This document shows, piece by piece, positions 1-64,000 of a stretch of 64,000 nt of DNA. Location of the stretch: contig DATMML010000042.1 in NCBI GenBank assembly GCA_035570235.1, positions 1-64,000 of the forward strand, written 5' to 3'. How positions within the stretch are numbered: position 1 is the first letter of the stretch; every line of letters begins with the position of its first letter. The DNA comes from Vicinamibacteria bacterium (GTDB lineage Bacteria; Acidobacteriota; Vicinamibacteria; Fen-336). The notes beneath the pieces were generated by a model, which had not been told where the DNA came from, did no database searches, and saw only the letters and a list, made by a program, of their open reading frames with translations. A program made the position numbers and the translations under genes.

Positions 1-303
1 GTACTCACCGTGCTGGGCGGTAGGCCCACGCGGGCGATGACCTACGTCTTCGGCAACGCCCTGATTGCTGTCGAGATGACGAAGCACTCCCCGCGCGTCG
101 GGCTCTACGTGCCGCTCCGCCTTTTAGTGTACGAAATCGAACCCGGCCGTCTCGCAGTTACCTACGACGTCGCATCACGAGCCCTCGCGCAGTACGGCTC
201 GCCAAAGGTCGACTCTGTTGCCCGGGGGTTGGACGCCAAGGTGGAGCAACTCGTAGCAGATGCTGTTCGTTTGTCGTCCTTGGCTATGGAGAACGCCTCA
301 TGA
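1..303 (+). CDS. DUF302 domain protein, 5' end outside window
   Basis: The frame is open from base 1 to a TGA at 301-303, so the N-terminus lies upstream of the window. The visible part reads like the core of a DUF302 domain: a glycine-asparagine turn (YVFGNALIAVEM), then VGLYVPLRLLVYE followed by a beta strand and a C-terminal helix (VARGLDAKVEQLVADAV). DUF302 proteins are small alpha/beta proteins of unknown biochemical role. The stop overlaps the next start by 4 nt (ATGA), so it is probably co-transcribed with the acetyltransferase. The family call rests on pattern memory only. Confidence 0.65.
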   Translation, partial: VLTVLGGRPTRAMTYVFGNALIAVEMTKHSPRVGLYVPLRLLVYEIEPGRLAVTYDVASRALAQYGSPKVDSVARGLDAKVEQLVADAVRLSSLAMENAS

Positions 304-797
304 CGGCGGCTCAGATCAGGCGCGTTGGGCCGGCTGAGGCCTCCGCGTATCAGTCCCTCTTTCTCGAGGCGCTGCGATCCGTTCCGACTGCCTTCGCCGC
401 CGACTACGAACAGGAAGCGGCACGCGGCCTCGATGAAGTGGCCAGGCGTCTTGAGAGAGAGGCGAGCTACGGCGCGTTCCTGAGCGGAACATTGGTGGGA
501 ATCGTGACCCTGCAGGCGCAACCGACGCCGAAGCGACGCCATGTGGGGATGGTCTGGAATATGTACGTCGCCGATGGCCATCGAGGGACCGGCCTCGCGT
601 CCGAGCTGTTCCAGCACGTGCTCCAGGTCGCGGAGCGCGAGGTGGACCAAGTCGACCTCTATGTCGCCGTGGTGAATCAACCGGCCTGGAAGTTCTATCG
701 GCGATTCGCGTTCGAGTCGTACGGCGTCATGCCGCGCGCTCTGCGGGTCGCAGGGGTGGACTACGACGCGTTGATGATGACAAAGAAGTTTCGGTGA
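300..797 (+). CDS. GNAT family N-acetyltransferase
   Basis: A 165-residue protein of the usual GNAT length. The acetyl-CoA binding motif A is visible around residues 85-102 (MYVADGHRGTGLASELF, matching R-x-x-G-x-G/A), preceded by the beta-4 strand GMVWNMYV and followed by a beta-5/alpha-4 segment with the typical aromatic NQPAWKFYRRFAFE. It should transfer an acetyl group from acetyl-CoA to an amine; the acceptor cannot be told. The ATG overlaps the upstream stop, and its own TGA overlaps the GTG of the methyltransferase, giving a three-gene coupled operon. Confidence 0.85.
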   Translation: MTAAQIRRVGPAEASAYQSLFLEALRSVPTAFAADYEQEAARGLDEVARRLEREASYGAFLSGTLVGIVTLQAQPTPKRRHVGMVWNMYVADGHRGTGLASELFQHVLQVAEREVDQVDLYVAVVNQPAWKFYRRFAFESYGVMPRALRVAGVDYDALMMTKKFR

Positions 798-1645
798 CGG
801 AGCAGCCAATGGAGACACCCGAGGCGATCGCACGCCACTACTCGGTTGGCACTGATCTCGACCGCCGGATCGACGAAGTGCTCGGCGCGGCGGGCTTTAA
901 CAAGGCGAAGCCCCCGTCGCCGGATATTCTTGCCGCGCTCGACCAGTTCCACGTCGGTGGAATCGGTGCTACGGCGGACCTTGGGCGCCTGCTGGCCCCG
1001 AATGCTGACGCCCGTGTCCTCGATGTCGGCTCCGGCTTAGGCGGGCCGTCGCGCTATCTGGCCGCACACTTCGGTTGCCGAGTCAGCGGAGTCGACCTGA
1101 GCGAGTCCTACTGTCGAGTCGCCTCCCTCCTCGCTCGACACACTGGCCTAGAGGATCGAGTGGACTACCGGCAGGCCGACGCGCTGCGTCTGCCATTCCC
1201 GGCGGAGTCTTTCGACGCCGTGTGGACGCAACACGTATCGATGAACATCTCGGAGAAGGAGACGTTCTACGAGGGAATCGCGAGAGTGCTCAAACGGACG
1301 GGCAGGTTCGCCCTGCACGACGTCGTGGGGTCCGGCGGCGAATCCATTCGCTTTCCGGTGCCCTGGGCGCGCGATGCAGCGTCGAGCTACCTCGTCACCG
1401 GTGATGAACTACGAAAGGCCGTACTGCACGCGGGCTTTTCTCTTGTCGCGTGGAACGACGTCTCCGTCGCCGCCCTGGACTGGCTCGGAGGCGTGATCGC
1501 GAACACAAGGACCTCCGGACCACCGACGCTCGGCTTGCACCTGGTGCTCGGCCCGGCGTTTCCGGAGATGATTGCGAACTTCCACAGGAACATCGAGGAA
1601 CACCGGTGTGTGCTCGTGCAGGCCGTCTTCGAACGCATCGCATAG
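794..1645 (+). CDS. Class I SAM-dependent methyltransferase
   Basis: A 283-residue protein with a Rossmann-type SAM-binding fold. Motif I is VLDVGSGLGGPSRYLA near residues 76-91; a second acidic strand end (GVDLSESYC) binds the SAM ribose, and the VDYRQADALRLPFP segment is motif II. The N-terminal ALDQFHVGGIGATADL segment resembles small-molecule N-methyltransferases of the sarcosine/dimethylglycine type and UbiE-like enzymes, but the substrate is not determinable. The start is a GTG inside a 4-nt overlap with the acetyltransferase stop. Confidence 0.8.
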   Translation: MTEQPMETPEAIARHYSVGTDLDRRIDEVLGAAGFNKAKPPSPDILAALDQFHVGGIGATADLGRLLAPNADARVLDVGSGLGGPSRYLAAHFGCRVSGVDLSESYCRVASLLARHTGLEDRVDYRQADALRLPFPAESFDAVWTQHVSMNISEKETFYEGIARVLKRTGRFALHDVVGSGGESIRFPVPWARDAASSYLVTGDELRKAVLHAGFSLVAWNDVSVAALDWLGGVIANTRTSGPPTLGLHLVLGPAFPEMIANFHRNIEEHRCVLVQAVFERIA

Positions 1646-1678
1646 CACCCTGGGAGAGGGCTCAGTTGCGGTAACTTC

Positions 1679-1711
1679 TTTCGAACCTCCGACCTCTTGG
1701 TCCCGAACCAC
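1679..1711 (-). other. tRNA-like fragment (anticodon arm to T-loop)
   Basis: Read on the minus strand this is a stretch that looks like the middle of a tRNA-Pro: an anticodon-stem/loop with GGG in the anticodon position (TTCGGGACCAA), a variable stretch, and GGAGGTTCGAA as in a T-arm. The 3' half of the T-arm and both acceptor strands are missing, so it is not a functional tRNA. Such fragments often mark integration junctions. The match is from memory of tRNA-Pro sequences, not from an alignment. Confidence 0.45.
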
Positions 1712-1890
1712 ATCTCAGGTCCCCTCATGCTGCGGGGGGCCCTTTGGGGGCGGCGGATGAAGGCCGGCAACCCCGCTGACCGGTCCACGAGATTGCAGAG
1801 TGTTCCAAGAAGTCTCAAGAATGACGGAACCAAAATGGAACCACGGGGAGGCGGCTTGCGTGGAAGATTTTGCTAAGTTGTTGGCCTAAT

Positions 1891-1967
1891 TGGTACGCCC
1901 GATAGGGCTCGAACCTATAACCTTCGGCTCCGGAGGCCGACGCTCTATCCAGTTGAGCTACGGGCGC
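1891..1967 (-). tRNA. tRNA-Arg (CCG anticodon)
   Basis: A complete cloverleaf can be folded on the minus strand: acceptor GCGCCCG pairs with CGGGCGT (first pair a G-U wobble), D-arm GCTC/GAGC, anticodon stem TCGGC/GCCGA with loop CTCCGGA giving anticodon CCG, and T-arm ATAGG/CCTAT around TTCGAGC. A discriminator A and the CCA end are encoded (positions 1894 and 1893-1891). It reads the CGG codon. tRNA genes are common integration sites, and the flanks here look decayed. Confidence 0.95.
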
Positions 1968-2184
1968 ATTGATATCAACTACTTATGGCTTGCGATTTCG
2001 CTGGCATCTCACTGGCAACATCGGCTTCAGCCTATTTTGCGACGCATCCAGCCGAAGACTGCCAGGGACCAAACGCACGAAACGAGTCTAGCACGTTCCG
2101 GCCGCGGTCGATTCCGCGGAATGTCCTTGCGGCTAGGGGCGGGCGAGCTCACAGATGTAGCGGTCTGATTTAGCAATCAGGAGG

Positions 2185-2445
2185 TTAACGTGATCGGGCT
2201 CCGCTCCTGACGCCCCTCTTGACCGTCCGCACGCCCTTGCCGACGTCCTCGACGACGCCGATGAACTCGTGACCCATGCGCCGCCCTTTCGCGGTCCGCT
2301 CCATCGACTGGTAGGGCCACAGGTCGCTGCCGCAGATGCAGGCCTTGGTCACCCTCACGAGGACGTCGGTCGGCTGGGCCAGCTTCGGGTCGGGTACTCT
2401 TTCCACACGGACGTCGCCGGCCGCGTACATCACGGTTGCTTTCAT
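2185..2445 (-). pseudogene. Zinc-type alcohol dehydrogenase, N-terminal fragment
   Basis: The 86-codon frame encodes only the start of a medium-chain (MDR) alcohol dehydrogenase: MKATVMYAAGDVRVERVPDP, the first zinc-ligand region CICGSDLWPY, and GHEFIGVVEDVGKGVRTVKRG. Full family members have about 340-390 residues and a Rossmann domain, absent here. Homology stops around 2220 and a short unrelated tail runs to the stop. It lies 7 nt behind the cupin/CMD gene, so it was the third gene of that operon. The truncation end faces the tRNA-Arg, which fits a deletion or insertion junction. Confidence 0.8.
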
Positions 2446-2452
2446 CGTGTTC

Positions 2453-4955
<2,503 letters not shown>

Positions 4956-5175
4956 TAGGTCCGTAGGGAGCCGCGACGCCTACCACCGTGTCGCCCATTC
5001 GGGTGCCTTCAGTAAACGCGGCTTGTTGAGATTCAGGTCCACCAGGAGCTGTTCACGGAGACCGTGCCCCCGAACCGCGGCACTGAACAGGCACCCATCT
5101 CCAGATGCCCGACAAAGCTTCTGCTTCTGGAGCGACCCCACGAGGTGGGTGCCCAGCCCTCGCCTGTTTGTTGGC

Positions 5176-5204
5176 TTGAACTCGTATACTGGACTTTGTA
5201 TAAT
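5176..5204 (+). promoter_or_regulatory. Sigma-70-type promoter of the toxin-antitoxin pair
   Basis: TTGAAC (5176-5181) and a perfect TATAAT (5199-5204) are separated by 17 bp. The expected start of transcription is about 5211, two bases before the GTG of the toxin reading frame. No Shine-Dalgarno sequence fits in between, so the message would be leaderless or nearly so. Confidence 0.75.
5185..5202. promoter_or_regulatory. Inverted repeat over the -10 box, candidate operator
   Basis: A perfect dyad TATAC-N8-GTATA lies between the -35 and -10 boxes and overlaps TATAAT. Autorepression by the antitoxin through such a dyad is the rule for HigBA-type modules. The assignment to this antitoxin is inference from position. 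Confidence 0.5.
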
Positions 5205-5212
5205 CCATCGGC

Positions 5213-5548
5213 GTGGTCAAGCCAATTCGCTGGATTGGACCCTCGCTGAACGATCTGAGGGCGTTTCCGGAGGACGCGTGACGCATGGCGGGATTCGAGC
5301 TTCGGAGGGTCCAGCAGGGGCTTCAGCCCACCGACTGGAAGCCGATGCCCAACGTGGGCACCGGTCTCGAAGAGATTCGAATCGGCACCGGGCAAGAGCA
5401 CCGGGTCTTCTACGTTGCCCGCTTCGAGGAATGCGTCTACGTCTTGCACGCCTTCGAGAAGCGGTCTCGGAAGACTCCTGCCACGGAGATTGACATAGCG
5501 CGCGATCGGCTGCGTGAGGTGCTGGCGACGAGGCGGAGGCCACGATGA
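5213..5548 (+). pseudogene. HigB/RelE-like toxin interrupted by an in-frame TGA
   Basis: From GTG 5213 the frame reads VKPIRWIGPSLNDLRAFPED as in phage Gp49/HigB-like toxins, then meets TGA at 5279-5281, and resumes directly as RMAGFELRRVQQGLQPTDW through GTGLEEIRIGTGQEHRVFYV to the true stop. The TGA stands where these toxins usually have arginine; one C-to-T change (CGA to TGA) explains it. Translation could restart at ATG 5285, giving an 87-residue protein without its first helix. The family acts as a ribosome-dependent mRNA interferase; this copy is probably inactive or weakened. It overlaps the antitoxin start by 4 nt. Confidence 0.8.
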
Positions 5549-5856
5549 AGCAGAAGGCAAAGCCTAGAGTGACTCGCTCCAGCGGAAACGTGTTTCGGGA
5601 TCTCGGGTTCCCTCCCGACAAGGCGGAGCACCTCCTGGTGCGTGCCGACCTCATGATCCGGCTCGAAAGGGAGCTCGACTCCCGTAGCTTTAAGCAAGCT
5701 CAGGCCGCCAAGCTTCTTGGAATCACTCAGCCACGAGTCAGCGACTTGCTCCGCGGCCGCGTCGAACTCTTCAGCGCCGATGCTCTCATCGACATGCTGG
5801 CTCGGCTCGGGATCAAGGTCCGTATCGTCGCCTCGACACGGAGGAGAGTCGCGTAG
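5545..5856 (+). CDS. HigA/XRE family antitoxin
   Basis: A 103-residue protein with a helix-turn-helix at residues about 50-75 (KQAQAAKLLGITQPRVSDLL), the form seen in HigA-type antitoxins that follow Gp49-like toxins. It should neutralise the upstream toxin and repress the shared promoter. The ATG overlaps the toxin stop (ATGA). It is intact even though the toxin frame is interrupted, as expected if loss of the toxin came first. Confidence 0.85.
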   Translation: MKQKAKPRVTRSSGNVFRDLGFPPDKAEHLLVRADLMIRLERELDSRSFKQAQAAKLLGITQPRVSDLLRGRVELFSADALIDMLARLGIKVRIVASTRRRVA

Positions 5857-5865
5857 GGCCTGGAT

Positions 5866-6000
5866 TCAGCTCCTGCTCGCCTGGTGCCGGCCAGCCGACA
5901 GTTCGACCACGCGACCCTTGGCCGGCTTGCCGCTGACGATCGCCTCGAGCCGGCGGCCCCACGCCTCAAGAGCCGCCCGTTTCTCCGGGTCATAGGAGTG
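5866..6000 (-). pseudogene. Tyrosine integrase, C-terminal remnant
   Basis: The minus-strand frame ending in TGA at 5868-5866 reads NHSYDPEKRAALEAWGRRLE and continues about 25 residues to its stop. This resembles the tail that follows the catalytic tyrosine region in phage-type integrases (RHSYD-x-EKR-x-ALEAW). The catalytic Arg-His-Arg-Tyr part is gone; a stop sits four codons upstream. The piece is too short to be a working gene. It supports the view that the surrounding 1-6 kb once belonged to a mobile island. Confidence 0.6.
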
Positions 6001-6268
6001 ATTAGATTACCTCGAGAGGAACGGCGGGCGCTGGCGCGTTGGGCCCGGCGAGCAGGACGAGGCCGGGTTCATCGGGCTATGCTAGGGGCCGTTCACCGCT
6101 TCGAGCAGACGGCGGCTGGATGACCGACGGGGACCCCGGCTCGCGACCCGCAGCCACGCGAGTCCGGCCGCCCTTGGCGGCTGAGTGATCCATCTGCGTC
6201 CAGGGCAAGGCCCTTCATGGTCAACGTTCGCCACCGGTTACTGGAAGCCCAACAAAGGGAGTAAGGCT

Positions 6269-7033
6269 GTGTTCGACAGCTATCGCAACAGATACGAAAA
6301 CGCGAGAATGAAACGAGAAGATGGAATCCTCGAGGTCGCCTTGCATTCGGGAGGCGGGCCTCTTGTGTTCAACGGCTACGTGCATGAGGCCCTGGTTGGG
6401 GCATTCCGCGACATCGGTGATGATCGCGAGAACCACGTCGTCATCCTGACCGGCACCGGCACTGAATTCTGCGCCCAGATCACTCCCGATGGTTTCGACT
6501 TCTTCACACCTATTGGATTCGACAAGATCCTCCGGGAGGGCACCAAGCTCCTCGAGAACATTCTCGACATACAGGTCCCGATGATCGCGGCGATCAACGG
6601 GCCGGTGACGGTGCACTCCGAGTATGCCTTGCTCTGCGACATCGTCATTGCCACCGAAGATGCCTACTTCGAGGATGCGCCTCATCCCGCATTCGGCATC
6701 GTCCCAGGTGATGGCTTGCATATCGTGTGGCCCGAAGTCATCGGCGAGATTCGCGGTCGCTATTTCCTGCTCAGCGGCCAGAAACTGAGCGCCGCACAAG
6801 CGAAGGAGTATGGCGCGGTGAACGAGGTCGTTTCTCGTGAAGCCTTGCTGCCGCGTGCCTGGGAACTGGCACGGCACATGAAGAAGCAGAGCCCACTCAC
6901 GTTACGGTACACGAGGATGGCGCTCTCGAATCGCTTTCGTCGCAGGCTCCAGGAGGGGTTGTCGTACGGACTCGCCCTCGAGGGCATCTCTGCGGCACAG
7001 GTCGCGCTGTTGAACGCTCGAGCCAAAAAGTAG
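6269..7033 (+). CDS. Crotonase-fold hydrolase, 6-oxocamphor hydrolase-like
   Basis: A 254-residue enoyl-CoA hydratase/isomerase superfamily protein. The oxyanion-hole region (VILTGTGTEFCAQ) and the helix PMIAAINGPVTVHSEYALL are present, with the catalytic region DAPHPAFGIVPGDGLHIVW. The His in VHSEYALLCD and the His/Asp of the second motif match beta-diketone hydrolases of the 6-oxocamphor hydrolase type better than CoA-ester hydratases, so C-C bond cleavage of a cyclic diketone is a fair guess. GTG 6269 is preferred (GGGAG 9 nt upstream); an in-frame GTG at 6185 would add 28 residues without family support. Confidence 0.75.
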   Translation: MFDSYRNRYENARMKREDGILEVALHSGGGPLVFNGYVHEALVGAFRDIGDDRENHVVILTGTGTEFCAQITPDGFDFFTPIGFDKILREGTKLLENILDIQVPMIAAINGPVTVHSEYALLCDIVIATEDAYFEDAPHPAFGIVPGDGLHIVWPEVIGEIRGRYFLLSGQKLSAAQAKEYGAVNEVVSREALLPRAWELARHMKKQSPLTLRYTRMALSNRFRRRLQEGLSYGLALEGISAAQVALLNARAKK

Positions 7034-7044
7034 GGCCTTGCTCC

Positions 7045-8691
7045 GTGGCTGCCGATACAGATGCCTTCCCGCAACTCAGCGGCGCCGAACTGGCGACGTT
7101 GGGGCAGCTCGGTGTTCGGCGAGCGGTCGGGGCGGGCGAGTACCTGTACCGGGAGAGCGACCCCGGTTACGATTTCTACGTCGTCCTTTCCGGCGCCGTC
7201 GAAATCATCGTCAAGTCTGAGGGTAAGGAACGCGTCATCGCCCGCCACGGAGCCGACCGGTTCCTTGGCGAGTTGAATCTCCTGACCGGCCAGCGCGTGT
7301 TCGTCTCGGCCCGGGTTGCCGAGGCCGGCGAAGTGATCGCCGTTCCGCGTGATGTGCTCAGGCGACTGATGGCCACGGACGCGAGTCTGAGCGACAAGAT
7401 CCTGGCCGCTTTCCTCGCTCGCCGTGCGATTCTGATGAGTGGCGCCGCCTCGGCGATTCGCCTAATTGGATCGCGGTTCTCACCTGACTTCGGCCGCGTT
7501 CGCGAGTTCCTGGTCCGCAGTCATATCCCGCACGAGTGGCTGGACCCGGACGCTGACCGAGAAGTCGAGCGCCTTCTCCGGGAGTTCAATATCGCCCCCC
7601 AGGACTTGCCGGTCGTGATCGCCACGGGCGCGGTGCTGCGCCGCCCGACCCCGAGTGCTCTAGCCGACTACCTCGGGCTGACGGTCGGAAAACTGCCGGA
7701 CCGCTGCTTCGATCTGATCGTCGTGGGCGCCGGTCCGGCTGGGCTCGCGGCAGCAGTGTACGGCGCCTCGGAGGGACTACGCACGCTCGTCCTCGAGATG
7801 GTCGCCGTCGGTGGCCAGGCGGGGTCCAGCTCAAGGATTGAAAACTACCTGGGCTTCCCGACTGGCATCTCTGGGGGGGACCTCACGCAGCGGGCAACGG
7901 TCCAAGCCCAGAAGTTCGGCGCATCTCTCAACAGCCCGTGCGCGGCGGTATCGCTGCGGGAGGAGGCCGGCCATCTCGTACTCCGCTTATCCGACGGCGC
8001 CGATGTCCCGGGTCGGGCGGTGATCGTCGCCACCGGAGCGCGCTACCGGAGGCTCGATGCCGTCGGGCTCGAGCAGTTCGAGTCCCGTGGCGTGTACTAC
8101 GCCGCGACCGAGTTGGAGGCCCGGTCGTGCGCGGGGTCGCCTGTGGTGGTCGCCGGGGGCGGCAACTCCGCTGGACAGGCCACGCTGTTTCTAGCCACTG
8201 CGGCGAGCGCTGTCACCCTCGTGATCCGGGGACCGGACCTCGCGGCAAGCATGTCTCGCTACCTCGTCGATCGGATCGAAGCCGACAAGCGGATCGTCGT
8301 CCGGCGAAACACCAGGATCGTGGCGCTCGAGGGTGACCAAACTCTGACCGGAGTGCGGGTCAGCGGGCCCGATGGCGAGGAAAAGCTCGCCAGCACCGCC
8401 TTGTTCTCGTTCATCGGCGCTGACCCCGCCTCGGATTGGTTGTCGGGCTTCGTCGCGCTTGACGATAACGGATTCGTGCTCACCGACCGATCCCTCGAGC
8501 GCAAGCACCTCGATGGGCGTTGGGAAACGCTCGGACGCCCCCCGCTGCCCTTCGAGGCCAGCCACCCGGGGTTGTTCGCCGTCGGCGACGTCCGCTCCGG
8601 ATCGACCAAACGAGTCGCGGCCGCGGTCGGCGAAGGCTCGGCCGCCGTTCGCTCGGTCCACGCCTACTTGGCATTCGATCGTCATGCCTGA
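7045..8691 (+). CDS. cNMP-binding domain plus thioredoxin-reductase-like flavoprotein
   Basis: A 548-residue fusion. Residues about 10-125 form a cyclic-nucleotide-binding domain (YLYRESDPGYDFYVVLSG, then FLGELNLLTGQR). A glutaredoxin-like stretch follows (about 145-225). The C-terminal part is a thioredoxin-reductase fold with FAD motif DLIVVGAGPAGLAAAVYGAS, NADPH motif VVAGGGNSAGQATLF, and a terminal FAD motif FAVGDVRSGSTKR. The redox CxxC of thioredoxin reductase is absent: the position reads YYAATELEA (about 350-358). It therefore cannot pass electrons through that disulfide; the acceptor is unknown. GTG start, 11 nt after the crotonase gene. Confidence 0.85.
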   Translation: MAADTDAFPQLSGAELATLGQLGVRRAVGAGEYLYRESDPGYDFYVVLSGAVEIIVKSEGKERVIARHGADRFLGELNLLTGQRVFVSARVAEAGEVIAVPRDVLRRLMATDASLSDKILAAFLARRAILMSGAASAIRLIGSRFSPDFGRVREFLVRSHIPHEWLDPDADREVERLLREFNIAPQDLPVVIATGAVLRRPTPSALADYLGLTVGKLPDRCFDLIVVGAGPAGLAAAVYGASEGLRTLVLEMVAVGGQAGSSSRIENYLGFPTGISGGDLTQRATVQAQKFGASLNSPCAAVSLREEAGHLVLRLSDGADVPGRAVIVATGARYRRLDAVGLEQFESRGVYYAATELEARSCAGSPVVVAGGGNSAGQATLFLATAASAVTLVIRGPDLAASMSRYLVDRIEADKRIVVRRNTRIVALEGDQTLTGVRVSGPDGEEKLASTALFSFIGADPASDWLSGFVALDDNGFVLTDRSLERKHLDGRWETLGRPPLPFEASHPGLFAVGDVRSGSTKRVAAAVGEGSAAVRSVHAYLAFDRHA

Positions 8692-8927
8692 TTACGACGC
8701 GCGAGCCGCCCGGCGCAGGAGGATCTAGACATGGCGCCGCGCGTAACGACGACTCATCGCGGTAGGTCGCCTCGTTAGCGCAGCGAGCCGACCATGGAAA
8801 TGGCATTCACGGGGTCAGGGGTTCGATCCCGATCTACTGCGGTGGCGCCCCCGCGTTCTGCGCGGCCTTTTCGATGAGAGAAGCAACCGCCGCCGGCTAC
8901 GACACGTAAACCGCGCGGCTATCGGAC

Positions 8928-9527
8928 CTACTTGAGCAGCTCTCCCGCACGCGCTATTAGATCCTTCTTTAGCTCGTCCTGGATGGGCTTCTCCCCCAGC
9001 CAAATGCCGAACACCGAGGCCGCAAAGGCCTTGTCCTTGATGGGAACCTTGTTGAGGCCCGCCACCTTGACCTCCAGCGCGCCCGCGGGGGTCAGATGGA
9101 ACACGTACTCCTGCCCGTTCTTGGTGTCGCTGAAGTAACCCAAGAGGAGGTCAACTTTCGCGGCGTTGGCGCCCTTCAACGCGTCGCGGAAAGCGTCCCG
9201 AACCTGATCCGTGCTCACGTCACGAACGAACTTGAGCACCATCGCCTTCTCGAAGTCGCCCGAGACGAGAGCCTGGTAGAAGGCGGGTGAATTCGCCTGC
9301 CCCTTGTAGGCGGCGAGGGGCCCCGCCAGGGCGGAATCGGCCACATAGAGGCCCGCCGCGTAGACCTTGACTCTCCCCATCATCTTGCTGCGCACGCCCA
9401 TCCCGAGCAGAGATGTGGGCCCCATCTTGGGCGCGAATCTCACTCCGCTTCGGGGCTCCACGATCTCCTGAGCCACGGCCGTCCCGACGAGACTTCCCGC
9501 GAGCAAAACGGTCACGATTGATCTCAT
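8928..9527 (-). CDS. Secreted chalcone isomerase-like fold protein
   Basis: A 199-residue protein with a signal peptide (MRSIVTVLLAGSLVGTAVAQ) and a chalcone-isomerase-like domain, recognisable by GVRSKMMGRVKVYAAGLYVA and a central helix pair ending in KVPIKDKAFAASVFGIWLG. Bacterial members are periplasmic or lipoprotein paralogues without proven isomerase activity; ligand binding such as fatty acids is the usual suggestion. ATG 9527 is chosen for the signal peptide; GTG 9545 is possible. A TAACAT box ends 8 nt before the ATG. Confidence 0.75.
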   Translation of the reverse strand: MRSIVTVLLAGSLVGTAVAQEIVEPRSGVRFAPKMGPTSLLGMGVRSKMMGRVKVYAAGLYVADSALAGPLAAYKGQANSPAFYQALVSGDFEKAMVLKFVRDVSTDQVRDAFRDALKGANAAKVDLLLGYFSDTKNGQEYVFHLTPAGALEVKVAGLNKVPIKDKAFAASVFGIWLGEKPIQDELKKDLIARAGELLK

Positions 9528-9641
9528 GGCGAGGGATGTTACCACTGAGCAGGGGAGGAAGACGCGGCCAGGATCAACGCCGGCTGCGCTCCGCAGGCAA
9601 CCGCCCGGTGAGGATCGGAGAGGCGTGTTAGGCTCCCCTAA

Positions 9642-10595
9642 ATGATTCTTGACGAGCTCCTGTCGAAGCGTCTCCTGATTCTTTCCGGAAAGGGCGGCGT
9701 GGGCAAGAGCGCGGTGGGCACGGCCTTGGCTCTGACCGCGTGCGACCGTGCCAAACGCGTGCTCATGGTTGAGGTGGGTGCGTCCGTGGAGGCGGCTCGC
9801 TACCTAGGCGCACGGCCCGCAGGCGCGCAGGCCACCGAAGTGAGGCCCGGCCTCTTCACCGTTAACCTGGACCCGGGCGGTGTGCTCGACGAGTACGTCC
9901 GGCAGGTGGTGAAGATCCAGCTCTTGGTGCACCGAATCCTGGAGAACCCGGTCTACCGCCGCTTCGTCTCCGCCGCCCCCGGCTTGCGCGAGCTGATGGT
10001 GCTCGGGAAGCTCATGGTGTTGGAAGAGGCTCGCGACCGCTGGTCGCGGCGGCCCCTCTACGATCTGATCATCCTCGACGCTCCCGCCACCGGCCACGGT
10101 CTCTCTTTCCTCAAGGTTCCTTTGGCCGCGTCAGAGGCCATCCCCGTCGGCCCCGTGGGTCACAATGCCCGGCGCATCCTCCAGCTTTTGCGAGACCCTC
10201 GCCGCACCGGCCTGGCCATCGTGGCCACGCCCGAGGAGATGGCGGTGGTGGAGGCGCTGCAGTTCCACCGACAGGTGGCGAGCGAGGTCGGCATAGCCAC
10301 GAGCGCGGTCATTCTGAACGCTTGCCATGAGAGGAGGCTGGGGGAGGCCCAGGAGAAGGAGGTACGGCGGCTCGTCGCTCAGGGTGCGCACGGACGGCTG
10401 GCGGGGAGGGTGAGCCTTGCCGCCGCCCTGCGGTCTGGCCAGCGGCACATCCGCCGACGGAAGCTCACCCGCTTCTACCAAACCCGGTTGCGGAAGGCTC
10501 TCGACCTGCCCCTCGTCTGCCTGCCCTACCTACCGTGTGAGGAGCTCGGTCCGGCCGAGGTTCGCCTGCTGGCGGACCGCCTCGAGGTCTCGTGA
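9642..10595 (+). CDS. ArsA/Get3-type ATPase, first of three
   Basis: A 317-residue P-loop ATPase with the deviant Walker A of the ArsA/Get3/MinD class, GKGGVGKSAVGTALAL (residues about 16-31, signature Lys before GVGK). The switch II region reads LIILDAPATGHGLSFLKVP. The usual ArsA switch I (DPAHSL) is replaced by MVEVGASVEAARYLG, so it may be a divergent regulatory partner. No arsenite-binding cysteine cluster is seen and no ars genes lie nearby. It overlaps the next gene by 4 nt (GTGA). A TAGGCT box ends 7 nt before the ATG. Confidence 0.88.
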   Translation: MILDELLSKRLLILSGKGGVGKSAVGTALALTACDRAKRVLMVEVGASVEAARYLGARPAGAQATEVRPGLFTVNLDPGGVLDEYVRQVVKIQLLVHRILENPVYRRFVSAAPGLRELMVLGKLMVLEEARDRWSRRPLYDLIILDAPATGHGLSFLKVPLAASEAIPVGPVGHNARRILQLLRDPRRTGLAIVATPEEMAVVEALQFHRQVASEVGIATSAVILNACHERRLGEAQEKEVRRLVAQGAHGRLAGRVSLAAALRSGQRHIRRRKLTRFYQTRLRKALDLPLVCLPYLPCEELGPAEVRLLADRLEVS

Positions 10596-11767
10596 CGGGC
10601 CGGCACGGAGCGAGCCCGGCGGATGCCCTGGCCAGCGAACTCCAGGCCCGGCGGATCGTTGTCGTCTGCGGCTCGGGGGGCGTCGGCAAGACGACCACCG
10701 CCGCCGCGCTTGGTTTGCGGGCGGCGCTTTGTGGCCGCCGCGTGCTGGTCTGCACGATCGACCCCTCCCGGCGGTTGGCCACCAGCCTCGGCCTCCAGCA
10801 GCTCTCCGGCCGTCCCCGCGCCCTGGACCTCGCCCGTTTCCACCCCCTGCCCGGGGGTTCACTCTCCGCGATGGTTCTCGACACCAAGACCACATTCGAC
10901 GCTCTCGTGGAAGCGTACGCGCCCAGCGAGGCCGACCGGCGCCGCATCCTGGGGAACCGCTTTTACCGGCAGATCTCGGCCGCGCTCGCCGGTAGCCACG
11001 AGTACATGGCGATGGAGAAGCTCCTGGAACTGTCCGGGGACAAGCGCTTTCAGCTTGTGGTGCTGGACACGCCCCCCACCCGGCACGCCCTAGACTTCCT
11101 CGAGGCTCCCGACCGGCTCATGAGCTTCCTCGATACCAGCATCCTGCGCTGGTTCCTAAGGCCCTACTTTGTGGCCGGTAAGTTGACGATCAAGGTGGCC
11201 ACCCGAACGGGGGCCACGGCCCTCAAGCTGGTCGACCGCTTCCTCGGCCTGCAGTTCCTCCGGGATCTCTCGGAGTTTTTCCTCGCCTTCGGGGGTATGT
11301 ACGACGGGTTCAAGGACCGGGCCGCGCGCGTGCACGCCCTGCTGCGGGACGAGGCCTCGGGGTTTGTGTTGGTGGCCGGCCCCACTCGCCCCGCTCTCGA
11401 GGAGGCGCTCTATTTCCACGAGCGGCTTCGGGAAAAGAGGATGCCGTTCCTGGGCTTCATCGTGAACCGGGTCCATCCCGATCCCGGGCAGGAGATCGGG
11501 TCTGGGCCCCCCGACGCGGGCGGGGCGACGCGAGTCGACCCGAAGCTCGCCGAGGCCCTGCTCCAACTCTACCGCGATCAGCAAGGGGTGGCCCGGGTCC
11601 AGCACCGGGCCATTGCCCGCCTGGAGGTGGATACGGGAGAGCGCCCGATACTGGTCCCCGAGCTCGACCAGGACGTCCACGACCTGCGGGGTCTACGCGA
11701 AATGGGTGACGCGATGTTGGGGGAGCCCCCCGCGGACGGCCGAGCCCGGCGGCGGATATCTTCGTAA
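10592..11767 (+). CDS. ArsA/Get3-type ATPase, second of three
   Basis: A 391-residue member with Walker A CGSGGVGKTTTAAALGL near residue 30, switch I TIDPSRRLATSLGL and switch II VLDTPPTRHALDFLE. The first Walker residue is Ser rather than Lys (GSGGVGKT), a difference from both neighbours. It has a longer helical part (about 150-260) that in Get3 relatives forms the client- or partner-binding subdomain; here it contains an amphipathic, aromatic stretch (FLGLQFLRDLSEFFLAFGG). GTG start inside the upstream stop; 12 nt to the third ATPase. Confidence 0.88.
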   Translation: MTGRHGASPADALASELQARRIVVVCGSGGVGKTTTAAALGLRAALCGRRVLVCTIDPSRRLATSLGLQQLSGRPRALDLARFHPLPGGSLSAMVLDTKTTFDALVEAYAPSEADRRRILGNRFYRQISAALAGSHEYMAMEKLLELSGDKRFQLVVLDTPPTRHALDFLEAPDRLMSFLDTSILRWFLRPYFVAGKLTIKVATRTGATALKLVDRFLGLQFLRDLSEFFLAFGGMYDGFKDRAARVHALLRDEASGFVLVAGPTRPALEEALYFHERLREKRMPFLGFIVNRVHPDPGQEIGSGPPDAGGATRVDPKLAEALLQLYRDQQGVARVQHRAIARLEVDTGERPILVPELDQDVHDLRGLREMGDAMLGEPPADGRARRRISS

Positions 11768-11779
11768 GATTAAGAAGAG

Positions 11780-12955
11780 ATGCGCATCATCCTCTACTCG
11801 GGCAAGGGGGGCGTGGGCAAGACCAGCCTGTCGGCCTCCACCGCTCTCCGCGCCGCCGGGCTGGGACACCGGACCCTTGTCGTCTCCACGGACGCCGCCC
11901 ACAGCCTGGCCGATGCCCTCGAGCAAGAGATTGGCCCCACCCCTACCCCCCTCGCTCCCAAGCTAGAGGGGCTGGAGGTGGACGTGAACCATGAGCTCGC
12001 AAATCGCTGGGGGGTGATCCACGAGTTCCTGACGCGCTTCATGACCTTCCGGGGTGTGGAGGAGGCGGTAGCGGAGGAGATCGCCATCCTGCCCGGCATG
12101 GAAGAGCTGTTCAGCCTGCTCAAAGTCAAGGACTACGCGGAGAGTGGCGCTTACGACGTGATCGTGATCGACTGCGCCCCCACCGGAGACACCCTCCGCA
12201 TGCTGGGCATCCCCGAGATCCTGAACTTCTACTTCGCGCGCATCTTCCCCATCCAGCGCAAGGTCGTCCAAACCGTGCGGCCGGTGGCCCAGCGCATGAC
12301 GGACATGCCCATCCCCTCCGACGAGGTCTTCGGCGCTGTCAAGTCGCTGTACCAGCAGCTCGAGGGCATGGGGCCCTTGCTTCAGGACCCGCGCCGAAGT
12401 TCGATCCGGATTGTTCTCAACCCCGAGAAGATGGTGATCAGCGAGTCGCAGCGACTCTACACCTATCTCAACCTCTTCGGCTTCCCGGTGGACGCCATCA
12501 TCGCCAACCGGGTGCTGCCGGATCAAGCGCGCTCTCCCTACTTCGACCGCTGGTTCGGGATCCAGGCCGGGCACCTCGCGGCTGCCCGCCAGGCCTTCGA
12601 CCCCCTCCCCTTCTTCCAGGCCCCCCTGTTCGACCGTGAAGTGGTGGGCGCGGCCCTCCTCGACGAGTTCGCCCGACGCGTGTTCGGCGACACCGACCCC
12701 ACGGCCGTTCTCTACCAGGAGCGGCCGATGGAGGTGAAGAAGGAAGGCAAGGGCTACGCGCTCTACATTCGCCTGCCCTTTGTCGAGAGGGACCGGATTC
12801 AAGTCTGGACCCGGGGTGACGAGCTCGTCGTTCAGGTGGACAATCAGAAGCGACACCTCATGCTCCCGCGGACGTTGGCCTCGCGCCGGCTGCTGGGCGC
12901 CGCCTTCACCGAGCAGCGGCTGCGGGTGGCCTTCGGTGGGAAGGAGGACGCGTGA
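11780..12955 (+). CDS. ArsA/Get3-type ATPase with C-terminal HSP20-like domain, third of three
   Basis: A 391-residue protein, the most canonical of the trio: Walker A SGKGGVGKTSLSASTAL, switch I VSTDAAHSLADALE, switch II VIDCAPTGDTLRML. Residues about 315-391 form a small beta-sandwich of the ArsA/HSP20-like kind (YALYIRLPFVERDRIQVWTR, ending RRLLGAAFTEQRLRVAF), known from bacterial and chloroplast Get3-like proteins. The family can hold hydrophobic clients; the client here is unknown. Its stop overlaps the small downstream gene (GTGA). Confidence 0.9.
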   Translation: MRIILYSGKGGVGKTSLSASTALRAAGLGHRTLVVSTDAAHSLADALEQEIGPTPTPLAPKLEGLEVDVNHELANRWGVIHEFLTRFMTFRGVEEAVAEEIAILPGMEELFSLLKVKDYAESGAYDVIVIDCAPTGDTLRMLGIPEILNFYFARIFPIQRKVVQTVRPVAQRMTDMPIPSDEVFGAVKSLYQQLEGMGPLLQDPRRSSIRIVLNPEKMVISESQRLYTYLNLFGFPVDAIIANRVLPDQARSPYFDRWFGIQAGHLAAARQAFDPLPFFQAPLFDREVVGAALLDEFARRVFGDTDPTAVLYQERPMEVKKEGKGYALYIRLPFVERDRIQVWTRGDELVVQVDNQKRHLMLPRTLASRRLLGAAFTEQRLRVAFGGKEDA

Positions 12956-13164
12956 GCCGAGCCGATTCGAGCCCGAAGAAGGCGTGCTGCCTGATCTCGG
13001 AGATGCTGGAGGAAGCGGGCCTTGACCGCGAACGGGCGCGCCGCCTTCGGCGTCAGGTGTTGGAGGGAATTGTCGTTCTATGCCAGTGGCAGCTCGAGCG
13101 CATGGAAAGGCCGCCCGCCTCCTCCGCCTCCGGGCGGAAGACCCGCAAGGTCGCCGTGGAGTGA
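12952..13164 (+). CDS. Small helical protein linked to the ArsA-type trio
   Basis: A 70-residue, charged, mostly helical protein with a single clear block LDRERARRLRRQVLEGIVVL followed by CQWQLERME, and a basic tail. No known domain is recognised. Its GTG is embedded in the stop of the third ATPase, so it is translationally coupled. The length and coupling suggest a partner or adaptor of the ATPases, which is inference only. Confidence 0.7.
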   Translation: MSRADSSPKKACCLISEMLEEAGLDRERARRLRRQVLEGIVVLCQWQLERMERPPASSASGRKTRKVAVE

Positions 13165-13474
13165 CCATTCGTCCCCTCTGCTGAATCCCTGTGCAATCCG
13201 CTCTCGGGGCCGTCAGTCGTGGGTTCCCGCACGTCGATCCACAGCTTTTCCGCGACGTCTGTGGAAAAGCTTGGCTCGGGGGCGGTCTCCCGCCCGGAAG
13301 CACTCCCCAAGGACTCTCCACCCAGCCCCCACTCGAGCCGGGTTCGCCCGGTGGAGTGGACCTGGGGCCCGGGCCCCGACAGGGCTAACCGCTCGCACCG
13401 CGGTCTCGTCGCGTCGATGAACCTCTGGAACCCGGCGAGGGCTGGGCGCGCCGGTGCAGTCCCGAGTCGAGAGG
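13165..13474. other. Intergenic region without recognised gene
   Basis: This 310-nt stretch lies between convergent genes (small protein on plus, JAMM protease on minus). It holds the dyad listed at 13243-13271. No convincing reading frame or T-tract terminator was seen. Confidence 0.5.
13243..13271. repeat. Inverted repeat AGCTTTTCC-N11-GGAAAAGCT
   Basis: Perfect 9-bp arms (13243-13251 and 13263-13271) around an 11-nt spacer. The right arm is preceded by TGTG, so TGTGGAAAA (13260 onward) is one base off a DnaA-box-like 9-mer. It lacks a T-tract, so it is not an ordinary terminator. Function unknown. Confidence 0.5.
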
Positions 13475-14020
13475 TTAGCGGGCGATCTGGAGCGGTCGGG
13501 CATCAAACCCGATCGCGTAGGGGCAGAGGATGGGTGCACGCCGGGGCTCGCCGGCTGCGGTCACGGTGTAGGCCGTCAGGCGGAAATAGTGCTCGTCCGT
13601 GGTGCCGGAAAGCGACCCGTCGTCGTTGTAGTTCCAGGGCACCTCACGGAGCCGGTCGTTCACGCTCACGATGATGTAGACGTTCTCGGAGGTCATCCCC
13701 TGAAGGTCCGTCTCGCTGGGGTGGTTGGCGGCACGGCTGTACCCCCACATGGTGTGGGAGTGGAAATCCCCAATGACGGAGAGCTGGGGGATGTTTTGAA
13801 GGAAACGCTCGATCCTCTTGTGGGCTCGAGGGTTGCTGACCACGCCCTTGTGCCGGCGGCCCGCGGTCTGGAAGGGCAGGGCGTGCTCAACGATGAACGT
13901 CTCCTCAAGGCCCTTGCGGTCGCGGTAACCGATGAGCAGCCCGAAGCACTCGCGCTTGTAGACCTCGACCGCGGAGATGAGGAGGCCCCAGAAAGCGTTT
14001 TGTGAGACGTAGGCGGTCAT
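13475..14020 (-). CDS. JAMM/MPN domain metalloprotease
   Basis: A 181-residue Mov34/MPN/PAD-1-type protein. The catalytic set is visible: Glu24 in YKRECFGLLIG, His87 and His89 in GDFHSHTMWGY, Ser102 and Asp105 in HPSETD. The spacing between the HxH and SxxD parts is longer than in the canonical JAMM motif. Such enzymes cleave isopeptide or C-terminal peptide bonds; no ubiquitin-like or E1-like partner is nearby. ATG 14020 is used because a promoter (14064-14092) lies downstream of the other in-frame ATG at 14113. Confidence 0.85.
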   Translation of the reverse strand: MTAYVSQNAFWGLLISAVEVYKRECFGLLIGYRDRKGLEETFIVEHALPFQTAGRRHKGVVSNPRAHKRIERFLQNIPQLSVIGDFHSHTMWGYSRAANHPSETDLQGMTSENVYIIVSVNDRLREVPWNYNDDGSLSGTTDEHYFRLTAYTVTAAGEPRRAPILCPYAIGFDARPLQIAR

Positions 14021-14063
14021 GGGTGTGGGTGAGGGAGTTTCGGAGGACGCGATACCAAGAACA

Positions 14064-14092
14064 ATTCTAGGGGGCCTCCCTCCTGCTGTCAA
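14064..14092 (-). promoter_or_regulatory. Promoter of the JAMM protease gene
   Basis: On the minus strand TTGACA (14092-14087) and TAGAAT (14069-14064) with a 17-bp spacer. Box sequences are the same as in the rpsA promoter (57197-57226). It implies a leader of about 35-40 nt to ATG 14020. Confidence 0.75.
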
Positions 14093-14106
14093 CGAGTGTC
14101 TGAGAT

Positions 14107-14135
14107 TTGACATAACCTGATCAAAATAGGATACT
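14107..14135 (+). promoter_or_regulatory. Promoter of the beta-barrel gene
   Basis: TTGACA (14107-14112), 17-bp spacer, GATACT (14130-14135). The expected transcription start is within 1-2 nt of ATG 14144, so a leaderless message is likely. It is back-to-back with the JAMM promoter; the two -35 boxes are 14 bp apart. Confidence 0.7.
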
Positions 14136-14143
14136 TAGCACAT

Positions 14144-14644
14144 ATGAGCCACTCAGACCGCCGCTATCACCGCACCGTCCGAGCCCTGCTCATCGCTGCC
14201 CTGCTCTTGGCGTCCCGGCCAGGGGGGGCGGCCGAGCTCGCCGCTTTCGTATCCGGCGCCACGCCGGGCCCCAACTGGAACGGCGGCGGGTTCGGTGTGT
14301 CTCTCACCATTACCCTCCTCAACCTGGTGGGGCTCGAGCTGGAAGGGGCCCGACAGGGAGGGGTCGTGACCGATTCGAGCATGCTGAGCGCTTCCAGCCG
14401 AGCGTTCCTCGCCCCTCCCATCGGTCGCTTCGTTCCCTACGCCGGCCTTGCCGTCGGCGCCTACAAGCAGACGCTCGCCTCGCACGACCAATGGGGGACG
14501 GTGTCGGGGGTCTTCGTCGGGGCCCGGATCAAGCTACCCCTCGGCATCCTCATCAAGGGCGAGTACGAATGGGTCAACCTCCCGAACGACGCCCTCATGA
14601 AGATGGATGCCCGTTATTACGGGGGCGTGGGCATCAGCTTCTGA
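14144..14644 (+). CDS. Outer-membrane beta-barrel protein, small
   Basis: A 166-residue protein with a signal peptide (RALLIAALLLASRPGGAAEL) followed by alternating amphipathic strands (GFGVSLTITLLNLVGLELEG, then FVPYAGLAVGAYKQ, and GVFVGARIKLPLGILIKGEY). The last residue is Phe (YYGGVGISF), the usual outer-membrane insertion signal. Size suits an 8-strand barrel. Role unknown. No Shine-Dalgarno sequence precedes the ATG, consistent with the leaderless promoter. Confidence 0.75.
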   Translation: MSHSDRRYHRTVRALLIAALLLASRPGGAAELAAFVSGATPGPNWNGGGFGVSLTITLLNLVGLELEGARQGGVVTDSSMLSASSRAFLAPPIGRFVPYAGLAVGAYKQTLASHDQWGTVSGVFVGARIKLPLGILIKGEYEWVNLPNDALMKMDARYYGGVGISF

Positions 14645-14692
14645 ACCCTCCGCCCGGGGAGCCGGGCAGCCCCGTGCTAAACTCATCGGCCC

Positions 14693-15934
14693 ATGGTGTT
14701 CCTCAACTACACCACGATGCAGATGACGGCCAAGATCGTGTACTACGGTCCTGGCCTCTGCGGGAAGACCACCAACCTCCAGTGGATCCACCTCAAGACC
14801 GCCCCCCGTTCCCGGGGCGAGATGGTGAGCCTGGAGACCGAAACCGACCGAACCCTCTTCTTCGACCTCCTCCCTCTCGACGTGGGCGTGATCGGGGCCA
14901 TGAAAGTCAGGTTGCAGCTCTATACCGTCCCCGGGCAGGTCTTTTATAACGCCACCAGAAGGCTGGTCCTCAAGGGCGTGGACGGAGTCGTTTTCGTGGC
15001 GGACAGCCAAACCGCGGCCATGGACACCAACCTCGAGTCGCTCAAGAACCTGCACGAGAACCTGGCCGAGCTCGGCCTCTCCATCGAACAGGTCCCCATC
15101 GTCTTTCAATACAACAAGCGCGACATACGCAACATCCTGCCCGTCGACAAACTGCACGAAGCGCTGAACCCGGGGGGAGTCCCGGAATTCGAAGCCGCGG
15201 CCATCCACGGGGTGGGCGTCTTCGAGACCCTAAAGGGAATCTCGCGTCTGGGCCTCGCTGCTATCCGGAGGAAGATCGCCGAAGACAACCGCAAGCAGGA
15301 GGCCGTTCAGCCCGTGGGCGTGGCCACGGGCAGGATTCCGAGGGGGGCGCCTGTGCCTGCGCCGCTGGCGATTTCGTTTTCCGCGCCTGCTCCTTCTGCC
15401 CCCGCTGCATCCTCGGCTCCCGCGGCCCCCATGGCCCCGGCCGCCAGCGCCACCAGCGCTGTCGACGCGGCCACCGCTGGCGATGATCTACTGGCTGGAC
15501 TCGTCGCGGACTCCCCCGAGGTCAAGGAAGTGGAAGTCGAGTTCGCGGAGGAGGACACCGACAAGCACGCGGTACGGCCGGTGGCCACTCGGGACCTCCT
15601 TGACATCCATCGCGAGCTGGAGAAACTCCGGACCCTCGCCAACACCGGCCGCCGGAAGGCGTCTCCCCCCGCCCATGAGAAGGATGTCGAGCGGCTCTTC
15701 CAGGACTTGATGGTCTCCGAGCGGGACTCCCGGCAGGAGGTGAAGCGCAAGGTGAGCGTGGACGTGCCGAATGGCCTCCTCAAGGGCGCCTCCGACCTGC
15801 GCGTTCACCTGGCCTTCCAGCGGGACGGGAAGGAGGAAGTGGTGGAGGACGCGGTCACCGTCAAGTTGATGGGCAACCGTCGCCTGGAGCGGCTCATCCT
15901 CCACCTCGAACTGGACCTTAAGGGGAAGGGCTAG
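14693..15934 (+). CDS. MglA-type small GTPase with long C-terminal extension
   Basis: Residues 1-195 are a Ras-like GTPase of the MglA family: P-loop YYGPGLCGKTTNLQW, TETDRTLFFDLLPLDVG, switch II TVPGQVFYNATRR, base-recognition NKRD in VFQYNKRDIRN. Plain MglA proteins stop near 195 residues; here about 215 more follow: an Ala/Pro-rich linker (about 205-265) and a charged helical C-terminal domain (residues about 290-413). MglA sets cell polarity in Myxococcus; no MglB gene is adjacent. It is convergent with a glycosyltransferase, the two stops sharing CTAG. Confidence 0.9.
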   Translation: MVFLNYTTMQMTAKIVYYGPGLCGKTTNLQWIHLKTAPRSRGEMVSLETETDRTLFFDLLPLDVGVIGAMKVRLQLYTVPGQVFYNATRRLVLKGVDGVVFVADSQTAAMDTNLESLKNLHENLAELGLSIEQVPIVFQYNKRDIRNILPVDKLHEALNPGGVPEFEAAAIHGVGVFETLKGISRLGLAAIRRKIAEDNRKQEAVQPVGVATGRIPRGAPVPAPLAISFSAPAPSAPAASSAPAAPMAPAASATSAVDAATAGDDLLAGLVADSPEVKEVEVEFAEEDTDKHAVRPVATRDLLDIHRELEKLRTLANTGRRKASPPAHEKDVERLFQDLMVSERDSRQEVKRKVSVDVPNGLLKGASDLRVHLAFQRDGKEEVVEDAVTVKLMGNRRLERLILHLELDLKGKG

Positions 15935-17109
15935 GGGTTAGACCGGCTCAATCGGGTGAAGAGGTCCTCCATCTTCCCCTCCACGCGCTCCCAGGAATAC
16001 TCGTCTTCGACGTACCGCCGGCCCTGCGCACCCAGGGTCCGGCCCAGCTCAGGCCGGCTGAGCATCAGCTTCAGGGCCTCCACGAACTCCGCATAGCCGT
16101 GGTAGAAAAGCCCGCCCCCCGAACGCAGGCATTGACCCATGAGCACGCGGCAGCGGGCGTTGGCGAGGACGGGCGTGCCGAGCTTCCAGGCCTCGAGGGT
16201 GATGACGGACAGGCTCTCGTAGGGTGAGGGCACGAGCAGCAGACGGCACTGGCGGAGGGCCGCCACCTTCTCCTCCTCAGTTATGAAGCCTACGTGACGG
16301 ATGCGGGGGTGGTCGGGAACGGGAATCACCGAGGTCCCGGCCAGCACAAGGTCCACGTCCTCCCCCGTCTCCTCCAGGAACTTCTGGAAATACGCGAAGA
16401 GGGTGATGCAGCCCTTGTTCTTGTCGATCCGGCCTACGTAGAGGAGGAAGGGGCGCGGGAGCCGGTGGCGGGCGCGGAAATCGAGGGCGGGGTCGGAGTC
16501 GGGCAGGTTGAGGCCGCTCCCGATCACCACCGAGGGCACCTCCCGGTTGCCGGCCGCGTCCTCGACCAGGGTCTGCTCCTCCGGGGTCAGATAGACGATG
16601 CCGCGCGGTGAGCGGAAGAAGGGCTTGAAGATCTGGAGGTGGATCGCGGGATCCTCCTCCGCGGTGGGGACGAGGAGGGCCCGTTCTCGAACCGCGGGCA
16701 AGCCGTAGTAGCTCTGGTAGTAGCGATAGCAATAGAAGAGGAAGAAATCGAACCGCGCGCGGGCCCCGGCCACGCCCTTGATGAGCTTGGGCGAATAAGG
16801 CCCGTTGGCCCTGACCCAGGCCTCCTCTTCCTCGCTGGTGTGCGGCTCGTGGAAGCACACGTTGCAGAGGGAGGCGAACTCTCGGGCGTTGCGGCGCTTG
16901 CCCACCGTGAAGCGGTGGACGGGGATGCCGTTCACGGTCGTGGTCCCCGCCGGATAATGGTTCCGCCATTCCAGATAATCGAGAGCCCGGGTGGCGAAGA
17001 CCTCCACCTGGTGGCGGCGGGCCAGACGCTCGGCCAGCCATCGGCAATGCAGCTCGGCACCACCGTTGACCTCCGTCCCGTAGCGCTGGATCACGAAGGC
17101 TAGCCTCAT
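15931..17109 (-). CDS. GT4-type glycosyltransferase (downstream paralogue)
   Basis: A 392-residue GT-B enzyme. The N-terminal half begins MRLAFVIQRYGTEVNGGAEL; the donor-binding half contains FLLYVGRIDKNKGC and the sugar-nucleotide acidic motif in PSPYESLSVITLEAWKLGTP. It should move a sugar from a nucleotide donor to a surface glycan or lipid; acceptor unknown. It is clearly a paralogue of the upstream gene (same RYG-x-EV-GGAELHCRW start and SxGGLFYHGY/GGLYYRRY element), with ATGA overlap. The pair could add successive sugars. Confidence 0.9.
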   Translation of the reverse strand: MRLAFVIQRYGTEVNGGAELHCRWLAERLARRHQVEVFATRALDYLEWRNHYPAGTTTVNGIPVHRFTVGKRRNAREFASLCNVCFHEPHTSEEEEAWVRANGPYSPKLIKGVAGARARFDFFLFYCYRYYQSYYGLPAVRERALLVPTAEEDPAIHLQIFKPFFRSPRGIVYLTPEEQTLVEDAAGNREVPSVVIGSGLNLPDSDPALDFRARHRLPRPFLLYVGRIDKNKGCITLFAYFQKFLEETGEDVDLVLAGTSVIPVPDHPRIRHVGFITEEEKVAALRQCRLLLVPSPYESLSVITLEAWKLGTPVLANARCRVLMGQCLRSGGGLFYHGYAEFVEALKLMLSRPELGRTLGAQGRRYVEDEYSWERVEGKMEDLFTRLSRSNP

Positions 17110-18278
17110 GCCCCGGTCACGCGCGCGAGCAGCCGGTCGTACTTGGCCATGATGGCGTCCCAGGCGTAGTGGGTCTGGAAATAGGCGTGTCCCTGGCGGC
17201 CGAGGGTATCCGCGACCTTGGGCTCCGACCGCAAAAGGTCCAGGGCCTCCGCGAACTCTTCGTACCGTCGGTAGTAGAGGCCGCCCCCCGACCGCAGCAC
17301 CTGGCCGCGCAGGACCTCGCAGTCCCCATTGACGAGGACCGGACGCTGCATCATCCAGGCCTCGAGAACCACCATGGAGAGGCTCTCGTGCCGCGAGGGC
17401 ATGAGGAGGAGGCGCGCTCGGGCCAAGGCGGCCAGCTTTTCCGCCTCCGGCACCACCCCCAGCAAGCGGAGGTGGACGTTCTCCGAGATCTCCATGGTTC
17501 CCTTGCCCAGGAGGGCCAGGGTCAGGCTGGAGCGGGTCTCGCGCTGATAGCGAAGGAAGTGGTCCAGCATGACCGCACAGCCCTTCTCGGGTTCGATCCG
17601 ACCGATGTAGATGAGGTAGTCCCCCAGAAGGTCCAGGCGGGAGGCCACCTCGTCCACCGGGATCACGGCCGGGCAGTTGATGCCGGTCCCCACCACGTCG
17701 CCTGGCACCGACTCGTTTGCGGTCACGCGTTGGATCAGGTCGCGTTCCTCAGGGGAGTTGTAGACGATGGCGGCGGGACGCTTGAAGAAGGGGGCAAAGA
17801 GCCGCAGGTAGATCACGCGGTCGTGCTCGGCGGTGGGTACGAGCAGGCTCTTCCCGGGGGCCACCTGCAACCCGTAGAAGGAGGTCCAGTACCGATAGGA
17901 GAAGAAGATGAGGGCATCGTAGCCGGCATGGCTCGCCTGCAGGTGCGCAAGGAGGGCCGGGCAGTAGGGGCCGTGCTCGTCCATCCACCGGCGTTCCTCT
18001 TCGTCCGTGTGCTCAAAGAAGCAGACCTTGTTCGCGACCTCGTCGTAGGTCTCGACCCTACGGGGGCGCTCGACCGAGAAGCGGCGTACCGCCACCCCGT
18101 TGATGTGGCTGGGACCGACGGGGTACTCGTTCGCCCAGGTCAAGTAGTCGGTGGCGGTGGTGGTCAGCACCTCAACCGCATGCCGCTCGGCCAGGTGCTC
18201 GGCCACCCAGCGGCAATGCAACTCCGCCCCCCCCACGACCTCGAGTCCGTAGCGTTGGACGACGAGCCCGATCCTCAA
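17106..18278 (-). CDS. GT4-type glycosyltransferase (upstream paralogue)
   Basis: A 390-residue GT-B enzyme starting (TTG) MRIGLVVQRYGLEVVGGAEL, with the donor region LIYIGRIEPEKGCAVML and MPSRHESLSMVVLEAWMMQR. Its TTG overlaps the stop of the small coiled-coil gene (TTGA) and its stop overlaps the next glycosyltransferase (ATGA), so all three are translated together. The close similarity of the two enzymes suggests a tandem duplication. Confidence 0.9.
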   Translation of the reverse strand: MRIGLVVQRYGLEVVGGAELHCRWVAEHLAERHAVEVLTTTATDYLTWANEYPVGPSHINGVAVRRFSVERPRRVETYDEVANKVCFFEHTDEEERRWMDEHGPYCPALLAHLQASHAGYDALIFFSYRYWTSFYGLQVAPGKSLLVPTAEHDRVIYLRLFAPFFKRPAAIVYNSPEERDLIQRVTANESVPGDVVGTGINCPAVIPVDEVASRLDLLGDYLIYIGRIEPEKGCAVMLDHFLRYQRETRSSLTLALLGKGTMEISENVHLRLLGVVPEAEKLAALARARLLLMPSRHESLSMVVLEAWMMQRPVLVNGDCEVLRGQVLRSGGGLYYRRYEEFAEALDLLRSEPKVADTLGRQGHAYFQTHYAWDAIMAKYDRLLARVTGA

Positions 18279-18754
18279 GGCCTCCCTTCCCGCCCCCGCT
18301 CCCGCTCGAGCTCCTCGCAGCGGTTCTTGAGGGCGGTGTGCTCAAGCTGGAGGCGGGTGAGCTCTCGGACCACGTTGTGGCAGAGGTGGACCATGTAGAG
18401 GTTGATCTGGGCCTGACGGCTCAACACGTGATCGGTGTAGAGGCGCACCAGCGGACGCACCAGCTTCTTGACGAAGACGATGAGCTGGCCGGGCAGGCCC
18501 CGCCGGTGGGTCTGGATCCGGTAGTCCACGGAGATGTTCCAGTTGTGGTCGGGGGCCATGAGGCGGGCCAGGAGCTCGGGGTCGATCTCGGCCTCGTCCG
18601 CGAAGGCCTGGAGCTTGAGGGCCGTCATCTCCTGAACCTCTTCGTCCGTGTAGCGGCCTAGCTCGCGCTTCCTGCGGATCCGCTCCCGAATCTCGGCCAT
18701 GACCTCGGCGACGTCGATCCGCCCGTCCGGCTTGACCGTCCCGGCGTCTCCCAT
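18275..18754 (-). CDS. Charged coiled-coil protein in glycosyltransferase operon
   Basis: A 159-residue protein with no recognised domain. It opens with a basic helix (VAEVMAEIRERIRRKRELG), has a middle part with Trp/Tyr (PDHNWNISVDYRIQTHRRG), a hydrophobic/basic segment GQLIVFVKKLVRPLVRLYTD that may lie on the membrane, and a C-terminal coiled coil (NVVRELTRLQLEHTALKNRC). It could anchor or scaffold the two enzymes encoded next. ATG with GGAAGG 5 nt upstream, immediately after a terminator T-tract. Confidence 0.7.
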   Translation of the reverse strand: MGDAGTVKPDGRIDVAEVMAEIRERIRRKRELGRYTDEEVQEMTALKLQAFADEAEIDPELLARLMAPDHNWNISVDYRIQTHRRGLPGQLIVFVKKLVRPLVRLYTDHVLSRQAQINLYMVHLCHNVVRELTRLQLEHTALKNRCEELERERGREGRP

Positions 18755-18763
18755 AGGAACCTT

Positions 18764-18800
18764 CCAAAAAACAAAAGGAGACGGGATCGCTCCCGTCTCC
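18764..18800 (-). terminator. Intrinsic terminator between lipoprotein gene and glycosyltransferase operon
   Basis: On the minus strand a perfect 10-bp stem GGAGACGGGA/TCCCGTCTCC (18800-18777, loop of 4) is followed by a T-rich run (18776-18766). This is the clearest rho-independent terminator in the window. Only 9 nt separate the T-tract from the next ATG at 18754. Confidence 0.9.
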
Positions 18801-18825
18801 CTGGGCTCGTCGCAGTTGCCGACGG

Positions 18826-19824
18826 CTAGGGCTTCTTCGTGGCCGCCGGGGCCTTGGGAACCGGGGCCTTCCCCGCCGTGGCCGGGAGGGGTCCTGCGTC
18901 CACGACCTCGGGCCCGGACAGGGGACCCAGTTTGTCCGCCTCACCCACGTACAGATGGTAAACCAGGAGGCCCAGCTCCCGGTCATCGTTGTTGAGAGGG
19001 GGGGTCAAGAGCTTGGGGACGAACGACTGGTTCATGGCCAACCGGAGGTCGACCCACTCGTCGTTGCCCAAGTCGGCGGCCTTGACCCGGATCTTCTTCC
19101 GGAACACCTCCGAGCCTTCGATTGGGATCACGACCCCGTTCTTGCCCCCGATGGAGACCGTGAGCACGGGGGGCTGGGGGAAGAACTTCACGCTGGTGTC
19201 GGCCTGGAGGTACACGATCACGTCTTTCCTGGGGTTCTTGAAGGAGACCAGGGCCTCCTTCTTGGTCCAGGTCCTTTCCACGCTGGGGTTCTCGGGCTGG
19301 GCCTCGGGGTTGTGCCAGCCCTCCTTGTAGACCAAGAAGATGTTCTCGGTCTGGGGCAAAAGCTCCATCCGGGCGACCTTGTATTCGCGCAGCCCCTTGT
19401 CCTCGCCCTTCAGGGGCAGCCGCTCCCCCCGTCCCGGGTGCGGGTAGAGGCCCATGCGGACCTCCAGCTCGCCCACGTAGGGATAGATGGGAATGAACTT
19501 GGTGCGGGTGTAGGTGTAGGTCTTGCCCGGCTCCCAGGCGGAGGGAGGCGGGGTCGGCATGTGGTCGTCCTCGAAGAGCATGACATCGTGCGAGTCAAGG
19601 AAGTGCACGAGGGCGCGGTAGTCCTTGTCCAGCTTCTTGGCCCCTGGTTCCACCGTCCAGGTGTAGGTGATTTCGATGGCGCTGCCCAGGGGCGCGCGCT
19701 CCCGGTTGACCTTGAAGGACGGCACTATAGGGTTGACTTCGGCCGGCTTGCGCCGGTTGCAGGCGGGCAGCAGGGCCATGACCGCGAATGCGGCGGCCAG
19801 CCCCGTGGAACGTCCAAGCTTCAT
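18826..19824 (-). CDS. Lipoprotein of unknown function
   Basis: A 332-residue protein with a lipoprotein signal (MKLGRSTGLAAAFAVMALLPAC, lipobox LPAC). After the lipid anchor come two apparent beta-sandwich modules: one with ITYTWTVEPGAKKLDKDYRA and another with LVSFKNPRKDVIVYLQADTS. A Pro/Ala/Lys-rich tail ends it. ATG 19824 is preferred over upstream starts because of the signal peptide and the GGAGAGGGAG site. It has its own promoter (19879-19907) and ends at the terminator before the glycosyltransferase operon, so a cell-envelope role is likely. Confidence 0.75.
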   Translation of the reverse strand: MKLGRSTGLAAAFAVMALLPACNRRKPAEVNPIVPSFKVNRERAPLGSAIEITYTWTVEPGAKKLDKDYRALVHFLDSHDVMLFEDDHMPTPPPSAWEPGKTYTYTRTKFIPIYPYVGELEVRMGLYPHPGRGERLPLKGEDKGLREYKVARMELLPQTENIFLVYKEGWHNPEAQPENPSVERTWTKKEALVSFKNPRKDVIVYLQADTSVKFFPQPPVLTVSIGGKNGVVIPIEGSEVFRKKIRVKAADLGNDEWVDLRLAMNQSFVPKLLTPPLNNDDRELGLLVYHLYVGEADKLGPLSGPEVVDAGPLPATAGKAPVPKAPAATKKP

Positions 19825-19878
19825 TCTCCCTCTCCTGGCGGTCCTTGATAGTTGCAGTTTGGCGGCCAAAACCCCCCA

Positions 19879-19907
19879 ACGATACTGATTCGGGACAGGT
19901 GTGTCAA
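19879..19907 (-). promoter_or_regulatory. Promoter of the lipoprotein gene
   Basis: On the minus strand TTGACA (19907-19902), 17-bp spacer, TATCGT (19884-19879). Leader of about 50 nt to ATG 19824. A TATAGT box at 19929-19934 on the plus strand may serve the divergent microcompartment gene, but no good -35 matches it. Confidence 0.65.
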
Positions 19908-19982
19908 TGAAGGCCCCACCCCATATGCTATAGTCGCGCTGTTCCCGGTCGACGCCTACCAAGCCGGCCTCGGGAGGTTCGA

Positions 19983-20276
19983 ATGTCCATGGAAGCACTG
20001 GGGATGGTGGAGACCAAGGGACTCGTCGGCTCCATCGAAGCCGCCGATGCCATGGTCAAAGCCGCCAATGTTGTCCTCGTCGGGAAGGAATACATCGGGG
20101 CCGGCTACGTCACGGTGCTCGTGCGGGGCGACGTGGGAGCGGTCAAGGCGGCCACCGACGCCGGCGCGGCCGCCGCTCGCCGGGTAGGGGAACTGGTGTC
20201 GGTGCATGTGATTCCGCGCCCCCACCAGGAGGTGGAGAAGGTCCTCCCCGGCGGCGCCGACGCCAAGAAGGCTTAG
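19983..20276 (+). CDS. Bacterial microcompartment hexameric shell protein (BMC-H)
   Basis: A 97-residue single BMC domain: [20 protein letters not shown] at the start, then [40 protein letters not shown] and the terminal strand [20 protein letters not shown]. This is the PduA/EutM/CcmK-type protein that forms hexamers tiling the shell of a protein organelle. Length is normal. GGGAGG precedes the ATG. It is followed 18 nt later by an acylating aldehyde dehydrogenase, the common core enzyme of metabolosomes. No pentamer (BMC-P) gene is in the window. Confidence 0.93.
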
Positions 20277-20294
20277 CCTCTTCCCCCGCCGTCC

Positions 20295-21935
20295 ATGACG
20301 ATCCAGGACCCGGACCTCCTCTCCATCCAGCAGGCGCGGAGCTTGGCCGCGAAAGCGCGCGAGGCCCAGCGGGCGCTGGCCGAGTTCTCGCAGGAGAAAA
20401 TCGACCGCGTCGTGGACGCCATGGCCGAGGCCAGCCGGGGCGCAGCCGAGCAGCTGGCCCGCCTGGCCCACGAGGAAACTGGCTTCGGCAACGTCAAGGA
20501 CAAGACGACCAAGAACCTTTTCTCGGCGGTGGATGTGCACGCCTACATCCGGCCCCTGCGAACGGTCGGCATCCTGCGCGAGGACCCCGTGGCCCGGGTG
20601 GTGGAGATTGCCGAGCCCATGGGTGTGGTGGCCGCGATCATCCCCTCCACCAACCCCACCTCGACCGCGATCTTCAAGGCCCTCATCTCCATCAAGGCCC
20701 GCGACGCGGTCGTCCTGAGCCCACACCCTTCCGCTCGGCGCTGCATCCAGGAGACGGTCAAGGTCATGCACGGGGCGGCGGTGGCCGCGGGGCTGCCCCC
20801 CGACGCCCTCTCCTGCATGACGGACGTGACCCTCGAGGGGACCCAGGAGCTGATGCGCACCCGGGCCACGGGGGTGATCCTGGCCACGGGAGGGATCGGC
20901 CTCGTCCGCGCCGCCTACTCCTCCGGCAAGCCCGCCTACGGGGTGGGTCCGGGCAATGTCCCCGCCTACATCGAGAAGACCGCCGACGTGCCCAAGGCGG
21001 TGCGGGACGTGATCAACGGCAAGACCTTCGACTACGGCACCCTCTGCTCGTCCGAGCAGTCGCTCGTCTGCGACGAGGCGATCCGGGACCAGGTCATCGC
21101 GGAGGTGAAGAAAAACGGCGGGTACTTCCTGAACGAGGCGGAAACGGCCGCGGTCTCCCGGGTGGTGGTCACCCCCCAGCGTCTGGCCAATCCCGAGATC
21201 GTGGGCCGACCCGCCCCCTACATCGCCGAGAAGGCGGGCTTCGCGGTCCCCCCCGCTACTCGTGTCCTCCTGGCCCCCCTCGCGGGGGTGGGCCGTGACT
21301 TCCCGCTCTCGATCGAGAAGCTGTCACCGGTGCTGGCCTTCTATGTGGTCAAGGACTGGCACGAGGGCTGCGAGCGCTGCCTCCAACTCCTGCGCTACGG
21401 AGGAACCGGCCACACGCTGGGAATCCACAGCGGAGACGACGCGGTAATCCGGGAGTTCGCCTTCAAGAAGCCGGTTTTCCGGATCGTGGCCAACACCCAG
21501 ACCTCGATGGGGGCCACCGGCTATACGACCGGCCTCGCCCCCTCCATGAGCCTCGGTTGCGGGGCCTACGCCGGCAACATCACCTCCGACAACATCACGC
21601 CCCTCCACCTCATCAACATAAAGCGCCTGGCCTACGAGCGGCCGCGCGGCGCCTCCGCCAAGACCCCGCCTGCCTTGATCGACAAGGTGGCCGCCTTCGT
21701 CGAGGGCCGCCTCGGTTCGACGCCGGCGCCGCCCCCAACCCCACCCCTGACCACCCGTGCCCCTGCCCCTGATGCCCTCCTCGACTTCGTGTCCGAGGAC
21801 GATGTCCGGCGGGCTCTACGGGAAGGCCGGGTCTTGCGCCTGGCCCCCCGAGCCATTGTGACCCCCGCCGCCCGGGACGCTGCCTCCGGGACCCAGGTTC
21901 TCCTCGCGCCGGAAGGCCCGCCCGCCAAGTCCTGA
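20295..21935 (+). CDS. CoA-acylating aldehyde dehydrogenase, microcompartment-associated
   Basis: A 546-residue enzyme of the EutE/PduP/AdhE-N type that converts an aldehyde, CoA and NAD to acyl-CoA. Visible: cofactor region [20 protein letters not shown], catalytic Cys in [13 protein letters not shown], and [17 protein letters not shown] near the end of the core. Core enzymes have about 460-480 residues; here a Pro-rich linker (about 475-495) leads to a C-terminal segment [20 protein letters not shown] and a short tail, which could be a cargo-targeting peptide or small domain. It is paired with the shell gene. Confidence 0.92.
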
Positions 21936-21974
21936 GCGCTCTGTGCTACTATCCTGTGACACGCCGCCCGGAGG

Positions 21975-23648
21975 GTGCACTTGGGTCCATCGTGGACGGG
22001 TCGGAGGTGCGAAATTGTTGTGCTCGCGGGGGTTATTGCCTCCGGATGCGCTCACGGCGGCTCCGCTCCTCCCACTGCACCCCGGGCCCAAGCCAGCCCC
22101 TCTCCGGATCCAGTCGCGTCCCTGATCGCGGACGCGGACGCCCACCTTTCCACCGGTCTCGCCGAGGCCGGCAATGGCCACCTGAACCGCGCCCGCGAGG
22201 AATTCGATCGTGCCGTCGACACCTACTTGACGGCTCCCGGCGGTGCTCTGGCCAGCGTCCGGCTCGGCGAGGCCTACCGCCGAACCCTCGAGGTCATCCA
22301 CCTACGCGAGATGGAAGCCTTTGCGGCCGGAGACGGCTTCACCGAAGCCCGGACCGAGCCCGCCTCCATCGATGACGTGGGCGACCTGCCCGTGGCCGAG
22401 CAGCCCGTCTCCGAGGAGTCGCGGGCGCGGGCCGCGGAGGCGGTCCAGGGTGAGGCCTTTGACCTCCCGGTCGAGCTGAACGACAAGGTGCTGTCCTGCG
22501 TCGAGCTCTACCAGGGCCGGCTCCGGGACTGGTTCGAGGCGGCCCTGTCCCGTGGCCAGCGCTACCTGCCCCGGATCCGGCAGGTCCTGGCTTCGGAGGG
22601 CGTCCCCCAGGACCTGGCCTATGTGGCTATGGTGGAGAGCGCCTTCCGGCCCGCGGCCTACTCCCGGGCCAAGGCCAAGGGAGTGTGGCAGTTCATCGCG
22701 GCCACGGGAAAGCGCTACGGCCTGGAGCAGGACTGGTGGGTCGACGAGCGCAGCGATCCCGAGAAGGCCACGCGTGCGGCGGCCGCATACCTGAAGGCGC
22801 TGTACGCTATGTTCGGGGACTGGAACCTGGCCCTGGCCGCCTACAACGCAGGCGAGCTGGTGGTGCAGCGAGGGATCGATCGGTACAAGACGAGCGACTT
22901 CTGGCAGCTCAGCCGAACCCGCGCACTGCGTCGGGAGACGCGGAACTACGTCCCCCTAATACACGCGGCGATCGTGGTGGCCAAGGCTCCAGAGAAGTAC
23001 GGCATCGAGATCTCCCCCGAGCCCGTCCCGGCCTACGAGAGCGTCCCCGTGCGGGGAGCGGTGGATCTGCGCGTGATCGCGGAGTGCGTAGAGACGCCCG
23101 TGCAGGATCTCCAGATGCTCAACCCCGAGCTCCGGCGCCTGGCGACCCCCGCCAACCGGACCTTCGATCTCAAGGTTCCGGAGGGACGGGGCGCGCCGCT
23201 CGGAGCCTGCCTTGAGGCCTTGCCGCCTGAGAAGCGGGTCAAGTTCCGGACGCACGTGGTCGCCCGTGGCCAGACGCTCGCCAGCATCGCACAGGCCAAT
23301 GCGGTGCGCGCCCGCGACATCGCCGACGCCAATGGCCTGTCGCTCCAGAAACGGCTGGCCGTGGGCACCGAGTTGATCATCCCCATCGATCCCCGCACCA
23401 AGGCGCCCCCGGTGCGACAGGCGGCCAAGGTGGCCCCCCCGCCGGTCAAGCCTTCCCCGACGGACCTCGCCGACCGCCGGCCCGCCCGCATCACCTACAA
23501 GGTCAAGCCCGGTGACACCCTGACCGCCATCGCCTCCCAGTACGGCACCACGATCCGTGATCTGCAGACCTGGAACGGGCTGCGTGGGACCCGTATCGCC
23601 GCGGGAGAGACGCTGACCATCTACACCGCCAGCGGCTCAAAGAACTGA
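21975..23648 (+). CDS. Membrane-bound lytic transglycosylase with two LysM domains (MltD-like)
   Basis: A 557-residue secreted protein. A lipoprotein-like signal (IVVLAGVIASGC) is followed by a variable region and an SLT domain (about 190-330) with the catalytic Glu in VAMVESAFRP, KGVWQFIAATGKRYGL and LALAAYNAGE. Two LysM modules sit at about 420-465 (VVARGQTLASIAQANAVRA) and 505-550 (YKVKPGDTLTAIASQYGTT). It should cleave glycan strands of peptidoglycan to 1,6-anhydro ends. The GTG at 21975 is uncertain; GTG 22020 would start nearer the signal core. Confidence 0.9.
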   Translation: MHLGPSWTGRRCEIVVLAGVIASGCAHGGSAPPTAPRAQASPSPDPVASLIADADAHLSTGLAEAGNGHLNRAREEFDRAVDTYLTAPGGALASVRLGEAYRRTLEVIHLREMEAFAAGDGFTEARTEPASIDDVGDLPVAEQPVSEESRARAAEAVQGEAFDLPVELNDKVLSCVELYQGRLRDWFEAALSRGQRYLPRIRQVLASEGVPQDLAYVAMVESAFRPAAYSRAKAKGVWQFIAATGKRYGLEQDWWVDERSDPEKATRAAAAYLKALYAMFGDWNLALAAYNAGELVVQRGIDRYKTSDFWQLSRTRALRRETRNYVPLIHAAIVVAKAPEKYGIEISPEPVPAYESVPVRGAVDLRVIAECVETPVQDLQMLNPELRRLATPANRTFDLKVPEGRGAPLGACLEALPPEKRVKFRTHVVARGQTLASIAQANAVRARDIADANGLSLQKRLAVGTELIIPIDPRTKAPPVRQAAKVAPPPVKPSPTDLADRRPARITYKVKPGDTLTAIASQYGTTIRDLQTWNGLRGTRIAAGETLTIYTASGSKN

Positions 23649-23786
23649 GCCCGCCCCGTTCGCCCGAACGGAGCCGCGGTGGAAATCGCTCGGGGCGGCC
23701 CTCCGGACCCTGGGGCGGCACCATCGGGGATGTTGCGCTCCGGATACGGAATCGACCCATCTTCTTCAAGAAGTTGGAGAATTGCC

Positions 23787-23815
23787 TTGACCGGCCTACT
23801 CTCCCGTGCTAGCCT
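23787..23815 (+). promoter_or_regulatory. Promoter of the M23 peptidase gene
   Basis: TTGACC (23787-23792), 17-bp spacer, TAGCCT (23810-23815). The -10 is a weak match to the general consensus but follows the TAGNNT form seen repeatedly in this window. Leader of about 90 nt. Confidence 0.5.
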
Positions 23816-23912
23816 TCGTGGCCTTTCGCTCAAAGCCAGGGACGAAGTGTAAACGTCTGGTGACCTAAGTTTGGGCGGCCCCGCGCAGGGCCCGAGAAAG
23901 CTCGGAGCAGAG

Positions 23913-24809
23913 ATGGCGAACGAGTTTTACACCCTCATCGTGGTTCCGCACGCCAAGGCCCGCTTTCGGAAATTCCAGATTTCGGTTCGGCTCACCAAAT
24001 GGGTACTGGGCGTGGTCGCGGTTCTGGCCCTCGCTCTGGTCGGCATCCTCGCCCATTACACCTGGATAAACGTGGAGGTGGCCGAGCTGCGCCGCCTGCG
24101 CGTGGAGAACCTAGCCCTTTCTACCAAGGCACAAGCCTACGAACAGAATACAGGCAAGCTCCAGGCCAAGCTGCTCACCCTCCAGAACATGGTGATGAAG
24201 CTGGGGGTCATGGCCGGTCTCGAGCCCAGCCTGCCCGACGCCAAGCTGGGAGGCGTGGGGGGCGTCTCAAGCCTGGAGTCCACCGCGCCGTCCATCGAGC
24301 CGTCGCTCTCGATGCAGGCCATGGAGAAGAACGTCGAGGACCTGACGGAGCGGTCCTCGAGGCTTGAAGAGTTCTACCAGGACCAGAAGGTCCTCCTAGC
24401 CTCGACCCCGTCCATCTGGCCGGTTCGCGGGTACCTCTCGGCCGCATTCGGCAACCGGCTGGATCCCTTCACCGGGCTCAAGGACTTCCACTCCGGTATC
24501 GACATCTCCACGCCTCTGGGCACCAAGGTCCAGGCCCCGGCCGACGGGCTTGTGATTGCGGCGCACCCCAGCGGTGGCTACGGTAACGCGGTCGTAATCG
24601 ACCACGGCTTCGGCATCGTCACCCGCTACGCCCACCTGGCCGGGTTCAACTCCCGGCCCGGGCAGCGCGTGCGGCGGGGGGACGTTATCGGTTTCGTGGG
24701 CAGCACCGGCAAGTCCACGGCTCCTCACCTGCACTACGAGGTCTGGGTCCGTGACCAGGCCCAGAACCCGATCCAGTTCATCCTGGACGAGTATCGGAGC
24801 TTTGGTTAG
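23913..24809 (+). CDS. Membrane-anchored M23 family peptidase with coiled coil
   Basis: A 298-residue inner-membrane protein. The N-terminus MANEFYTLIVVPHAKARFRK resembles a group of membrane-anchored peptidases; one transmembrane helix follows (WVLGVVAVLALALVGILAHY), then a coiled coil (about 60-165). The C-terminal LytM/M23 domain has zinc ligands in FHSGIDIS and HLHYEVW, with ADGLVIAAHPSGGYGNAVVI. It probably cuts or regulates cutting of peptidoglycan cross-links. ATG 23913 is preferred; an in-frame start at 23871 lacks family support. It follows the lytic transglycosylase, consistent with a wall-remodelling block. Confidence 0.92.
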   Translation: MANEFYTLIVVPHAKARFRKFQISVRLTKWVLGVVAVLALALVGILAHYTWINVEVAELRRLRVENLALSTKAQAYEQNTGKLQAKLLTLQNMVMKLGVMAGLEPSLPDAKLGGVGGVSSLESTAPSIEPSLSMQAMEKNVEDLTERSSRLEEFYQDQKVLLASTPSIWPVRGYLSAAFGNRLDPFTGLKDFHSGIDISTPLGTKVQAPADGLVIAAHPSGGYGNAVVIDHGFGIVTRYAHLAGFNSRPGQRVRRGDVIGFVGSTGKSTAPHLHYEVWVRDQAQNPIQFILDEYRSFG

Positions 24810-24914
24810 GCGGGGCGCCTCCTTTTAGGAGCCCCAGATCTCCCCTCCCTCCCCTAGCACCCTCCGTTCGCGGCCGGTCGCTCCAGACTCACTATTCCCT
24901 TCGCCTGCCGGGGT

Positions 24915-24944
24915 TTGACCCTGTCGGGGCCGCCCTGTTATTCT
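24915..24944 (+). promoter_or_regulatory. Promoter of secA
   Basis: TTGACC (24915-24920), 18-bp spacer, TATTCT (24939-24944). Predicted leader of about 80 nt to the TTG start of secA. Confidence 0.6.
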
Positions 24945-25031
24945 GTTGGGCTATAGTGGGGTCGAGGGCGGCTCAGCATCGGCTCCCCCCGCTGGATCCG
25001 CCCTCTCTCCGGGGGTGACCGTGGAGGCTCA

Positions 25032-30646
<5,615 letters not shown>

Positions 30647-30650
<4 letters not shown>

Positions 30651-32203
30651 CGACGACCGCGCTCGGCCGCTGGGGCGGCGCCCTGGGACGGATGTGGCGG
30701 GGGCCCGAACGCCTGGAGATGGAGGTGGGCCCCGCAGGGCCCCGGGGAGAGCTGGGCGTGCCCTCCGCGGAGGACGGGGTCTGGGAAGTGGTGACCGTCC
30801 AGGGCCGGCCGTGCCTGACCCCGAACGAGACCTCCTACTACCTCTACGTAACCCTGCCCCCCCACGTCCTGGCCCGCTCCCCGGAGGCGATCTGGCTCGA
30901 CGTCGAGTACTTTGGGGAGCGTTACGGTGAATTCCGCGTCCAATACGCCTCCCAGGACCGATCCCTTCCCCAAGACGGGCTCTACAAGCCCGCCGAGCAG
31001 CGCTGGACGGGCGACACCGCCGGCCTCCGTCGCTTCCGCCGGGCCCTCTTCTTCCTCCCGGCCTTCGACCCTGGCCGGACCCAGAATCAGGGCGCCTCGC
31101 TCCGTCTGGAGTTTCGCCGCGAGCTCCTAGTCTCCCGACTCCGCGCGAGCTTCGAGGAGCCCACCGACGTGGCCGCTTTCCCCGCGCTCGCCCCTCTCCC
31201 CGAGCTCAGAAAGATGCCGGGGCGGTTCTATCCCATCAACTACCTGTTCATCGAGATCACCAACGCCTGCAACTTCAAGTGCACCTGGTGCCCCGACGAG
31301 ATCATGAACCGCCGCCGCGGCTTCATGAAGAAGGACAAGGTTTTCCGCCTCCTGGACCAGATTGCGGAGAAGAAGTCCTGGCTGGGCCCCCTCTACCCAG
31401 TGAAGCTCCACCAGATGGGCGAGCCCATGCTGCACCCGGACCTGGTCGAGATCGTGGAGCGGGCGGAGCGCCAGGGGGTGGGCATCGAGCTCAACACCAA
31501 CTGTGGCCTCATCACGCAGGAGAAAGTGGACGGCCTCTACCGGGCCGGCCTCACCAACCTCATCCTCTCCTACCAGACCCCGGACCCCGACTCCTTCAAG
31601 ACCCGGAAGGCCCCCCGCCTGGTGTTCGATGAGTACCGGGACAAGGTGCGCCTGGCCGTGGAGCGCAAGGCGGCCTTGCGGGCCCGGACCAACATCGAGA
31701 TCGACATCATGAACACCAAGCACGTCGATGGCCAGCGGATCGTGAGCGCGGAGGAACAAGCGGTGGCCTTCGTGCAAGACTGGATCGCCTTCGCCCGGTC
31801 CCTCGAGAAGAAGTACGGGCTTCCCCCGCGAGACCACAACGACGAGGAGGTTCGCTCCCGCCGCTTCCTCGATCAGGACGAGAACGGCAGCCGCTACACC
31901 CTCTTGGACGGCGTCCACCTCATCTGGAAGCGCTACCACACCTGGGGCAACGTGATCGGGGGCCACACCACCGCCGTCGTGCCCGATACCTACTGCCCCG
32001 CCCCCTACGACCAGTTCGTGGTCCAGTGGAACGGCGACGTCACCACTTGTTGCACGGACTACGAAGGCCGCACCAAGACCGCCAATGTGTTCGCCACCTC
32101 CATCGAGGCCATCTGGAAGGGCGACCGTCTCAAGCAGCGCAAGAAGGACATGCTCGCGGGGCGCCTCTTGGACGTGTGCGCGAAGTGTCAGGGGGTCAAG
32201 TAG
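30647..32203 (+). CDS. Radical SAM enzyme with SPASM-type cluster domain
   Basis: A 518-residue protein. An N-terminal domain of about 190 residues has no recognised family. The radical SAM core starts NYLFIEITNACNFKCTWCPD (CxxxCxxC for the 4Fe-4S cluster), with LHQMGEPMLHPDLVEIVERA and LNTNCGLITQEKVDGL. The C-terminus carries a SPASM-like set of Cys: YCPAPYDQFVVQWNGDVTTC, a further Cys, and the final DVCAKC. SPASM enzymes modify peptides or proteins or act on carbohydrates; no precursor peptide gene is visible. GTG start inside the lipoprotein stop. Confidence 0.9.
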
Positions 32204-32227
32204 GCGGCGCGCCGGTCTCGGCGGGGG

Positions 32228-32749
32228 TCAGGCGGGGTGGGTACGGGTGAGGGCCCGGATGCGCTCGGCCTCCCCCGGGTAGCGCCGGATCAGCGCCTCC
32301 CGCTCGCCGCCTTCGTAGTCCAGGACGTCCCAGCCGGGGGCCATGGTCGTGCCCAGGAGGGCAAGGCGTCCTCCGGCCCGCAGCCGCGAACCCTGCCAGG
32401 CGCCGCGCGGTACCACCAGCTGCACACTCTGGCCAGCCTCCAGGTCGGGCCCCAGGACCGCGAGCTCGCTCTTTCCGTCGGCGTGGAGCAGGAGGAGCTC
32501 CACCGGGTCTCCCAGATAGAAGTGGTAGACCTCCTCGGTGGGGAGGCGGTGGAGGGCGGAGAAGGAGTCGGCTTCGTCGGTGAGAAGGTAGTAAATGGCG
32601 GTGGAGAGGGGCTTCGCGCGCCCGTAGCGGGCGGGCAGGGCGGCGGCGGGAAGCATCTCTTCCGACACGTAGGTCTGGCGGAAATGACCCCCTTCCACAG
32701 GCAGGGGGTCGAGGCGAAGCCGGGCGATCAATTCCTGGGCCGTGATCAT
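32228..32749 (-). CDS. DUF985 cupin-fold protein
   Basis: A 173-residue single-domain cupin. Typical segments: ITAQELIARLRLDPLPVEGG at the start, STAIYYLLTDEADSFSALHR, EEVYHFYLGDPVELLLL, and the C-terminal GWDVLDYEGGEREALIRRYP. The family has a sugar- or nucleotide-like binding pocket of unproven activity. It begins 8 nt after dapD and ends the dapA-dapD operon; it has no known role in lysine synthesis. Convergent with the radical SAM gene. Confidence 0.85.
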   Translation of the reverse strand: MITAQELIARLRLDPLPVEGGHFRQTYVSEEMLPAAALPARYGRAKPLSTAIYYLLTDEADSFSALHRLPTEEVYHFYLGDPVELLLLHADGKSELAVLGPDLEAGQSVQLVVPRGAWQGSRLRAGGRLALLGTTMAPGWDVLDYEGGEREALIRRYPGEAERIRALTRTHPA

Positions 32750-32757
32750 GGCGCGCC

Positions 32758-33594
32758 TCAGCGCAGCGCCTCCTCGAGGGCGGCCGCGGCCTCCGTTTTC
32801 TCGTCGCGGTATTTGACGATCACGGGGGTGGCGAGGGCGAGGCCGTGCCGCTCCGCGAACGGCTCCGCCAGCCGGCGGGAGCCCGGTACCACCACCGCTC
32901 CCTCGGGGATCCGCAGGGGCGTGTCCGGAGTCCGCCGATAGGTCGTCTTCCGGGGGATGTCGTAGACGGTCACGGAGCCGGTCAGGACCACCCCCGAGCC
33001 CAGCACCGCCCTCCGGCCTACGATCGCCCCCTCGTAGACACCGCAGTTGCCCCCCACCAGCACCTCGTCCTCCACGATCACGGGCAACGCCCCCACCGGC
33101 TCCAGCACCCCCCCTAGCATGGCCCCGGCCGAGAGATGAACGCGCCGCCCCACCTGCGCGCAGGAGCCCACGAGGGCGTGGGAGTCGATCATCGTTCCCT
33201 CTCCCACGTGGGCTCCCACGTTCACATAGGCGGGGGGCATGATCACCACCCCCGGCCCGAGATGGGCGCCGGACCGCACGGCGGAGCCGCCGGGTACGAT
33301 TCGGACACCGTCCTTCAAGCCCAGCCGACGGGGCGGAAGAGTGTCCTTGTCCACGAAGTGGAGGGGCCCCGCGGGCGGGAACTCGAGGAGGCGGCCGAGC
33401 CGGAATCCGAGCAGGATTCCCTTCTTCACCCAGGCGTTCACCCGCCAACCGTCACCGCCCGGCTCGGCGGCGCGGATAAGGCCCAGTTCCAGACCCTCCC
33501 GGAAGGCGTCGAAGACGGCGCGGGCCTCGTCGCCCAGGGCCTCCGCGGGCAAGGAGTAATACGCCTCGATCTGCTCGGGAAGCGCCTTTGGCAC
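32758..33594 (-). CDS. dapD: Tetrahydrodipicolinate N-succinyltransferase
   Basis: A 278-residue left-handed beta-helix acyltransferase of the succinylase branch of diaminopimelate/lysine synthesis. Hexapeptide repeats run through about residues 95-215 ([38 protein letters not shown], ending [10 protein letters not shown]), the signature [15 protein letters not shown] being diagnostic for DapD. GTG start 2 nt after the dapA stop. With dapA upstream and dapF elsewhere in the window, the organism has a meso-diaminopimelate wall. Confidence 0.95.
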
Positions 33595-33596
33595 GC

Positions 33597-34478
33597 TCAG
33601 AGCAGCTCCAGCTCCTCTAAGGCGGAGCGGAGGGCCTCCCGGGTGGAGTCGGCAGGCGGGCAGAGGGGCAAGCGGAAGCTCTCCTCACAGAGGCCCAAGA
33701 GGGCGAGCGAGGCCTTTACGGGGATGGGGTTGGATTCGAGGAAATTCAGGTTCATGAGGCGCAGGAGCCGGTTGTGGAGCCGCCGGGCCTCCGCGAAGTC
33801 CCCGCGCGCGCAGGCTGCCACCAGGTCGTGCATGGGACGGGGAACCTGGTTAGCGGCCACGGAGATGACCCCTTCGGCTCCCAGCGCCATCAGGGCCAAG
33901 GTGAAGGCGTCGTCTCCGGAGAGTACCTCGAAGCCTGGTGGCCGGTCGCGGAGGATGTCCATGATCTGGCCCAGGTTGCCGGAGGCCTCTTTCACCGCGG
34001 CCACGTTCCCGTGCTGGGCCAGGCGCAGGAGGGCCTTGGCGTCGATGTTGCTTCCCGTCCGGCCGGGAACGTTGTAGACCACCACCGGCACCGAGCTCGC
34101 GTCGGCAATGGCCGCAAAGTGGCGGTAGTAGCCCTCGGAGGTGGGCTTGTTGTAGTAGGGACCCACCGAGAGCACGCCGTGTGCGCCCTGGGCCGCCGCG
34201 GCCCGCGCTTTCTCGATGGCGACCCGCGTGTCGTTGCTGCCCGCCCCGGCCAGGACCGGGGTCCTCCCCGCCTCCGCGAGCGTGATCTCGATGACCCGCC
34301 GCTGCTCCTCCCCGCTGAGGGTCGCGCTCTCCCCCGTCGTCCCGCAGGGCACCAGGACGTCGATCCCTCCTTCAACCTGGCGACGCACCAGCCGGCGGAG
34401 CGCGCCCTCGTCCAGGCTCCCGTCCTTCGTGAAAGGGGTGACCAGGGCCACCCCCGCACCCGCGAACGATCGTGCCAT
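33597..34478 (-). CDS. dapA: 4-hydroxy-tetrahydrodipicolinate synthase
   Basis: A 293-residue TIM-barrel aldolase condensing pyruvate with aspartate semialdehyde. Visible: [20 protein letters not shown], the pyruvate/oxyanion motif [16 protein letters not shown], the catalytic Tyr in [11 protein letters not shown], and the Schiff-base Lys in [15 protein letters not shown] 34478 is preferred over an upstream in-frame start because of family length and a GAGAGAGG site. First gene of the dapA-dapD-DUF985 operon; the 265 nt upstream hold no other gene. Confidence 0.96.
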
Positions 34479-34743
34479 CCCTAACCTCTCTCGGATCGAT
34501 ACTCTCACGTCGGAGTCAGCGTCCTCGACGTGCCGTTCACGCTTCCCGCGGCGTCCGCCTAACGTCGGCGGGGGTCTGGACGCTCCACGTGCTTAACCTT
34601 CGGCCTCCTGGCCGTAGCGCCCGTCATGTGGGCGAGTCAGGATGCCACGCTACCACGAACCGACGCCGAGTCAGGTCCCATAGCCTTGTCCAGCCTCGGT
34701 TAGATCACAACCCGCTGGCGGGGATCGCGTTCGACTAGGTGCT

Positions 34744-36153
34744 TCAAGGGCAACCCTCCGGGACGTAGCCGATCGCCCGCAGCTTCTCGCAAGTCTCAGG
34801 GCTCAGGGGGGGCGGCCCCGGCTTCCCCTCCAGGAGCCCCCGCGTCCGCACCCACTCCCGGTCCGAGCGCTCCTGTAGCAGCTCCAGCTCGCGCCGCTGC
34901 ACCCTGAGCTCGTCGGGCCGGGAGCGCGCGAGGTCGTGGGTCTCGCCGGGATCCGCCCGGCGGTCGAAGAGCGCGTAGCGGTTGCCGTCACCCACCGGAG
35001 TGGCTACGACCTTGAGCCGCCGATCCCAGGTTCCGCTCAGGTTCCGGTCGTTCTGCGCGTAGAGGCGCGGCCGGGCGGGGCCGGCCCCTCCGCGGATCAC
35101 GGGCAGGAGGCTCTCCCCCGCCAGGTCGGGCGGGTAGGAGACCTTAACCGCATCGAGAATGGTGGGGACGATGTCCAGGGTGGAGGCCAGCACGTCGCTG
35201 CGCTGCCCAGGGGGGCCGCCGGGGAGGATCGCGATGAGGGGGATGCGCAGGGAGGGGTCGAAGAGGTCTTCGCCGTGATCGAAGAAGTAGTCGTGCTCCC
35301 CCAGGCTCTCCCCGTGGTCCGAGGTCAGCACGAGAATCGTGTTGTCGCGGACGGCGGAGGCCTTGAGCGCATCCACGACCTTCCCCACCTCCTGGTCCAC
35401 GGTGGCGATCTCGCCGTCGTATTGGGCGACGTAGTAGCCCAGTCGGTCATGGCCCGGCACCGCCCATTGGTAGGGAATCCCCCCGTGGTAGTCCCTCACC
35501 ACCTTGAGGTGCGGGCCCGCGGCGGCGGAGGGGTCCAGGAAGGCGGTGTCAAAAGGCGGGGGCGGGGTGTAGGGGGCGTGGGGGTTGACGTAGTGGAGCC
35601 AGAGCAGGAAGGGCCGGTCGGGGCGCGCCTCCCCCAGAAACTTGACCCCCGCCTCCGTGATGGCCCGCGTGCGGTCCATCTCCGAGGGGAGGGCCGCCTC
35701 CTCCCAGGTCTCCCGGTAGGCTTGGAAGCCCTTGGCGTAGCCGAGCGAGGCCGCGAGGTTCGGGTTGTCCACGACCGCGGTGGTGGCGTAGCCCGCGGCC
35801 TTGAGCACGCTTGCCAGGGTGGGGTTCATCTCCACGAGGATGGGGTGGGTCTTGCTGTAGCCGGTCTGGGAGGCCCGCCGTCCGGTCAAGAGGGCCACGA
35901 AACTCCCCCGCGTCTTCGGCCAATACGTATAGGCCTCCTCGAACACTGTCCCTTCCCGCCCCAGGGCATCGAGGCGGGGGCTGGTCTTCCGGGGGTAGCC
36001 GTAGGTCCCCAAGTGATCGGCCCGGAGGGTATCGATCGTGAGCAGGAGGACGCTGAGGCGCGTGCCCCCCGCGGAGGGCTTCGTCGAGACCTCTTTCCCG
36101 GGCCCGGGACAGGCGATGAAGGCCAGGGCCAGCAGGGCGGGAACACGCCTCAC
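34744..36153 (-). CDS. Sulfatase-fold lipoprotein without the formylglycine motif
   Basis: A 469-residue member of the alkaline phosphatase/sulfatase superfamily. Lipoprotein signal MRRVPALLALAFIAC. Metal-binding Asp41 in LLLTIDTLRADHLGTYG, and the second metal site LTSDHGESLGEHDYFFDHGE, are present. The position of the formylglycine motif (C/S-x-P-x-R) reads YWPKTRGSF (77-85): there is no Cys or Ser, and a Thr sits two places on. A true sulfatase is therefore unlikely; a phosphatase or phosphotransferase using Thr, or a dead enzyme, is more probable. GTG overlaps the tsaE stop. Confidence 0.85.
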   Translation of the reverse strand: MRRVPALLALAFIACPGPGKEVSTKPSAGGTRLSVLLLTIDTLRADHLGTYGYPRKTSPRLDALGREGTVFEEAYTYWPKTRGSFVALLTGRRASQTGYSKTHPILVEMNPTLASVLKAAGYATTAVVDNPNLAASLGYAKGFQAYRETWEEAALPSEMDRTRAITEAGVKFLGEARPDRPFLLWLHYVNPHAPYTPPPPFDTAFLDPSAAAGPHLKVVRDYHGGIPYQWAVPGHDRLGYYVAQYDGEIATVDQEVGKVVDALKASAVRDNTILVLTSDHGESLGEHDYFFDHGEDLFDPSLRIPLIAILPGGPPGQRSDVLASTLDIVPTILDAVKVSYPPDLAGESLLPVIRGGAGPARPRLYAQNDRNLSGTWDRRLKVVATPVGDGNRYALFDRRADPGETHDLARSRPDELRVQRRELELLQERSDREWVRTRGLLEGKPGPPPLSPETCEKLRAIGYVPEGCP

Positions 36154-36575
36154 GCGGCGTCCTCCTCGATGCGCACGCGCCGCCGATCATCCCCCGCGTG
36201 CTCGAGGGTAACCCGGACGGGATGCGACCAGGGTACGCGCGAGAGGCGCTCCGCCCACTCCACGGCCAGGATGCCCTGGGGACCGGGCAGCTCCTCCAGC
36301 CCCAGCTCCCGCTCGTCCCCGTCGCCGTGCAGCCGGTAGAGGTCGGCATGGTGAAGGGTCAGCCGACCGGGGTAGGAGGTGAGGAGGACGAAGGTGGGGC
36401 TCGCCACCTCCTCGGGGTTCGCCCCCAGGCCCCGGGCCAGGCCCCGCACGAAGGCCGTCTTACCCGTCCCCAGCTCCCCGCTGAGAAGCACCACCTCGCC
36501 CCCGCGGAATCGTGCGGCCAGGGCGGCGGCCAGGTCGCCGGTCTCCGACTCGGCGTGGCTTAGGTGGTCGCGGAT
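36150..36575 (-). CDS. tsaE: tRNA threonylcarbamoyladenosine synthesis ATPase TsaE
   Basis: About 141 residues: ESETGDLAAALAARFRGGEV, Walker A SGELGTGKTAFVRGLARGLG, the conserved SPTFVLL, HHADLYRL, and AVEWAERL. It works with TsaB/TsaD to make t6A on tRNAs reading ANN codons. No ATG, GTG or TTG stands at the expected start; in-frame codons there are CTC-ATC (ATC at 36575, listed here) and the next GTG would cut into the core. It overlaps the nnr gene by 16 nt and shares GTGA with the sulfatase-like gene. Confidence 0.9.
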   Translation of the reverse strand: MRDHLSHAESETGDLAAALAARFRGGEVVLLSGELGTGKTAFVRGLARGLGANPEEVASPTFVLLTSYPGRLTLHHADLYRLHGDGDERELGLEELPGPQGILAVEWAERLSRVPWSHPVRVTLEHAGDDRRRVRIEEDAA

Positions 36576-38161
36576 GAGGGGTCTCCGGGGCCAGGAGCCA
36601 GCAGGGACTGCAGGGCTTCGGGAATGGCGTCGAGCACGTCCCCGGCGAGGAGCGATTCCCGACCCCGTCGGGCGGCCGCCCGGTCCCCGGCGAGCCCGTG
36701 CAGATAGACGCCCGCCGCCCCCGCCACCCACGCCGGATGGCGGGCCAGGAGGGCCCCGATCATCCCCGCCAGCACGTCGCCCGTTCCGCCGCTGGCGAGG
36801 CCGGGATTACCGGTCGGGTTCACCGCAGCGCGGCCATCGGCCTCGACCACGAGCGTCCGATGACCCTTCAGAACCACGAGCGCCCCCGTCTCCTGGGCCA
36901 AGGCCCGGGCCGTCTCCAGGCGACGCTTCTGGACTTCGTCGCTCTTCAGGCCCGCCAGCCGCGCCATCTCGCCCGGGTGGGGCGTCACCACGGTGGGGTT
37001 GTCGCGCCGGAGGGCCTCCAACGAGCCCGCCGCTCGCGAAGAGGGAGAGGGGGCAAGAGCGTTTAGGCCGTCCGCGTCCACCAGGAGGGGGACCGGGCAG
37101 CGCCGAACGAACTCGCGGACGAAGTCGCGGGTACCCGGGTCCTGGCCCAGACCCGGCCCGAGCACGACCGCGTCCCTCTTTTTCGCCAGCGATACCGCCC
37201 GCTCCACCGCCTCGCGGGAGATGCCGCCGGACGCGGTCGCGGCCAAGGGCTCGGTCATGATCTCGGGTCGGGCTGCCGCCACCATGGGGAGGGCGGGGAC
37301 GGCGGTGGCCACCGTCACCAGACCGACCCCGGTGAGGAGGGCCCCTCTCGCGGCCAGCACGGCCGCCCCCGTCTTGCCCAGCGACCCCGCCACCACCAGC
37401 ACATGTCCGTAGGTGCCCTTGTGGGAGTCGGGGGCCCGTGCCGGGAAGGCCCGAGCGGCATCCGCTGCCTCCAGGAGGAAGAGCCGGGGCCCGGTCTGGT
37501 CGATCACTTCCTGGGTAATGCCGATGTCGGCCACCACCAGCTCGCCGATGTGGTCGCAGGCGGGAGGGAGCACGTGGCCGTACTTGGGCGCGCCGAATGT
37601 CACCGTCACCGAGGCGGTCACCGCCAGTCCGGGAAACTCCCCCTGGTCGGAGGAGATCCCGGAGGGGATATCCACCGCCACCACCGGCGTGCCCGCCTCC
37701 CCCCGGCGTGCGATCTCCGCCACCGCCAGCCCCACCACGCCCCCGGGCTCCTTGCGCAAGCCGGTACCGAGGAGCGCGTCCACCAGGAGATCCGCCCCCC
37801 GCAGGCGCTCGCGTGCGCCCTGCCAGGCGGCCTCGTCCGGCACTTCCGTGAGCGTGCCCCCGGAGCGCTCGTAGGCCCCCATGTGCAAGCGGGCGTCCCC
37901 GGTCACGTCGGCGCGGGCGCCCAGGAGAACGACTTGGGGGCGGAGACGGAGAAGGCGCCGCGCGGCTCCGAAACCGTCTCCTCCGTTGCTCCCTTTGCCA
38001 CAGAGCACGGCGGGATGGCGGGCCCCGGGGTAACGCTCAAGGATCACGCGAGCCACCGCCGCCCCCGCGTTCTCCATGAGGAGGGCGCCGGGCAGGCCGA
38101 TCTCCTCGATGGTTCGGCGGTCGGCCTGCCGCATTTCCGCGGCGGTGAGGACAGCCCGCAC
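36560..38161 (-). CDS. nnr: Bifunctional NAD(P)H-hydrate repair enzyme (epimerase plus dehydratase)
   Basis: A 533-residue fusion. The N-terminal YjeF/NnrE domain (about 1-215) holds MENAGAAVARV and CGKGSNGGDGFGAARRL; the C-terminal ribokinase-like NnrD domain (about 235-520) holds GHVLVVAGSLGKTGAAVLAA, VVLGPGLGQDPGTRD and NPGLASGGTGDVLAGMIGAL. It returns damaged NADHX/NADPHX to active cofactor using ADP. The tsaE neighbour is a very common arrangement. GTG start, 9 nt after uppP. Confidence 0.97.
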   Translation of the reverse strand: MRAVLTAAEMRQADRRTIEEIGLPGALLMENAGAAVARVILERYPGARHPAVLCGKGSNGGDGFGAARRLLRLRPQVVLLGARADVTGDARLHMGAYERSGGTLTEVPDEAAWQGARERLRGADLLVDALLGTGLRKEPGGVVGLAVAEIARRGEAGTPVVAVDIPSGISSDQGEFPGLAVTASVTVTFGAPKYGHVLPPACDHIGELVVADIGITQEVIDQTGPRLFLLEAADAARAFPARAPDSHKGTYGHVLVVAGSLGKTGAAVLAARGALLTGVGLVTVATAVPALPMVAAARPEIMTEPLAATASGGISREAVERAVSLAKKRDAVVLGPGLGQDPGTRDFVREFVRRCPVPLLVDADGLNALAPSPSSRAAGSLEALRRDNPTVVTPHPGEMARLAGLKSDEVQKRRLETARALAQETGALVVLKGHRTLVVEADGRAAVNPTGNPGLASGGTGDVLAGMIGALLARHPAWVAGAAGVYLHGLAGDRAAARRGRESLLAGDVLDAIPEALQSLLAPGPGDPSSATT

Positions 38162-38170
38162 CCCTCGACT

Positions 38171-38989
38171 CTACAGCAGGTGCCCTCCCCGCACCAAGAG
38201 TAGCGCTCCCACGAGGGCGGCGAGGGCGAAGCGGTAGTACACAAAGGGCAAGTAGTTGCGCGTACGCACGTAGGCGAGGAGAACGCGGATGGCGAGGAAG
38301 CCGGAGAGGGCGGCGGCGACCATTCCCAGGAGAAGGGGTCCGTGCCCGCCCCCCGCGCGGATGAGGTGCGGCACCTTCAGGACGGCGGCCCCGAAGGTGA
38401 TGGGGGTGGCGAGGAGGAAGCTGAAGCGTGCCGCCTCCTCGCGGCGGTAGCCGAGGAAGAGCCCCATGCTGATGGTGGCCCCTGACCGCGACACGCCGGG
38501 GACGATGGCTAGGGCTTGGGCGAGGCCGACAAGGAGGGCGTCGCGGGTGGTCACGCCCAGGGCCTCGCCCTGGCCGGTGGCCCGGCGGTCCGCGGCCAGC
38601 AGCACCCCTCCCATCGCGGCCAGGGTCAGGGCCACGAGACCGGGGGCGCGGAAGACGGTCTCCGCCCACTTGTCGAGGAGGACCCCCGCCACCGCACCCG
38701 GCACGGAGGCGGCGGCCAGCAGCCAGAGCAGACGGCTCTCCGCCTCCGCAAAGGGCGCGCCCCGGACGAGCCCGCGCAGCCCGGCCGTGATGAGCCGCCA
38801 CCAGTCTCCGGCGAAGGCAGCGACCACCGCCCCCAGGGTACCCAGATGGAGGGCCACGTCAATGGCCAGGCCATGCTCCTCCCAACCGAGGATCCAGGGG
38901 ACAAGGATAAGGTGGCCGGAGCTGCTGATGGGCAGGAACTCGCCGAGCCCTTGCACGAGACCGAGGACCAGCGCCTGAAGATACGTCAT
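38171..38989 (-). CDS. uppP: Undecaprenyl-diphosphatase (bacitracin resistance)
   Basis: A 272-residue polytopic membrane protein recycling the lipid carrier of peptidoglycan and glycan synthesis. Active-site motifs: GLVQGLGEFLPISSSGHLIL at the N-terminus and IVPGVSRSGATISMGLFLG (about 160-180), then FSFLLATPITFGA. ATG 38989 begins the conserved MTYLQALVLGLVQG; the upstream in-frame start has no family support. First gene of uppP-nnr-tsaE-sulfatase-like. Confidence 0.97.
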   Translation of the reverse strand: MTYLQALVLGLVQGLGEFLPISSSGHLILVPWILGWEEHGLAIDVALHLGTLGAVVAAFAGDWWRLITAGLRGLVRGAPFAEAESRLLWLLAAASVPGAVAGVLLDKWAETVFRAPGLVALTLAAMGGVLLAADRRATGQGEALGVTTRDALLVGLAQALAIVPGVSRSGATISMGLFLGYRREEAARFSFLLATPITFGAAVLKVPHLIRAGGGHGPLLLGMVAAALSGFLAIRVLLAYVRTRNYLPFVYYRFALAALVGALLLVRGGHLL

Positions 38990-39006
38990 CGCGCGACCGG
39001 GGCGCG

Positions 39007-39036
39007 TTGACATCTCCGCGGAGCGTCTGTTAGCCT
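39007..39036 (+). promoter_or_regulatory. Promoter of the class IV aminotransferase gene
   Basis: TTGACA (39007-39012), 18-bp spacer, TAGCCT (39031-39036). Leader of about 33 nt. It lies in the 87-nt gap between divergent uppP and the aminotransferase. Confidence 0.65.
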
Positions 39037-39076
39037 GCAATTCCTTGCGCGGTCCGCGCGATTCCAGGTGTCAGGC

Positions 39077-39943
39077 ATGGGTTTTTTCGCCTCCGTGAAC
39101 GGGAACGTGGTGCCGATCGAGGAGGCCCGGGTCTCCGTCCTCGACAACGGGTTCACGTTCGGGGACAGTGTCTACGAGACGCTCCGCACCTACCGCGGGC
39201 GGCCCTTCGCGCTCGGCCGGCACCTGACCCGCCTGCGGGCTTCCGCCGACCGCCTGGGCTTCGAAATTCCCTTCGCGGACGCAGTCTTGGCCGCCCGTCT
39301 CGACGCCCTCCTGGCCCGGGCCGAGAACCCAGAATCCTACATCCGCCTGATCGTGACCCGGGGGGTGGGTGACATCTCCTACCGATTCGAGCGGGTGAAG
39401 GGGCCCACGGTGGTGATGGTGGTGAAACCCTACGATCCCTACCCCGAGGGCCACTACCGGGAGGGCATTTCGGTGGTGGTGGTTTCCATCCGCCGCAACC
39501 ACCCCCGCGCCCTCGATCCTGCCATCAAGTCCAGCAACCTCCTGAACAACATCCTGGCCGTGCGCGAGGCCCAAGCCCGGGGCGCTGAGGAGCCCGTGCT
39601 CCTGAACGAAAAGGACGAGATCACGGAAGGAGCGAGCACGAACCTCTTCATCGTGAAAGGAGGAACCGTACTCACGCCCCCCCTCGCGGCGGGGATCCTG
39701 GCCGGAGTCACCCGCGCCGTTCTCTTCGACCTGCTCCCCGACATCGGTCTCCCGGTGCGAGAGCAGACCGTGCGCGTCCACGACCTGAAGGCCGCGGACG
39801 AGGCCTTCGTGACCAGCACGACCCGGGAGACGATGCCGATCCGGGCCGTGGACGGGACCCCGATCGGAGAGGGCCGCCCCGGCCCCCTCACCCGGCGCAT
39901 CCTCGAGGCCTTCCGAGCCTACGCCCCCCTCCATTCCCATTGA
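39077..39943 (+). CDS. Class IV aminotransferase (branched-chain or D-amino-acid type)
   Basis: A 288-residue fold-type IV PLP enzyme. The start FFASVNGNVVPIEEARVSVL and NGFTFGDSVYETLRTYRGRP are typical; the PLP lysine is in DPAIKSSNLLNNILAVREA, and the phosphate-binding part is EGASTNLFIVKGGTVLTPPL with GILAGVTRAVL. IlvE, D-alanine transaminase and aminodeoxychorismate lyase share these motifs, and the sequence alone does not choose. ATG 39077 is used; GTG 39068 would add three residues. Confidence 0.88.
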   Translation: MGFFASVNGNVVPIEEARVSVLDNGFTFGDSVYETLRTYRGRPFALGRHLTRLRASADRLGFEIPFADAVLAARLDALLARAENPESYIRLIVTRGVGDISYRFERVKGPTVVMVVKPYDPYPEGHYREGISVVVVSIRRNHPRALDPAIKSSNLLNNILAVREAQARGAEEPVLLNEKDEITEGASTNLFIVKGGTVLTPPLAAGILAGVTRAVLFDLLPDIGLPVREQTVRVHDLKAADEAFVTSTTRETMPIRAVDGTPIGEGRPGPLTRRILEAFRAYAPLHSH

Positions 39944-39971
39944 CCTCCCTCCCCCCGTAAGGGACCCCCCC

Positions 39972-40196
39972 TCACTCTCCACGGGGGTCCCGGCGGGCCA
40001 GGAGCCAGCCGGGAATGAAGATCGCCACCCCCACCAGCATCATGCGCAGCATGGCAATCGTGCTCGGGGTTCCGAAGAAGGCCGTCGCCGACACCAGGGT
40101 CACCATGAGACCCGTGACCTGGAGGAAGCGGCCGAGAAAGTAGCGCCGCCAGACCCCCGCGTTCTCACCCCTCTTGGGCGACAAGCGGGCTCTCAC
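39972..40196 (-). CDS. Small two-helix membrane protein
   Basis: A 74-residue protein: basic start, then hydrophobic segments FLQVTGLMVTLVSATAFFGT and MMLVGVAIFIPGWLLARRD. No domain recognised. Its GTG overlaps the mutL stop (GTGA), so it is the last gene of the recO-glyQ-glyS-ppdK-mutL run. It is convergent with the aminotransferase gene. Confidence 0.7.
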   Translation of the reverse strand: MRARLSPKRGENAGVWRRYFLGRFLQVTGLMVTLVSATAFFGTPSTIAMLRMMLVGVAIFIPGWLLARRDPRGE

Positions 40197-41947
40197 TGGC
40201 GCCTCCAGCCCGTGCGCCCAAACCAGCGGCTCACGTCCTCGCGCGGGATGCGAACGCTGGTCGGGCGGCCATGGGGGCAGAGGGTGGGATGGGCAGTCGC
40301 CCCCAGATCGCGAACGATGGCGGCCATGCTCGCGGCGGACAGGGCCTGCCCCGCCCGCACGGCGGAGTGGCAGGCGAGGGTGGCGGCCGAGCGTTCCTGG
40401 GCGCCCGAAACGATCCATTCCCCCTCCTCGCGCTCCCGGAGATCCCGCAGGAAGCGCTCCAGGGCAGACGCCGCATCGCGTCCGCCGAGGAGGGCGGGCA
40501 CGGCCCGGACGCGGGTGGAACCACCCCCGAACTCCTCCACGTCCCAGCCGAAGGCGGCCAGCGACTCTTGCCCCGCCTCCAGCAGAGGCCGCAGCTCGGG
40601 GGGGAGCGTGACCACCTGGGGCGCGAGGAGCATCTGCGATTCCACCGCGCCCCGCCCGAGCTCCTCGAGCAGGCGCTCGAAGCGCACCCGTTCATGGGCG
40701 GTGTGCTGGTCGACCAGGATCAGGTCCTCGCCGTCCGTGACCACGATGTAGGTGTCCCGGTGCTGGCCCAGCACGGCGGGGGGGCCTCCCACCGCGGAGG
40801 GTCCGCCTTCGGCCACGAGCCCGGAGAGCGCCCCGAAATGACTCCCTCTGGCCGCGCCCTCTCCACCCCCCGTGGCCAAAAAGGCCTGGACCGCCTCCTC
40901 CACCCTCGCCGTGTCCGCACGCGGTGCCTGTCGCACGCCCCCGGAAAGGGCTGTCCGGACCGCGCGCTCCACGGCCGTGAATACCGTGCGGGTATCCGCG
41001 AAGCGCACCTCCGTCTTGGCGGGATGGACGTTCACGTCCACCAGGTGAGGGGGCACCTCCACGAAGAGGACGGCCTCCGCCCCCCGGTCCCCCGCCCCCG
41101 CCGCCCGGTACGCTTCGCTCACCGCCTTGGCAAGGGCCCGGTCGCGCACGGGCCGGCGGTTCACGAAGAGGCGGAGGCTCGCCCGCGGGGGGCGGGGGCG
41201 ATCGGGCCGCGACACCAAGCCTTCGACCTTGACCCATTCCTCCCCGCCGTCGACGGCCAGGAGATCCTCCAGGAAGCCCTTCCCGAAGACCTGGTAGACC
41301 CGCGACGGCAGGCTCTCGGCCGCCGGCGCCTCCAGGACTGTCCGGCCTCCCGACTTCAGGACGAAGCCGATCTCCGGTCGGGCCAGGGCCAGGAGCGTGA
41401 CCGCTTCCGCCACGTGGGTGGCCTCCGTCGACTCCGCGCGCAGGAACTTGCGCCGCGCGGGCACGCCCCCGAAGAGGTCGCGCGCCTCCACCGTCGTTCC
41501 CCGCGGGTGCCCGGCGTCCCGCACGTGGATCTTCCGCCCGTCCCGAAACTCCACCTCCGTGCCCGCGGAGCTGCCCTCATCGCGGGTCCACAGCACGAGA
41601 TGGGAGACGCTGGCGATGGAGGGGAGGGCCTCGCCCCGGAAGCCGTGGGTGGCGACGGCCTGCAGGTCGACGAGCGCCCTCAGCTTGGAGGTGGCGTGGC
41701 GCTCCAGGGCCAGCTCGGCATCTTCCCGGCTCATGCCCAGGCCGTCGTCGCGCACCCGGATCAGCGCCTTGCCCCCCGCCTCGATCTCCACCTGCACGGT
41801 CCGGGCCCCGGCGTCGATCGCGTTCTCGACCAGCTCCTTCACCACCGAGGCCGGTCGCTCCACCACCTCTCCGGCCGCGATCTTGTTGACGAGGTCCTCC
41901 GGGAGGCGCTCGATGCGACGCCCTCCTCCCACGCCGCGACCGTTCAA
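40193..41947 (-). CDS. mutL: DNA mismatch repair protein MutL
   Basis: A 584-residue GHKL ATPase. ATPase motifs: ELVENAIDAGARTVQVEIE, RDDGLGMSREDAELALERHA, and HGFRGEALPSIASVS. The C-terminal endonuclease motif DQHTAHERVRFE (matching DQHxx2Ex4E) and the downstream LCPHGRPTSVRIP are present, as in nicking MutL proteins of bacteria without MutH. TTG 41947 overlaps the ppdK stop (TTGA) with GGGGA upstream; GTG 41932 is an alternative. Confidence 0.95.
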   Translation of the reverse strand: MNGRGVGGGRRIERLPEDLVNKIAAGEVVERPASVVKELVENAIDAGARTVQVEIEAGGKALIRVRDDGLGMSREDAELALERHATSKLRALVDLQAVATHGFRGEALPSIASVSHLVLWTRDEGSSAGTEVEFRDGRKIHVRDAGHPRGTTVEARDLFGGVPARRKFLRAESTEATHVAEAVTLLALARPEIGFVLKSGGRTVLEAPAAESLPSRVYQVFGKGFLEDLLAVDGGEEWVKVEGLVSRPDRPRPPRASLRLFVNRRPVRDRALAKAVSEAYRAAGAGDRGAEAVLFVEVPPHLVDVNVHPAKTEVRFADTRTVFTAVERAVRTALSGGVRQAPRADTARVEEAVQAFLATGGGEGAARGSHFGALSGLVAEGGPSAVGGPPAVLGQHRDTYIVVTDGEDLILVDQHTAHERVRFERLLEELGRGAVESQMLLAPQVVTLPPELRPLLEAGQESLAAFGWDVEEFGGGSTRVRAVPALLGGRDAASALERFLRDLREREEGEWIVSGAQERSAATLACHSAVRAGQALSAASMAAIVRDLGATAHPTLCPHGRPTSVRIPREDVSRWFGRTGWRRQ

Positions 41948-44781
41948 TCCCCGACCGGCTTCTCGAGCTGGGCCTGGGCCGCGGCCAGGCGGGCAATGGG
42001 GACCCGGTAGGGTGAGCAGGAAACGTAGTCGAGCCCCACCCGGTGGAAGAAGTGGATGGAGGCGGGATCGCCCCCGTGCTCCCCGCACACCCCGATCTTC
42101 AGGTCCCGCTTGACCTGCCGCCCCTTGCGGACGCTGATCTCCACCAACTGCCCCACCCCCCCTTCGTCGAGCGACACGAAGGGGTCCTTGTCGAGCACGC
42201 CGTGCTCCTGGTAGTAGAGCAGGAACTTGCCCGCGTCGTCGCGGGAGAGCCCGAAGCCCATCTGGGTGAGGTCGTTGGTCCCCAGGGAGAAGAAATCGGC
42301 CTCGCGCGCGATCTCGTCCGCGGTGAGGGCCCCCCGCGGCACCTCGATCATGGTACCCACGAGGTACTCGACGCCCGAGCCGTCCTTGCCCAGGACCTTC
42401 TCCGCTTCCTCGAGGACAATCTTCTTCTGCCGCCTCAGCTCCTCCACATGGCCCACGAGGGGGATCATGACCTCGGTCTTGACGGGGGTACCCTTCTTCG
42501 CCACCTGGAGCGCGGCCTCGAAGATGGCCCGGGCCTGCATGCGGGTCATCTCCGGATAGGTGATGCCCAGGCGGCAGCCGCGGTGGCCGAGCATGGGGTT
42601 GAACTCGTGGAGCTCCTCCACCGCCCGCAGCAGCTTCTCCCCTTCCGCGATGGCCCTCTTGTTCTTGGCTTCCCCCTTGGCCCTGAGGACGGCGACCTTG
42701 ACCATGAGCTCCTCCCGCTTGGGCAGGAACTCGTGGAGCGGCGGGTCCAGGGTCCGGATGGTCACGGGGGTGCCGCGCATCTCGCGGAAGAGCCCCGCGA
42801 AGTCCGCCCGCTGCATGGGGAGGAGCTTCTTCAAGGCTCCCGTGTAGTCGGCCATGGCCTTGCCGTACTCCTTCTCCACCTTGGCCAGCTCCTTGCGGAT
42901 CTCCGCCGCCTGGCCTCCCTTGGCCTCGCGCAGGCGCTCCTTGAGGCGCGACGCGAGATCCAGGCCGCGCTGGCCGCGCGCCGCAGAGAGGATCATCTTC
43001 ACCACGTGGGGCAGGCGCTCCTCGGCGAAGAACATGTGCTCCGTCCGGCAGAGGCCGATGCCGCCCGCGCCGAAGGCGAAGGCCATCTTCGCGTCGGGAG
43101 GGATGTCGGCATTGGCGCGGATGCCCAGGCGCCGGATCTGGTCCGCCCAGGAGAGCAGCTTCTCGAACTTCTGGTAGAGGGGGGAGGACTCCGGCTTGCG
43201 CTTCCCCATCACCACCTGGAGCACTTCCGAGGGGCTGGTGGGGAGCTCCTTGAGGATAACCTCACCCGTGGAGCCGTCGATGGAGATGCTCTCTCCCTCC
43301 CGGACCACCCGGCCCCCTACCTTGAAATGCCGGGCCCGAGCGTCGATATCGAGCGCCCCGCAGCCCACCACCGAGGGCTTGCCCATCTGTCGGCCCACGA
43401 CCGCGGCGTGGGAGGTGGTCCCGCCGGTCGCGGTCAGGATGCCCTGGGCCACGCTCATGCCGTGGATATCGTCGGGCACCGTCTCCATGCGGACGAGCAG
43501 GACGCGCTTGCCCTTGTGGCTCCAGGCCACGGCGTCGTCGGCGGTGAACACCACCGCCCCCGTGGCCGCCCCCGGCGACGCGGCCAGCCCCCGGGCCGCC
43601 ACCTCTGCCTTCTTCCGCTCCTTGGGGTCGAAGATCGGGTGCAGGAGTTGGTCGAGGGCCTGCGGCTCCACCTTCATCACCGCCTCGCGGGAGGTGAGGA
43701 TCCCCTCCTCCACCATATCCACGGCGATGTGGACGGCGGCCAGACCCGTCCGCTTGCCGTTGCGGGTCTGGAGCATGTAGAGCTTGTTCTCCTGGATCGT
43801 GAACTCGAAGTCCTGGACGTCCTTGTAGTGCCGCTCCAAACGGGTCGTGATCTCCCGAAGCTGACGGTAGGCTTCGGGCATCACCTTCTCGAGCTCGGCA
43901 ATGGGGTGCGGAGTGCGGATGCCCGCCACCACGTCCTCTCCCTGCGCGTTCTGGAGGAACTCCCCGTAGAACTCCTTGGCCCCGGTGGAGGGGTTGCGGG
44001 TGAAGCCGACCCCGGTGGCGGAGGTGTCGCCCATGTTCCCGAAGACCATGGTCTGCACGTTGACGGCGGTGCCGAGGTCGTGGGGGATGTCGTTCAGCTT
44101 GCGGTAGGTGACGGCGCGCGGGTTCATCCAGGACTTGAAGACGGCGTCGCGCGCCCCCTTGAGCTGCTCCCGGGGGTCTTGGGGGAAGGGGCGGTGGGTC
44201 TCCCTGTCCACCACCGCCTTGAAGCGGGCGATCACGTCATCGAACGCGGCCTCCCCGAGGTCCACGTCGGCGGTTACTCTGTGCTTCTTCTTCACCGCAG
44301 AGAGCTCGTGCTCGAAGCGGTCCTTGTCGATCCCCAGCACGACGTTGCCGTACATCTGGATGAAGCGCCGGTAGGAGTCCTTGGCGAAACGCCCGTTCCG
44401 GGTCTTGGCCTTCAGCCCCAGCACGGACTGGTCGTTCAGGCCCAGGTTCAGGATGGTGTCCATCATCCCCGGCATCGAGAACTTGGCCCCACTCCGCACG
44501 GACACGAGCAGGGGGTCGGCGGGGGCCCCCAGCTTCTTGCCCACGAGGCCCTCCAGGCGGGCGAGGGCTTTGGCGACCTCCTCCTCGATCTCGGGGGGCA
44601 GGGAGCCCCCCCGCTCCACGAAAAGATTGCAGGCGGCGGTGGACATCGTGAAGCCAGGGGGAACGGGTAGGCTGGCGTTGGTCATCTCGGCTAGGCCGGC
44701 ACCCTTGCCCCCGAGCAGGTCCTTCATGTCCTTGTTGCCGTCCGCCTTGCCGCCACCGAAGAAGAAAACGTATTGGTTCAC
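41944..44781 (-). CDS. ppdK: Pyruvate, phosphate dikinase
   Basis: A 945-residue enzyme interconverting pyruvate, ATP and phosphate with PEP, AMP and pyrophosphate. The ATP-grasp N-terminus (FGGGKADGNKDMKDLLGGKG), the phosphohistidine domain (TATGGTTSHAAVVGRQMGKP) and the PEP barrel with catalytic Cys (DLKIGVCGEHGGDPASIHFF) are present in order. Length is somewhat above the usual 870-890. GTG start 1 nt after the glyS stop. It may run toward PEP for gluconeogenesis or toward ATP from pyrophosphate; unknown here. Confidence 0.98.
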   Translation of the reverse strand: MNQYVFFFGGGKADGNKDMKDLLGGKGAGLAEMTNASLPVPPGFTMSTAACNLFVERGGSLPPEIEEEVAKALARLEGLVGKKLGAPADPLLVSVRSGAKFSMPGMMDTILNLGLNDQSVLGLKAKTRNGRFAKDSYRRFIQMYGNVVLGIDKDRFEHELSAVKKKHRVTADVDLGEAAFDDVIARFKAVVDRETHRPFPQDPREQLKGARDAVFKSWMNPRAVTYRKLNDIPHDLGTAVNVQTMVFGNMGDTSATGVGFTRNPSTGAKEFYGEFLQNAQGEDVVAGIRTPHPIAELEKVMPEAYRQLREITTRLERHYKDVQDFEFTIQENKLYMLQTRNGKRTGLAAVHIAVDMVEEGILTSREAVMKVEPQALDQLLHPIFDPKERKKAEVAARGLAASPGAATGAVVFTADDAVAWSHKGKRVLLVRMETVPDDIHGMSVAQGILTATGGTTSHAAVVGRQMGKPSVVGCGALDIDARARHFKVGGRVVREGESISIDGSTGEVILKELPTSPSEVLQVVMGKRKPESSPLYQKFEKLLSWADQIRRLGIRANADIPPDAKMAFAFGAGGIGLCRTEHMFFAEERLPHVVKMILSAARGQRGLDLASRLKERLREAKGGQAAEIRKELAKVEKEYGKAMADYTGALKKLLPMQRADFAGLFREMRGTPVTIRTLDPPLHEFLPKREELMVKVAVLRAKGEAKNKRAIAEGEKLLRAVEELHEFNPMLGHRGCRLGITYPEMTRMQARAIFEAALQVAKKGTPVKTEVMIPLVGHVEELRRQKKIVLEEAEKVLGKDGSGVEYLVGTMIEVPRGALTADEIAREADFFSLGTNDLTQMGFGLSRDDAGKFLLYYQEHGVLDKDPFVSLDEGGVGQLVEISVRKGRQVKRDLKIGVCGEHGGDPASIHFFHRVGLDYVSCSPYRVPIARLAAAQAQLEKPVGD

Positions 44782-44782
44782 G

Positions 44783-47048
44783 CTAGCCTCCGAGTCTGGA
44801 AATATCGGCGATGCGACTAACAGGCTTAATCAAGTATTCCATCAAACCGAGCCGATTCCGCCTAAGGTGTTCCTGTTCCGCCAGAACAAGTACCTCGGAA
44901 AAGAAGCGGTCGACCGATCCCGCGAGTTGGCCGACAGAACGAAGCCGAGTCTCGTACTCTGTTTCCGACAAGTGACCCTTATCATCTCTCCAACCCCGGC
45001 GAGACTCTTCGATAGCTCGGTACAGGGCGATTTCTGCATTCTCGACGAGGTGCCTTTCGTCAAAGAAACCGATGCCGGGCGACTTGGTCAGAATGTTGTT
45101 CGCACGTTTGAAGGCCGTCGCTAGTTGTGCGAAATCGTCCTGATGCTCCGCTCTTACCTTGTGGAGGGCGCGCAACCGCAGAAGACAGTCGTACGGATCC
45201 TCTAGCGCGTAAGGGCCTACTGTGGGATCCGTGTAGAGAACTGCAGCGACCTCAACAGCTGCGAAACCTCGATACTCAAGTAAGTACGCCAGACGATCTA
45301 GCAAGAAGAGCTGAAGCGCACCGGTTACCTTGTCGTGCGGCCCACGAAGCTCGATACCGCACTCTCGGTAACCTCCGAAGGCCTCGTCAATCAGTCGGAT
45401 GATGTTAGTTCGCTCTTCGTTCGACGTTGGCCTCCAGAAGTCGAGCACGACACGCAATGCTCCCTGCGCCGCTCGACGAAGACCGAAAGGATCCCGGCTA
45501 CCTGTGGGATCCTCCCCGATTCCAAAATAACCTACCAGAGTGTCGAGTTTGTCTGCCAGCGACACAGCCGCGAAGATCCGGGCGGCCACACCTGATTCGG
45601 CAAATTCGAGCGCCGGCCGGTCCTCTTGGCCGATGGCTATTGGCTCGTAATGCCAGCGCACGGCCTCAGCCACGTCCTCAGCCGCCCCCTGCTTGCGGAG
45701 GTAGAGCCCGCCCATGGTCCCCTGTAGTTCTGGGAACTCGCGGACCATAAGCGTAGTCAGGTCCACTTTGGCGAGCTCCGCTGCTTCTGACGCTGCTCTT
45801 CGCTGCGCATCGTCCATGAGACCGAGCTCGCCCATGACTTGAACGAGTTGGACTAGGCGCTTAGCCTTGTCTCTATAGGTGCCGAGACCCTGGTGAAACG
45901 TGATTCCCGTCAGGTCACCTACCCGCTTGGCGAGAGGCCGCTTCAGGTCTTCCTCGTAGAAGAACGAAGCATCGCGTAGCCGAGCAACCACAACTCGCTC
46001 CATACCCCGACGGATCTCATCTTCCGTGGAGCCGTCTGTGTTGGTCACGGCCGCAAAACCAACCACCTGCGCCTCGCGCACGCCGAGAGGAAGGTACTTC
46101 TGGTGGTGAACGAGCACGGTCGTGATCACTTGCTCGGGGAGATGATGGAACTGCTCGGGCACCCGACCGCGTATGACCGTGGGATACTCAACGAGGTCGC
46201 GCCATTCGACACGCAAGTCATGGTCATCGCTTCCCAGGGCGTCGACTGCGAACGTTGCTAGCTCTCGCGCTATTTTCGCTTCCCGATCGGCTGCGTCCAG
46301 CAGGACGAAGTTCCTACTTAGGGCCTCACAAAGATCCGCGAACGATCCGACCGTCTGCGGCCTGCCGGCCGCACCCTTCGGCAGGAACCGGTGTCCGTAA
46401 GTAACATTTCCGGTTTCCACGATCGCTTGACCTCTTGTACCCCGGACGAGCTCGTAGATCGTAAAGGGTACGACTTTCGAGTTGATGAGGGCCACGAGCC
46501 AACGAACTGGCCGTCCGAACGGGAAAGAACCCTTGCCGTCTTCGAGCCAGGCGTCCCAACTCATTCGCTTGGGAAACGCAAGGTACCTTAGCGTGCCGGC
46601 GATCACTCCCGGAAGGACCGCTTCTGCCAGTTCCGCAGGCAGCTCTCTTCGAAATAAGAGGTGCTCCTCCGTGCCGGCCTTGACGCCGGTCTTCAGCTCG
46701 TCGGGTGGGACGCCGACCTTCGCCGCGAAACCCAACGCTGCCCGTGTCCACACCCCGCTTTGATCCTTGGCGGCCTTAAGCGACGGGCCCCAGATTTCAG
46801 CCGTTCGCGGCTGTTGACGGGCAGGCACTTCGCTCTTGAGCACGAGGCGACGCGGAGTGAACCACGCCTGGGTTGCTTCAAAGAGTGCGTCCCGTTCAGA
46901 GGCAGGAGAGGGAACTCCGGGCGCCAATGGCTGGCCAAAGCAAAGTCGCTGTTCAAGGGCGCAATCGACGAATCCGTCCCGGAGCTGTTTGCTCAGCTGC
47001 ACCAGCCAAGCTGCGGGGAGTTCCTCGCAGCCGATCTCGAGGAGAAAC

Positions 47049-47056
<8 letters not shown>
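44783..47056 (-). CDS. glyS: Glycyl-tRNA synthetase beta subunit
   Basis: A 757-residue beta subunit: [20 protein letters not shown] at the start, [36 protein letters not shown], the HHQKYLPL motif, and a C-terminal anticodon-binding region ending [23 protein letters not shown] start overlaps the glyQ stop by 8 nt. Base composition is much poorer in GC than the neighbours (hand counts: 45241-45300 has 31/60, 46261-46320 has 34/60; ppdK 43561-43620 has 49/60), suggesting replacement by transfer. Confidence 0.95.
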
Positions 47057-47965
<909 letters not shown>

Positions 47966-47969
<4 letters not shown>

Positions 47970-48721
47970 CTCCCTACCTCGCGGGCCACGTCCTTGAGGA
48001 CGCGGTGGGAGCGCAGCCGCCGCTCGAGGTGGTTCGAGATCAGGTCCTGGTGGAACGTTTCGAGGGGCATGGCCTCGGGAGGGAGGGGTCCTTTCATGTC
48101 CGCGGGCGCCCGCGAGAAGACCTCGGCCAGAAAGGCCCGAGCCCCCTCGGGGAGCACCGGACCCGAGACGGGTCCGCAATTCTCGCACACGAAGCCCCGC
48201 GCCGCACTGTGATACCGCAGGGGGCCGAACCCGAGCGCCCCCCCGCAGGAGGCACAGCGGTCGAGGGGCGGGTAGATCCCGTGGATACGCAGGAGCCAGG
48301 CTTCGAGGTAGCGCGCGAGGAGGCGGTCGGGCGTGCCCTCTTCGGCGGCTCGGATGGTGGCCAGGGCCAGGCGGTAGACCTTCTCCTCCGCCTCGCCTTC
48401 CTGGGCGAAAGCGTCCAGCAGCTCCGCCAGGTAGGACAGGGTCATGACCGTTTCCAGGCCGCGCCGGCCCGCGCCGAAAGCTGACCGCAGCAGCTCGCAC
48501 TCGCCCAGGCGGAAAAGGTCTGCGCCCTGCCGGCCGTAGAGTCCCACCCGGACTTCGCTGAGCGGCTCCAGGGCCGACTGGTAACGGGGTCGGGGCCCTC
48601 GGGCCCCCTTGGCCACGGCCCGGACTTTACCCCGCTCCCGGGTGAGCAGGACGACCAATTTGCTCGTCTCGCCCAGCTTGTACGTGCGAAGGACCAAGGC
48701 CTCCGAGGTGATGAGGGGCAT
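47966..48721 (-). CDS. recO: DNA repair protein RecO
   Basis: A 251-residue recombination mediator that helps load RecA on SSB-coated DNA with RecR. N-terminal OB fold ([36 protein letters not shown]), helical domain, and a zinc finger with Cys pairs [10 protein letters not shown] and CENCGP. First gene of the recO-glyQ-glyS-ppdK-mutL operon; the recO-glyQ link is common among bacteria with split glycyl-tRNA synthetase. Confidence 0.95.
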
Positions 48722-48785
48722 GGCGCGCGTCCGGCGACTCGCCCGAACACGCTACGCTAACACAGCCGCCGAGCGCGCGCCATTG

Positions 48786-48815
48786 TTGAAGGAGCGGACG
48801 GGCCCGTGCTAGGTT
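48786..48815 (+). promoter_or_regulatory. Promoter of the rhodanese-like gene
   Basis: TTGAAG (48786-48791), 18-bp spacer, TAGGTT (48810-48815). The -10 ends 7 nt before ATG 48823, so the message is probably leaderless. Confidence 0.55.
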
Positions 48816-48822
48816 CAGACCC

Positions 48823-49278
48823 ATGGGCCTGCGCTTCGGGCGGATCGTCGCGATCTTGGGGCTGGGAGCGGCCCTCGGCCTCCTCTGGAACGGCTTCTCC
48901 GGCCGCGGACTTGCCCTGGGGCGGAGCGTTTTCGTCCAGCGGGGGGACGAGGTCATCGAGGCGGGCGAGGCCAAGGCGCGCCTCGACCGCGGCGCCCTCT
49001 TCCTCGACGCGCGGCCAGCCGACTTCTACAAGATGGGCCACATTCCGGGGGCTCTTCCCTTGCCCGAGCCCGACTTCGAACGCGCCTTCGCGGCTCTGGA
49101 ACCGCGGCTCCGCCGCCACTTCAACCTGGTCGTGTACTGCAGCGGCTACGGGTGCGAGGCCAGCAACATCGTGGCCCGCCACCTCCGCGAGAAGGGCATC
49201 CACGCCGCCATCCTCAACGAGGGGTGGCCCGCGTGGACCGACGCCGGCTACCCCGTCCGCTCGGGCGAGGCGCCATGA
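48823..49278 (+). CDS. Membrane-anchored rhodanese domain protein
   Basis: A 151-residue protein with one N-terminal membrane helix (RIVAILGLGAALGLLWNGFS) and a periplasmic rhodanese domain: EAKARLDRGALFLDARPADF, KMGHIPGALPL, and the active-site loop VVYCSGYGCEASN with the catalytic Cys. Rhodaneses carry persulfide sulfur. It overlaps the MauE/DoxX-like gene by 4 nt (ATGA), so the two membrane proteins are made together, suggesting a thiol/sulfur role in the envelope. Confidence 0.88.
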   Translation: MGLRFGRIVAILGLGAALGLLWNGFSGRGLALGRSVFVQRGDEVIEAGEAKARLDRGALFLDARPADFYKMGHIPGALPLPEPDFERAFAALEPRLRRHFNLVVYCSGYGCEASNIVARHLREKGIHAAILNEGWPAWTDAGYPVRSGEAP

Positions 49279-49763
49279 ACGCGCTCCGCCACCCCGGACT
49301 CCATCTCATCCTCCGTCTCCTCCTCGGCGGTCTGTTCGTCTATGCCAGTCTGAACAAGATCGCAGACCCCCCCGCCTTCGCCCGCATCGTCTACCAATGG
49401 CAGGTCTTTGGAGCCGTCCCCTCCAACCTGGTGGCCGTGATCCTGCCCTGGGTCGAAGCCCTGGCCGGGATCCTGCTCCTGGCCGGGATCTGGAAGCGCG
49501 AGGCTGCGCTCGTGGTCGCGCTCCTGCTCGTGGTGTTCCTGGCCGCGGCGGGCTCGGTGATGGCCCGCGGCATCGACGTCGAGAACTGCGGTTGCACCTC
49601 GGTGGCGGCCAAGGCGGAGGCAGGCGTATTCCACGGCGTCGGCTGGTTCCTGGTGCTCCGCAACGCCTTCCTGCTGGCCTCGAGCCTGGTCCTGGTGGGC
49701 GTACCCGCGGATGCGGTCGAGGGCCGCCGCGCCCTGGTGCAGGCGGAGGGTCCCTCCCGTTGA
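49275..49763 (+). CDS. MauE/DoxX-like membrane protein
   Basis: A 162-residue protein with about four membrane helices: LILRLLLGGLFVYASLNKIA (the DoxX/MauE start with its Lys-Ile), VILPWVEALAGILLLAGIW, ALVVALLLVVFLAAAGSVMA and a final helix. A Cys pair (ENCGCTS) lies after the third helix, as in MauE-like proteins needed for disulfide-rich cofactor maturation. Its partner here is the rhodanese protein. Confidence 0.8.
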   Translation: MNALRHPGLHLILRLLLGGLFVYASLNKIADPPAFARIVYQWQVFGAVPSNLVAVILPWVEALAGILLLAGIWKREAALVVALLLVVFLAAAGSVMARGIDVENCGCTSVAAKAEAGVFHGVGWFLVLRNAFLLASSLVLVGVPADAVEGRRALVQAEGPSR

Positions 49764-49789
49764 CATTGCCGGCGGCCCCCGCCTAGCAT
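49760..49789 (+). promoter_or_regulatory. Promoter of the DUF4398-like lipoprotein gene
   Basis: TTGACA (49760-49765), 18-bp spacer, TAGCAT (49784-49789). The -10 ends 7 nt before the TTG at 49797. The TTGACA overlaps the end of the upstream gene. Confidence 0.6.
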
Positions 49790-49796
49790 CCTTCGC

Positions 49797-50417
49797 TTGC
49801 GTGCCGCACGGAATGACCGTCCGGCCCTTCCCAGGGAGGCCTGCACTCTCCTGGCCGCCCTTTGGCTGGGCGCGTGCAACCACCCGCCCCTGAAGGAGGT
49901 GGCGGCCGCGGAGAGCCTGCTCGAGCAGGCCCGAACCGAGGGCGCGCAGGAGTTCGCCCCCGAGCGCTGGAAGGAGGCTCAGGAGGCGCTCCGAACGGCC
50001 AAGGCTCGCCTTCAGGATAGGGACTACCGGGGGGCCATCTCCTCCGCCACCGAGGCCGCGGAGAGGTCGCGGGCCGCGGGCCAGGCCGCGATAGCGGGAA
50101 AGGCGGCGGCCCGACAGGCGGTGGAGGCGGATCGGGCGGAGGTGGACGCGGTCCTCGCCGAGCTTGCTTCTCTCCGGGAGCAGGCCACAAAGGCGAAGGT
50201 GCCGGACGCGGTCCTCGCCGAAGTCGAGGGGGCGGCGGCGGCCGTCAACGAGGGTATGCGGGAGGCCGAGACCCGCCTGCAGCAAGGGGATCTCCTGGCG
50301 GCCCAGGCGTTGGCGGCGGAGCTCAAGGCCCGGGCCGCGCCCTTGACCACCGCCTTCCGCCAGGCCCAGGTGAAATGGGAGGCGGCCCACCCCCGCGGAG
50401 GCCGACGGAGGCGATGA
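49797..50417 (+). CDS. Helical lipoprotein, DUF4398-like
   Basis: A 206-residue protein with a lipoprotein signal (ACTLLAALWLGAC, lipobox LGAC) followed by an almost entirely helical, Ala/Glu/Arg-rich chain: a block AQEFAPERWKEAQEALRTAK typical of DUF4398-type periplasmic lipoproteins, then a long coiled coil. Function unknown; often in envelope-stress or peptidoglycan-associated operons. The start is a TTG and rather uncertain. Overlaps apaG by 4 nt. Confidence 0.7.
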   Translation: MRAARNDRPALPREACTLLAALWLGACNHPPLKEVAAAESLLEQARTEGAQEFAPERWKEAQEALRTAKARLQDRDYRGAISSATEAAERSRAAGQAAIAGKAAARQAVEADRAEVDAVLAELASLREQATKAKVPDAVLAEVEGAAAAVNEGMREAETRLQQGDLLAAQALAAELKARAAPLTTAFRQAQVKWEAAHPRGGRRRR

Positions 50418-50797
50418 GCAATACCGTCACCCGGGGCGTCCGCGTGCAAGTGAAGAGCAGCTACCTCCCGGAACGCAGTTCACCCCGCGACGAGCACTAC
50501 TTCTTCACCTACCGGGTCCGCATTTCCAACGAAGGGCCGGAGACCGTGCAGCTCGTGAGTCGGGAGTGGATCATCACCAACGCCGAGGGCGAGGTGGAGA
50601 GAGTCCGGGGGCCGGGCGTCGTCGGTGAGCAGCCGGTGCTGGGCCCGGGGGAGTCGTTCGAGTACACGAGCTTTTGCCCACTGAGAACACGGATTGGCTC
50701 CATGCACGGCTCGTATCGGATGGTGACCGCGAGCGGCGAGTCATTCGATGCCGCCATTGCCCCCTTCTCGCTGGCGGTGCCGACGGCGCTGAATTGA
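50414..50797 (+). CDS. apaG: ApaG domain protein
   Basis: A 127-residue fibronectin-III-like protein: TRGVRVQVKSSYLPERSSPR, EHYFFTYRVRISNEGPETVQ, SREWIITNAEGEVERVRGPG, VVGEQPVLGPGESFEYTSFC and the closing MHGSYRMVTASGESFDAAIA are all family hallmarks. Biochemical role is unsettled. ATG inside the upstream stop. Convergent with dapF; the 114 nt between them is GC-rich without a clear terminator. Confidence 0.95.
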   Translation: MSNTVTRGVRVQVKSSYLPERSSPRDEHYFFTYRVRISNEGPETVQLVSREWIITNAEGEVERVRGPGVVGEQPVLGPGESFEYTSFCPLRTRIGSMHGSYRMVTASGESFDAAIAPFSLAVPTALN

Positions 50798-50911
50798 GCG
50801 CGCGGGCGCCGCGCGGACTCCCGCCCCAGCCGGGGGTGGTCCGGAGGTGAGCCGAGGCCAGGGGCCGCAGGGGGGGCCGGTGCGTCCGACCCTCGCCCAC
50901 CGCCCGCGGAC

Positions 50912-51742
50912 CTAGGCCAGCCACTCCCCTTCGAAGAGGATCTCGACCTCGCCCGTTTGGAAGACGGCTCCTCCCTCCGGCCACTCGACTTCGAGCGTGC
51001 CGCCGTCACACACCACGCGCAGATGACGGTTGGCGCGGCCGGCGAGGATGGCGGCCACGGCCGCGCTGGCGGCCCCCGTCCCGGAGGCGCTGGTCGGCCC
51101 CACTCCCCGCTCCCAGAACCGGGCCCGCACCTGGCCGGGGTCCGTCACGGAGACGAACTCGACGTTGGTGCGATGGGGAAAGAAGGGATGGCCCTCGAGG
51201 GCCGGGCCGAGGAGGGCGATGAGGGCGTCCTCCGCGGGCTGCTCGAGGAGGAGAGCGCAGTGCGGGTTCCCGAAGGAGAGCGCCGTGATCCGGACCGTGC
51301 GACCGGCGGCCTCCAGGGGATGATCGACGAGGAGGGGTTGCGGCGGTTCGAGGGCGACGGGAATGGATGCCGTGGCCAGGATCGGGGGGCCCAGGTCGGT
51401 GCCCACGCGAAAGCGGCTTCCCTCGAGGCTCTCGACCCGCACCCGCCGGGGTCCGGGCGCGGTGTGGACGACGTGCTCGGCGGGTGCCCAGCCCGCGCGC
51501 ACGGCCAGGGCGGCAAGGCAGCGCACTCCGTTGCCGGAGATCTCGGCCTCGCTACCATCGGCGTTTACCAGACGCATCCGGACCCCGTCGGGAGCGGGTT
51601 CGTGGAGAAGCAAGCCATCCCCCCCGATCCCCCGGTGGCGATTGCACAGGCGCCGCGCCCATGGGGCCACCGGGGACGGCGCGTCCCGGGCGGCGACGAG
51701 GATGAAGTCGTTGCCCAGGCCATGGGCCTTAGCGAAATTCAC
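50912..51742 (-). CDS. dapF: Diaminopimelate epimerase, second catalytic Cys replaced by Ser
   Basis: A 276-residue protein with the two-domain DapF fold: AKAHGLGNDFILVAA, the first catalytic Cys75 in EISGNGVRCLAAL, FGNPHCALLL, and ERGVGPTSASGTGAASAAVA. In standard DapF the last motif reads ACGTG(A/S); here Ser220 stands in place of Cys. It should interconvert LL- and meso-diaminopimelate, but the change may reduce or alter activity. GTG start overlaps the upstream gene (GTGA). It is the last gene of the rpsA operon. Confidence 0.88.
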   Translation of the reverse strand: MNFAKAHGLGNDFILVAARDAPSPVAPWARRLCNRHRGIGGDGLLLHEPAPDGVRMRLVNADGSEAEISGNGVRCLAALAVRAGWAPAEHVVHTAPGPRRVRVESLEGSRFRVGTDLGPPILATASIPVALEPPQPLLVDHPLEAAGRTVRITALSFGNPHCALLLEQPAEDALIALLGPALEGHPFFPHRTNVEFVSVTDPGQVRARFWERGVGPTSASGTGAASAAVAAILAGRANRHLRVVCDGGTLEVEWPEGGAVFQTGEVEILFEGEWLA

Positions 51743-52785
51743 TTCCGGGTCTTCCCTCGCCGGAGCGGGGACGGGGGCGGGAAGGTGGCCACGGCCAGGA
51801 CGCTCTCGCCCTGAAAGCCGGCGGGCCGCCACTCTTTTCCGCCGTCCAGGGTGTGGAACAGGCCTTGGTCCGTGGCCAGGAACGCCTCCAGGCCGGCCGC
51901 GGGAGCCAGGGGGAACAGGAGCTGGGTGGGGGACCCCGCCCCCGCCGTGCCCAGCCGGGTCCAGGTGGTTCCCGCGTCCTCGCTGCGGAAGAAGCCGCCA
52001 TCCGCGGCCGCGTAGAGGAAGGGCCCGAGCCAGATCAGGTCCCCGACCCGGTGGCCCGCCAACCCGGCCGATACCCAGGTCCGGCCCCCGTTCGAGGATC
52101 GAAAGACCCCCGCTTGGCCGACCCCCACAAAGAGGACGGGGTCCACTGCGAAGAAGGAAGAGAGGGCCATCGCCCGGACGTCCCCCGGCGGCAGGCCCTC
52201 CCCGGGCCCCTCGAAATGCGCGCCGGCGTCGTTGGAGATCAGGACGCCGCGGCCGGTCGCCATGACCAGCGCCGGCCCGGGCCACTCCAGCCGGAAGACG
52301 GAGGTCCCCCAGAGGCTCGTGGACGCGAACGTGCGCCCCCCATCTCCGGATTTCAGAAGCCCAGCGGCGGTGCCCACGAAGAGGGTCGGGTCCGACTGGG
52401 GGTAGCGCGAGGACAGCAGGCAAAGAACGGGGGGCGAGCTCCCGGTCCGCTCCCAGATCTCCCCGAAGTCCTTGGAGAGGTAGATCCCCTCCTCGCCCCC
52501 CACGTATACCAACGGACCCAGGGGCATGATGCCGCGGGCGGCCCCGAGGAGGTCCAGCTGGGCCCCCGTGGTCTGCCCAAGCACGCGCTGCCAGCTGCCA
52601 CCCCAGTCTCGGGACCGCCAGAGGCCGGCCGGGGTCCCCGCGAAGAGCGTGAGGCTGGCGGTGACGGGATCGGTACGGTTCTGCCCCGCCGACGGCCCCC
52701 CCGCGAGGGAAGCCGACAGCAGCAGACACACGGCCAGCGCGCGGGGGGTCGTCAGCGCGGAAAGTAGGCGCGTAGGCGCTCGCAA
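51739..52785 (-). CDS. Secreted beta-propeller protein, Ycf48/BNR-repeat type
   Basis: A 348-residue protein with a signal peptide (ALAVCLLLSASLAGGPSAGQ) and about seven short repeats of the form LFAGTPAGLWRSRDWGGSWQ, each with the S-x-D-x-G-x-T/S-W Asp-box. This builds a beta-propeller like the photosystem II assembly factor Ycf48 or sialidase-type BNR proteins; here it is probably a general periplasmic binding protein. TTG start 34 nt inside the HIT gene. Confidence 0.85.
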   Translation of the reverse strand: MRAPTRLLSALTTPRALAVCLLLSASLAGGPSAGQNRTDPVTASLTLFAGTPAGLWRSRDWGGSWQRVLGQTTGAQLDLLGAARGIMPLGPLVYVGGEEGIYLSKDFGEIWERTGSSPPVLCLLSSRYPQSDPTLFVGTAAGLLKSGDGGRTFASTSLWGTSVFRLEWPGPALVMATGRGVLISNDAGAHFEGPGEGLPPGDVRAMALSSFFAVDPVLFVGVGQAGVFRSSNGGRTWVSAGLAGHRVGDLIWLGPFLYAAADGGFFRSEDAGTTWTRLGTAGAGSPTQLLFPLAPAAGLEAFLATDQGLFHTLDGGKEWRPAGFQGESVLAVATFPPPSPLRRGKTRK

Positions 52786-53234
52786 GCCTTCACCGGATCC
52801 TCGGGGATCACCCGGGTATCGCCGAACACGGTTAGGAAGTTCGTGTCGCCCGTCCAGCGCGGGACCATGTGGAGGTGGATGTGATCGGCCACCCCCGCTC
52901 CCGCCGGACGCCCGAGGTTCATGCCTAGGTTGATTCCCTCGGGGTGATAGGCGTCGGCCAGCACTTCCTCCAGGCGACGGGCCAAGCCCATCATCTCCGC
53001 GAGCTCCTCGGGGGTGGCTCCGCTGAGGGTGCCCACGTGCCGCCGGGTCGCCACCAGGAGATGCCCGGCGTTGTAAGGGAAGAGGTTCATGACCACAAAG
53101 TTCAAGGAACCCACGTGCACCACCAGGCGGTCGGCCCCTCCCGCCCCCTCCAGGGCGCGGCAGAGGACGCAGCCGGATGGCTGACCCGCGGAGGTCACGT
53201 ACTCATGCCTCCAGGGCGCCCACATCCGCTCCAT
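52752..53234 (-). CDS. HIT family nucleotide hydrolase
   Basis: A 160-residue protein with the histidine triad HIHLHMVPRW, the Cys-pair near the start (SGCVLCRALEGAG), and MNLFPYNAGHLLVATRRHVG. It resembles bacterial Ap4A hydrolase/phosphorylase-like HIT proteins that cleave dinucleoside polyphosphates or nucleoside phosphoramidates. Its ATG shares one base with the cyclase stop. A link between nucleotide signalling and the cyclase gene is possible but unproven. Confidence 0.92.
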   Translation of the reverse strand: MERMWAPWRHEYVTSAGQPSGCVLCRALEGAGGADRLVVHVGSLNFVVMNLFPYNAGHLLVATRRHVGTLSGATPEELAEMMGLARRLEEVLADAYHPEGINLGMNLGRPAGAGVADHIHLHMVPRWTGDTNFLTVFGDTRVIPEDPVKACERLRAYFPR

Positions 53235-55015
53235 CAGCGGTCCTCATAGTCCACATCGTACACGGGAAGGCTGGACCGGACCCCCTTGAACTTCGCGTCC
53301 CCCGCGTAGCGGAAGAGGATTCGGCGCCCGATGACCTCGTCCTCGTACTCCACGATTCCCTCCCCGTGGACGAGAGCCAGATGGGTCTCGAGTTGAACGA
53401 GGGTGTCCCGGCTGATGGCAATCCCCTCGTTGAAGAGGCCGCCCCGGGCGTCCACGATCACGCGCAGGCCGGAGGCACGAACGGGCCCCGGGGGCGGCGG
53501 CGCCTCCGCCTCGTCCTCCTCCATCGGCTTCTTGGCGCCCGAGGAGAGCCGGCCCGCGAGGTTGACATTGCGTCCGATGACCGTGCTTTGCACGGTCTTC
53601 TCGTCGGCGAGAAAGCGGGCCAGATAGGCGCGCCCATAATGGATGGCGATCCCCATCTTGAAGTACGTCATGCCCCCCTCGCGCTGGCGGCGCAGGGTGT
53701 CCTGGCAAAGAATGGCGGTGCGCAGCGCGTTCAAAGGGTCCAAGGGATCGGCGTGGCCGGTACCGTAGGTGACCATCATGCCGTCCCCAAGGAACTTGTC
53801 CACCGTTCCCCCGAAGCGCCGGACGTGGGGGATGAAGGCGTCGAACACCGTATAGAGCTCCTGGGTCAGGTCGCGCTCCGAGATCTGGCCTTCCGACGTT
53901 TGGGTGAACCCACGGAGGTCCAGGAAGAGGACGGTGGCATTGACGGCATTGTTGTGGACCTGGGCGGACTCCCCGAACTCATAGATGCGCAGGCCGCGGC
54001 TGGCTTTGTCCTCGACATCCTTCTCCTCCCCCAGGGCGCCGCCCAGGAGGCAGATGCGGTCCCGCACCTGGGTAAGGATCTCGAAGCGCTTGACTCCCGT
54101 CACCACATCCAGGAAAGCGTCGACGATCTCCGCCGGCTTGCGGCGCTCCAGCTCCGCCTTCAGCAGGGTCGAGGCCATGAGCCGGCTACCCGTGGCCCAG
54201 GCATCGCCCAGGAGGTAGGTGAGGATGTGGCCGTTCATCATGATCTTGGGGAGGCTGGAAGGCTTCAGGTACTGCTCCCGGGGCAGCCCGGGCATGTGGC
54301 GGGAGGCGCGGGCGAGCAGACCCCGGTCTCCTTCCCGCAGGCGGCGCTCGGTCTCGCGGAGCAGGATCTGCTGGATCTCTTGGAAGGCTTCCGCGGTGAT
54401 GCGGTAGCGCTTGTTGGCGCTCAGGAAGTGGTTGAAGTCGAGTTCCGCCACCGAGCATTCGGTGAAGGCAAAGCCGTCCTCGATGATGGACTCGATCAAG
54501 GCCGGGCTGTCATCGCCCCAGATCTGGGGTCCCTCCCCATTCCGGCGCGACTCCTGATCCAGGCGCCGGTAGAAGGAGGCGAGCAGGGGGTGCAGGGAAT
54601 ACTTCGCCTTGCGGACGGCCGGGGTCTTGGCTTCCAGTTCACGGAGAAACTCCGCCACGTCGCGGCTGTGGCCCAGCCAGAATAGGTTGAGCAGGCCGGA
54701 CCGTCGGTCGACGGCCCGCATGGAGCGGAGAATCCGACCGAGGGCGGTCTCGTACTCCGCCTGGTCGCGGGACGCGTCGGGGCGGAAGCCTTGGGACTCC
54801 AACCCAATCTGGGCGAGCAAGCTCTGGAGGAAGCGGCGAAGGAGCGTCCGCAGCCGGGGGTGAAATGTGAGGAGGTAGACGTCGCGCTCGCCGTCCCGCT
54901 CCAGGGGAGGGAGGCGCGGGAGGGGGGAGCCCAGGAGCCCCTCCGTCTCCGCGACGCCACCCGCTACGAAACGGGAGGAGATGGGATCCTTGTGGAAGAG
55001 AGAAACGGGTCCCAT
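53234..55015 (-). CDS. Class III adenylate cyclase with unknown N-terminal domain
   Basis: A 593-residue protein. Residues about 365-560 form a class III cyclase domain: metal Asp in VLFLDLRGFTQTSEG, adenine-specifying Lys and second Asp in GGTVDKFLGDGMMVTYG, and the Asn/Arg pair in IGRNVNLAGRLSS. All catalytic residues are present, so cAMP production is likely. The first 330 residues are soluble and helical without recognised domain. It follows ihf at 15 nt and is coupled to the HIT gene. Confidence 0.88.
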   Translation of the reverse strand: MGPVSLFHKDPISSRFVAGGVAETEGLLGSPLPRLPPLERDGERDVYLLTFHPRLRTLLRRFLQSLLAQIGLESQGFRPDASRDQAEYETALGRILRSMRAVDRRSGLLNLFWLGHSRDVAEFLRELEAKTPAVRKAKYSLHPLLASFYRRLDQESRRNGEGPQIWGDDSPALIESIIEDGFAFTECSVAELDFNHFLSANKRYRITAEAFQEIQQILLRETERRLREGDRGLLARASRHMPGLPREQYLKPSSLPKIMMNGHILTYLLGDAWATGSRLMASTLLKAELERRKPAEIVDAFLDVVTGVKRFEILTQVRDRICLLGGALGEEKDVEDKASRGLRIYEFGESAQVHNNAVNATVLFLDLRGFTQTSEGQISERDLTQELYTVFDAFIPHVRRFGGTVDKFLGDGMMVTYGTGHADPLDPLNALRTAILCQDTLRRQREGGMTYFKMGIAIHYGRAYLARFLADEKTVQSTVIGRNVNLAGRLSSGAKKPMEEDEAEAPPPPGPVRASGLRVIVDARGGLFNEGIAISRDTLVQLETHLALVHGEGIVEYEDEVIGRRILFRYAGDAKFKGVRSSLPVYDVDYEDR

Positions 55016-55030
55016 CGCGAAGGGAGCAGA

Positions 55031-55309
55031 TTAGCGACGGTTGATCAGCTCCCGGAGTTCCTTGCCGGGCTTGAAGTGCGGAACCTTCTTGGCGGGCACG
55101 AGCACTCCCGCTCCCGTCTTCGGGTTCCGGCCGGTACGGCTGTCCCGTCGCCGGATCCGGAAGCTGCCGAAGCCCCGCAGTTCGATCTTGTCGCCCTTCT
55201 GGAGAGCGTCGATGATGGAGGAGAACACGGCTTCCACGATGACCTCCGAGTGCTTGCGGGTGAGGTCGGAGACGCGCGAGACCTCATCCACCAGCTCCGC
55301 CTTGGTCAT
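55031..55309 (-). CDS. HU/IHF-type nucleoid protein
   Basis: A 92-residue DNA-bending protein: MTKAELVDEVSRVSDLTRKH, the dimer helix, GDKIELRGFGSFRIRRRD and the minor-groove arm GRNPKTGAGVLVPAKKVPHF. The downstream position after rpsA is the same as ihfB in Escherichia coli, so it is likely the IHF-beta-like member. It lies 8 nt after rpsA. Confidence 0.95.
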   Translation of the reverse strand: MTKAELVDEVSRVSDLTRKHSEVIVEAVFSSIIDALQKGDKIELRGFGSFRIRRRDSRTGRNPKTGAGVLVPAKKVPHFKPGKELRELINRR

Positions 55310-55317
55310 GGAGCCCT

Positions 55318-57111
<1,794 letters not shown>

Positions 57112-57196
57112 GAGTGGGGCGAAACCTCCAGGGTATGGATTATCCCAGGCGAACAATAACCCTTTAAGGCCACCGCTCGTCAGGGACTAAACACCA

Positions 57197-57226
57197 ATTC
57201 TAGGGGCTTTTCTGCCCCGCTGTCAA
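57197..57226 (-). promoter_or_regulatory. rpsA promoter with dyad in the spacer
   Basis: On the minus strand TTGACA (57226-57221), 18-bp spacer, TAGAAT (57202-57197). The spacer contains GGGGC-AGAAAA-GCCCC, a perfect 5-bp inverted repeat. Leader of about 75-80 nt. The JAMM promoter has identical -35 and -10 boxes. Confidence 0.75.
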
Positions 57227-57538
57227 GAAGATGGCCAACGTGGGCAGGGGTCTACCGTTCACGTGACAACGGGGCCTGCCTGGGGACCCATGCTCGCCCA
57301 TGGGACCGCGCCGTTGACCCAAGAAGGCACTCCTCGTCGACCAGACCCTCTCGACGAGCCCTTGAAGAGGTCGCGAGAACGCGAGATGGGCGACAAGTTG
57401 TTGACCTGATTCGACTCCAGACAATTGACGGCCTTGAGGTCTGGGTGGTTCGCGGGGCGCTCGAGTCCGTGCTCCTCTCCGGCACCCGTCGTGGTCTAAT
57501 AGAGAGGCGGTCCGTGCCGCTCTTTGGGAGGCGTTGTC
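57227..57538. other. Intergenic region between divergent rpsA and tatA
   Basis: About 310 nt with no convincing gene. A TCTAAT box at 57494-57499 could be a -10 for tatA, but no clear -35 matches it. Confidence 0.4.
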
Positions 57539-57757
57539 ATGATCGAAGGTTTGCTGCAGCCGATGCACTTGCTCCTGATCCTCGGCATCGCGCTCATCAT
57601 TTTCGGGCCCTCGAAGCTGCCGGAGTTGGGCAAGGCCCTGGGTGAGTCGATTCGAGGGTTCAAGAGCGCGATGCAGGGGGACGAGCCGGGTGCCAAGAAC
57701 ACATCCCGGGACGACTCCGCGGCGCTGCCCGCGCCCCCCGACGACAAGAAAGCCTGA
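57539..57757 (+). CDS. tatA: Twin-arginine translocase subunit TatA/TatE
   Basis: A 72-residue protein: short N-terminus, one membrane helix ([20 protein letters not shown], with the FGP-x-KLPELG hinge), an amphipathic helix ([14 protein letters not shown]) and a charged tail. It oligomerises to let folded proteins cross the inner membrane. GGGAGG precedes ATG 57539. No tatC is in the window. Confidence 0.95.
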
Positions 57758-57872
57758 TCCTCGGTTCTGCCGGCACCGGGGTCCGGGCCCGCCGCACTTC
57801 GTGCACGGTGGCGGGATCCCCCGCTTCGGAGCTCACCGTCGCGCGCCTCCTTGAGGACGGGCCTCGCTCGCC

Positions 57873-58931
57873 TCAACGCACGGAAGCGGGCACGAAGATC
57901 GCTTTCGGGATCATGGCATGCACTCCCTTGTTGCCATCCGCCAGCTGAGTGATGCTCAAATCGGCGGCCACGCTCGCCAGCATGTAGGCGTCGTCCCGGG
58001 ACATGTGCTTCTCCGTGGCCAGGTAGTCGAGCATCTCCCGCAGCGCCATTCGCGTCGCTTCGGTGAGGTCTTCGTGCAGGCCCATGGTGATGACGTGGGT
58101 GGGGGTCTCCGCGCGCGGCCAGCGCAAGTGCAGGTCCTTTCGCACCACGAGCTGGAAGGTGCCGAGGAGCGAGGTCTCGAGGGCAGTGATGTCGACCTCG
58201 CCGTTGCCCTGCCCCGCGTGGCCATCGCCCACCAGTAGAAGCGCTCCCCGCGCGTGCACGGGAATATAGAGGGTCGTGCCCGCCACGAGCTCCTTGTTGT
58301 CGAGGTTTCCTGCGTGTATCCAGGGCGGTGCGCTGCTGATACGACCCGACACCTCCGGCGGGGCCACCCCAATGCTGCCGAAAAAGGGCCGCAAAGGAAT
58401 CTCGACGCCGTCCGCGAAGCGCGCCACCATGCGCCGCTCGTCGAGGGGGATGATCCGCATCCGGGGGTAGGGGAAGTCCTCGGGCAGGAAGCCCCGACCG
58501 GGAGCAAACGCATTGTAGGCGTAGGGGAGGGCGAGGCGGACGGTCTTGATACGGACCTCGAGCACGTCGCCCGGCTCCGCTCCCTCGACGAAGATGGGCC
58601 CGGTGAGGATGTGTCCACCCGGGCCCTTATTCGTCACCTCTCGGTAGATCTCGCGCAGAGCCGGCTCCACCTGCTCCGGAGGGAGGCCCGCTCCCTCGAG
58701 CCGAGCCGGGCTCGAGGTGATCAGTGTCTTGATCTCGACCAGGTCGCCGGAAGCCACGCGTAGCGCGGGCGGCGTGGCCGCGTCGTAGTATCCCCAGGCC
58801 ACGGTCCGCGGGGTGGGAGCTAGGCTGAGCGGCGTGCGGGCAGACTCCCCGCCCGAGGCCGGCTTTACCCATCCCGTGGAGGCCAGGCTGGCCAAGGTGG
58901 CCACGGCCGCGATCAAGGCTCGTGTCGACAT
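57873..58931 (-). CDS. Secreted acetamidase/formamidase family protein
   Basis: A 352-residue protein with a signal peptide (MSTRALIAAVATLASLASTG). FmdA/AmdA-like segments: ASGDLVEIKTLITSS, NKGPGGHILTGPIFVEGAEP, GDVLEVRIKTVRLA, FFGSIGVAPP, PPWIHAGNLDNKEL, and VGDGHAGQGNGEVDITALET. The family hydrolyses formamide or short amides; export to the periplasm is unusual for a nitrogen-salvage enzyme but common among such proteins in this kind of genome. ATG 58931 has AGGAGG 6 nt upstream. Confidence 0.92.
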   Translation of the reverse strand: MSTRALIAAVATLASLASTGWVKPASGGESARTPLSLAPTPRTVAWGYYDAATPPALRVASGDLVEIKTLITSSPARLEGAGLPPEQVEPALREIYREVTNKGPGGHILTGPIFVEGAEPGDVLEVRIKTVRLALPYAYNAFAPGRGFLPEDFPYPRMRIIPLDERRMVARFADGVEIPLRPFFGSIGVAPPEVSGRISSAPPWIHAGNLDNKELVAGTTLYIPVHARGALLLVGDGHAGQGNGEVDITALETSLLGTFQLVVRKDLHLRWPRAETPTHVITMGLHEDLTEATRMALREMLDYLATEKHMSRDDAYMLASVAADLSITQLADGNKGVHAMIPKAIFVPASVR

Positions 58932-59018
58932 AGATCCTCCTGAGCCAGGCGGAGAGGGGCACCGACCCACGATTCCGCGCCGGCCCGCGCTGAAGCCAGG
59001 GGGAGCTGGCGTCCCCGC

Positions 59019-59048
59019 ACGCTACCCCCTTGCCCCAAAAAACGTCAA
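59019..59048 (-). promoter_or_regulatory. Promoter of the acetamidase/formamidase gene
   Basis: On the minus strand TTGACG (59048-59043), 18-bp spacer, TAGCGT (59024-59019). Leader of about 80 nt to ATG 58931. Confidence 0.55.
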
Positions 59049-59167
59049 GCGGAGTCCCGAGGCAGATCGCGGCCCGACCGCGTAGAGTGACGCTCTCCCC
59101 CGGACGGGAAGCATGCTTCGCGCGCACCTCGCGCGAAGCCTACAAGATCCGTACACTGAGGGTGGTG

Positions 59168-60157
59168 ATGACGAGCCTCTTCCGCCTACCCGGTCTGCTG
59201 TGCTGGCCCTTGGCCGCGTTCCTGGGCGGCCCCGCGACCCCGGGCGTCAAAGACTACCGTATTTTCTTCGCGACCTGCCGAGCACCACAGTGCGAAAGAC
59301 CGTGGGTGTCGCTCCGGGCCTTCCGCCGGGGCGCTCAGGACTTCGTGCTGGTCGTCGACCCCGAAAGCCTCGACACCCTGCTCCTCCCCACCGCGGGCCT
59401 GAAGGTCAAGAAGTCGTCCTGGCGGGAGGTGCGGGACGCGACCAGAGCCACCCCCTTCGGACGGGCGCTGAGCGACGCGGAGAGGACTGCGACCGCCGAG
59501 CAGGATGCCGGCATCCGCCACGCCCTGCCCGCGGGAAAAGGTGTTGTGCTCACCATCGACCTCTGTCCGTCGACCCGCCCCCTCGACCAGCGCCTGTTTA
59601 CGACCATCCTTGCCGAGTTCGAGCCCGAGGAGAGGCCGGTCCCCCTGGGGATCGCCATCACCGGCCGCTGGATGCTCGAGCACCCCAAGGACCTCGCGTG
59701 GCTAAGGGAGCTCGAGGGGGAGGGCCAGATTGCGGCGACATGGATCAACCACTCGTTCAACCACCGCTACAGCCCGGACCTGCCGCTGTCCCGGAACTTC
59801 TTACGCGAGGCCGGTACCGACCTCGACTTCGAGGTTTTGGCCACCGAGTCGGCAATGATCGACAACGGCCTCCGCCCATCCGCCTTCTTCCGCTTCCCCG
59901 GCCTCGTGTCCGACCCGAAGCTGGTTCACCGCGTGATCTCGTACGGCCTAATCCCGGTCGGATCCGACGCCTGGCTGGCCAAGAACCAGGCCCCGTTGCA
60001 GGGCAGCATTGTGCTCGTGCACGGCAACGGCAACGAGCCGATCGGGATCGCCAAGTTTCTCTCCCTCGTCCGGACGGAGCGGAAGGCCATACGCGAAAAG
60101 GACTGGCTCCTCTTTGATCTCAGGCAGAGCGTGTCCCGGGCGGAAGAGGTACCGTGA
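59168..60157 (+). CDS. NodB-fold (polysaccharide deacetylase-like) secreted protein
   Basis: A 329-residue protein with a hydrophobic start (LFRLPGLLCWPLAAFLGG). A NodB-like part follows: GVVLTIDLCPSTRPLDQRLF (motif 1), WINHSFNHRY with the zinc His pair (motif 2), and SAFFRFPGLVSDPKLVH (motif 3). Motif 1 has a single Asp (TID-L) where true deacetylases have two (TFDD), so one metal ligand is missing. It may act on another substrate or be inactive. ATG 59168 is chosen for the signal segment. Confidence 0.75.
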   Translation: MTSLFRLPGLLCWPLAAFLGGPATPGVKDYRIFFATCRAPQCERPWVSLRAFRRGAQDFVLVVDPESLDTLLLPTAGLKVKKSSWREVRDATRATPFGRALSDAERTATAEQDAGIRHALPAGKGVVLTIDLCPSTRPLDQRLFTTILAEFEPEERPVPLGIAITGRWMLEHPKDLAWLRELEGEGQIAATWINHSFNHRYSPDLPLSRNFLREAGTDLDFEVLATESAMIDNGLRPSAFFRFPGLVSDPKLVHRVISYGLIPVGSDAWLAKNQAPLQGSIVLVHGNGNEPIGIAKFLSLVRTERKAIREKDWLLFDLRQSVSRAEEVP

Positions 60158-60231
60158 CCCGGCCCGCGCGGGGGCGCATCTGCCCGTCCGTCGGCGAAGG
60201 CTTGGCCGCCGGAGGTTCCGCTCCCGATCCG

Positions 60232-60777
60232 CTAGCGTTTCTGGTAAGTGCCGACGAGGTCCGCTTGAGCAAGCACGTGGCCCTTCATCGCCTGTTCCAG
60301 CGCACTCTTCGTGGGCATCCCCAGATCGGCTAAGACCACGTCCAAGGCGTACAGCTTGTGAAAGTACCGGTGGCGTCCGATGGGCGGACACGGACCGCGG
60401 TATCCGCTGCTCTGCCAGTCATTCCGACCCTCGTGAGCGCCGGCCGGAAGGTCGTGGGCCCGGGCCCCCTCGGGGAGGCCGTTTGCGGCCGGCGGAATGT
60501 TGTAGACGACCCAGTGCACCCAAGTCGTTTGGGGCGCGCTCGGGTCGGGAGCGTCCGGATCGTCCACGATGAGGGCCAGGCTCTTCGTCCCCGGCGGGAG
60601 GCCGGACCACGAGAGGGCGGGCGAGGCGTCCTGCCCCTCGCACGTGTGTCGGGAGGGAATCTCTCCCTGGGGGGAGAAGCTGGAGGAGGCCAGGTTCATC
60701 GCCCGCGCATCCGCTCCGGCCAGCGCGAGGAGCCACGACAGAAAGACGGTGAAACCGGGGCGGACGAGTGTATTCAT
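60232..60777 (-). CDS. YbhB/YbcL family PEBP-like protein, secreted
   Basis: A 181-residue phosphatidylethanolamine-binding-fold protein with a signal peptide (FTVFLSWLLALAGADARA). Family motifs: QGEIPSRHTCEGQDASPALS, LALIVDDPDAPDPSAPQTTW, VHWVVYNIPP, GYRGPCPPIGRHRYFHKLYA. Function in bacteria is unknown. ATG 60777 has GGGGAGGGG upstream and a promoter at 60797-60826. Confidence 0.95.
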   Translation of the reverse strand: MNTLVRPGFTVFLSWLLALAGADARAMNLASSSFSPQGEIPSRHTCEGQDASPALSWSGLPPGTKSLALIVDDPDAPDPSAPQTTWVHWVVYNIPPAANGLPEGARAHDLPAGAHEGRNDWQSSGYRGPCPPIGRHRYFHKLYALDVVLADLGMPTKSALEQAMKGHVLAQADLVGTYQKR

Positions 60778-60796
60778 GAGGCCCCTCCCCGGGACC

Positions 60797-60826
60797 ACGC
60801 TATGCAAGGCGCGGCAGTGCTGTCAA
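60797..60826 (-). promoter_or_regulatory. Promoter of the PEBP-like gene
   Basis: On the minus strand TTGACA (60826-60821), 18-bp spacer, TAGCGT (60802-60797). Leader of about 13 nt, just enough for the Shine-Dalgarno site. Confidence 0.65.
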
Positions 60827-60959
60827 GAGCGCGTATCGAGCCATTCAAAATGAACCGGGGGAGGTATCGTCGCGCCATTCAAGAAGTAACCCTCGTCCTC
60901 GCGAATGGCGTTCGCGCCCTTGACCTCCGGAGAAGGAGCCGACTGATTGGTGGCGCCGC

Positions 60960-61424
60960 TTACTTCGACCCCCCGAACCTCCGCAGCCACCCCTCGATGT
61001 CATCCTCTCGATCGGGCTTCTCGGAAGACTCACCCCCGTCCCGCCCCCGACCGGGTTTTCGCTCAAGGAGATTCCACTCGTGGGCGCGGAGCACGGAGGC
61101 GCCCGCGGTCTTCGCATAAGAGTAGAGGGCCTTGTCCGAAGTCACTACGATGAGCTCCGCGGGCCGGGGAGCCCGGTCCAAGAGCTCGCGGATCACAGTG
61201 TCCGCGTCCACGCCGGCCGGGGGAACCCGCAGGGAGACGGGGCCCAAGTCCTGGGCCGCCATTTCCGGTCGTAGGGGATGCCCATCGAACACAATTGTTG
61301 CCTTTACATTGCGGGCGCGGCAAAAGGAAGCGACCCTCCGGACGACCTCGGCGCGACGGTCGTTCCCTCCGACCGGGCCGCCCCAAGAGCCAAGGAGATT
61401 GTTTCCGTCGATCAGGTAAGGCAA
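60960..61424 (-). CDS. NYN domain (YacP-like) ribonuclease
   Basis: A 154-residue PIN-like protein: first acidic site MPYLIDGNNLLGSWGG, then VKATIVFDGHPLRPE, DADTVIRELLDRAPRPAELI and VVTSDKALYSYAKTAGASVL. These give the metal-binding Asp set of NYN nucleases (Rae1/YacP group), which cut RNA. TTG start. Charged tail ends WLRRFGGSK. Confidence 0.88.
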   Translation of the reverse strand: MPYLIDGNNLLGSWGGPVGGNDRRAEVVRRVASFCRARNVKATIVFDGHPLRPEMAAQDLGPVSLRVPPAGVDADTVIRELLDRAPRPAELIVVTSDKALYSYAKTAGASVLRAHEWNLLERKPGRGRDGGESSEKPDREDDIEGWLRRFGGSK

Positions 61425-61534
61425 GGGCCCACCCCTCCGGGATGCCGAGGCTGTCCCCCCCGCGTGTTAATATACTGAATCTGCGCGTGATGCGCCCTTG
61501 GGTTAAGCCGGGTCTTCGGGCGCCGGGAGGGTAG

Positions 61535-63661
61535 ATGGCTGAGGCGTTCCCGACCAGCGGGAACATCGATCCCAAAGTATTTCCCTTCATCCTCATGGAT
61601 CTCCACCAGCGCGGGGCCACTGGCTCGCTCAAGGTGGACGGGCCAGCCTATCCGAAGGCCCTTTATCTCCGGGGCGGCCGCATCCTCTTCGGGTCATCCA
61701 ATGATCCCAAGGACCAGCTCGGCTCGATCTTGATCGAGAACGGGAAGATCACGACCGAGCAACTGGAGGATGTCAACGTCAAGGTGGGGCCGGGCAACCC
61801 CCTCGCCAAGGTGCTGTCGGAGAGCGGGTACGTCAACCAGCGTGAGCTGGGTGAAGCGGCCCGGATCAAGGTGGAGCGGATCCTCTCTGACGTGATCGCC
61901 TACACGTCCGGGACCTTCGAGTTTGAAGACGGGGTCCTGCCGAAGGGGGCGGTGGATCTCAAGCTCTCCACCGAGCGTCTCCTCCTGGCCGCGGTGCGCC
62001 GCATCCCCGACCGGGGGTTCGTCTTGCGGCACTTGGAGAGCCTCGGGGTCGTGCTGAAGCCGGCCGAGGCCATGAATCCGCGCCTGCTCGAGATCGGGGC
62101 CGAGACCGGGGGCCTGCCCGAGCGGCTCGACGGGCAGCGCTCGCTGAAAGAGGCGGCGTCCCTCACCCGGCTGGATGAGTTCGAGGCGGCCAAGGTGGCC
62201 TGCGGCTTGCTTTTCCTGGGCCTGGTGACGCGGGCGGAGGACGCGGTTGAAGGGGGGGCGCCGCGAGCGGGGGCGGGTGGGGAGGGAGAGTTGGACCTGG
62301 CCCAGACCGCCCGCGCCGCCTTCGGAGACGACTCCCAGGGCGAGACTCCGGCCGCTCCCCACCACGCGGAAACGGATGCGCCGTTCTTCGTGTCCGAGCC
62401 GACCTCGTCTTCCCCCGAGCCGGCTCTCCCTCTCCCCGGTGCCGAGCCCCCCGCCTTCGCAGCGTCCGGGCCCGCGGGCTTCCCGATGCCCGAGCCCGAC
62501 CCGAGCCAGTTCGCCATGGTGGAGCCCGGGTCGCCGGCGTTCGCCGATTCGGAGGCCCCGGTCTTTGCCGAGCCGGCAGCATTCGCGCCCCCCGCCCAGC
62601 CGGCGAGCCCCCTGACGCTGGGCGTGGAGCCTGAGCCCACACCCGCCGTCACTTTCGGCAGCATGGATTCCACGCCCTCCAGCCCGGGGCTGGCGGAATC
62701 AGCCCCCGGCTTCGAGATCGCGACCACTTCCGGCTTTGCCTCGAGCGCACCTTCGCTTGCTCCCCGCGCGGCACCCGACACGTTCGAAGACGTCACGCCC
62801 CCGCCGGCCGTGACCTACCCCGATCCGGGGCCCATCGAGGACCACACTTCCGAGCCCGTCCCCACCTCGCGCCCCTCCAGGGATGACCTGGCCGCCCTCG
62901 ATGCCCTTTTGAACCCATCCGGCTCGGGGTCCGCCCTCGGTTCCGGGGAGAAGCCGAAACCTCAGGAGCGCTGGGAGCCCCAGTTCCGTCCGACGTCGGC
63001 AGGTCGGCCGAACCGCAAGCGGAGCTCGCCGGCGCTGGCCTGGGTCCTCGGGGGGCTGGGAGTGACGGCGGCGATTGCCGGAGCTGGGTTCTACTTCTTT
63101 GGATCGCAGATCCTGAGGGTTGTCGCCCGGGCCCGGCCGGCCCGTACCCCGGCGCCGGTGGCCGCCCCCACGGCCTCCCCGTCCGTGCCTCCGGAACGCC
63201 CGGTGACCCCTGCCCCTGCGCCCACCGCCAGCGCATCAGCGGCCGCTCCCGCCACCACCGCGCCTCCCCCTTCCCCGCCGGCCACGCCTGCTCCCGCCCC
63301 CACCGCCAGCCCTCGCCCGTCCACCGCGACCGCAGACGCGCACAGCCTGCTCCAGAGCGGCTCCTATCTGGAGGCGGCTCAGGCATTCGCCTCCGGCCTG
63401 AAGAAATCCGGGCCGCGGTTCAGCATCCAGATCCTCGTGGCCTGCTCCACCGAAACCATCCAGAAAGCCAACCAGTCCGTGCCGGGAGACGAGCTCTACA
63501 TCCTGCCCGTCACCTTCAAGGGGCGGAGCTGTTATCGCATCTGCTGGGGCACGTATCCGACGGAGGAGGCCGCCGCTGCGGGTCTGCGCGCGCTGCCCGA
63601 ATACTTCCGGAGGGGAGGAGCCACTCCCAAGGTCGTGCCCACGGCCGGGATGCTCAACTAA
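61535..63661 (+). CDS. DUF4388 protein with membrane helix and SPOR-like C-terminus
   Basis: A 708-residue protein. Residues about 15-170 are a DUF4388/PATAN-like module (FPFILMDLHQRGATGSLKVD, LYLRGGRILFGSSNDPKDQL, SGTFEFEDGVLP). A helical part to about 235 is followed by a long Pro/Ala/Glu-rich linker with repeats like PAFADSEAPVFAEPAAFAPP (to about 490), one membrane helix (ALAWVLGGLGVTAAIAGAGF, about 499-520), a second Pro/Ala/Thr-rich linker, and a SPOR-like domain (about 625-705: FSIQILVACSTETIQKANQS). It would link cytosolic signalling to the peptidoglycan side. Confidence 0.85.
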   Translation: MAEAFPTSGNIDPKVFPFILMDLHQRGATGSLKVDGPAYPKALYLRGGRILFGSSNDPKDQLGSILIENGKITTEQLEDVNVKVGPGNPLAKVLSESGYVNQRELGEAARIKVERILSDVIAYTSGTFEFEDGVLPKGAVDLKLSTERLLLAAVRRIPDRGFVLRHLESLGVVLKPAEAMNPRLLEIGAETGGLPERLDGQRSLKEAASLTRLDEFEAAKVACGLLFLGLVTRAEDAVEGGAPRAGAGGEGELDLAQTARAAFGDDSQGETPAAPHHAETDAPFFVSEPTSSSPEPALPLPGAEPPAFAASGPAGFPMPEPDPSQFAMVEPGSPAFADSEAPVFAEPAAFAPPAQPASPLTLGVEPEPTPAVTFGSMDSTPSSPGLAESAPGFEIATTSGFASSAPSLAPRAAPDTFEDVTPPPAVTYPDPGPIEDHTSEPVPTSRPSRDDLAALDALLNPSGSGSALGSGEKPKPQERWEPQFRPTSAGRPNRKRSSPALAWVLGGLGVTAAIAGAGFYFFGSQILRVVARARPARTPAPVAAPTASPSVPPERPVTPAPAPTASASAAAPATTAPPPSPPATPAPAPTASPRPSTATADAHSLLQSGSYLEAAQAFASGLKKSGPRFSIQILVACSTETIQKANQSVPGDELYILPVTFKGRSCYRICWGTYPTEEAAAAGLRALPEYFRRGGATPKVVPTAGMLN

Positions 63662-63663
63662 CC

Positions 63664-64000
63664 TTGCCCCAGTTTTCCCCCCTCCCTCCCTCCCGCGCCC
63701 TCCGCGCGGGCCTGCTCGGCCTGCTGCTGGCCGCCCCGGTGGGGGCCGACGTCATCACCCTGACCAACGGGCACGTCATCGAAGCGGATCGGGCATGGTA
63801 CGAGGGCTCGCAGCTACGCTACGAGAAGAACGGCGGGGTTTTCGGACTTCCCCGCGACCTCGTCCAGAAGGTCGAGGCCGGCCCGCGAGGGGAGCCGATC
63901 ACCGACTCCGAGGTTCTCCGGAGCCGGGAGAAGCTGGCCGCCCAGGATCCGGGGGAGGCGCTGCGCTTTGCCCGCCTCGCCCTGTTCCATAACCCCCAGT
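63664..64000 (+). CDS. Secreted protein, 3' end outside window
   Basis: From TTG 63664, 2 nt after the upstream stop, the frame is open to the window edge. A signal peptide is clear (LRAGLLGLLLAAPVGA), then DVITLTNGHVIEADRAWYEG and LRYEKNGGVFGLPRDLVQKV, a short beta motif seen at the start of secreted TPR or aspartic-protease-like proteins. The identity is open because most of the protein is missing. Confidence 0.7.
   Translation, partial: MPQFSPLPPSRALRAGLLGLLLAAPVGADVITLTNGHVIEADRAWYEGSQLRYEKNGGVFGLPRDLVQKVEAGPRGEPITDSEVLRSREKLAAQDPGEALRFARLALFHNPQ

Follow-up and report, generated by a model that had tools for sequence, protein, structure and literature searches.

A conserved gene cluster in Acidobacteriota joins a BagA/BagB-like ATPase pair to a Get3d-type ATPase and a small candidate partner protein

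At positions 9642-13164 of the window (the whole 64,000-nucleotide stretch of Vicinamibacteria DNA that was analysed), three ATPase genes of the ArsA/Get3 superfamily and a gene for a protein of 70 amino acids follow one another in tight tandem on the forward strand, which raises the question of whether the four products work as one machine and what the small protein does. The open reading frame positions agreed with the earlier note, which had described three P-loop ATPases and a 70-residue frame with junctions of 4, 12 and 4 nucleotides: ORF 1 (P0001, 317 amino acids, 9642-10595) and ORF 2 (P0002, 391 amino acids, 10592-11767) overlap by 4 nucleotides (GTGA), ORF 3 (P0003, 391 amino acids, 11780-12955) follows after a gap of 12 nucleotides, and ORF 4 (P0004, 70 amino acids, 12952-13164) again overlaps its predecessor by 4 nucleotides (GTGA). 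The Pfam family PF02374 was found above its cut-off in all three ATPases (E 4e-22, 7e-23 and 2e-86 in gene order), and ArsA_HSP20 (PF17886) in the third ATPase only (E 4e-20). When 8700-14200 was scanned for promoters and terminators, nothing clear emerged at the cluster.

Judged by sequence, ORFs 1 and 2 are BagA/BagB-like relatives and not the same equivalogs as BagA and BagB, which are Rv3679 and Rv3680 of M. tuberculosis (Hu 2019 and Whitaker 2020, both cited by PMC10597346). The top NCBIfam family of P0001 was BagA (E 2e-29, 103 bits, short of the equivalog cut-off of 400), and P0002 matched BagB with E 4e-101 and 339 bits, short of the cut-off of 521. The PDB entries 6bs3-6bs5 contain both chains of the M. 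tuberculosis pair; P0001 matched 6bs3_A (Rv3679) with E 6e-18 and P0002 matched 6bs3_B (Rv3680) with E 1e-71 in an end-to-end alignment. The tandem A-B order, and a BagB that is without the signature Lys but has the switch-I Asp, are shared with M. tuberculosis, while the scores below the cut-offs and the gene order which joins the pair to a Get3d module distinguish the two systems. P0001 carries the P-loop GKGGVGKS with the signature Lys present, switch I VEVGAS in which Gly replaces Asp, and switch II DAPATGHG, in comparison to GSGGVGKT without the signature Lys, TIDPSRR and DTPPTRHA in P0002. The differences at defining sites to which the earlier note had pointed are thus real, but two of them are family hallmarks and not oddities: a P-loop of the form G[A/S/P/G]GGVGKT was present in the BagB proteins of 35 of 35 loci (the window counted in), and BagA proteins vary at the switch-I Asp, with G in the window and A, E or D in relatives. 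Since BagA supplies the trans-acting signature Lys missing in BagB, and BagB retains the switch-I Asp lost in BagA, the complex probably holds one working composite ATP site; in most BagAB pairs elsewhere the switch-I DP is retained in BagA.

ORF 3 is, by its domains, its lack of a CXXC zinc motif and its predicted fold, a Get3d-type chaperone ATPase. Its P-loop is the full GKGGVGKT, switch I is STDAAHSLADAL, switch II is DCAPTGDT, and its sole Cys lies within the switch II segment DCAPTG. The C-terminal alpha-crystallin domain covers approximately residues 320-388 (PF17886 match at 324-385; 12695-12952 with the linker). An AlphaFold2 model of the orthologue at locus L068 matched NosGet3d (8egk/3igf) and AtGet3d (8elf) over 394-426 columns, and its alpha-crystallin domain was predicted to fold into a sandwich of seven strands, which matched those of NosGet3d and of small heat-shock proteins. 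The combination of an ArsA_ATPase domain with a C-terminal alpha-crystallin domain, no CXXC and this fold is that of Get3d as described in PMC10248533. Switch I is intact as in green-bacterial Get3d, while that of NosGet3d is degenerate. A link of Get3d to photosynthesis was rejected, with bchL found neither in the own genome nor in 15 relatives; because the own genome is without bchL, this Get3d is not tied to photosynthesis, and Get3d with intact catalytic motifs is now shown outside photosynthetic bacteria. Unlike known Get3d proteins, for which no such neighbour has been described, P0003 has a dedicated small neighbour. According to PMC10248533, the Get4 site is taken up by the alpha-crystallin domain in Get3d, new Get3d partners would be needed, and the role of that domain is an open point.

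In the survey of linkage proposed in the earlier note, the four-gene order was kept by all 13 relatives whose contigs reach far enough, drawn from two classes of Acidobacteriota. BagA-BagB stood alone, with no Get3d adjoining, at every one of the 21 further Acidobacteriota loci sampled, and Get3d with the small protein stood alone in many other genomes. It follows that two modules have come together in a single lineage to form the cluster, and that the small protein is part of the Get3d module. BagB and Get3d occurred together in 12 of 396 genomes in comparison to 3.6 expected, a figure that ignores kinship, and because this exceeds expectation a shared process of BagAB and Get3d is possible.

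P0004 is a real gene under coding constraint, since it has orthologues in 13 relatives (most of the close set 46-65% identical), the differences at the three codon positions are 0.37/0.26/0.47, and the other frames are interrupted by stops. It consists of a CC motif, a helical hairpin with a CxWQL core, a basic linker and a C-terminal tail, RKVAVE. Searches of Pfam, NCBIfam and PADLOC gave no known family; the P0004 family is an unnamed one outside Pfam and NCBIfam, in comparison to the BagA/BagB-like pair and the Get3d-type ATPase, which are already known types. A family profile gave 48 matches among 9,954 ORFs (1.04 Mb), all adjoining an alpha-crystallin Get3 gene, and 39 of the 52 alpha-crystallin Get3 genes sampled had such a neighbour, these counts not being independent because the members share descent. 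The profile had no match at the 21 BagAB-only loci, nor beside 5 ArsA-like genes without the alpha-crystallin domain. The family follows Get3d without BagAB at many loci (L086, L087, L135, L139, L140, L142, L143, L151, L153, L154, L159, L160 and others), where the gene usually overlaps the Get3d gene or sits within about 100 nucleotides of it, and at some loci (L134, L136, L138) it lies directly upstream. This Get3d-only adjacency, seen across the phylum, makes the family a strong candidate, on sequence grounds, for the missing Get3d partner, and it favours the adaptor role that the earlier note had proposed for the small protein. The fold class can do without such a partner, since 13 of the 52 sampled alpha-crystallin Get3 genes, as well as both Fusobacterium Get3d genes (from one chromosome), are without a small neighbour. 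One Get3d gene without the neighbour (L155) has a C-terminal extension of its own, ending in TRIEVQE.

A terminal [KRQHE][VI]x[VIL] was found in 35 of 39 family members; among 2,838 ORFs outside the family the same ending had a frequency of 1.2%, and among tails after shuffling 6%. Across the phylum it is retained where the CC motif and most helix sequence are lost. In small heat-shock proteins, a C-terminal IXI tail binds the alpha-crystallin groove (e.g., 3vqm, 4m5t; PMC3638399). The P0004 family resembles this system in that its members run through a basic flexible linker into a final [VI]x[VI], and in that the proposed partner, Get3d, bears an alpha-crystallin domain; it differs in that the tail belongs to a separate small helical protein and docking is proposed, with mixed AlphaFold2 results. 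In a read-through model joining Get3d to the small protein, the tail formed a strand or bridge at pLDDT about 66, and the body of the small protein was below 50; in a model of the alpha-crystallin domain and the small protein only, the tail was unpaired, with pLDDT about 52.

We consider it fairly probable that the cluster encodes a BagA/BagB-like heterodimer (ORFs 1-2) and a homodimeric Get3d-type ATPase and holdase for hydrophobic segments (ORF 3) with a dedicated small adaptor or regulator (ORF 4). The small partner, a helical hairpin with a CC motif conserved in its own lineage, a flexible basic linker and a [VI]x[VI] end, would be brought to Get3d at the alpha-crystallin domain, the tail most likely acting in trans in the manner of the IXI tail that ends small heat-shock proteins; the hairpin would then regulate Get3d or pass clients on. 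We infer physical binding of the two proteins, docking of the tail in the alpha-crystallin groove between beta4 and beta8, the type of client and any joint work with BagAB. The small protein may share with Get4/Get5 of the GET pathway a role as adaptor or regulator of a Get3 ATPase, with no sequence relation to them, and no Get1/Get2-like receptor was seen beside the cluster.

A different point of contact deserves weight, although we regard it as rather unlikely: the small protein could bind the ATPase or client face of Get3d, as Get4 or a client does, its tail being an incidental end strand. The hairpin is the best-conserved part within the close family, with 17 invariant residues, and AlphaFold2 left the tail off the isolated alpha-crystallin domain, but the tail motif outlasts the CC motif and most helix sequence phylum-wide, and the family is strictly restricted to alpha-crystallin-bearing Get3. 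The single hetero-oligomeric machine of three ATPases that the earlier note had proposed, with BagA, BagB, Get3d and the small protein in one targeting or assembly complex, is unlikely in view of the modules standing alone elsewhere; the tight order kept in 14 genomes, the co-occurrence figure (weakened by its neglect of kinship) and a 98% complete genome of the same family (G004) that is without both BagB and Get3d speak for it. Physical linkage is by itself no proof of interaction, and the small gene could be a neighbour by operon inheritance with an unrelated function; this we judge quite improbable, as the linkage holds over about 40-77% Get3d identity, in both orders and with or without BagAB, and the gene is under coding constraint.

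Detoxification of arsenite or another thiol-metalloid, in which the CC...C small protein would be a metallochaperone of the ArsD kind that supplies ArsA-like pump ATPases, would fit the ArsA superfamily of the ATPases and the CC pair and third Cys invariant in the close family, but is largely refuted and very improbable. Acr3 and ArsB were absent from the 99.6% complete own genome, which makes arsenite export unlikely, and from the surroundings of the cluster in relatives; the single Cys of P0003 lies in switch II, the CC pair is missing from many wider family members, and P0004 has no ArsD match in Pfam. The earlier note's remark that no ars genes are adjacent holds, and the trio shows no link with arsenite pumps. 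The identity of an ArsA pump ATPase was rejected, as the ArsB/Acr3 co-occurrence expected of it was not seen in the own genome. Anti-phage defence was likewise rejected, the only match being a weak superfamily one of ORF 2 to mads_8 (E 1e-6).

With a small family seen only beside Get3d in our sample and carrying an alpha-crystallin-type tail, both points left by PMC10248533 become testable, and a partner docked in trans, if true, would explain the alpha-crystallin domain on Get3d. A tentative generalization, about which we are more doubtful than confident, is that bacterial Get3d has a dedicated, fast-evolving and so far undescribed small partner which attaches in trans to the alpha-crystallin domain via its [VI]x[VI] tail and recruits a helical module for regulation or client handover, with DUF5304 (PF17230) as the actinobacterial counterpart. 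P0004 had no PF17230 match in Pfam, the family profile scored the Nonomuraea DUF5304 protein at a non-significant 1.6 bits, the two share the same gene position only, and no mention of DUF5304 was found in the literature searched, the present locus giving a first lead on it. In Nonomuraea (L164, one chromosome), the DUF5304 protein directly follows the alpha-crystallin Get3d and has a similar layout with a longer N-terminus than in the P0004 family, a Cys motif, an HLxxAxxE helix and a short hydrophobic-x-hydrophobic C-terminus, its end being HIDLN.

The four open reading frames of the cluster (9642-13164, forward strand) lie where the earlier note had placed them, with 4-nt overlaps at the first and third junctions and a 12-nt gap at the second, and a domain search bore out both the ArsA/Get3 superfamily membership of the three large proteins and the restriction, among these ATPases, of the ArsA_HSP20 (alpha-crystallin) domain to the third. 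The host genome (5.7 Mb, 99.6% complete, with the window on contig 42) shows no gene resembling a fourth superfamily member, the other PF02374 matches being short P-loop matches. The earlier note was right in its observation and half right in its interpretation: two kinds of ATPase that were already known are combined here in a new way, together with a new small family.

The second ORF matched NCBIfam BagB (E 4e-101) and chain B of PDB 6bs3 (Rv3680; E 1e-71), and the best family for the first ORF was BagA (E 2e-29; 6bs3 chain A, Rv3679, E 6e-18); both fall below the equivalog cut-offs and are therefore relatives of BagA and BagB, not the same equivalogs. Across 35 BagA-BagB pairs, the signature lysine (GKGG) was always present in BagA and never in BagB, while switch I of BagB read TIDP or TFDP in all segments printed, and the switch-I aspartate of BagA, present in most pairs elsewhere, varies or has disappeared within the lineage that carries the four-gene cluster and is glycine in the window. 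This motif comparison identifies GSGGVGKT in ORF 2 and the missing usual switch I in ORF 1, both correctly seen at the outset, as family hallmarks which are not new. In Get3 and ArsA, the signature lysine works in trans and the switch-I aspartate activates water. Based on this mechanism and on the distribution of the two residues in the pair, we infer that each BagA-BagB heterodimer would hold one competent composite site. In the BagB tree, the members from four-gene clusters and that of one other genome, G108, were set off from most others by a well supported branch.

The third ORF showed a strong ArsA_ATPase match, an intact P-loop and switches and a C-terminal alpha-crystallin domain, and contained no CXXC motif. 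The predicted fold of its type matches NosGet3d and AtGet3d, and by sequence and model ORF 3 is classed as Get3d-like. No bchL was found in its own genome, and this Get3d is therefore not tied to photosynthesis, which distinguishes it from the photosynthesis-associated group stressed in PMC10248533. The relevant returns of our Get3d literature search were limited to this 2023 study and a plant paper.

The fourth product, P0004, could be assigned to no Pfam or NCBIfam family, and its pattern of evolution is that of a coding gene. Close orthologues share C12, C13, S16, E17, L19, E20, E21, G23 and R30, as well as Q35, L37, G39, C44, W46, Q47, L48 and R50. Its profile extended to genome G044 and to two genomes of another family, G060 and G072, in which the small gene follows Get3d and BagAB is absent. 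The sequence downstream of 30 alpha-crystallin Get3 genes was read and yielded many further, divergent small genes. A wider profile, built from 11 of these divergent proteins, was run on 9,954 ORFs (1.04 Mb); all 48 of its matches adjoined an alpha-crystallin Get3 gene, and about ten lay outside the seed. In this search, the family never adjoined lone BagAB pairs, nor ArsA-like genes that have no alpha-crystallin domain. After duplicate removal, 39 of 52 alpha-crystallin Get3 genes had a small neighbour (37 by the script's rule, plus L042 and L053, whose long stop-to-stop frames caused it to overlook them). The small gene mostly lies downstream, overlapping Get3 or a short distance from it; L134, L136 and L138 have it upstream. 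Only part of the family has the cysteine pair, while the tail and a helix of the approximate pattern HLxxAxxExLxAxRSxxDxxIxxLE occur widely. It is the family's strict tie to Get3d that is worth pursuing.

Some loci were less regular. At L136/L180 (G283:C12), two small ORFs precede Get3d. The first has the family helix but does not carry the end motif; the second contains KIEI and matches the family only at the borderline (E 0.03). Together they could represent a partner that has been split or duplicated. Two almost identical small genes on one short contig (L174, G393:C151), each after an alpha-crystallin-domain match, reflect either duplication or an assembly repeat. A weak small-family match (E 2e-4), which falls within an open frame of 362 aa (L088:9535-9705, G304:C125), is possibly due to chance; no ArsA_HSP20 match was found in that genome.

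The tail pattern [KRQHE][VI]x[VIL] occurred within the last residues of 35 of the 39 small-family members, whereas its frequency was 1.2% among other ORFs and 6% among shuffled tails; of the exceptions, one ends in RLTVE and in another an extension follows KIPVE. The alpha-crystallin domain of Get3d matches small heat-shock folds, with 3vqm and 4m5t in the structure search results. C-terminal IXI/V tails of small heat-shock proteins occupy the beta4-beta8 groove of those proteins' own alpha-crystallin domains, also as separate peptides (PMC3638399). At L068, the small-gene ATG comes in frame immediately after the Get3d stop codon TAG, which was read as glycine to give a tethered pair, purely as a modelling device with no read-through claimed. 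In the AF2 model of this pair (26 rows, unpaired alignment), Get3d folded well, the body of the small protein scored below 50 and its last residues about 66 in a strand or bridge, whereas modelling the alpha-crystallin domain with the small protein alone gave a better defined hairpin (helices 98-109 and 114-140) and an unpaired tail. Tail docking is thus suggested by one model and was not reproduced in the other. A Get3d without a small neighbour (L155, G314:C27) carries its own C-terminal extension of roughly 40 residues ending in TRIEVQE, which looks like a built-in version of the tail of the small protein.

The small protein is very probably a functional partner of Get3d and is likely to bind it physically; docking through its tail on the alpha-crystallin domain is a tentative proposal. 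The gene-order survey found BagA-BagB-Get3d-small at 12/12 loci in the window's family and order with a long enough contig, and G044, outside the window's class, provided a thirteenth. BagB and Get3d occurred together in 12 of 396 genomes against 3.6 expected, a raw count in which related genomes are counted individually, and one genome of the window's family (G004, 98% complete) is without both. BagA-BagB pairs elsewhere in the phylum stood alone at 21/21 loci. That BagAB acts in the same pathway in the four-gene lineage is close to an even call; one complex of all three ATPases, as in the machine proposed earlier, is unlikely, and an arsenite role is highly improbable. By analogy with published Get3d binding data, the clients would be tail-anchored or other hydrophobic segments.

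In other phyla, one Nonomuraea chromosome (filed as a plasmid; L164) encodes, after Get3d, a DUF5304 protein that ends in HIDLN and resembles the small family in layout; its comparison with that family gave 1.6 bits, negligible sequence support for homology. The DUF5304 gene (L164:7246-7683) directly follows the alpha-crystallin Get3 and precedes a ROK-kinase-like gene, with a START-like gene before Get3, a candidate functional context for DUF5304, of which no mention was found in the literature searched. On one Fusobacterium vincentii chromosome, two overlapping tandem Get3d genes (L165:4814-7167), both with the alpha-crystallin domain and with no small gene at the locus, suggest a Get3d heterodimer.

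Downstream of the cluster, outer-membrane beta-barrel-like and MglA-like GTPase genes (14144-15934, forward strand) are kept at every one of the eight close-family loci that extend far enough to include them. At some of these loci a JAB-domain gene lies in between, located in the window at 13475-14113. Elsewhere in the window, all on the forward strand, a Gp49-like (HigB-type) toxin gene overlaps an XRE-like antitoxin gene as a typical toxin-antitoxin pair (5285-5856), a cyclic-nucleotide-binding domain is fused to a thioredoxin-reductase-like pyridine nucleotide oxidoreductase (7045-8691), and a BMC shell protein gene (E 2e-28) adjoins an aldehyde-dehydrogenase-like gene at a possible microcompartment locus (19983-21935).
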